This document shows positions 1 to 32,143 of a DNA stretch of 32,143 nt, piece by piece. How positions within the stretch are numbered: the stretch's first letter is position 1; the number at the start of each line of letters is the position of its first letter. Under the pieces are notes generated by a model. It did no database searches. It had not been told where the DNA came from and saw only the letters and a program-made list of their open reading frames with translations. Origin of the DNA: an uncultured Bacilli bacterium (GTDB lineage: Bacteria; Bacillota_I; Bacilli_A; RF39; UBA660); assembly GCA_944329195.1 (NCBI GenBank), contig CALVHX010000008.1, forward strand, positions 1 through 32,143, in the 5' to 3' direction. The translations under genes and the position numbers were made by a program.

Positions 1-553
1 CTACTATATACCACCTTTTATTATATAGTAATTATATCAAAAAATCATTGCGAAGAAAATTTACTCTTTTTACCTGCGTACAGATAAAAATATTGTAAAA
101 AATAGAGAAAGAGTGATATAATTCTTTATAGAAAATTAACCTTGATAAAAATTTCCAAAAGAGCCTTTTTATAACATCAATAATTGTTTATTCAAACTAA
201 AATTTCATCAGTATGATATGATTTAGTTAGGTAATTATTGGCATCGTTATTATTAAAATTTCGCAAAACATTACCTAATAATTTATTTTATAAAGGTTGT
301 GTTAAACAAAATGACTGATATAAATTTATAGAAATATAAATCAGTAATTATAAGAAAAAATGAGAGTAAATAGTTTATATAATTACATAAAAAATTAACT
401 TATATCGTATATCAGTTACAAAGTATAACAGAACTTTTATAAAAGAAAACTTTAATTAAACTTCATATTTATTATGTCATTAATTAGTAGTAAGCAATTA
501 TGATTAATTTTTATGAAAACTATTTAAAAATGAAAATAAAGGTATTATTTACA
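1..553. other. Intergenic stretch without a supported gene
   Basis: I see no open frame with a ribosome-binding site here. It holds a 9-bp stem (2-10 with 22-30, loop of 11) at the very edge, which could be the tail of a structure cut by the window, and a 9-bp inverted repeat TTAGGTAAT/ATTACCTAA at 227-235 and 270-278 with a 34-nt loop. Neither is followed by a clear T-run, so I do not call a terminator. The rest is AT-rich and featureless to me. Confidence 0.5.
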
Positions 554-961
554 TTATTTATTATAGAAATAATTGTTTGCTCTTAAATAATTTATATTTT
601 CTTTAATCCATGGATTACCAGCAACAATCTTATTTATTTTCATTTCTATTTTCATAGATTGTGTTACAACTATCATTTCGTTTTCTAATAATCCATTCTT
701 TATTTTAAAGTTTATTATTTCATCCCATGAAATGAATAAGTTATCGGCTATATTCCAATCGCCTTGAACTGGAAAAAAATTAATTCCTTTTGGACTAAAA
801 CCAAATAAGTATGAAGTTGCTTGTTCAAAAGCCATTACGTTTATTATACCCGCAGGAAAAATCCACTTAATTTTTGCTTTTGTGTGTCCACACAAGATAT
901 TATTATTATAATCAAAGCTATATTTTTTTAATTCACTTTTTGTTTTTTCTAAATTTAACAT
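554..961 (-). CDS. Small hypothetical protein, PH-like paralogue 1
   Basis: A 135-residue protein of unknown function with no signal peptide or long membrane segment. It is a paralogue of the next gene upstream: both share a G-H-x-K-x-K-x-K-W block near residue 25, a G-I-x-F-F-P block near 60, a W-[DN]-[ED]-[IL] block near 80, a K-I-E-M-K-I strand near 105, then W-I-K-x-N and a terminal N-x-F-Y-N. The alternating short strands ending in a helix recall bacterial PH-like or YcxB-like domains, but that is inference from pattern only. The ATG follows AGGAGGTAAC closely. It is the last gene of a minus-strand set with the paralogue and an SdpI-like protein. Confidence 0.75.
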   Translation of the reverse strand: MLNLEKTKSELKKYSFDYNNNILCGHTKAKIKWIFPAGIINVMAFEQATSYLFGFSPKGINFFPVQGDWNIADNLFISWDEIINFKIKNGLLENEMIVVTQSMKIEMKINKIVAGNPWIKENINYLRANNYFYNK

Positions 962-975
962 TGTTACCTCCTATA

Positions 976-1389
976 TTAATTATTATAAAAATGATTATGT
1001 TCAATTAAATATTTATTATTTTGCTTTATCCATTGATTCATTGCTTTTGATTTTGGTATTTTCATTTCTATTTTTCCATCATCTAATTGTAATTGTATCT
1101 CATCTTCCATAATTAATCCTTTTTTAAATTTAAAATTTTTTAAATCATTCCAAGCAATAAATGATTTTCCAATTATCTCATATTTATTATTTAGATCTAA
1201 TGGAAAGAAAGTTATTCCGGATTTATCAAAATATATAAAAAATGGTTGAAATTGTTCAACAGAATATATCGTTGTACCAACTAGTGGTAAAACCCATTTC
1301 ATTTTCATTTTGGGGTGTCCAAAGGTTATAGCTTTTTCATCATTTAGATTAAACTTTTTAATTACATTTTTTAATTGTTCTTCTAACAT
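976..1389 (-). CDS. Small hypothetical protein, PH-like paralogue 2
   Basis: A 137-residue protein, second copy of the family described for the gene at 554-961. The pair diverged well after duplication: the motif frame is kept while most other positions differ. The ATG is preceded by AAAAGGAGAAAAAAT, a good ribosome-binding site, and only 14 nt separate it from the downstream paralogue, so they are very likely co-transcribed. No catalytic motif is visible. A role as a small cytoplasmic or membrane-associated partner of the neighbouring SdpI-like membrane protein is possible but only suggested by position. Confidence 0.75.
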   Translation of the reverse strand: MLEEQLKNVIKKFNLNDEKAITFGHPKMKMKWVLPLVGTTIYSVEQFQPFFIYFDKSGITFFPLDLNNKYEIIGKSFIAWNDLKNFKFKKGLIMEDEIQLQLDDGKIEMKIPKSKAMNQWIKQNNKYLIEHNHFYNN

Positions 1390-1426
1390 ATTTTTTCTCC
1401 TTTTCGATTTATTGTTAATAATAATA

Positions 1427-1759
1427 TTATTTAAATTTTATATTTAAATGTATTTCTACAAAAATTATTGGAATAATCATTATGATAATTTGTATTCCTG
1501 TATAAACTGATGTAATTGAAGTTATATTTCTTGAGTTATTAAATAATATAATAACACTAGCAGAAATTAATGATAATAGTAATCCAATAATCAACCATAT
1601 TTTTCCCATTAATTTGTTGGCATATTTCCAAATTTTATCATTCTTTAATGTCATTGAAGTTCTATAGCCTACTATATGATTTCTTTTCATTGGACATTTA
1701 TACATTAATACTCCAAATAATATCATAACTACTGGTAATAATAAAATGGCATAAGTCAT
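1427..1759 (-). CDS. SdpI/YhfL-like membrane protein
   Basis: A 110-residue integral membrane protein with three hydrophobic segments (about residues 2-18, 50-70 and 82-103). Between the first two lies the N-x-x-x-G-Y-R-T-x-x-[AS]-[ML]-x-[NS]-x-x-x-W-x-x-A-N pattern typical of the SdpI family C-terminal part. SdpI of Bacillus gives immunity to the SdpC toxin and binds its repressor SdpR; many short homologues have no assigned role, and no toxin gene is seen here. I chose the ATG at 1757-1759, not the upstream TTG in frame, because the GGAGG at 1769-1773 lies 9 nt before it and would sit inside the longer reading. It is first in a set with the two PH-like paralogues. Confidence 0.75.
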   Translation of the reverse strand: MTYAILLLPVVMILFGVLMYKCPMKRNHIVGYRTSMTLKNDKIWKYANKLMGKIWLIIGLLLSLISASVIILFNNSRNITSITSVYTGIQIIIMIIPIIFVEIHLNIKFK

Positions 1760-2098
1760 CGCTTTTATCCTCCGTTTCAAATTGTTATGTATTTTTATCT
1801 TTTAGATTGTTTATAATTGTTACCGTGTAATATATATTTTGAATTTTTCTTATAATATATTTGTTTTTAACCAACTACTATTAAATGATTTATTCGTTGT
1901 ACTAATTATACCATTAAAATTAAAAATAATCTATATTATTGAAGGAGGCAAATATGGTTTATAATATGTGACTTGTATTATCTGGGATTAGCTAAACTAA
2001 TTTACAAAATATTAGAGTGATTGTGATTATCGTATAAAAATTTGGAATAATACGATATAGATATGCTACTTAAAATGATAATTAAAAACTATAAATAA
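1760..2098. other. Intergenic region between divergent genes
   Basis: No gene of useful length. A strong ribosome-binding site GAAGGAGG (1941-1948) stands before an ATG at 1954 that opens only five codons before TGA, which may be a decayed gene start. An 8-bp inverted repeat TATCGTAT/ATACGATA (2028-2035, 2050-2057) lies upstream of the next gene's promoter and could be an operator or weak terminator. On the minus strand an extended -10 like TGGTATAAT occurs near 1905, about 145 nt before the SdpI-like gene. Confidence 0.45.
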
Positions 2099-2127
2099 TT
2101 GTCAAAGTTTTTCTAATATGATATAAT
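2099..2127 (+). promoter_or_regulatory. Sigma-A promoter of the zinc-ribbon protein gene
   Basis: TTGTCA (2099-2104), a 17-nt spacer, then TATAAT (2122-2127). The AGGAGG at 2141-2146 and the ATG at 2152 follow at normal distances. Confidence 0.75.
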
Positions 2128-2151
2128 TTTGCTTGTAATGAGGAGGATAAA

Positions 2152-2472
2152 ATGTTTGCAATGTTTATAATTGTTCCAATATTTATAGTTTTAGTTTTTG
2201 TTTTTGTGCTTTTACTTATGTTTAGTCCAAAGTTAAAGGGGAAACTAATGAGTAAGCAAATTAAGGCTACTAGGTATATGATGGATGAATCAAAAGATGA
2301 TATTGAAAGTATATCTTCAAATATGGCTGATGCCACTAAAGATGGTATTGAAACTACTACTCGTGCTATAAGAAAAGGGCTTACAGAGAATGGCGGTATA
2401 TACTGTAAGTATTGTGGTAGTAAAATTGATAAAGATTCTATATTTTGTAAAAAGTGTGGAAAAGAGCAATAA
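2152..2472 (+). CDS. Small membrane-anchored zinc-ribbon protein
   Basis: A 106-residue protein. Residues 1-26 form one strongly hydrophobic segment followed by lysines, so the N-terminus spans the membrane and the rest is probably cytoplasmic. The middle (about 35-80) is polar and likely helical. The C-terminus carries Y-C-K-Y-C-G-x11-F-C-x-x-C-G-K, a four-cysteine zinc ribbon of the kind called zinc_ribbon_2 or DZR. Proteins with this design are common in Bacillota and mostly uncharacterised. It is a single gene with its own promoter and a stem-loop terminator, so no partner can be inferred from context. Confidence 0.8.
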   Translation: MFAMFIIVPIFIVLVFVFVLLLMFSPKLKGKLMSKQIKATRYMMDESKDDIESISSNMADATKDGIETTTRAIRKGLTENGGIYCKYCGSKIDKDSIFCKKCGKEQ

Positions 2473-2509
2473 AATGTTTTTATAACTTAAAAATTATAAA
2501 TTTATATGG

Positions 2510-2553
2510 AGATAGATATAAGAGGCCTTGTGTAGATTATATTTATCTTTTTT
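2510..2553 (+). terminator. Rho-independent terminator
   Basis: Stem AGATAGATATAA (2510-2521) with TTATATTTATCT (2537-2548), 11 of 12 positions pairing, followed directly by a run of T. It closes the zinc-ribbon gene. Confidence 0.75.
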
Positions 2554-2595
2554 TGTAATAGTAACTTATGATATGTAAAATAAATGTCAATACCA

Positions 2596-2624
2596 TTGCA
2601 ATAGTAAATAGTTTGTGTTATGTT
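2596..2624 (+). promoter_or_regulatory. Probable sigma-A promoter of the ThyX-like gene
   Basis: TTGCAA (2596-2601), 17-nt spacer, TATGTT (2619-2624), 23 nt before the start codon. The -10 deviates from consensus, so this is moderate evidence. Confidence 0.5.
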
Positions 2625-2647
2625 TTGAATAGAGAGAAGGTAGAGAA

Positions 2648-4072
2648 ATGGAAGTTAGAGTTTTGAATGATATTTCTAAAGAAGATAGGGCCAGAGTGGT
2701 AGCCACAGCAGGGAATCTATCTAGATTCAATGGTAATGTTATGGAGTGTTATGCTGATCGGAGTGATTATGAGAAAAATGTCAAATTAATTAGTAGTATT
2801 ATCAAAATGGGACATGAGTCGATCTGTGATCATGATTATTTTGTTATTGCTTTAAAAGATGTATCAGCAATTGTTGAACAGATTTTAATTGAAGAGAGAA
2901 TTGCTTCATTTACAATTAAGTCAAGAAGAAATGTTGATTTTAAGAATGCCGGTTATTATGTCCCAGATTTTCATGATGAAGAGGGTAATTTACTTAAAAA
3001 TAATGATGAACTTAAGAATGAATATAGAAAACATATGGATTATTTATTTGATAGTTATGGTAAATTAATTCAGAATGGTATTATTCTTGAAGATGCTAGA
3101 TTTGTTATGCCTTATTCATTTAATAGTAATATTATTATGGGATGTGATGCTCATGTTCTTAAGGACCTAGTTGTCAAATTAACAAAAACGAGATTAAGTA
3201 AGATTGGAGAATTAAAAGAATTAGGGGAAAAGTTAAGAAATATTCTTCATACTTATAGTAGTTATTATGATAAAAAGATAGACAGTGAGGAAGTCAATAC
3301 TAATGATGTAATTAGAGATAAATTATTAGAACAAACGCATTTTGTAAAAGGTGATTATAAAAATGTTGTCAGTAGTGTTAGGTTATTAGATTATACTGAT
3401 AATGTTGACGAGGTTATTATAAAGACATTAATTATGAAAAAACTAGGATGTAATAGTGAATATGCTAATTATTTCTATGAACATTATCTTAAAAAAGGAA
3501 AACTAAAATATGACGTTATGAAAGAATTATATAATACTTCTTTTAATAATTTGGATAATAATGTTTTGAAGAGTGTTAATTTTAGATTTGAATTGGCTCT
3601 CTCTTTAGCGGTACTTACACATTTTACAAGACATAGAACCCATGATCCTGTTATTCCTGAATTTACAACTTTAACTGATATTAGCCAATATAAAATACCT
3701 CCTAGTATTGCTTGTGATAATAGAATACTTGAAATGTTTAAAGATGTTTTTAGTAAAAATATGGAAGTAAGAGAATACTTTAAAGACAATGGAGTAAGAG
3801 ATGAAGATTTGGTTTATTTCTTACTATCAGGTAATTTAGTTAATGTTACTAGTAATATTGATGGAGCAACATTAGTTCATATGATTAGGCTTCGTCTTTG
3901 TGAGAAAGCACAATGGGAAATTAAAAATAATGTTAAGGAAATGAGAGATGAAGTTAGAAAAATAAGCGATGTTTATAGTTCTATTTTAGGCCCTACATGT
4001 GAAATTATTGGTAAGTGTTTTGAAGGAAGAGAAAGTTGTGGTAAGGTTAAAGCTTTAAGGAATAATGGATAA
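2648..4072 (+). CDS. Double-length ThyX-like (flavin-dependent thymidylate synthase family) protein
   Basis: A 474-residue protein built from two ThyX-type halves. ThyX methylates dUMP to dTMP using FAD and methylenetetrahydrofolate; single-domain enzymes are about 220-250 residues. Half one has G-H-E-S-x-x-x-H (55-62), then S-R-R-N-V-D-F-K-N-A-G-Y-Y (92-104) where the ThyX signature R-H-R-x7-S is expected, and E-D-A-R-F-V-M-P further on. Half two has F-T-R-H-R-T-H-D (R328-H329-R330) and a C-terminal R-L-C-E-K-A-Q-W-E-I block typical of ThyX. Neither half keeps the serine of the signature (Gly in half one, Glu in half two), so activity is uncertain. From memory, Chlamydia also has two-domain ThyX proteins. 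Monocistronic, with a strong terminator. Confidence 0.8.
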   Translation: MEVRVLNDISKEDRARVVATAGNLSRFNGNVMECYADRSDYEKNVKLISSIIKMGHESICDHDYFVIALKDVSAIVEQILIEERIASFTIKSRRNVDFKNAGYYVPDFHDEEGNLLKNNDELKNEYRKHMDYLFDSYGKLIQNGIILEDARFVMPYSFNSNIIMGCDAHVLKDLVVKLTKTRLSKIGELKELGEKLRNILHTYSSYYDKKIDSEEVNTNDVIRDKLLEQTHFVKGDYKNVVSSVRLLDYTDNVDEVIIKTLIMKKLGCNSEYANYFYEHYLKKGKLKYDVMKELYNTSFNNLDNNVLKSVNFRFELALSLAVLTHFTRHRTHDPVIPEFTTLTDISQYKIPPSIACDNRILEMFKDVFSKNMEVREYFKDNGVRDEDLVYFLLSGNLVNVTSNIDGATLVHMIRLRLCEKAQWEIKNNVKEMRDEVRKISDVYSSILGPTCEIIGKCFEGRESCGKVKALRNNG

Positions 4073-4136
4073 TTATCATAAGCAGGAAAGTTATTATTAG
4101 TAACTAGGTATAATTATTTATTATTGCCTTTATTGG

Positions 4137-4193
4137 AAAGCTAGGTTTAAGAATAATATCTTTTGTGTGAGATAAATAAGAGCCTAGCTTTTT
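4137..4193 (+). terminator. Rho-independent terminator after the ThyX-like gene
   Basis: AAAGCTAGG (4137-4145) pairs with CCTAGCTTT (4183-4191) and a T-run follows. The inner part (ATATC/GATA) can extend the fold. Confidence 0.8.
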
Positions 4194-4346
4194 CTATTTA
4201 TATTTTAAATCTTTTCTTGTTATATTTTGCAAGTATGATGGTCGAAAGATAAAATTAACCACTGCTAATTTTGTTGGTGCGTTTAAATATTCATTTGAAT
4301 TTTTGAATAAATAATTAAATTTTATGATACAAATTTAAAAATATAT

Positions 4347-4414
4347 GGTACAATGTTTAGCATTTTATTGCACATTTTGAGCATGCGAAAAATGTGTTAT
4401 AAAATTATTGTACC
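4347..4414. repeat. Long interrupted foldback hairpin beside the mobile element
   Basis: Three nested exact arms pair in order: GGTACAAT (4347-4354) with ATTGTACC (4407-4414), ATTTTAT (4362-4368) with ATAAAAT (4399-4405), and CACATTTT (4371-4378) with AAAATGTG (4389-4396). The 9-10-nt loop contains the palindrome GCATGC. There is no T-run, so it is not a normal terminator. It lies downstream of the transposase 3' end and its last arm is the start of the left inverted repeat of the element. IS91-type elements have palindromes at their replication origin end, so this may be that end; that is inference. Confidence 0.6.
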
Positions 4415-4430
4415 TAATTTCTAACGAAAA
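4407..4430 (+). repeat. Left inverted repeat of the IS91-like element
   Basis: Reads ATTGTACC, TAATTT, CTAACGAAAA. It matches the reverse complement of 6727-6750 at 22 of 24 positions. Read on the minus strand it contains the extended -10-like TAGGTACAAT but no good -35. Confidence 0.65.
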
Positions 4431-4590
4431 TTAGTATAAGGGGAAAGTATTATTTACTTTTTTCTGTTTTTGTCACATCTAACAGTATATATTTTGTTAC
4501 TGGTATTAAAATATGGTTAATAAGGTCGTTTTTGGATATAGTAACCCCTTACCCCTAAAGTATGGAACCCTAAAATAATGCGCTAAATTG

Positions 4591-5730
4591 TTATACACTG
4601 AGCCGATTTATATCATATTGAAAAGAATAAGTAAAATTTTCGGAACCACATTTTTCGCATTTAAACTTATTAAATTTTCTTGAAATGGATGATATAAATT
4701 CATTTGTTAGTATTTTTGATATAAGTAATTTACATAATCTTATATTATTTTTTTTATTTCTATTCGTTAATATCCCATAATGTTTAATTTTGGTAAAGTT
4801 ATCTGGTAATACATGCATTAAGAATCTTCTTATAAATTCTTCTGCTGTTATTGTCATTTCTTTAATTTTTGAATTGCCTTTGTAATCTTTGTATTCAAAT
4901 GTTACTAATCCATTATTGATATTTTTTATTCTTTTGTTAGATATCGCTACTCTAAAGGAATATCTTCCTACATATTCTATAACATTTTCAGTTTTTCCTT
5001 TTGGTGGTTCGATATAAGTAATCCAAGTTTTGTTATAAAGTGGTTCTAAAAATTTATTAAATGATTTGATATCATTGATATCTTCTTTTAAAGCTAAATT
5101 ATTAAATTCATGTTTTAAATAATATAGAAATTTACCTCTAAATAAAGAACCTAAAACTTGTACTTTAAAAAGATAATCTTTATCACATGATACCCATTTA
5201 TTATTCTTAAGTCCACCACCAGTAACTATTGAATGAATATGAGGGTGAAACTCCATAGTTTGTCCCCATGTATGAAGAATGGAAGTTATACCTACTTTAG
5301 CTCCTAGCCATTTAGGATCTTCGGAAAGTTCTAAAATGGCTTCACTTGTGGCTTTAAATAAAATATTATAAAGTATCTTTTTGTTATACAAAAATATTTT
5401 ATTTAATTCATAAGGAACAGTTGTAATAATATGAAAGTATTTAGTATCTAGTAGATAGCTTGCTTCTTTTTGAATCCATTTTTCTCTGGCATAATTTTGA
5501 CACATAGGACAATGTCTATTCCTACAAGAATTAAAGCCAAAATACTCTTTACCACATTCCTCACATGTACAGATATGATATCCAAGTTCTTTAGTACCAC
5601 AGTTTCTAATTGCATTAAAGACTTTCCATTGTTCATTAGATAACTTATGATTTTTTATGTATTCATCACCATAATTAATAAATATATCTTGAATAGTAAA
5701 CTTAGACATATCTAATACCTTCAAGTTCAT
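4591..5730 (-). CDS. tnpA: IS91-family HUH (Y2) transposase
   Basis: A 379-residue rolling-circle transposase, about the usual length for the family. The N-terminus has a cysteine cluster (C54, C56, C59, C69, C74, C77), a likely zinc-binding site. The core shows F-H-I-I-T-T-V-P near 99-106, the metal-binding H-P-H-I-H at 162-166 (HUH), and two tyrosines Y253 and Y257 in E-Y-V-G-R-Y, the Y-x3-Y pair that nicks and carries the DNA 5' end in IS91. A second C-x2-C pair near the C-terminus (about 355) makes a small ribbon. All key residues are present and the frame is intact. The gene overlaps the upstream recombinase by 29 nt, so the two are translated together. Confidence 0.93.
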   Translation of the reverse strand: MNLKVLDMSKFTIQDIFINYGDEYIKNHKLSNEQWKVFNAIRNCGTKELGYHICTCEECGKEYFGFNSCRNRHCPMCQNYAREKWIQKEASYLLDTKYFHIITTVPYELNKIFLYNKKILYNILFKATSEAILELSEDPKWLGAKVGITSILHTWGQTMEFHPHIHSIVTGGGLKNNKWVSCDKDYLFKVQVLGSLFRGKFLYYLKHEFNNLALKEDINDIKSFNKFLEPLYNKTWITYIEPPKGKTENVIEYVGRYSFRVAISNKRIKNINNGLVTFEYKDYKGNSKIKEMTITAEEFIRRFLMHVLPDNFTKIKHYGILTNRNKKNNIRLCKLLISKILTNEFISSISRKFNKFKCEKCGSENFTYSFQYDINRLSV

Positions 5731-6550
5731 TAAAGTTTTGAGACAAGTGTAAATAAATTGTTGTTGTATTTAAATTTTTATGACCTAGCATAGATTGTAA
5801 TGTTAAAAGTGAACCTCCATTTGAAAGATAATACGTAGCGAATGCATGCCTTAAACTATGAAATGAGATGTTTTCATCTAAATTATGGTTATATTTTAAT
5901 ACAGAAAAATAATTTATTATTGTCTTGGAATTCATTACTTCTTTGTTATTGGTTCCTGGAAAAAGATATCCAGACTTAATGTTTTTTTCTTTACAGTATA
6001 ATCTTAATAGTTTAATAACAATATCTGGAAGAATAGTATATCTTTCTTTATTACCTTTGCCTATAACTCTTAATTTATGTTCTTTTGAATTAATATCTTC
6101 TACTTTAATTCTAGATACTTCATCAACTCTTAAGCCACAACAAAAAGCAAGAATTAACCAACATTTATGTTTTAATATTTTTTCTTCATTAATAATTTGG
6201 ATGAATTTATCTTTTGGCAAAATAGTAGGTAATCTTTTCACTAGTTTAGATGATGGTAATAAAATATGATTTAAACTTTTATTAAAACATATTAGATATA
6301 ATAATCTAACTGAAGCTACTGCAACATTATAAGTATATTTACTTTTGTTATTTTTTAAATAACAATGAGTAAAATAAGGAATAATATTTTCTTCAGATAA
6401 TTGCTCTATACTTGTTGATTCATCAAAAAAGTTAAAGAATCTAATTAAGACAGATTTATAATTAACAAATGTATTTTCACTCCTTCCTCTTAAAATTAAA
6501 TTTTCATGGACTTTATCAATCCATATTTTCTGATTTTGTTCAGTATTCAT
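5702..6550 (-). CDS. Tyrosine recombinase (integrase) of the IS91-like element
   Basis: A 282-residue site-specific tyrosine recombinase. Residues about 10-95 form the SAM-like core-binding domain and 105-275 the catalytic domain. All catalytic positions are visible: R141 (C-G-L-R-V-D-E), K165 (G-K-G-N-K), H231 and R234 (S-F-H-S-L-R-H), H257 (L-G-H-K) and the nucleophile Y266 (I-Y-L-H). It resembles XerC/D-type enzymes in length and motifs. It lies upstream of and overlaps the HUH transposase; pairs like this are known in some IS91-family elements, where the recombinase may resolve intermediates or help integration. Its leader holds the crossing repeats at 6610-6694. Upstream AGAAAGAAGG serves as ribosome-binding site. 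Confidence 0.92.
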   Translation of the reverse strand: MNTEQNQKIWIDKVHENLILRGRSENTFVNYKSVLIRFFNFFDESTSIEQLSEENIIPYFTHCYLKNNKSKYTYNVAVASVRLLYLICFNKSLNHILLPSSKLVKRLPTILPKDKFIQIINEEKILKHKCWLILAFCCGLRVDEVSRIKVEDINSKEHKLRVIGKGNKERYTILPDIVIKLLRLYCKEKNIKSGYLFPGTNNKEVMNSKTIINYFSVLKYNHNLDENISFHSLRHAFATYYLSNGGSLLTLQSMLGHKNLNTTTIYLHLSQNFNELEGIRYV

Positions 6551-6609
6551 AAATAAAAACCTTCTTTCTTTTATTAACTAACCGAAAGAGGGTTTTCAAA
6601 AATTACAAT

Positions 6610-6700
6610 CTATGTTATTATTTATACAGATGTAATTCATTTAACCATCTTGGCGGGTAGTTAATTGTTATATATAATAACATAGAATTACATCTTTTTT
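6610..6700. repeat. Crossing pair of inverted repeats upstream of the recombinase
   Basis: Arm A CTATGTTATTA (6610-6620) pairs with A' at 6675-6685, and arm B GATGTAATTC (6629-6638) pairs with B' at 6685-6694. Order is A-B-A'-B', so the two stems cross: they form a pseudoknot or exclude each other. A' also folds locally with TGTTAT at 6667-6672. On the plus strand B/B' is followed by six T, like a terminator. On the minus strand this is the leader of the recombinase gene. Confidence 0.6.
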
Positions 6701-6721
6701 CTATTTTTAAATACAAAATTA

Positions 6722-6750
6722 CTGACTTTTCGTTAGAAAATTGGTACAAT
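6722..6750 (+). promoter_or_regulatory. Probable promoter of tRNA-Val
   Basis: CTGACT (6722-6727), 17-nt spacer, TACAAT (6745-6750), with transcription expected to start near 6757, about 57 nt before the tRNA. The spacer and -10 coincide with the right inverted repeat of the mobile element. Confidence 0.55.
6727..6750 (-). repeat. Right inverted repeat of the IS91-like element
   Basis: Partner of the repeat at 4407-4430 with two mismatches. It lies 64 nt before the tRNA-Val gene and overlaps its probable promoter. Confidence 0.65.
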
Positions 6751-6813
6751 ATATATGTCAGTTCATTTATGTTTTTCTTTTTTAAGAATGATAAATATTT
6801 CGACTATTGTATT

Positions 6814-6890
6814 GGGTGATTAGCTCAGTTGGTTAGAGTACTTGCTTGACGTGCAAGGGGTCATAGGTTCGAGTCCTATATTACCCACCA
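6814..6890 (+). tRNA. tRNA-Val(GAC)
   Basis: A 77-nt tRNA. The acceptor stem GGGTGAT pairs with ATTACCC, the anticodon stem CTTGC/GCAAG encloses the loop TTGACGT with anticodon GAC, the T-loop is GGTTCGAGTCC and the 3' CCA is encoded. GAC reads valine codons GUC and GUU. It stands alone, with a hairpin terminator just behind. Confidence 0.97.
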
Positions 6891-6901
6891 ATATTGATGT
6901 T

Positions 6902-6931
6902 AAACTCGAAATTTTATGTTTCGAGTTTTAA
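6902..6931 (+). terminator. Terminator of tRNA-Val
   Basis: AAACTCGAAA (6902-6911) pairs with TTTCGAGTTT (6919-6928), with a short T-rich tail. Confidence 0.75.
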
Positions 6932-7095
6932 TATACTAAAATTTATTAACTCATTATAAGTATTTTTATATTAAGAAGCTTTATGGTCTATGATGTGAAC
7001 ATAGAAAGTTAGATATAAGTTGTGTATCAAAGATGTTTTTTTTATTAGTAATATATTGTAATTTTGAAATATGTCTACTAAAATAGTAGAAAATT

Positions 7096-7104
7096 TGGTA
7101 TAAT
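7096..7104 (+). promoter_or_regulatory. Extended -10 promoter of the lipoprotein gene
   Basis: TGGTATAAT ending at 7104, 35 nt before the start codon. No good -35 lies 17 nt upstream, which fits an extended -10 promoter. Confidence 0.5.
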
Positions 7105-7139
7105 TATTTATAGATTTTATATTGTTATGGAGGCTATTT

Positions 7140-7802
7140 ATGAGGATATTGATGCTAATTCTGCTACTATTATTAGTAGGATGTGAGAATAGCAAACAAA
7201 TAGAGATTAAGGAAGATGAAAAAAATGAAGTTGTTAATGAGAATGAAGTTTATACTGATGATAACCCAATTGAATTGGGTCTATATTTATATGATAATAG
7301 TTATGTAAATAAAGAGGTTATAAAAGATTCTTATTATACAGACTTTATTAGTGGTACAGATTTAGGCTCGTTTGAAGTTTTTTATTCTAAGAATGGTGTA
7401 TCTGGTACTAATTTTAAAGATACATGGTATAAGTATTATGATAATTATGAAAATATTGATCAGTATAAAATTGGATTTAATATTAAGTTTATTTTAGATG
7501 ATACAACAAACTTTAATAAAACTTTTCTAGAGCCTGATATTTATTATTTTGGTGATTATTTTTACATCTATTTTTATGATGATATTCATCAAGTAGATGG
7601 AACTTATTATAGTCATTTGGAAGAGATGAATAGTGATACGCTTATTACTTCTGTTAAGCTTTATGCTACTGATGGAATTGAAAGAGTTGAGAATATTATT
7701 TTAACTGTTTTTACTTATGATGATGAAAATGATTTTGATCAAAATGGCGATTATAGAGGAAATTCACGTTATACAATTAGAATTAAAAAAAATAATAGCT
7801 GA
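7140..7802 (+). CDS. Secreted lipoprotein of unknown function
   Basis: A 220-residue lipoprotein. The start is the ATG at 7140, six nt after GGAGG (7129-7133); an in-frame TTG at 7122 would lack a site. A short basic N-terminus and a leucine-rich core lead to the lipobox L-V-G-C with the lipidated cysteine at residue 15. Next comes an acidic linker (about 20-40), then a mature domain rich in Asp, Tyr and Phe (about 45-220) with many predicted strands. I recognise no family. It is expected on the outer face of the membrane. It is convergent with the DUF1292-like gene and shares a two-way terminator with it. Confidence 0.8.
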   Translation: MRILMLILLLLLVGCENSKQIEIKEDEKNEVVNENEVYTDDNPIELGLYLYDNSYVNKEVIKDSYYTDFISGTDLGSFEVFYSKNGVSGTNFKDTWYKYYDNYENIDQYKIGFNIKFILDDTTNFNKTFLEPDIYYFGDYFYIYFYDDIHQVDGTYYSHLEEMNSDTLITSVKLYATDGIERVENIILTVFTYDDENDFDQNGDYRGNSRYTIRIKKNNS

Positions 7803-7821
7803 AATTTAGCTATTATTTTTT
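7787..7821. terminator. Bidirectional terminator between convergent genes
   Basis: AAAAAATAATAGCT (7787-7800) pairs exactly with AGCTATTATTTTTT (7808-7821) around a 7-nt loop, giving T-runs on both strands. The arms include the ends of both convergent genes. Confidence 0.9.
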
Positions 7822-8048
7822 AAAATATTTTTGGTAAAATGCATTATGACTTTTTCTAATTCATCTTTATTCTCTAGTCCTACATAGTATTCCGAACCAT
7901 CTTGTTCTATTTTTTTTCGAAAACATATGTCTGTTTCATCATTAAGGTTAGCAAACATAGTATATGAAATATTATCTACTTCAATTTCTTCAATTATTGC
8001 ATATTTTATTCCATCATCTAAAATTATTGTTTCAATATTTGTATCCAT
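7806..8048 (-). CDS. DUF1292-like small protein
   Basis: An 80-residue acidic protein. The pattern I-I-L-D-D-G, then Y-x-x-[IM]-E-E-I-E-V-D-x-I-x-Y, then C-F-R-K-K-x-x-x-D-G-S-E-Y-Y and D-E-L-E-K-V at the end resembles DUF1292 (YrzB-type) proteins, short beta-rich proteins common in Bacillota with no known role. The assignment rests on pattern memory. Its ATG overlaps the stop of the upstream gene in TAATG and a GAAGGGAG site lies inside that gene's end, so the two are translationally coupled. Confidence 0.7.
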   Translation of the reverse strand: MDTNIETIILDDGIKYAIIEEIEVDNISYTMFANLNDETDICFRKKIEQDGSEYYVGLENKDELEKVIMHFTKNILKNNS

Positions 8049-8743
8049 TATCTGCGTCTCCCTTCTGATTCGCTATTTGCCTCGAAAGCAATCATGTCTT
8101 CATTGCGGAATGCACTAACAAGTTCAGCATTCATGTAGTCTTTGTAAACGGCAGTGCTTGGCTTACCGGTTTCTGGGTTAAAATAGCCATTGACAGTTAA
8201 AAATTGTTCTGTTCCTGTGTAATAGTATTTGCCATCTTCATATGTTGTTGCTGTTATCAATTTACCAAATTCGCTAGTGGGTAATACTAAAAAGTATGGA
8301 TATACTTCTTCTGGACTATCTAGTTCTAAGCTTTGATAATCACTGGCACTGTTTTCGAGAACTACAAATTCATCATCTGCGGCAGTGATTGCAAGCCCTT
8401 CTTTTATTAGTTTTTCTTTAGCTTCTTCGGTGATAATTCCTTTAGCGTCATGCAAGTCACCAAAATATGAAATTCTTTCGCTTATTTCGTTTCCTATCTC
8501 AAATCCTCCAATAATTAAAAGAGTAGCCAGAGAACCACAAAAGAATGATTTTGTTACTTTTCCACGTTTCTTTTTCTTGACAGGGGTTTTACCATTTCTG
8601 CAACTTTTGTCTGCTATTGTTTCTGTTTTTCCTGTAATTATATTTCCTTCATCAGTGGGCGCAGTGTACTTTTTTCTGTTAACAAAATATTCCCATGGTT
8701 CGGCAAAGTTTTCATCTGTTTTATTTTTATCAATATCGCTCAT
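8048..8743 (-). CDS. Single-pass membrane protein of unknown function
   Basis: A 231-residue protein. Residues 1-65 are polar and end in a basic patch (K-K-K-K-R-G-K near 57-63); residues about 68-84 are one hydrophobic segment (F-F-C-G-S-L-A-T-L-L-I-I-G-G-F). The remaining 145 residues would therefore be outside the cell, rich in Glu, Tyr and Thr, with no motif I recognise. Ribosome-binding site AGGAGG sits just before the ATG and a consensus promoter lies upstream. Codons carry more G and C than most neighbours (for example GCG, GGC, ACG), so recent acquisition is possible. Forms a two-gene operon with the DUF1292-like gene. Confidence 0.75.
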   Translation of the reverse strand: MSDIDKNKTDENFAEPWEYFVNRKKYTAPTDEGNIITGKTETIADKSCRNGKTPVKKKKRGKVTKSFFCGSLATLLIIGGFEIGNEISERISYFGDLHDAKGIITEEAKEKLIKEGLAITAADDEFVVLENSASDYQSLELDSPEEVYPYFLVLPTSEFGKLITATTYEDGKYYYTGTEQFLTVNGYFNPETGKPSTAVYKDYMNAELVSAFRNEDMIAFEANSESEGRRR

Positions 8744-8760
8744 TTGTACCTCCTAAGATA

Positions 8761-8789
8761 AATATATATTAGTTTTGCTATTATGTCAA
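8761..8789 (-). promoter_or_regulatory. Sigma-A promoter of the membrane protein operon
   Basis: On the minus strand TTGACA (8784-8789), 17-nt spacer, TATATT (8761-8766), shortly before AGGAGGTACAAATG. Confidence 0.85.
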
Positions 8790-8863
8790 TTCTTTGTATG
8801 GTTATTTTACATATAATTATAATTAATTTGAAGTTTGATTTAGTTTTTTTAGTTTGAATATAA

Positions 8864-8886
8864 AAAGAATAGACTTGCTATTCTTT
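8864..8886 (-). terminator. Terminator of clpB
   Basis: AAAGAATAG (8864-8872) pairs with CTATTCTTT (8878-8886); on the minus strand it ends in a T-run. It starts right after the clpB stop codon. Confidence 0.85.
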
Positions 8887-8889
8887 CTG

Positions 8890-11001
8890 TTAACTTATAA
8901 TTAATTTATTATCTTTTATATCAATATTGATTGTGCTACCAAATTCTAGTTTATCTTCAATAATGGCTTCCGCTATTAGGGTTTCAATATTTCTTTGAAC
9001 AAATCTTTTTATTGGTCTTGCACCGTACTTTTCATCATAAGAGTTATCGATAATGTATTTTTTGGCATTATCAGTTAATTTTAAATGAAGATCTTTATCC
9101 TTTAAACGAAGTTCTATATCACTGATTATCTTATCTAGTATGTCAGATATTACATCTTTTGTTAGTGATTTAAAGATTATTATTTCGTCGATTCTATTAA
9201 TAAACTCTGGTTTGAAGGTATTTTTTAGATCGTTCATTACAAGCTCATTAGCGTTACTTATTCCTTCTAAAATATATTCACTTCCTAAGTTTGAAGTCAT
9301 GATGATGATAGTGTTTTTAAAGTCTACTGTCCTTCCTTGACCGTCAGTTATTCTTCCATCGTCTAATATTTGTAAAAGTACATTGAAAATATCACGATGG
9401 GCTTTTTCTATTTCATCAAATAGTATTATAGAGTAGGGGTTTCTTCTTACTGCTTCTGTAAGCTGGCCGCCTTCATCATAACCAACATATCCTGGAGGAG
9501 CACCAATTAATCTAGCAACGGAATGACTTTCCATATATTCGGACATATCTATTCTTATCATGTGTCTTTCATCATCAAATAATTCATAAGCTAAAGTTCT
9601 AGCTATTTCTGTTTTTCCTACGCCAGTAGGACCTAAAAAGATGAATGAACCAATTGGTCTATTTGGGTCTTTGATTCCTGCCCTGGCACGTATAATGGCT
9701 TCTGTTACTAAATGAATAGCTTCGTCTTGTCCTTTAACTCTTTTTTTCATATTTTCTTCGAGATGTAGAAGTTTTTCTCTTTCTCCTCCTACTAATTTGG
9801 AAACTGGAATATTAGTCCATTTTGAAATTATTTTGGCAATAGCTTCTTCGTCTACTGTATCTGACAAAATGTCTGATTTATTTTGTGATTGTAATTCTTG
9901 CAATTCTTTTTCTAGTCTTGGGATGGTACCATGTCTTAATTTGGCTGCAGATTCTAAATCGTAGTTATTTTCAGCTGTTTCTAGTTCGAAAAGGGCAGAA
10001 TCGATTTCTTCTTTTTTCTTGCTTATTTTACTGTTTACTGCCTTTTCTTCTTCCCAACGTGCTCTTAAGTCTTTTTCATTGTGCTTAAGTTCTTCTAGTT
10101 CTTTATCAATTTCAGAAAGTCGCTTTTTAGATAATTCATCTTTTTCTTTCTTTAATGCTTCTTTTTCTACTTCTAATCTCATTATACTTCTTTCGAGGTT
10201 ATCTAATTCTGTGGGTATTGATTCCATTTGAACTTTGATAGTAGCAGCGGCTTCATCTACTAAATCGATAGCTTTATCTGGTAAAAATCTATCAGTTATG
10301 TATCTATCAGATAATGTAGCAGCGGCAATTAAGGCTTTATCTTTGATGTTGACGCCATGAAAAACTTCAAATTTTGATTTTAGTCCTCTTAGTATTGTAA
10401 TAGTATCTAAAACATTTGGTTCTTTAACTAATACTTTTTGGAATCTTCTTTCTAGGGCAGCATCTTTTTCAATGTACTTTCGGTACTCATTCAAAGTAGT
10501 TGCACCGATACAGTGTACTTCACCACGCGCAAGCATTGGTTTAAGCATATTTCCTGCATCCATTGCTCCTTCGACTGCTCCTGCTCCTACAATCATATGT
10601 ATTTCATCTATGAACATAATGATGTCTCCATCAGATTCTTTAACTTCTTTTAGTACGGCCTTTAATCTTTCTTCAAATTCACCACGGTATTTGGCACCGG
10701 CGACTAATGCTCCCATATCTAGTTCCCAGATTGTTTTATTCTTCAAACTATTAGGGACATCACCTTTTATGATTCTAGTTGCTAGACCTTCAACAATTGC
10801 TGTTTTACCAACTCCTGGTTCTCCAATTAGGACAGGATTATTTTTGGTCTTTCTGGATAGTATCCTAGTAATTGATCTTATTTCATCATCACGGCCAATT
10901 ACGGGATCTATCTTTCCTTCTTTTGCGGCCCTTGTAATATCACGGCCATATTTTTCTAATGGCTTTTGTAAATTTTCTTCATACGGATTATTCATGTTCA
11001 T
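8890..11001 (-). CDS. clpB: ClpB disaggregase lacking the N-terminal domain
   Basis: A 703-residue AAA+ chaperone that works with DnaK to pull polypeptides out of aggregates in the cytoplasm. Two nucleotide-binding domains are present: NBD1 with Walker A G-E-P-G-V-G-K-T at 60-67 and Walker B I-M-F-I-D-E, and NBD2 with G-P-T-G-V-G-K-T and I-L-F-D-E-I-E. Between them the M-domain coiled coil (about 250-380) marks it as ClpB, not ClpC, and there is no ClpP-binding tripeptide that I can see. The usual N-domain of about 145 residues is absent: the protein begins directly with the Y-G-R-D-I-T lead to NBD1. The start is fixed by GGAAGGTGAT and the promoter 31 nt upstream. Heat regulation by HrcA is implied by the CIRCE. 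Confidence 0.96.
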
Positions 11002-11031
11002 TATTTATCACCTTCCTTTTTATACAGTCAT

Positions 11032-11060
11032 ATTATACTACCATTGTTAGCAATTGTCAA
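11032..11060 (-). promoter_or_regulatory. Sigma-A promoter of clpB
   Basis: On the minus strand a perfect TTGACA (11055-11060), 17-nt spacer and perfect TATAAT (11032-11037). Confidence 0.92.
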
Positions 11061-11073
11061 GGTAGATTGCTAA
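11047..11073. promoter_or_regulatory. CIRCE operator (HrcA site)
   Basis: TTAGCAATT (11047-11055), nine nt, GATTGCTAA (11065-11073): the exact 9-N9-9 layout of CIRCE (TTAGCACTC-N9-GAGTGCTAA), with the arms differing from consensus at one or two positions each. It covers the -35 box of clpB, so bound HrcA would block polymerase. Confidence 0.88.
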
Positions 11074-11104
11074 ATTTGTTTTCCTTTTCCAATGTAAAAA
11101 AGAG

Positions 11105-11133
11105 TTGATTTTAGCAAATGCTTACTATATAAT
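11105..11133 (+). promoter_or_regulatory. Sigma-A promoter of the repeat-protein gene
   Basis: TTGATT (11105-11110), 17-nt spacer, TATAAT (11128-11133); AAAGGAG follows at 11144-11150 before the ATG at 11157. Confidence 0.85.
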
Positions 11134-11156
11134 AGTAGTTACCAAAGGAGAATATT

Positions 11157-12551
11157 ATGAAAAAAGAATTAGTAAATATTTTAATTAATAAATTGGAGGG
11201 AACAAATTTACCAATTGATGGTGTAGAATTTGTGCTAAGTAAGGATGAAAAGATACTTAAAAAACTAGCGCCGCTTGATAAAAAAGTATTTAATTCAGCA
11301 ATTGATATTGTTATGTCGTATAAAAATGATCTCGATATTATTACCGCTATTGATTTGTTAACTAATGCACGAGAAGAAGTATTACAATATTTAATTAAAG
11401 CATTAACAAATGCAGACTTAATTGAAAAGGAAAGAGCAATTTATTCTGCCAGAATAATTTATGAATCAAAAAATTGGTATAATGCTTGTTATGTCTATAA
11501 AGCTTTAACTAATAAAAATACAATAAATGCTGGATTAGTACCTGATGCTACTATGATAATTAATCAGTCAAAAACGGAATACAATGCCCGTTATGCATAC
11601 GAAGTATTAACTAACAAAGATGCTTTGGATGCCGGAATAGCACCTATTGGGGCTATGATAGTTAATTTGTCAAAAATGGAATATAATGCCTGCTATGTAT
11701 GCAAAGTCTTAACTGACAAAAACGTAATAGATGCTGGAATAGCCTATGATGGGGCTATGATAATTAATCAGTCCGAAACGAAATATAATGCTCGCTATGC
11801 ATACGAAGTATTAACTAGTAAAAACGCAATAGAAGGTGGAATGCCACTTTTTGGAGCTGGAATAATTAATGATGCTAAAACGGAATATAATGCTTATTAT
11901 GCTTATAAAGTTTTAACTGACGAAAATGCAATAGAAGGGCTAATAGATCTTGAGGCCGCTATGATATTAAGTATGTCAAAAACGGAATATAATGCCCACT
12001 ATGCATACAAGGTTTTAACTAATAGGGGCGCAATAAAAGCTGAAAAAGCTCTTGTCGGTGCCATAATAATTAATGAATCAAAAAATTGGTATAATGCTTA
12101 TTGTGCTTACTTGGTTTTAACTAACAAAGATGCTTTGGATGCCGGAATAGCACCTATTGGGGCTGAAATGCTTAATAAAATACAAAATAGAGATATAGCC
12201 GAATATGTATGTAAAGTTCTAACTAATGAAAATGCGATACGGGAAGGAGCGGTCCTCGAGTATGCTAAAATAATTAGCCGCGCGAAAACTATAGAGATTG
12301 CTTGCTTTATATGTGAATTTTTATTAGGTGAAACGACAGCTGGTTTAGATGAGAAACTTTCTATTGCAACTGAGATTGCTACTTTTGACAGTGCAGATCA
12401 GCTTGCCAAAAAAGGATATATGCTCCTTCTTGATGATCCGGATGCAAGAAGAGAAAAATATTTTGCTGAATTGAAGAAAAAAATGAATGCTCATGGTGAA
12501 GGAGATATCAAAGTAAGAAGCTTGGCAAAAAAGCCTAGTTATGAAAAATAA
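11157..12551 (+). CDS. Protein of tandem 34-residue helical repeats
   Basis: A 464-residue protein with no signal peptide. Residues 1-104 form a helical N-terminal part. From residue 105 to 376 there are eight consecutive repeats of exactly 34 residues, consensus K-T-E-Y-N-A-x-Y-A-Y-x-V-L-T-N-x-x-A-[IL], then x-x-G, then a hydrophobic stretch ending A-x-I-I-N-x-S; a ninth, decayed unit follows. The pattern suggests two helices per unit and an alpha-solenoid used for protein binding, related in style to HEAT or Sel1 repeats but not clearly either. The C-terminus (about 405-464) is charged. It is transcribed away from clpB with its own promoter. I do not recognise a function; a cytoplasmic scaffold is an inference. 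Confidence 0.8.
   Translation: MKKELVNILINKLEGTNLPIDGVEFVLSKDEKILKKLAPLDKKVFNSAIDIVMSYKNDLDIITAIDLLTNAREEVLQYLIKALTNADLIEKERAIYSARIIYESKNWYNACYVYKALTNKNTINAGLVPDATMIINQSKTEYNARYAYEVLTNKDALDAGIAPIGAMIVNLSKMEYNACYVCKVLTDKNVIDAGIAYDGAMIINQSETKYNARYAYEVLTSKNAIEGGMPLFGAGIINDAKTEYNAYYAYKVLTDENAIEGLIDLEAAMILSMSKTEYNAHYAYKVLTNRGAIKAEKALVGAIIINESKNWYNAYCAYLVLTNKDALDAGIAPIGAEMLNKIQNRDIAEYVCKVLTNENAIREGAVLEYAKIISRAKTIEIACFICEFLLGETTAGLDEKLSIATEIATFDSADQLAKKGYMLLLDDPDARREKYFAELKKKMNAHGEGDIKVRSLAKKPSYEK
11469..12284 (+). repeat. Eight tandem 102-bp coding repeats
   Basis: Units of exactly 102 bp encode the 34-residue repeats. Units 2 and 7 share an identical 48-bp block (11607-11654 and 12117-12164), 510 bp or five units apart, while intervening units differ, which points to copying or recombination within the gene. 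Confidence 0.85.
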
Positions 12552-12607
12552 ACATAATTTTTAGTATTAATATATATAGTAAAAATTACAAATATTGTTT
12601 TTGTATG

Positions 12608-12634
12608 ACACTGCATTTATGATGTGGTGTTTTT
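12608..12634 (+). terminator. Terminator of the repeat-protein gene
   Basis: ACACTGCA (12608-12615) pairs with TGTGGTGT (12623-12630), including two G-U pairs, followed by T-run. Confidence 0.75.
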
Positions 12635-12651
12635 ATACATGGAGTTAATGC

Positions 12652-12680
12652 TTTACATAATAGTAAAAATATGTTAAAAT
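12652..12680 (+). promoter_or_regulatory. Sigma-A promoter of frr
   Basis: TTTACA (12652-12657), 17-nt spacer, TAAAAT (12675-12680), then AAAGGAG before the ATG at 12703. Confidence 0.7.
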
Positions 12681-12702
12681 ACTTATTGAAAAAGGAGATT
12701 AT

Positions 12703-13245
12703 ATGGAAGAGATTATTCAAAATACTGAAGAAAAGATGTTGTTATCGATTGAGGCGTTAGAAAATAAATTTACTAATGTGAGAGCGGGGAGAGCGAATCC
12801 TAAAATGCTAGAGGGGATTATGGTAGAGTACTATGGGACTCCTACACCACTTAAGAGTTTAGCTAATATATCAGTACCAGAAGCTAGGCAATTGTCAATT
12901 AAGCCTTTTGATAAGTCTTGTTTGGGTTCTATTGAAAAAGCTATTTTTGAGGCTAATCTTGGCGTTACACCAAATAATAATGGAGAAGTTGTTTTTATTG
13001 TTATTCCTGAACTTACCGAAGATAGAAGAAAAGAACTTGTAAAACAAGTTAAGGCTATTGCTGAAGAGGGAAAAATTGCTCTTCGTAATATTAGGCAAGA
13101 GGCTAATAAAGCAATAGAAGCTTTAGAGCTTCCTGAAGATGAAGAAAAAAGAGCAAGTGAAAGAGTTCAAGAATTAATTAATGAATATAATAAAATAATT
13201 GATGAAAAGCTTAAAGAAAAAGAAAAAGATTTGATGACAATATAG
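12703..13245 (+). CDS. frr: Ribosome recycling factor
   Basis: A 180-residue protein, close to the usual 185. RRF acts with EF-G to split the post-termination ribosome in the cytoplasm. Signature features are visible: V-R-A-G-R-A-N-P near 27-34, Y-Y-G-x-x-T-P-L in the hinge region, I-x-P-F-D near 67, and the C-terminal helix with E-D-R-R-K-E-L-V-K and R-N-I-R-Q-E-A-N-K. It has its own promoter and precedes the T-box-pheST unit. In many Bacillota frr follows pyrH; here pyrH is not next to it. Confidence 0.97.
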   Translation: MEEIIQNTEEKMLLSIEALENKFTNVRAGRANPKMLEGIMVEYYGTPTPLKSLANISVPEARQLSIKPFDKSCLGSIEKAIFEANLGVTPNNNGEVVFIVIPELTEDRRKELVKQVKAIAEEGKIALRNIRQEANKAIEALELPEDEEKRASERVQELINEYNKIIDEKLKEKEKDLMTI

Positions 13246-13284
13246 ATTTTAAAGTTAAACATATTAATATTTAATGATAAAACT

Positions 13285-13487
13285 GTGATAAGGAAGTAGT
13301 AATATTTGCAATGTAACTTTACAGAGAGCCTCTATTGGTGAGAATGAGGTTAGTTATAAGATATGAATTCACCCTTTAGTTTTACCGATTAATCTTGCGT
13401 TAAAAGATAGAGTGTATAACGTTTGTTATAAAGAAAGGTGGTACCGCGGATTTTAGTCCGTCCTTTTATGGTATCACCTTTTTTATT
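13285..13487 (+). promoter_or_regulatory. T-box riboswitch, phenylalanine specific
   Basis: A leader that senses uncharged tRNA-Phe and lets pheST be transcribed when charging is low. Stem I shows ACAGAGAGCC and GGTGAGAATGAGG; the specifier loop reads GAATTCACC with codon TTC (Phe) at 13368-13370. The conserved T-box AAAGGTGGTACCGCGG ends at 13449; its TGGT pairs with the ACCA end of the tRNA. The terminator stem is AAGGTGGTACC (13435-13445) with GGTATCACCTT (13470-13480), followed by a T-run. Confidence 0.96.
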
Positions 13488-13505
13488 TTAGATGGGAGGA
13501 TAAAA

Positions 13506-14540
13506 ATGAATATAGAAGAAATTAAAAAAAATATAGAAGAAGATATTAGTAGTGTGATAAGTTTGAATGTTCTAAATGAAATTAAGACCAAATATCTAGG
13601 TAAGAATGGTGTGATAACTAGTCTTCAATTAAGAATTAAAGAAATTCCAGCTGAAGAGAAAAAAGAATATGGTATTATGCTTAATGATATAAAAGGATTT
13701 TTTAATGATTTGTTTGAAAAAACTAGAACTAAACTATTAGAAGAAGAAGTAAATAGAAAACTAAAAGATGATGCTATTGATATTACTTTGCCAGGAGAAG
13801 GAATTATCAGTGGTTCTATTCATCCTTTTAGTAGAATTATTGAAGAGATTTCTGATTTATTTGCGTCAATGGGATATGATGTTGTCGATGGTAATGAAAT
13901 TGAAACTGATGAATATTGTTTTAAGAGACTTAATGTTCCAGATGGTCATCCGGCAAGAGATGCGCAAGATACTTTTTATATTGATGAAGAATTTTTGCTT
14001 AGAAGTCAGACGTCTACTCAGCAAGCTCATGCAATGGAAGATAATAGTGAAAAGACTCCTATTAGGATTATATGTCCGGGTAAGGTTTATAGAAGAGATG
14101 AGGATGCTACCCATTCTCATCAGTTTGGTCAAGTCGAGGGTCTTGTTATTGATAAAAATGTCTCTCTAGCGGATCTTAAAGGGACTTTAGAAATATTTGC
14201 TAAGAAATTGCTTGGAGAGAATACTAAAGTAAGATTTAGACCAAGTTATTTTCCGTTTACTGAACCGAGTGTAGAAGTAGATTTATCTTGTTTTAAGTGT
14301 GGTGGAAAGGGCTGTAATCTATGCAAACAAACTGGTTTTATAGAAGTCTTAGGAGCGGGTATGGTTCATCCTAATGTTCTTAAGATGGGCGGTTATGATC
14401 CTGATGTTTATACTGGATTTGCCTTTGGTACTGGATTAGATCGATTGGCTATGTTTAAATATAATATTCCTGATATAAGATATTTATACACTAATGATAT
14501 CAGAATGTTAAAGCAGTTTGATAGGAAAGGTGAAGAATAA
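13506..14540 (+). CDS. pheS: Phenylalanyl-tRNA synthetase alpha subunit
   Basis: A 344-residue class II synthetase subunit that charges tRNA-Phe as an alpha2-beta2 tetramer. An N-terminal coiled coil (about 1-90) is followed by the catalytic core: H-P-A-R-D-x-Q-D-T-F (motif 2 region), L-L-R-S-Q-T-S, F-R-P-S-Y-F-P-F-T-E-P-S and the motif 3 block G-F-A-F-G-x-G-L-D-R-L near the end. A C-F-K-C-G-G-K-G-C-x-x-C insertion (about 260-270) is the small cysteine cluster common to Bacillota PheS. The ribosome-binding site is GGGAGG. Under T-box control and translationally coupled to pheT (TAATG overlap). Confidence 0.98.
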   Translation: MNIEEIKKNIEEDISSVISLNVLNEIKTKYLGKNGVITSLQLRIKEIPAEEKKEYGIMLNDIKGFFNDLFEKTRTKLLEEEVNRKLKDDAIDITLPGEGIISGSIHPFSRIIEEISDLFASMGYDVVDGNEIETDEYCFKRLNVPDGHPARDAQDTFYIDEEFLLRSQTSTQQAHAMEDNSEKTPIRIICPGKVYRRDEDATHSHQFGQVEGLVIDKNVSLADLKGTLEIFAKKLLGENTKVRFRPSYFPFTEPSVEVDLSCFKCGGKGCNLCKQTGFIEVLGAGMVHPNVLKMGGYDPDVYTGFAFGTGLDRLAMFKYNIPDIRYLYTNDIRMLKQFDRKGEE

Positions 14541-16906
14541 TGAAGTTAAGTAGAAAGTTTGTAAGTGATTATATTGATATTCCAGTAGATACGCATGCTC
14601 TAGCTGAAGATATGACAAAAATTGGAAATGAATATAATAGTGAAGGTAAACTGATATCTGCTGATAATCTAGTTATAGGAAAAGTAATTTCTTGTGATAT
14701 GCATCCTGATTCTGACCACTTGCATGTATGTCAAGTAGATGTAGGTAGTGACACTTTACAAATAGTTTGTGGTGCTCCTAATGTGAGAAGTGATATGAAA
14801 GTAATCGTTGCTTTACCTGGCGCTTCTCTACCTCTTGGTACTATTAAAAAAAGTGTAATTAGAGGGGTAGAGTCTAATGGTATGTTATGTTCTTTAGGTG
14901 AGCTAGGTCTTGATCATAAGTTTTTGAAAGAAGAAGATATTAATGGAATTTGTGAACTAAATTCTGATGCTGTTATTGGAGAAGATCCTATCAAATATTT
15001 GGGATTGGATGATGAAGTAATCGACTTTGAACTTACTTCTAATAGAGGTGATCTTCTCAGTATAATTGGTATGGCTTATGAAATAGGTGCTATATATGGT
15101 AATAAGGTTAAGGATATTTCTCTTGACTATAATGAGAGTAAAAGTAATATAGATGACTATCTTACTTTGAAAGTAGAAACTTCTTTTTGTCCTTTGTTTT
15201 TAGCTAGAAGAGTAGAAAATGTCGTCATTAAAGAAAGTCCATCTTTTATTAAAGAAAGACTTATAGCATCTGGGATTCGTCCAATTAATAATGTAGTTGA
15301 TATTTCGAATTATGTTATGTTAGAGACAGGTCAACCGCTTCATTTTTATGATGCTGATAGGCTTGGAAAAGTAATTGGTGTGAGAATGGCTCAAGAGGGA
15401 GAAGAACTAATTACGCTAGATAATAATAAGAGAAAATTAAGCAGTAGTGATATAGTTATTTTTAATGAGAATGAAACTATTTCCCTAGCGGGTATTATGG
15501 GTGGACTTTCAACTGAGGTAGAAAGTGACACTAAGAATATTGTCATCGAGTCCGCTATTTTTGATCCTGTTCTCATTAGAAAGACTAGTAAGAAAGTACT
15601 TCGTAGTGAAGCTTCTAATAGATTTGAAAAGGGTCTTGATCCTAAAAGGACATATATGGCAATGAAGAGGAGTTTAAATCTTCTTGAGAAATATGCTGAT
15701 GCTAATGTTGTAGGTGGAATGTTAGAATATAAAAATATAGATATTTGTGATAAGGTTATTAAAATATCATATGAAAAAATTAATAATGTTTTGGGTATTA
15801 ACTTAAGTAAAGATGTTATTTTAAATATATTTGATAAATTAGGTTTTACTACGGATGATAATGGAAATGATGTCTTAGTTACTGTTCCTTCTAGAAGAGT
15901 TGATATTGGTATTGAAGAGGATTTGATCGAAGAGATAGGAAGAATTTATGGTATAGATAATATTGTAGGTAAGACTATGAATTTACCTCTTAGAAAAGGA
16001 AAATATGATAAAAGCGATAGTAAAATTAGAAGTTTATTGTTTTCTTTGGGATTATCGGAAACTCTTACTTACTCTTTGATTAGAGATAGTGAAGTATCAA
16101 AATATACGAATGATGAATTTGAAAAGATTATGCTTATGGATCCAATGACAGAAGATAGAAATGCCTTAAGATATAGTTTAATACCTTCTCTTATGATGGT
16201 TTATGAATATAATCATAATAGGAAAAATATAGATATAAATATATTTGAAATAGGTAAGGGTTACTACAAAAAAGATAATAGTTTTTTTGAGGATAAAAAA
16301 CTTTCTATTTTGATGAGTGGCAATTATTATTTATCTTTGGGTAATTATAAGAAAGTTAATTTTTATATTATAAAAGGAATTGTAGAAAAGGTGTTAAACT
16401 ATCTAGGGTATAAAGATAGATATAGTTTTGTAGTAGAGGATATTCCTAAGGAACTACATCCTGGGCAAAGCGCCAGTATTATAATAGATCATAATGTTAT
16501 TGGTATTATTGGAAAAGTTCATCCTAATACTAGTAAAGATGATATTTTTGTAGCGGAATTAAATTTAAGTATATTAGGAAAAATTAAAACTTCGAAGATG
16601 AAATATAAAGAAATAAGTAAATTTCCTAGTATTGTTAAAGATGTAGCTTTTATTTTAGATAAAGATATACAAAGCGCTGATATCATAAAGACTATTAAAA
16701 AGAGTGGAGGAAAGCTTCTTACTGATGTGATGGTGTTTGATCTATATAGAGATGAGGCCTTGGGACTTAATAAAAAATCTTTGGCTTTTAAACTTTCTTT
16801 TGAAGACCAAACGAGAACGTTAACTGATGATGAAGTTACTGTACTATTTAATAAAATCATTGAAGAAGTTATAAATAAGCACGATGCGATATTAAGAGAT
16901 AATTAA
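14540..16906 (+). CDS. pheT: Phenylalanyl-tRNA synthetase beta subunit
   Basis: A 788-residue beta subunit, normal length. In order: the EMAP-like tRNA-binding domain (about 40-150, with H-P-D-S-D-H-L-H-V-C), the B3/B4 editing domain (about 205-390, with R-P-I-N-N-V-V-D-I-S-N-Y), the DNA-binding-like B5 domain (about 400-470), the catalytic-like B6/B7 domain (about 475-680) and the C-terminal anticodon-binding FDX-ACB domain (about 690-788, with F-P-S-I-V-K-D-V-A-F). It removes mischarged Tyr-tRNA-Phe and positions the tRNA. The start codon shares a base with the pheS stop. Confidence 0.98.
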   Translation: MKLSRKFVSDYIDIPVDTHALAEDMTKIGNEYNSEGKLISADNLVIGKVISCDMHPDSDHLHVCQVDVGSDTLQIVCGAPNVRSDMKVIVALPGASLPLGTIKKSVIRGVESNGMLCSLGELGLDHKFLKEEDINGICELNSDAVIGEDPIKYLGLDDEVIDFELTSNRGDLLSIIGMAYEIGAIYGNKVKDISLDYNESKSNIDDYLTLKVETSFCPLFLARRVENVVIKESPSFIKERLIASGIRPINNVVDISNYVMLETGQPLHFYDADRLGKVIGVRMAQEGEELITLDNNKRKLSSSDIVIFNENETISLAGIMGGLSTEVESDTKNIVIESAIFDPVLIRKTSKKVLRSEASNRFEKGLDPKRTYMAMKRSLNLLEKYADANVVGGMLEYKNIDICDKVIKISYEKINNVLGINLSKDVILNIFDKLGFTTDDNGNDVLVTVPSRRVDIGIEEDLIEEIGRIYGIDNIVGKTMNLPLRKGKYDKSDSKIRSLLFSLGLSETLTYSLIRDSEVSKYTNDEFEKIMLMDPMTEDRNALRYSLIPSLMMVYEYNHNRKNIDINIFEIGKGYYKKDNSFFEDKKLSILMSGNYYLSLGNYKKVNFYIIKGIVEKVLNYLGYKDRYSFVVEDIPKELHPGQSASIIIDHNVIGIIGKVHPNTSKDDIFVAELNLSILGKIKTSKMKYKEISKFPSIVKDVAFILDKDIQSADIIKTIKKSGGKLLTDVMVFDLYRDEALGLNKKSLAFKLSFEDQTRTLTDDEVTVLFNKIIEEVINKHDAILRDN

Positions 16907-16926
16907 ATTTAAAAAGGTAATTTAAA

Positions 16927-16952
16927 AAACCTCTAGATTTTTCTAGAGGTTT
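16927..16952. terminator. Terminator after pheT, possibly two-way
   Basis: AAACCTCTAGA (16927-16937) pairs with TCTAGAGGTTT (16942-16952); T-rich on both sides. Two more stems follow: 16963-16971 with 16983-16991, and AAATAGGT with ACCTATTT just before the coat-gene stop. One of these may serve the convergent coat gene. Confidence 0.8.
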
Positions 16953-17024
16953 ATCTAAATTATGACAAATAGATATTTTATTTATTTGTCAGTAGTTTGA
17001 AATAGGTCTTTTATGGTACCTATT

Positions 17025-17444
17025 TTACACGCAATCTACGAAAGTATCATCGAGACATCTTATTCTGCATACACATCCTAAATTCATTGTAAAGAAAGAA
17101 TTAGTAGTTTCATATGGGAATACACTACTTGTATCACTATTTGGTGCTAGTACTCTAAATGTAGCACAGCAACCATCTAGTTTTTCTAATCTAAAGACAG
17201 TGCTCGTTGTGGTAACTGTTGGGTCTTTACTAATTGGCATAGCTATTGGATCATTGCCAGATCCACAGCTATATAATACGATTGGTCTAGTGTTAAAGAA
17301 CATGTTACTACTTTGTCCTAGAAATCCCCTGTCACACGTCTCTAGACAACAATCGTTTCCACATACACTTTGCTGAAGTATTAGTATAACTTTTAAGATA
17401 TCGGCGATACAGTTTTCGCAAGTATTGTTTTCATTATTACACAT
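17025..17444 (-). CDS. Spore coat protein, CotY/CotZ/ExsY family
   Basis: A 139-residue cysteine-rich protein (about 15 Cys). It resembles CotY, CotZ and ExsY, which crosslink through disulphides into the outer coat or exosporium basal layer. Supporting blocks are the early C-x2-C-x3-I pattern, C-C-L-E-T-C near 35, the central F-R-L-E-K-L-D-G-C-C-A-T-F-R-V-L (compare F-R-V-E-K-L-C-D-C-C-A-T in CotY, from memory) and the ending L-G-C-V-C-R-I-R-C-L. I chose the ATG at 17442-17444 because AGGGGTGG lies five nt before it; the in-frame GTG nine nt upstream is part of that site. A CATAAGTTA in its upstream region looks like a sigma-K -10, though I see no matching -35. Confidence 0.82.
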   Translation of the reverse strand: MCNNENNTCENCIADILKVILILQQSVCGNDCCLETCDRGFLGQSSNMFFNTRPIVLYSCGSGNDPIAMPISKDPTVTTTSTVFRLEKLDGCCATFRVLAPNSDTSSVFPYETTNSFFTMNLGCVCRIRCLDDTFVDCV

Positions 17445-17503
17445 ATAATCCACCCCTTTTTTATATTCAATATAACTTATGATAAAAGTAGATAAAAATG
17501 CAC

Positions 17504-17556
17504 CACTAATACCTATAAACGGTAATTTTTTTATATAAAAAGCATAAATATTAGTG
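17504..17556. promoter_or_regulatory. Inverted repeat between divergent spore genes
   Basis: CACTAATA (17504-17511) and TATTAGTG (17549-17556) form an 8-bp inverted repeat in the shared upstream region of the coat gene and yqfC. It could be an operator; there is no direct proof. Confidence 0.3.
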
Positions 17557-17565
17557 TGAATTATT

Positions 17566-17805
17566 ATGAAAATAACAAAGATATTTGATAACTATCTTAA
17601 TGATAAAAAGTATAGTATGATATATAAAGATAATAAATTAGATATTGTCAATTATACAGAAATTGTTTCCTTTTCTAGTACTTTGATATCAATTAGATAT
17701 AAGGATAATCAGTACCATATTGAAGGAAGTGAATTAGTAATATCGAGGATGATGGATAATGAAATATTAATAGCGGGTAATATTAAAAGTATTTCTTTCT
17801 CATAA
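17566..17805 (+). CDS. yqfC: Sporulation protein YqfC (YabP/YqfC family)
   Basis: A 79-residue protein rich in beta strands. It fits the YabP/YqfC family, with a start of about 85-95 residues in relatives, and the L-x-I-x-x-Y-x-[DE]-[IV]-x-x-[FY]-x-x-x-x-[IL]-x-[IV]-x-x-x-x-x-x-x-[IV]-x-G pattern. In Bacillus subtilis yqfC is a sigma-E gene in front of yqfD, and the same order is found here 15 nt apart. Its detailed role in the mother cell is unknown. The ribosome-binding site is weak (GTGTGAA). Confidence 0.75.
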   Translation: MKITKIFDNYLNDKKYSMIYKDNKLDIVNYTEIVSFSSTLISIRYKDNQYHIEGSELVISRMMDNEILIAGNIKSISFS

Positions 17806-17844
17806 AACGAGTGTTAATTAATGATTACTATAGTGGGTGATACT

Positions 17845-19020
17845 GTGAAAAATAAAATTTTGTATTTTTTTAGTAGTAGTATAAAAATAAAAGTAGTTGG
17901 AAGAAATGTTAATAACTTTATTAAGAGGCTCATTAAAAACAAAATTAATATTATTAAATACACTCCAATATCTTATAAAGAAGCAGATATAATTATCGAT
18001 TATAATGACTTTGTGAAAGTAAAAGAGTATAAGACAATATATGATATTAGAATTATTAAATATTATGGTAAACTTAGAGTATTGAAATTTATTAAAAAGA
18101 ATGTTTTTATTATTTCATTTCTTTTTTTAGGTCTTGTTATTATTTTTTTTCTATCGAATATTATTTTTAGCATAGAAATAGTACATTCAAATAGTAAAAT
18201 AATTAAACTACTAGAAGAAGAATTATCTTCCTTTGGAATAAAGAAGTATTCATTAATTAAAAGCTATGAAGACATAGAAAAAATTGAAGCAGAAATACTT
18301 GAGAAAAATAAAGATAGTTTAGAGTGGATAGAAATTACTAGAGAAGGAACTAAATATGTTGTAAGGGTAGAAGAGAGAATTATTAATCAAAGATTAGAAG
18401 ATGATAAGATATATAATATAGTGGCTGCTAAAAATGCTGTTATAAAGACTATAGTAGCGGAATCCGGAGAAAAAATTAGAGATGTTAATACTTATGTGAA
18501 AAAAGGAGATATAATTATTTCGGCAGATATTACGCTTCCAAATAATGAGAAAGTTAGAAAGAATGCTAAAGGGACTGTTTTGGGGGAAGTTTGGTATACT
18601 ATAGATATAGACTATCCATATCATTATTATGAGGTTAATTATACTGGTAAGGAGAAAAAAGTATTGGTTCTTACTTTTTTAAATAAGAGATTTTCATTAT
18701 TTGATTTTGATAAATATAAGACGTTCGATAAGGATATAAAAATTATTTTTGAGGATACTTTTATTCCTTTTTCATTAACGCAGGAGATGCAGTACGAAAC
18801 TAACATTATAAATAATTTTTATACATATGAAGAAGCGGTAGAGAAAGCTATAGAACTGGCAAAGAGTAAGCTGAAAGAGAAATATAGTGGCATTAAAGAA
18901 ATATCTAAAGTTTCAATTATTGGTGAAGAGGAGCTTCCTTCTAAAGTATCTTTATCACTATTTATTACTTGTATAGAAGATATTACTGAATATGTTGAAT
19001 TATCAGAAGATACTGAGTAA
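17845..19020 (+). CDS. yqfD: Sporulation protein YqfD
   Basis: A 391-residue membrane protein of the YqfD family, expressed in the mother cell and needed for efficient sporulation in Bacillus. An N-terminal domain with I-K-I-K-V-V-G-R-N-V-N-N-F-I (about 12-26) precedes one membrane helix (about 86-110), then a large domain that probably faces the intermembrane space, with G-T-K-Y-V-V-R-V-E-E-R and K-K-G-D-I-I-I-S. I favour the GTG at 17845, five nt after GGTG, because family members begin with such a V/M-K-N-K-x-x-x-F-F sequence; the ATG at 17821 in frame adds eight residues and has a poorer site. In Bacillus phoH follows; here a terminator and mobile-element debris follow. Confidence 0.85.
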   Translation: MKNKILYFFSSSIKIKVVGRNVNNFIKRLIKNKINIIKYTPISYKEADIIIDYNDFVKVKEYKTIYDIRIIKYYGKLRVLKFIKKNVFIISFLFLGLVIIFFLSNIIFSIEIVHSNSKIIKLLEEELSSFGIKKYSLIKSYEDIEKIEAEILEKNKDSLEWIEITREGTKYVVRVEERIINQRLEDDKIYNIVAAKNAVIKTIVAESGEKIRDVNTYVKKGDIIISADITLPNNEKVRKNAKGTVLGEVWYTIDIDYPYHYYEVNYTGKEKKVLVLTFLNKRFSLFDFDKYKTFDKDIKIIFEDTFIPFSLTQEMQYETNIINNFYTYEEAVEKAIELAKSKLKEKYSGIKEISKVSIIGEEELPSKVSLSLFITCIEDITEYVELSEDTE

Positions 19021-19043
19021 GTGTTATTGATGAGTTTCAGGAT

Positions 19044-19076
19044 AAACGCATGAAATTTTGAAAATGCGTTTTTTTC
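19044..19076 (+). terminator. Terminator of yqfC-yqfD
   Basis: AAACGCAT (19044-19051) pairs with ATGCGTTT (19064-19071), followed by a T-run. Confidence 0.85.
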
Positions 19077-19085
19077 ATGTATAAT
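19058..19085 (+). promoter_or_regulatory. Promoter of the transposase remnant
   Basis: TTGAAA (19058-19063), 16-nt spacer, perfect TATAAT (19080-19085). The -35 lies within the loop of the preceding terminator. Confidence 0.55.
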
Positions 19086-19112
19086 AGATGCAAAGAATAA
19101 AGTTGGTGAAGT

Positions 19113-19331
19113 ATGGTTAAAAAGTGTAAAAAGTTGGAGGAAATAAAAGCAATGTTTAAAGATATAGAAATAGACTTAAATCAAATAGAAACAAATGAAT
19201 TGCAAAAATTTATGATTATATTTAAAGGTCAAAATGATACAAGAATGCAAGATAAAGTAAAACACTTAATGAGTGATATCATAATAATTTGTTTTTTAGC
19301 AATTCTTGTATTTTTAACTATATTTTTGTAA
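19113..19331 (+). pseudogene. N-terminal fragment of an ISAs1-family transposase
   Basis: A 72-residue frame matching the start of ISAs1-type DDE transposases: a leader, then D-T-R-M-Q-D-K-V-K-H-L-M-S-D-I-I-I-I-C-F, which corresponds to the family's D-x-R-x3-K-x-H-x-L-x-[DE]-I-[IL] region. It stops after L-T-I-F-L, where the family continues into its first catalytic aspartate. The C-terminal piece of what is probably the same gene lies at 19450-19710 in the same orientation, so some 250 central residues are missing and a terminator-like hairpin sits between. It cannot be an active transposase. Confidence 0.7.
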
Positions 19332-19363
19332 TCATTTTCTAATTTTTGTGTTATACTCATATT

Positions 19364-19420
19364 AACAACGACCTTCCTTTTATTTTTCTATTTATTAATA
19401 AGTTTAGGTCGTTGTTTTTA
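19364..19420 (+). terminator. Hairpin with T-run inside the transposase debris
   Basis: AACAACGACCT (19364-19374) pairs with AGGTCGTTGTT (19406-19416) around a 31-nt loop, followed by T-rich sequence. Confidence 0.7.
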
Positions 19421-19449
19421 TTTTGTCAAATTGTAAGATTTATTTTTGA

Positions 19450-19710
19450 AAAATCCCTAATTTACATGCACCATTAGATATAGTGTTTAAAGCAGATGCT
19501 AATAGAACATTAGAAAAAAATGGAGCAAAAAATTTGGGAATATTAAAGCGAATTTGTTTAGCTGTTTTAAAGTTTGTACAAACATACTATAATTTGAGTT
19601 TAAATAAGATTAGATTTTTATTGTCTATAGATTTTGAAAAAGAAATAGAAAATGTATTTAAGTTATTAAATACTGATGATATTGCAAAATTATTAGAAAA
19701 AAACACATGA
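19450..19710 (+). pseudogene. C-terminal fragment of an ISAs1-family transposase
   Basis: In-frame remnant reading N-L-H-A-P-L-D-I-V-F-K-A-D-A-N-R-T-L-E-K and onward for about 80 residues to TGA. A TGA at 19447 blocks the frame upstream. From 19458 to 19640 it matches 31961-32143 at the window end with five mismatches in 183 nt, so the two come from the same insertion sequence. The family's final catalytic Glu (in H-W-x-x-E-N) is upstream of the fragment and lost here. Confidence 0.85.
19458..19640 (+). repeat. Direct repeat, left copy (transposase 3' end)
   Basis: Matches 31961-32143 in the same orientation at 178 of 183 positions by my hand alignment; the right copy is cut by the window end, so the repeat may be longer. 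Confidence 0.92.
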
Positions 19711-19753
19711 ATTAAATTTCATGCCTTTATCCTATTTTTTTGTTGTATTTCCC

Positions 19754-19782
19754 TTTAAAAAGTATAGGTTTTATGGTATTAT
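19754..19782 (+). promoter_or_regulatory. Probable promoter of the Wadjet operon
   Basis: TTTAAA (19754-19759), 17-nt spacer, TATTAT (19777-19782) with an extended TGG just before it. AAGGAG follows at 19790-19795. Confidence 0.5.
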
Positions 19783-19809
19783 ATTAAGCAAGGAGCAGTA
19801 TGGTAATTT

Positions 19810-21273
19810 ATGGAAGTATATGAAAAATTAACGAAACAAATATCTGAGACAAAATACTTAAGTACGGAGAATTCTTATAGATATAGACCAATTATGAGAT
19901 GTTTTTATCAACATTATGAGAAATTAGAATATTGGTTATACAAAGAAGAAGTTTATAACGAATTAAAAGATAATACTATATTTATTAATTATACACTAGA
20001 AGAATGCGAAAGAGATTTAGAGACATTAACGGAGTGGATGAGTCTATCTAAAATGCAAGATACCAAAAATGCTAGTTCTATAGAAGAGTTTAAAAATAAA
20101 AAATTTAGATATCAAATGACAGAATATGCCACAGAAATAGAAAGACTCACGATTGCTTTAGAAGAAATGGAAATAAAAACATCATCATTAGAACCAAAAT
20201 TATTTGATAGATTACGAATTTCTATTGCAAAATTATCAGAACTAGAAAACCTAAATGAAGATGATATAAATGATTTATGGACAGACTTAAATGAAGACTT
20301 CACAAAACTAAATCAAAATTATCAAGATTTTTTAAAGAAATTTAATGAACCAAAATCAGAAGAATTATTACAAAGTGTATTATTTTTAAAGTTTAAAAGT
20401 GAAATATTAAAGTATTTAAGAGAATTTATTAGAGGTTATCAGAAAAATATATATAATATAAAAGATAGTATTTCAAAAATTAGTAATGATGATATAGAAA
20501 TATTTCTAAATAAATTAAATGATCATTATAAAAAAACACCAATCATGAATACTAATTTTAGTTTTGAACACCTAAAAGATGTTAATTTAGGGAAAATTAA
20601 TAATATCTTTAAATGGTTTATTGGTACCAAAACCACATCTAGTGAAGGAGAAAAACTAATGGATACTACAAATAATATTATCGTAAAGATTACTAAGTAT
20701 GCAAATTCATTAGTAGAACTTCGCGGTAATATGACTAATAGAAAAGAAGAATATAAGCATTTATGTAGACTATTTGATAAACTAGATAATATAGATGAAT
20801 GTAATAAATATGCATCCGTTACCTTTGGCATTGGAAATGTTAGACATTTTATAGGTAATTCTAGTTTAGATACAGATTCCATCGTAAATACTTATAATAT
20901 ACCACCAATTGAAATATTACTATCCTCAAGAACCAAGAATAGAAAAGAGAAAATATCAATTCAACCAATTATAGATAAAACTGAAGAAAAAAAGAAAATA
21001 CTAGAGGAATATCGCCTAGAACAAGAAAAAAACAAACAAATATTAAAACATTTAATTAAAGATAAAGAAATTGTACTAAAAGGTGAAATAGAGTTATCCA
21101 AAGTAGAAAGAAGATACATCCAAAAACTAATCGCGAATTCTTCAAATAAAAAAGAAACAGAATTTGGACTTAACTATAATATTGTCAAGAAAGATGGAAA
21201 GTGCCGAATTATAACAGAAGATGGTATTTTCTTAATGGACGCGAAAGTAATAGAGTTTGAAGGTGAAATATAG
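19810..21273 (+). CDS. jetA: Wadjet type II JetA (TIGR02677/DUF2397), kleisin-like subunit
   Basis: A 487-residue protein. Wadjet is an SMC-type anti-plasmid system; JetA is the kleisin (MukF-like) that bridges the JetC heads and binds JetB. The N-terminus Y-L-S-T-E-N-S-Y-R-Y-R-P-I-M-R-C-F-Y (about 17-34) followed by L-x-Y-W-L-Y-K-E-E-V-Y is the hallmark I associate with DUF2397. The middle is helical with coiled-coil character; the C-terminus (about 415-487) looks like a winged helix. The frame is closed by TAA at 19804, so ATG 19810 is the only reasonable start even though the AGGAG lies 14 nt away. It abuts jetB with no gap. Confidence 0.88.
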   Translation: MEVYEKLTKQISETKYLSTENSYRYRPIMRCFYQHYEKLEYWLYKEEVYNELKDNTIFINYTLEECERDLETLTEWMSLSKMQDTKNASSIEEFKNKKFRYQMTEYATEIERLTIALEEMEIKTSSLEPKLFDRLRISIAKLSELENLNEDDINDLWTDLNEDFTKLNQNYQDFLKKFNEPKSEELLQSVLFLKFKSEILKYLREFIRGYQKNIYNIKDSISKISNDDIEIFLNKLNDHYKKTPIMNTNFSFEHLKDVNLGKINNIFKWFIGTKTTSSEGEKLMDTTNNIIVKITKYANSLVELRGNMTNRKEEYKHLCRLFDKLDNIDECNKYASVTFGIGNVRHFIGNSSLDTDSIVNTYNIPPIEILLSSRTKNRKEKISIQPIIDKTEEKKKILEEYRLEQEKNKQILKHLIKDKEIVLKGEIELSKVERRYIQKLIANSSNKKETEFGLNYNIVKKDGKCRIITEDGIFLMDAKVIEFEGEI

Positions 21274-22455
21274 ATGGATATTTATACAAAAGAATTAGAA
21301 TATTTACTAAATAATTATTGGTGTGTTAAAGAACAAAATCCTAAGATTTACTTTAATATAAAGAATAATTTAGATTATTATAGAGAGTTTATAAGAGATA
21401 AATTAGGAAGCAAATTAATTGTTAATGATAGATTTATAAAATTAGAAAAAATCCCTGCTTCTCCTAAATCTTATATGGGAATTATAGATTTTGATGACAA
21501 ACTAGAATATACTATATTATTCATCATTCTCTTATTTTTAGAAGATAAACCTAAATTAGAACAATTTATCTTATCTAATTTAATAGAATTTATCTCAAAT
21601 ACCGCTACTACATTAGAATTAGATACTATTCCTAATTGGAATATATTACACCATAGAAAATGCTTAGTAACTGTTATTAATCACTTAAAAGAATTAAATA
21701 TTATTAGAGTAGTAGAAGAAAATAATTTATTTACAGAAGATTCTAAGGCAGAAGCATTATATGAAACAACAGGATTATCTAACTATTATGTTAGAGAATT
21801 TAAAAATAATATTTTAGAATACAGAAATATAGATGATTATATTAATGATGAATTCAACGAACAAAATGAAAATATTGGAGATGTTAGAAGATATAAAGTA
21901 TATAGACATCTATTATATTCATTAGTCACATATACCGAGGATTTAACAGAGTATGAGTTAGATTACTTAAAAAGATTTAGAAGTAATATTAATAATGAAC
22001 TATCTAAATATACTAAAGGAGAATTAGAATTAACAAATAATATGGCTGTTGTTATGTTTGAAAGTGATGCAGGAGAGAAATTTGACTTTCCTAATAATAA
22101 AGCCATATCTGATATTGTTTTACTTGTAAATAATGCAATCTTAAAAGAACAAGAAAATGATAAGTTAAAACTAGAAAAAGATGAAACAATTATAATTACT
22201 AAAGAGAATTTACAAAGAATACTTAAAGAAATAAGACTTGAAAATGGAAAGTACTTTAGTAAAAAATATCGAGAAATGCCCACTAAGAACTTTATTGATG
22301 AAGTGATTCTTTACTTAAAAGAATACGATTTTATTAGAGACTATGAATTAGGATATAAAATATATCCTATGATATCTAGATTAATTGGTTATATTCCAAA
22401 AGATACTGAAGAACAATTAGAATTATTTGGAGGTGAGACAGATGAAGAGAATTAA
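21274..22455 (+). CDS. jetB: Wadjet type II JetB (TIGR02678/DUF2398), KITE-like subunit
   Basis: A 393-residue protein matching DUF2398 by its start L-E-Y-L-L-N-N-Y-W-x-x-K-E-x-x-P, the R-E-F-I-R-D-K-L-G block (about 36-44), K-L-E-K-I-P, and the hydrophobic L-F-L-E-D-K segment. In the complex it is the MukE-like winged-helix protein that dimerises on the kleisin and contacts DNA. The ATG follows the jetA stop directly (TAGATG), with GAAGGTGAAA inside the end of jetA as ribosome-binding site. It overlaps jetC by 14 nt. Together this gives tight translational coupling, as expected for subunits of one complex. Confidence 0.88.
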   Translation: MDIYTKELEYLLNNYWCVKEQNPKIYFNIKNNLDYYREFIRDKLGSKLIVNDRFIKLEKIPASPKSYMGIIDFDDKLEYTILFIILLFLEDKPKLEQFILSNLIEFISNTATTLELDTIPNWNILHHRKCLVTVINHLKELNIIRVVEENNLFTEDSKAEALYETTGLSNYYVREFKNNILEYRNIDDYINDEFNEQNENIGDVRRYKVYRHLLYSLVTYTEDLTEYELDYLKRFRSNINNELSKYTKGELELTNNMAVVMFESDAGEKFDFPNNKAISDIVLLVNNAILKEQENDKLKLEKDETIIITKENLQRILKEIRLENGKYFSKKYREMPTKNFIDEVILYLKEYDFIRDYELGYKIYPMISRLIGYIPKDTEEQLELFGGETDEEN

Positions 22456-25400
22456 AATAACAAAGATCGGATTACTTAATTTTTGGCTATATGATGAAGA
22501 AGAATATGATTTTTATGGTGGAAATTTAATATTAAGAGGAACCAATGGTAGTGGCAAATCAGTCACAATGCAGTCTTTTATACCACTTATATTAGATGGA
22601 AACAAAAGCCCAGACAGATTAGATCCATTCGGTTCTAAGGAAAGAAAAATAGAAGATTACATTATAGGAGACGCAGAAGGAGTCCAAAAAGAAGAAGCAA
22701 CCTCTTATCTATATATGGAAACACTAACAGAAGAAGAAAATAAATATATTACAATTGGCTTAGGCTTTAGAGGCAGAAAAGGTAAAGGTGTTGAATCTTG
22801 GGGATTTGCTTTAAAAGATGGTAAAAGAATTGGTAAAGATTTCTTCTTGTACAAAGACCCAGTCAATAAGATTCCCTTGTCTAAAAATGAATTAAAATCA
22901 AGATTGGGTACAATTAATGAGTTTGTAGACACAACTAAAGATTATAAAGCAATGGTAAATAGACTATTATTTGGATTCCCTAATTTAGATATTTATGATG
23001 AGTTTATTAAATTATTATTACAATTAAGAAGTAATAAATTATCTAAAGATTATAAACCTACTAATTTAGTTAATGTTTTAAATACAGTATTACAACCCCT
23101 AACTGAAGATGATCTAAGACCATTATCAGAAGCCATAGAACAAATGAATAAAACCAAAGAGCAAGTTGAAACACTAGAACATAATGTTAAACAACTAAAA
23201 GATTTCTTAAAAGTATATAGAAATTATAATGAAATAATATTAGTTACAAAGGCTAGAGAATATCAAAAAGCAAATAACGAATATAACGAACTAAAAAATA
23301 ACACCTCTAATTTAGAAAAAGAACTTATAAATTTTAAGAAAAAACTAGAAGAAAATAATAATCGTTATACAATTGTATTAAATGATATTGCAACTAATGA
23401 AGAACAAAAAAGACAACTAGATAACCAAGACTTAAAACAAAAAATAGAATCCCTAACAACAATTAATGAAACAATTACCACTTTAGAAGGAAAAATTAAA
23501 GATATCTCTAATAATATTGATAATAATGAACAAGAAAAATTAGAGTTAAATAAAAAAATAAGTCAAATTGCTGATGAAACATATAAATTAAAAAAAGAAA
23601 TAGAAGAATCTTCTATTGATTTAAAAGATATGTCCAACGAAAGTTACTTTGATGAAATTATTTTCTTTATAGATGAACTAAATGATAATTTAGAAACTGA
23701 AGTATCCTTTGAAAGCATTTTTATGTCCTTAAAAAAATATGAAGAAAAGATTAAAATTATGATTAACTTTTTAGAACAAGAACAACAAATATTACTGGAA
23801 AGCGAATCAACTAGAATAGAATATGAAAAATTATCTAATAAATATAAAGAATTAGAAAGATTAATTAATAATCAAGAAAAAAATTTCAAAGAAAGCATTA
23901 TGGCTTGGGAAGAAGACTTCATTAATAAATTAAATAATAATAAATATCTAAAACTAGATGATAGTATAAAAAAACAAATATTAGAACTTATGAATAACTA
24001 TTCTTTTAATAATTACGATAAAGTTAAATCTTTATATAAAGATGCATCTTCAAATTTAATAAACAATATCAATAACAATACCTTAAAATTAGATAATAAA
24101 AAATCCCTAAGAGAGATAGAATTATCAAAGTTAGAAAACGAATATCAAGAATTAAAAAATTCTGATGATATAGAACTCCCTACTTTAAATATAAAGACTG
24201 ATGAAATTTTAAAAAATAATGAAATAGACAGTATACCTTTATATAAATGTATCGAGTTTAAAGATAACATAAGTGATAAAATCAGAAATAACATTGAAGC
24301 ATCTCTATTAGACTTAAATATATTAGGTGCTTATATTATAAAAGAAAGTGATATAGATAAACTATCTAAATTAGATATACAAATACTATATTTAACCAAA
24401 ACAAATAAAAAACAAAATAATATACTTAAATATTTTGATATCAAAATAGATAGCAATACTATTAAAGCAGATTATGTTAAAGAAGTATTAGAATGTATCA
24501 GTATAGATAAAAAAGATATTATCTCAATAGGTGAGGATGGTAAATCTCACATTGATTTAATAAATTCCATTGCAAACCCAGAATATAAGCAAAGTTATAT
24601 CGGATACTTAAAAAGAATTGAACTCAAAAATAAAAAACTAAAAGAATTAGAAAATAGAGTAGAAATATTAAACAAAGAAATACAAATTATTGATAATCTA
24701 ATAAGAGAAAATAATGAAAAAATTACTATTATAGAAAGTGAAGAAAAAAATTTACCTAGTAATGAAATAATAAATAATATTATAGATAAAATAAAAGAAC
24801 TTTCAATAGAACTTAATTACAATGATAAAAGACAAAAAGAATTAGAAAAAGATTTATCTATTATTGATGACAAGTTAAAAAAAATTAAAGAAAAAATAAA
24901 TGATAATAAAAAAGGCTTATATATACCACTAAATTTAATTTCATATAAAGAAGTTAGTAATATTGTTAGTAGTATTAAAGAAATATTACAAAATCTAAGA
25001 AATACCCATAATTCTTATTTAAACAAGTTAGAAATAAATAATAGTTTTCAAGATAGATTAAATAGTATTATGGATAATATTGCTTATTTAAAAGCAGATC
25101 TAGAAGAAAAAGAAACTAACTTAAAAGTTAATATAACCGCTAGAGACACAATTAACGAACTATTAGAAACAAAAGAATATAAAGAACAAAAAGAAAAAAT
25201 GATAACTATAGAAACTAATTTAACTAATCTAGAAAAAGAAAGAGTTTTATTAATAAAAGAAACATCTAAATTAGAGAAAGATATTGAATATAAGAATAAT
25301 TACTTTAACGAGTTACAAAAAGAAATGTTAGAAAAACAAAAAAAATTAAATATTTATAGAGAAATTTTCTTAAGAGAATATAAATTAAAATATATTTATC

Positions 25401-26521
25401 AAGACGATATAGTTGATTTAGATAAAACAGTTAGGAACATAATTAAAGATGGAAATTCAAGAAAAGAAATATCTCTAAATGAAGCATTAAGTAACTTTTA
25501 TTCATCATACAATCATTATAGATTAGAACTTAATGACTATTCTTTGAAAAACATAACATTATTTGCAGATTATGATACAGAAGATAATGAAGAAAAAAAG
25601 ATATATGAAAATAACATAAGAGTAGATGTAGTATCTATGTATCAAGGAATTAAACTTAATTTATTAGAGCTAGCAGAAAAATTAGAAGGAGATATTGAAG
25701 ATAATAAAGATTTAATTAGTAAGCAAGATAGACTTTTATTTGAGGATATTTTATTAAATACAGTAGGAGATAAAATCAGAGCAAGAATAGATTCATCAAA
25801 TGAATGGGTTTCTAAGATAAATAATATTATGGCTACAATGCAAGGGAATAGCGCTCTTAGCTTTAAACTAGTTTGGAAAAGCATCGCTGCCGATAATGAA
25901 GGAGAAATCGATACCAAAGAATTAGTACGCATATTAAAAATGGATCCAAAGTTACTTAAAGATAGTGATAGATCAAGACTAACGAATCATTTTAGAAGCA
26001 AAATAAAAAAAGCAGAAGAATTGTGTCAAGATTCATTTATATCATTTTATAAAATTATAGAAGAAGTCTTAGATTATAGAAGCTGGTTTACTTTTCAATT
26101 ATTATATCAACGAAAAGGCATGAATTTCAAAGAATTAACTGATAAAACATTTTCTAAATTTAGTGGTGGTGAGCGCGCCAAGAGTATGTATATACCTCTA
26201 TTTGCTAGTGTTTATGCAAAATTAATTTTGGCACGTCCTAATTGCCTTAGAATAATTGCTTTAGATGAAGCGTTTGCTGGAGTAGACGAAGATAATATTA
26301 GAGAAATGTTTGGTATCCTAAAATATTTGAATATTGATTTTATAATTAATTCCCAAGTATTATGGGGAGATTATGATACAATTGATGATTTATCTATCTG
26401 TGAACTTATTAGACCTCAAAATTCTTCAGTTGTAAGTGTTGAAAGATATAGATGGAATGGTAAATATAAAGAAATTATTGATGATAGATTAAAGTATAAT
26501 GAGGAATTAAAAAATGCATAA
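22442..26521 (+). CDS. jetC: Wadjet type II JetC (TIGR02680), SMC-like ATPase
   Basis: A 1359-residue SMC/MukB-like motor that extrudes DNA loops. Walker A G-T-N-G-S-G-K-S is at 33-40, the ABC signature F-S-G-G-E-R near 1240-1245, and Walker B I-I-A-L-D-E with D1275-E1276. Between them lie two long coiled coils rich in Lys, Glu and Asn, broken by a less charged hinge-like region about 600-720. This is the full SMC order: N-head, coil, hinge, coil, C-head. I use the ATG at 22442, six nt after GGAGGTGA; the TTG at 22427 would put the ribosome-binding site inside the gene. Coding sequence is strongly A-rich with more C than G, unlike the core genes. Confidence 0.93.
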   Translation: MKRIKITKIGLLNFWLYDEEEYDFYGGNLILRGTNGSGKSVTMQSFIPLILDGNKSPDRLDPFGSKERKIEDYIIGDAEGVQKEEATSYLYMETLTEEENKYITIGLGFRGRKGKGVESWGFALKDGKRIGKDFFLYKDPVNKIPLSKNELKSRLGTINEFVDTTKDYKAMVNRLLFGFPNLDIYDEFIKLLLQLRSNKLSKDYKPTNLVNVLNTVLQPLTEDDLRPLSEAIEQMNKTKEQVETLEHNVKQLKDFLKVYRNYNEIILVTKAREYQKANNEYNELKNNTSNLEKELINFKKKLEENNNRYTIVLNDIATNEEQKRQLDNQDLKQKIESLTTINETITTLEGKIKDISNNIDNNEQEKLELNKKISQIADETYKLKKEIEESSIDLKDMSNESYFDEIIFFIDELNDNLETEVSFESIFMSLKKYEEKIKIMINFLEQEQQILLESESTRIEYEKLSNKYKELERLINNQEKNFKESIMAWEEDFINKLNNNKYLKLDDSIKKQILELMNNYSFNNYDKVKSLYKDASSNLINNINNNTLKLDNKKSLREIELSKLENEYQELKNSDDIELPTLNIKTDEILKNNEIDSIPLYKCIEFKDNISDKIRNNIEASLLDLNILGAYIIKESDIDKLSKLDIQILYLTKTNKKQNNILKYFDIKIDSNTIKADYVKEVLECISIDKKDIISIGEDGKSHIDLINSIANPEYKQSYIGYLKRIELKNKKLKELENRVEILNKEIQIIDNLIRENNEKITIIESEEKNLPSNEIINNIIDKIKELSIELNYNDKRQKELEKDLSIIDDKLKKIKEKINDNKKGLYIPLNLISYKEVSNIVSSIKEILQNLRNTHNSYLNKLEINNSFQDRLNSIMDNIAYLKADLEEKETNLKVNITARDTINELLETKEYKEQKEKMITIETNLTNLEKERVLLIKETSKLEKDIEYKNNYFNELQKEMLEKQKKLNIYREIFLREYKLKYIYQDDIVDLDKTVRNIIKDGNSRKEISLNEALSNFYSSYNHYRLELNDYSLKNITLFADYDTEDNEEKKIYENNIRVDVVSMYQGIKLNLLELAEKLEGDIEDNKDLISKQDRLLFEDILLNTVGDKIRARIDSSNEWVSKINNIMATMQGNSALSFKLVWKSIAADNEGEIDTKELVRILKMDPKLLKDSDRSRLTNHFRSKIKKAEELCQDSFISFYKIIEEVLDYRSWFTFQLLYQRKGMNFKELTDKTFSKFSGGERAKSMYIPLFASVYAKLILARPNCLRIIALDEAFAGVDEDNIREMFGILKYLNIDFIINSQVLWGDYDTIDDLSICELIRPQNSSVVSVERYRWNGKYKEIIDDRLKYNEELKNA

Positions 26522-27758
26522 ATATACAGAATATTTTAAAGAAAGCCCTGGATTCAACAGATTTATTAAGAAAATATATGATAAATATAAATCACTAGGA
26601 AGATTTTCAGGTAAAGTTAAATTAAAAAATTTATCTCAAGAGGAGGCTAAGAGTTTATCAAGATTATTTGGAATTACATATAAAACTGGAGATGACGAAA
26701 CTTTTTCAATAAGTAAGTTTATTTCAATTATGAAAAATTCTAAGTATGATGACTTTGATATTGGAGTATTAATACAAGAATATTTAAATGTAGAATTATA
26801 TACTAACAAAGAAAAAAATAATCAAAATATAATCAAAGAACAAGAATTTTACAAAGATATTATACAAGATAATTCTAAAGGAAGTTCTTGGTTACAAGAT
26901 ATAATTAATTTTAAAAAACCTCCCTATAGATTAATTCATCAAAGATATAATAAGAATAAAATAGCTTTAAAAAAAGAATTAATAAATATAATTTCATTAA
27001 TAGATAATTTACCAACAACAAAAGTATTATTACCCATATATGCTTCTAATTATACAAAAGACCCACATTACTTAGATTTAGATAATTTTCATAACATTCT
27101 TTATTTCTATGCACTTTCTTATATAGATAATTGTAGTTATCCTGAAAGTAGAGAAGAGAAAATAAAACTATTATCTAAGTATAATATCGAAATAGATAAT
27201 TTATCTAATTATGTATTGACTTATAATTTATTATCAAGTAAAAATTATATAAATCAATTTTCAAATAACAAAGAAACACTAATATTAAATATTCAAAACA
27301 TTATTACTACAGAATGGTTTGATACAAAAGCAAAGAAGGTATTTATTTTTGAAAATCCATCTATTTTATCAGAGATAATAATGAGAACTATAGATTGTAG
27401 TGTAATTATTTCAGGAGGATTTCCTAATACTAGTGTATATTTACTTTTAGATAAATTAATTGAAAGTGGCAACAAACTATATTATAACGGAGATTTTGAT
27501 CCAGAAGGACTACTTATTGCCGGTAGATTAAAAGAGAAGTATAAAGATAAAATGAATTTATTTTGTTATAATGCTGATGATTACAATAAATGTTTATCAA
27601 AAAAGGAAATATCTGATAAAAGATTAAGTAAACTAATTAAAATAGATATTAAAGAATTAAAAGATATAATTAGTTTATTAACTTTAAATAAATTAGCAGC
27701 GTATCAAGAGAATAATAAAGAAAGAATAATTGATTATATAAATAATAGTTATGAGTAA
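26514..27758 (+). CDS. jetD: Wadjet type II JetD (TIGR02679/DUF2399), TOPRIM nuclease
   Basis: A 414-residue protein. JetD cleaves the plasmid once the SMC complex has extruded the whole circle. The C-terminal TOPRIM part carries E280 in F-I-F-E-N-P-S, G-G-F-P-N-T (about 303-308) and the metal-binding D327-F-D329-P-E-G. The N-terminal half (1-270) is a helical arm region that differs between types. DUF2399 and this gene order (JetA-B-C-D with DUF2397 and DUF2398) set type II apart from type I. All nuclease residues are present. It overlaps jetC by 8 nt (GAATTAAAAAATGCATAA) and is the last gene of the operon. Confidence 0.9.
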   Translation: MHKYTEYFKESPGFNRFIKKIYDKYKSLGRFSGKVKLKNLSQEEAKSLSRLFGITYKTGDDETFSISKFISIMKNSKYDDFDIGVLIQEYLNVELYTNKEKNNQNIIKEQEFYKDIIQDNSKGSSWLQDIINFKKPPYRLIHQRYNKNKIALKKELINIISLIDNLPTTKVLLPIYASNYTKDPHYLDLDNFHNILYFYALSYIDNCSYPESREEKIKLLSKYNIEIDNLSNYVLTYNLLSSKNYINQFSNNKETLILNIQNIITTEWFDTKAKKVFIFENPSILSEIIMRTIDCSVIISGGFPNTSVYLLLDKLIESGNKLYYNGDFDPEGLLIAGRLKEKYKDKMNLFCYNADDYNKCLSKKEISDKRLSKLIKIDIKELKDIISLLTLNKLAAYQENNKERIIDYINNSYE

Positions 27759-27920
27759 GTTTATTATTCTTAATGTTCCACTATATTATAATTATAAAAT
27801 TAATATAATAATGAATATCATTTATATTAGATATGTAACTAAAAAGATAAAAAACTATAGAAATAAATATAGGTGACAATAAAATAATAATAGCATAAAC
27901 TATATATTAAGGTAATACTT

Positions 27921-28241
27921 ATGAATAATGATTTAAGAGCACTCACAGGTGTAGTAATTGACCCAGGACATGGTGGGAGTGATCCGGGTGCTGTTGGAAA
28001 TAATAATTATGGAAAAGATTATGCCTTAAAAATTTCTCAATATATGTATGATATATTTAATGAATTAGGTATACCAGTAACTTTAACTAGAGATAGTGAT
28101 ATTACATTATCGCCAACCGAGAGAATAAATAAAATACTATCAGCATACGGGAATGCCCCTGATGTAATAGTTATATCTAATCACTTGAATGCAGGAGGTC
28201 GGGTAAGAAAAATTGTGATGGATGAAATATATGGTGTATAA
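27921..28241 (+). pseudogene. Truncated N-acetylmuramoyl-L-alanine amidase (Amidase_3)
   Basis: A 106-residue frame matching the first half of zinc amidases that cut the stem peptide from murein. Present: V-V-I-D-P-G-H-G-G-S-D-P-G (first zinc His, about residue 19), T-R-D-S-D near 61, and I-S-N-H-L-N-A-G-G (second His, about 91). The zinc Glu that usually stands in an E-K-D-x-x-L block is Gly here (Y-G-K-D-Y-A-L), and the protein ends 13 residues after the N-A-G-G, lacking the catalytic Glu. Full members have about 175 residues or more. It is best read as a remnant, perhaps from a phage or island lysin. A weak AAGGTAAT precedes the ATG. Confidence 0.75.
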
Positions 28242-28333
28242 CTTCGTAAGTTACTTGAAATATATAATAATATCACCTGGAAATTTTTTTGATTTATATG
28301 TAAGACAAGTTTATGGTAAAATAACCTGGTTAT

Positions 28334-28362
28334 TTGACATATAATAAAAAATAATATATAGT
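28334..28362 (+). promoter_or_regulatory. Sigma-A promoter of the AbiE operon
   Basis: TTGACA (28334-28339), 17-nt spacer, TATAGT (28357-28362). Confidence 0.8.
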
Positions 28363-28409
28363 GTTATTAACAGATGAAATACCATACATGTTTTAATAAA
28401 ATAATAACA
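28362..28409. promoter_or_regulatory. Candidate AbiEi operator
   Basis: Inverted repeat TGTTATTA (28362-28369) and TAATAACA (28402-28409) just downstream of the promoter and before the antitoxin gene. AbiEi proteins repress their own promoter through inverted repeats, so the position fits; the sequence is AT-rich and may be chance. Confidence 0.35.
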
Positions 28410-28432
28410 TAATATATGTAGGAGGGATATAG

Positions 28433-29086
28433 ATGAATTATAATGATATTTTAATTAAATATATTGATGAATATCCATATGATGAGCCTATTTTTATTGA
28501 GGACATCAAAGATTATTTTAAAAATTATATTAAAAATAATTTTGATGATGTATTTAAAAATGTTTATGTATATATTAATAGACTAGTGAAAGATAATAAA
28601 CTTGTTCAATTTATTAAAGGAATTTATTATAAACCTTTAAAAGGGGTATTTGGTAATAAACTTTTAAATATTAATAAAGTTATTGATAAAAAATATATAC
28701 ATGATGGAACTAGACAAAAGGGATATTTAACAGGTGCTTATTTATTTAATAAAATAGGTTTAACTACGCAAATACCAAAAGAAATTTTAATTGTTACTAA
28801 TGAGTGCCCTAATGCAAATGATTACAATAATAAAAATTTAGGTGTTACTATTAGAAGACCTAAAATTGAAATTAATGATGATAATTATAAATATCTTCAG
28901 CTTTTTGATGTGTTAATTAATAAGGATAATATAAAAATTGAAGTTGATAATGAAAAAGAAATTATTTATCAATTTATTAAAGATAATGAGTTAGAGCTTG
29001 AAAAAATTTTTGAATATGCTAATAAAATAAATAATTTTAAACCAATAAAGAGATTATACGAATTAGGAGGTGAAAATATTGAATAA
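28433..29086 (+). CDS. abiEi: AbiEi-type antitoxin (type IV toxin-antitoxin)
   Basis: A 217-residue protein. The N-terminal 65 residues form a winged helix of the AbiEi_4/DUF6088 sort: paired helices with Y-V-Y-I-N-R-L-V-K-D-N-K-L-V-Q-F-I-K-G-I-Y-Y, followed by a G-Y-L-T-G-A-Y-L-F-N-K-I-G-L-T-T block at about 98-113 found in these antitoxins. AbiEi counters the toxin without binding it stably and represses the operon. A strong AGGAGGG site precedes the ATG. It overlaps the toxin gene by eight nt, the usual antitoxin-first order. Confidence 0.85.
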   Translation: MNYNDILIKYIDEYPYDEPIFIEDIKDYFKNYIKNNFDDVFKNVYVYINRLVKDNKLVQFIKGIYYKPLKGVFGNKLLNINKVIDKKYIHDGTRQKGYLTGAYLFNKIGLTTQIPKEILIVTNECPNANDYNNKNLGVTIRRPKIEINDDNYKYLQLFDVLINKDNIKIEVDNEKEIIYQFIKDNELELEKIFEYANKINNFKPIKRLYELGGENIE

Positions 29087-30008
29087 AGAAATATTAGAAG
29101 AATTAATATTAAATGTTAATAGTAGAACTGGTATTAGGAATGATATTTTAGAGAAAGACTATTATGTTTGTCTTGTTTTAAGAGAATTAGCATCTAAGCA
29201 AAATGAATTACAGGCTTATTTTAAAGGTGGGACCGCTGTTTATAAAATATTAGATCATATGAATAGATTTTCTGAAGATATTGATTTAACAGTTAAAGTG
29301 AACGAAAATGAATCAAATAATAGTAATAAAACAAGATTAAAAAAATCTGCACTTGGATATGATATTGATGGTTTAATATTAGTAGATGATGAAACAATAG
29401 ATAAAAAAGGTAGTATTACATCGTTTTATAAATATGATTCATTATTTAGTTTAAATGAGCTTTTTAAATCAGAAAGAATTCAGATAGAATCAACTTCATT
29501 TACTGTGTCTGAACCAGTTTCAACTTATACTATTGAACCACTTGTTTATAAGTATGCAACAGAAGAAGAAAAAAATATTTTGAAGGAAAAGTATAATATA
29601 TCTGAATTTGAAATAGAAATTATTAAATTTGAAAGAATCTTTATTGACAAAATATTTGCGGCAGAATTTTATTATGAAAGAAAAATGTATGAAGATGTTT
29701 CTAAACATTTATATGATATTTCTATTATGATAAAAAATGATAATATTAAAGAATTATTAAAAAATAAATCTGAATTAAATAAATTAATAGGTTATAAAAG
29801 AAAAGAAGAAAAATCTAGAATAGGTGGAATATCTGAAGAAAAAGATATAATTGATTTTGATTATATGAAGTTAGATTTTAATGATGATTTAATTAAGGCT
29901 TTTAATAAAATGCAAAGAATATATGTTATAGATAATGAAAGTATAATAACTATTGATGATGTTAAGGATACTGTTAAAATATTATTAGATGTATTTAGAA
30001 ATTTGTAG
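29079..30008 (+). CDS. abiEii: AbiEii-type nucleotidyltransferase toxin
   Basis: A 309-residue toxin of the AbiEii/AbiGii family, which adds nucleotides to RNA (tRNA in studied cases) and stops growth or causes phage abortion. The nucleotidyltransferase core is clear: F-K-G-G-T-A-V-Y-K near 48-56 followed by R-F-S-E-D-I-D-L-T near 65-73, the GG-T and D-x-D pair. The helical C-terminal half has Y-K-Y-A-T-E-E-E and I-E-I-I-K-F-E-R-I-F-I-D-K, as in relatives. I prefer the TTG at 29079, eight nt after GGAGG, over the GTG at 29070 that lies within that site. The frame is intact, so the toxin is probably functional. Confidence 0.88.
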   Translation: MNKEILEELILNVNSRTGIRNDILEKDYYVCLVLRELASKQNELQAYFKGGTAVYKILDHMNRFSEDIDLTVKVNENESNNSNKTRLKKSALGYDIDGLILVDDETIDKKGSITSFYKYDSLFSLNELFKSERIQIESTSFTVSEPVSTYTIEPLVYKYATEEEKNILKEKYNISEFEIEIIKFERIFIDKIFAAEFYYERKMYEDVSKHLYDISIMIKNDNIKELLKNKSELNKLIGYKRKEEKSRIGGISEEKDIIDFDYMKLDFNDDLIKAFNKMQRIYVIDNESIITIDDVKDTVKILLDVFRNL

Positions 30009-30025
30009 TAAAGGTGGTATGACAT

Positions 30026-30265
30026 ATGGAAAAAAATATTCTTGAATTAACATTATTGCTTATGTATTTAACTTCTTAGGAAGAAGAACCAAATCCTTTT
30101 GAAGATAGGTTTAAACAATGCTGGAAAGGTTATTCTTTCGATGCTATCAATGAATTAACTGATAAAGGTTATTTATTTCCATCGAAATATAAAAATAAAT
30201 CAGTTACATTAACTAAAGAAGGAGAAAAATTAGCTAAGGATTTAATTGAAAAATATTTGAAGTAG
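30026..30265 (+). pseudogene. DUF6429-like gene with an in-frame TAG
   Basis: Starting at ATG 30026 (AAAGGTGG upstream) the frame reads M-E-K-N-I-L-E-L-T-L-L-L-M-Y-L-T-S, then TAG at 30077-30079, then E-E-E-P and continues open for 61 codons with W-K-G-Y-S-F-D-A-I-N-E-L-T-D-K-G-Y, V-T-L-T-K-E-G and A-K-D-L-I-E-K-Y. This is the DUF6429 pattern, a small winged-helix-like protein; relatives, from memory, carry Trp (L-T-S-W) at the stop position, so one G-to-A change (TGG to TAG) explains it. The rest of the gene is preserved, so the mutation is recent, or read-through occurs. First in a set of closely spaced genes. Confidence 0.72.
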
Positions 30266-30273
30266 GTGTTAAG

Positions 30274-30699
30274 ATGTTTGATTACGATAAAAAAGTAGAA
30301 GAAAATAGAAAAAGAAATGAAAAATATATTAAAGAATTTGAAAAGTGGTTAAATGAAAAGAGTTTAGTGAAGAAAACTATACGAAAACATTTAAATAATA
30401 TTGATTTATACATTAACGATTATCTAAATTATTATGAAATTACTAAAGTAGAAGATGGTATGAGTTCAGTTTACTCATTTTTAGATGGTTGGTTTATAGA
30501 AAAATGTTTATGGGCTTCAAAAAATTCATTAAAAGAAACTGCATCTAGTATAAAAAAATTTTATCAATATATGAGTGAAAATAATTATGTTAGTGAAAAA
30601 GATTATAAAGATATGTGTAGCTTTATCAAAGAAAATATGGAAGAATTTTTAGAACAAGTTGATGCCTACGATAACGGAACTTATTATGATATATTTTAA
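30274..30699 (+). CDS. Integrase-N-domain-like (SAM-like) protein
   Basis: A 141-residue protein without a catalytic domain. Residues 15-105 resemble the core-binding (SAM-like) domain of tyrosine recombinases: an F-x-x-W-L start, V-K-K-T-I-R-K-H-L-N-N-I-D-x-Y-I-N-D-Y-L near 36-55, and a S-S-I-K-K-F-Y-Q-Y-M near 89-98. The rest is an acidic tail. It follows the DUF6429-like gene after eight nt and precedes the pRiA4b-like gene by 19 nt. A DNA-binding or accessory role is plausible, but I do not know a function. Confidence 0.65.
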   Translation: MFDYDKKVEENRKRNEKYIKEFEKWLNEKSLVKKTIRKHLNNIDLYINDYLNYYEITKVEDGMSSVYSFLDGWFIEKCLWASKNSLKETASSIKKFYQYMSENNYVSEKDYKDMCSFIKENMEEFLEQVDAYDNGTYYDIF

Positions 30700-30718
30700 A
30701 CAATGGAGGTAAAAAAAT

Positions 30719-31315
30719 ATGACAAAGGTATTAACATTCAAAGTAGGTATTGAGGGCTTAGAAGATAAGATATGGAGAAAAATAGAAATTACTGATAGAA
30801 GAACAGTTGCTGACTTAGCATATACTATTCTTGCTACATTTGATTCACTTGCATATCATTTATACAATATAAAGTATAATAACAAAGTATATGATTGCTT
30901 CGTTTGTATAGAAGATGATTATAGTGATATTCCTAAAATAAATGCAACCATTACTAAATTGAGTGATTTAGGATTAAAAGAAAGTAATACTATGGAAATG
31001 GAATATGATTATGGTTCACCTACAACTTTTAAAATTACTTATCTAGGTTGTTCTGCTTTAGAAAGAGGCAAAGGATCACATTATCCATATGTTATTGATG
31101 GAGAGGGAAGAGGTATGCTAGATGATATGAGTGACTTTAGACTTAAAGAAGTAGTAGAAGATATTGATAAAAAGGGTTATTCAGAACACTATTTCACACC
31201 AGGATATGAAAGAACAATCAAATATGATTATAGAAAATTTAATATAAAAAATAATAATACATTATTAAAGGGATTAGTTCTAGAAATTAAAAACGGATAT
31301 GAAGTTGGTGAATAA
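30719..31315 (+). CDS. Plasmid pRiA4b ORF-3-like / IS1096 TnpR-passenger family protein
   Basis: A 198-residue protein of the PF07929 type. Its start, L-x-F-K-V-x-[IL]-E-G-L-E-D-K-I-W-R-K-I-E-I, then T-V-A-D-L-A-Y-T-I-L-A-T-F-D, H-L-Y-N-I and the later M-E-Y-D-Y-G-S-P-T-T-F-K-I match the family's W-R-x-[IL]-x-[IV] and Y-x-Y-D-x-G-D-x-W blocks. The family occurs on plasmids and insertion sequences as a passenger gene; its biochemical role is not settled. GGAGGT sits 7 nt before the ATG. Its end overlaps the next frame by eight nt. Confidence 0.82.
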   Translation: MTKVLTFKVGIEGLEDKIWRKIEITDRRTVADLAYTILATFDSLAYHLYNIKYNNKVYDCFVCIEDDYSDIPKINATITKLSDLGLKESNTMEMEYDYGSPTTFKITYLGCSALERGKGSHYPYVIDGEGRGMLDDMSDFRLKEVVEDIDKKGYSEHYFTPGYERTIKYDYRKFNIKNNNTLLKGLVLEIKNGYEVGE

Positions 31316-32143
31316 AATTGAAATAATTAATATATATGGAAGTATAGATAATTTTCGAGAAATATTTCCAAATTATTATAACAGATTTACTGAGAAAGAA
31401 GAAATCATGATAGATAGTATTAGCAAAGAAAACGATAATTTTATAATGGTGGTCTCTCCAATTTTTTCAGCTTCTATTATTGAAAATATATTATTTACTA
31501 ATTATCTATCGATTGATACACTAGAATCTATTTATAATAGATTAATTATTGAAGAGGATAATACTTTGGACTATAAAGAGACGGTTTCAGCAATCAAAGA
31601 AGCACATGGAGATTATGTCTTAGCATTAAAGAAAAATCAGAAAACATTTTATGATGATGTAAAAGATTACTTAGTTGATTTGGGTATATTAAAAGAGATA
31701 GAAAAAGAAAATTACGCTGAATATATTGAAAAATCACATAGCAAAATCATAACAAGAAAATATTATATGACAAGTAAAATATCATGGTTAGAAAATAAAG
31801 AAAAATGGGAAAAATTAAAATCTATAGGAGTTGAGAAAAAAACAATTGAATCAATACAGACAGGTAAAGTAATTGAAGAAAATAGATACTTTATAATTAG
31901 TTTCAAAGATGATATACATTCATTTGCAGACGCAGTAAGAAAACATTGGGGAGTAGAAAATAATTTACATGCACCATTAGATATAGTGTTTAAAGAAGAT
32001 GCTAATAGAACATTAGAAAAAAATGGAGCAAAAAATTTGGGAATATTAAAGCGAATTTGTTTAGCAGTTTTAAAGTTTGTACAAACATATTATAATTTGA
32101 GTTTAAATAAAATTAGATTTTTATTATCTATAGATTTTGAAAA
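31308..32143 (+). CDS. Chimeric frame: unknown N-terminus fused to ISAs1-family transposase C-terminus (runs off the window)
   Basis: An open frame from GTG 31308 to the window end (278 codons, no stop). Residues 1 to about 88 match nothing I know. From about residue 89 it is ISAs1-type: K-E-T-V-S-A-I-K-E-A-H-G-D-Y-V-L-A-L-K-K (family: x-Q-x-x-x-A-x-x-I-x-x-x-G-G-D-Y-[VL]-L-A-L-K-x-N-Q), and later R-K-H-W-G-V-E-N-N-L-H, which holds the last catalytic Glu. The first two catalytic aspartates are missing, so this is a 5'-truncated transposase joined in frame near 31570. It overlaps the pRiA4b-like gene by eight nt and could be translated by coupling. Possibly a pseudogene. Confidence 0.65.
   Translation, partial: MNKIEIINIYGSIDNFREIFPNYYNRFTEKEEIMIDSISKENDNFIMVVSPIFSASIIENILFTNYLSIDTLESIYNRLIIEEDNTLDYKETVSAIKEAHGDYVLALKKNQKTFYDDVKDYLVDLGILKEIEKENYAEYIEKSHSKIITRKYYMTSKISWLENKEKWEKLKSIGVEKKTIESIQTGKVIEENRYFIISFKDDIHSFADAVRKHWGVENNLHAPLDIVFKEDANRTLEKNGAKNLGILKRICLAVLKFVQTYYNLSLNKIRFLLSIDFE
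31961..32143 (+). repeat. Direct repeat, right copy (transposase 3' end)
   Basis: Same orientation as 19458-19640 with five mismatches in 183 nt. Together they enclose the Wadjet, AbiE and pRiA4b cassettes. Confidence 0.92.

Follow-up and report, generated by a model that had tools for sequence, protein, structure and literature searches.

The region at positions 19810 to 27758 of the window, which is the whole analyzed stretch of DNA of 32,143 nucleotides, contains four uninterrupted, coupled, and co-oriented genes in the order jetA-jetB-jetC-jetD. The sequence, the conserved catalytic residues, and the predicted fold support its assignment as a complete type II Wadjet operon. With a probability of about 0.92, we consider that the product of the operon is a working type II Wadjet complex and that the adjoining AbiE genes are the cargo of a separate serine-integrase element in an amidase-LysM gene. 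Judged from its sequence, the operon is an ordinary, divergent, and intact further example of an already known system.

All four genes are on the forward strand. jetA (19810 to 21273) encodes a kleisin-like subunit of 487 aa (DUF2397/TIGR02677), and jetB (21274 to 22455) encodes a KITE-like subunit of 393 aa (DUF2398/TIGR02678). jetC (22442 to 26521) encodes an SMC ATPase (TIGR02680) of 1359 aa when read from the ATG at 22442 or 1364 aa when read from the TTG at 22427. The ATG, which follows GGAGGTGA, is probably the better start, the TTG being poor. jetD (26514 to 27758) encodes a nuclease of 414 aa with DUF3323 and DUF2399 (TOPRIM) domains. The gap between jetA and jetB is 0 bp, and jetC and jetD overlap by 8 bp, in keeping with the four coupled genes in canonical order described in the original prediction. 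Upstream of jetA, also on the forward strand, there is a candidate -10 element of the extended form, TATGGTATTAT (19772 to 19782), and a candidate ribosome-binding site, AAGGAG (19790 to 19795). The pattern TATGnTATnAT followed by an AAGAGGA-like site recurs 5' of jetA in most relatives, as judged by eye, and positions 19772 to 19795 are the probable -10 region and ribosome-binding site of jetA.

JetA, JetB, and JetC scored above the NCBIfam cut-offs of TIGR02677 (234.9 bits; cut-off, 165.85), TIGR02678 (125.5 bits; cut-off, 124.65, barely passed), and TIGR02680 (660.8 bits; cut-off, 462.85), respectively. The profile check proposed in the original prediction thus gave the anticipated result for three proteins and not for JetD, whose TIGR02679 score of 118.7 bits is under the cut-off of 196. 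We attribute this miss to the limits of the equivalog model and do not take the cut-off as defining the family, since the PADLOC JetD2 match, the domains, the residues, and the operon context are all concordant. The Pfam thresholds were passed for DUF2397 (JetA, 7.6e-107), DUF2398 (JetB, 6.2e-73), SbcC_Walker_B, DUF3323, and DUF2399. JetA and JetB therefore do not belong to some other family, and JetD does contain the DUF2399 domain, both as foreseen. The top PADLOC matches were JetA2, JetB2, JetC2, and JetD2 (JetD2, 3.2e-114). Among solved structures, JetA, JetB, and JetC matched the chains so labelled in entries 9qe0 and 9qe1 over nearly their full lengths, with E values against 9qe0 of 1e-54, 4e-48, and 7.5e-177, respectively. 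From PMC12647877, which cites the structure, these entries appear to represent the Neobacillus vireti type II complex. JetC also showed a weak match to SMC_prok_B. The E values of the Jet matches, 1e-34 to 1e-198, exclude chance as their explanation.

The JetC Walker A (GTNGSGKS), signature (FSGGERAK), and Walker B (IIALDEAFAGVD) motifs are intact and conserved among 18 homologues. In JetD, the predicted TOPRIM residues E280 (codon at 27351 to 27353), D327 (27492 to 27494), and D329 (27498 to 27500), all on the forward strand, are found at the positions originally given and are invariant in 23 of 23 homologues. A search among solved sequences found no JetD relative from a type II system, and a fold comparison was therefore used. 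The AlphaFold model of JetD (mean pLDDT, 91; pTM, 0.49) was matched by Foldseek to Topo VI-A, the Corynebacterium glutamicum nuclease 8b7f, Pseudomonas aeruginosa JetD (7til), and Spo11, with E values of ~1e-5 to 1e-4 and low whole-length TM-scores near 0.33. The predicted fold thus matches the JetD/MksG/Topo VI-A/Spo11 type. Because NCBIfam, Pfam, and PADLOC agree, and given the JetD domains, residues, and fold together with the JetC motifs, the system was filed as type II Wadjet. The earlier claim of a complete and intact operon is consequently upheld, with four open frames and type II families for all four proteins.

The window is the entire contig C8 (32143 bases) of the draft genome G000, which comprises 59 contigs and 1,117,455 bases in total. 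The close relatives are metagenome-assembled genomes of uncultured Bacilli, Tenericutes, and Candidatus Faecisoma, and the host is a small-genome, uncultured gut-type Bacilli bacterium. The contig carries the core genes for RRF, PheS with a T-box leader, PheT, and YqfD, and its yqfD region has 74% DNA identity to a same-genus genome, which indicates that the contig is chromosomal. A search for a shared insertion site after yqfD did not reveal an empty site: seven family genomes gave no PhoH match over its cut-off, and beyond yqfD the contig of the same-genus genome comes to an end. Elsewhere in the window, positions 11157 to 12551 encode a 464-aa protein that contains tandem repeats of 102 nt (34 aa) and matches no Pfam family, and at 4591 to 6550 an IS91-type Y2 transposase adjoins a tyrosine recombinase 5' of tRNA-Val.

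Wadjet is rare in the family: of 145 genomes, 7 had a TIGR02680 match over the cut-off, including that of the window, and the same-genus genome G140 had no such match. JetC of the window is ~62% identical to its counterparts in G062 and G077 and ~38 to 40% identical to those in G028, G041, and G054; that of G073 is more distant. PheS identities to the window are 61% (G028), 59% (G077), and 55% (G041). Since these pairwise JetC and PheS identities do not track each other, the Jet genes have probably moved horizontally too.

By analogy with relatives, JetA (kleisin), JetB (KITE), and JetC (SMC ATPase) would assemble into a dimeric motor for the extrusion of small DNA circles. Upon full extrusion of a closed circle, the JetD TOPRIM nuclease would cut, and small plasmids would be lost while the chromosome would be spared. 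Nothing in the window sequence argues against this mode of action. In Wadjet, the plasmid is extruded by the dimeric JetABC motor and then cut by JetD (PMC12647877), and the same source describes cleavage of naked circular DNA by the N. vireti type II complex. That system (nvJET; Roisne-Hamelin et al. 2025, cited in PMC12647877) is like that of the window in gene order, families, and motifs. The window operon differs in its divergent sequence, with JetD under the TIGR02679 cut-off, and in its host, a member of the uncultured Bacilli whose genome measures ~1.1 Mb. According to PMC12287153, jetABCD of Clostridium cellulovorans blocks the entry of conjugative plasmids, and deletion of the native operon increased conjugation about 1e5-fold. 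That operon, likened here by description only, is native, chromosomal, and from Bacillota, as is the one in the window.

Downstream of jetD, on the forward strand, lies the 5' half of a cell-wall Amidase_3-LysM gene (27921 to 28199), in which the match stops after NHLNAGG (Asn-Ala-Gly-Gly codons). In place of the EKD of most relatives it reads GKD, a change that we take as loss of a glutamate ligand of zinc and as an indication of decay. The next segment (28200 to 28330, forward strand) is putatively where a serine-integrase element has its left end (attL side); within it, positions 28210 to 28263 aligned with the left end of the element in genome G015, with a local score of 62 against a maximum of 30 in 300 shuffles. 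A second amidase 5' half with the same cut codons is located in the same genome (G000:C6:42017-42256; L073), ~590 bases before its contig ends. Compared with this copy, the left end in the window gave a 12-nt match only, not above shuffles. The amidase is cut at the same point at locus L017 of G077 and a few codons later at L024. In G077, the amidase 3' half is found 11.3 kb further along the same contig (G077:C4). The insert encodes a Fic-type protein, type I restriction-modification genes, a retron RT-protease, and, at its right end, a large serine recombinase with Resolvase, Recombinase, and zinc-ribbon domains.

An amidase-domain search of the 145 family genomes yielded many half-matches ending at residues 93 to 101 or starting at ~82 to 96. 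At least one half of a cut copy was present in at least 49 genomes and both halves in at least 25; these tallies among the matches listed are lower bounds, and a few of the halves lie at contig ends. Both halves are on one contig in G077 and 12 other genomes, at distances of 3.2 to 17.1 kb, and in all 13 pairs the DNA between the halves encodes a homologous large serine recombinase. When joined, 12 of the 13 pairs read in frame as amidase-LysM with no stop at the join, and the thirteenth (G083) failed only the motif criterion of the scripted joining. The 79 cargo proteins include recurrent methylases, type I restriction subunits, Fic proteins, and MutH- and McrBC-like proteins, suggesting that the cargo consists largely of defence genes. 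Taken at the level of sequence, this amidase-LysM codon position is a family-wide serine-recombinase integration hotspot. The split gene with both halves and a recombinase between them is seen in relatives, and the window shows the left half only. The contig ends at 32143 in a transposase remnant, leaving just the left part of the element visible, and we were not able to find an amidase 3' half in the genome of the window. That genome does encode a large serine recombinase that is 39 to 41% identical to those of the amidase elements (G000:C21:3855-5402; L136), with no amidase half in the 10 kb read around it.

The AbiE pair follows on the forward strand. abiEi (28433 to 29086) encodes an AbiE antitoxin-type protein of 217 aa (PADLOC AbiEi, 6.6e-44), and abiEii (29070 to 30008) encodes the AbiEii nucleotidyltransferase toxin of 312 aa (Pfam AbiEii, 1e-19; PADLOC, 1.1e-98). 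The overlapping AbiEi/AbiEii gene pair is as in the AbiE type IV toxin-antitoxin system; the difference is that in the window the pair rides on a serine-integrase element inserted in the amidase. In G041, a genome of another genus, the AbiEi and AbiEii encoded at this same site are 97% and 92% identical to those in the window, and the order is amidase 5' half, AbiEi, AbiEii, and, further on, a serine recombinase. At the DNA level, the AbiE block of the two genomes is nearly identical, whereas the adjoining amidase part is far more divergent. As the same two genomes share 55% identity in PheS and ~39% in JetC, the AbiE genes would have arrived separately. The original prediction had placed the operon beside other defence genes. 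Such genes do adjoin it, but by these comparisons the AbiE pair is cargo of a separately acquired serine-integrase element directly 3' of jetD and not part of a common Wadjet island. A small frame at 30036 to 30266, which we take to be DUF6429-like, has an in-frame TAG where the G041 copy has TGG. It is followed by genes for a stand-alone integrase SAM-like domain protein of 141 aa (30274 to 30699), which also adjoins jetD at locus L014, and a PRiA4_ORF3 protein (30719 to 31315). A segment 86% identical to these two genes lies 5' of an intact amidase in the same genome (G000:C20; L074).

An amidase is found within ~1 kb of Jet in 5 of ~18 usable loci (the window, L017, L024, L022, and L025/L033). 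Over the background rates considered, a rough binomial calculation yields values from 2e-7 to 2e-4, with related loci that are not independent. At L022 and L025/L033, full-length amidase genes flank jetABCD on both sides. Carriage of Jet as cargo of the amidase elements was rejected: Jet lies outside the inserts, and none of the 13 complete inserts contains it. Just 5' of jetA, a 255-bp 3' remnant of a DDE transposase gene (19456 to 19710, forward strand) is 97% identical to a longer, 5'-truncated remnant of the same gene at the right end (31575 to 32143, forward strand; Pfam DDE_Tnp_1), inside which the contig ends. A small frame at 19114 to 19331 resembles the N terminus of the same transposase, which suggests that the left copy is internally deleted.

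These remnants raise the question of whether Wadjet and AbiE constitute a single composite island of defence genes mobilized jointly by the flanking transposase copies, which are in direct orientation, 97% identical over 183 nt, and bracket a segment of ~12 kb. We consider this quite unlikely: jetD is separated from abiEi by the amidase 5' half, whose cut lies at the serine-integrase hotspot, and the histories of AbiE and Jet are discordant. Moreover, each of the two transposase copies is truncated and the genome yielded no intact one, for which reason a composite-transposon origin was rejected as the main account.

The operon could also be intact in sequence yet inactive or unexpressed. JetD and JetB are divergent, and the neighbours are decaying, as seen in the cut amidase, the interrupted small frame at 30036 to 30266, and the transposase remnants; however, four frames remain open across ~8 kb with catalytic motifs kept across relatives, which makes inactivity unlikely. 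Highly improbable is a role mainly as a MksBEF/MukBEF-like chromosome organizer, with JetD acting in DNA repair instead of plasmid defence. JetC is an SMC relative, as its weak SMC_prok_B match indicates, and the modelled JetD fold also resembles those of Topo VI-A and Spo11, but the top matches are to Wadjet type II throughout, and the presence of JetC in so few family genomes, with none over the cut-off in the same-genus genome, argues that the system is dispensable. A functional type II Wadjet complex next to an independently acquired AbiE element is therefore the preferred reading.

The amidase elements resemble gene-intervening elements such as gin and skin, their excision being putative. 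The gin element in Bacillus cereus gerE is a non-phage serine-recombinase element with restriction-modification genes, and its excision during sporulation restores gerE (PMC5595907); skin in sigK and SPbeta in spsM are related gene-splitting cases (PMC5025042, PMC4191935). In all of these, as in the amidase elements, a host gene is split by a serine-recombinase element, and gin shares with them a non-phage nature and the carriage of restriction-modification genes. The amidase elements differ in their target, amidase-LysM, in their size of 3 to 17 kb, in their occurrence in many genera of one uncultured family, and in that excision is putative. Spo0A was present in 15 of 16 genomes checked, so that a link to sporulation is possible by analogy. 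We tentatively raise the rather doubtful idea that this small-genome, Spo0A-bearing Bacilli family hosts a large clade of defence-carrying, gin-like serine-integrase elements dedicated to one amidase-LysM codon position and developmentally excised to restore the amidase, with Wadjet recurrently docked beside the gene. In the literature, of which our coverage was incomplete, no element of this type with an amidase target was found described.

The Wadjet operon adds one divergent, intact type II example from an uncultured lineage. Its genomic context is more useful than the operon itself and sets apart two defence systems that would be merged if the locus were read as a defence island. The amidase hotspot, with cargo that appears to consist largely of defence genes, offers a ready place to seek new defence systems in this family, and it makes reconstitution of the gene by excision testable in long-read metagenomes.
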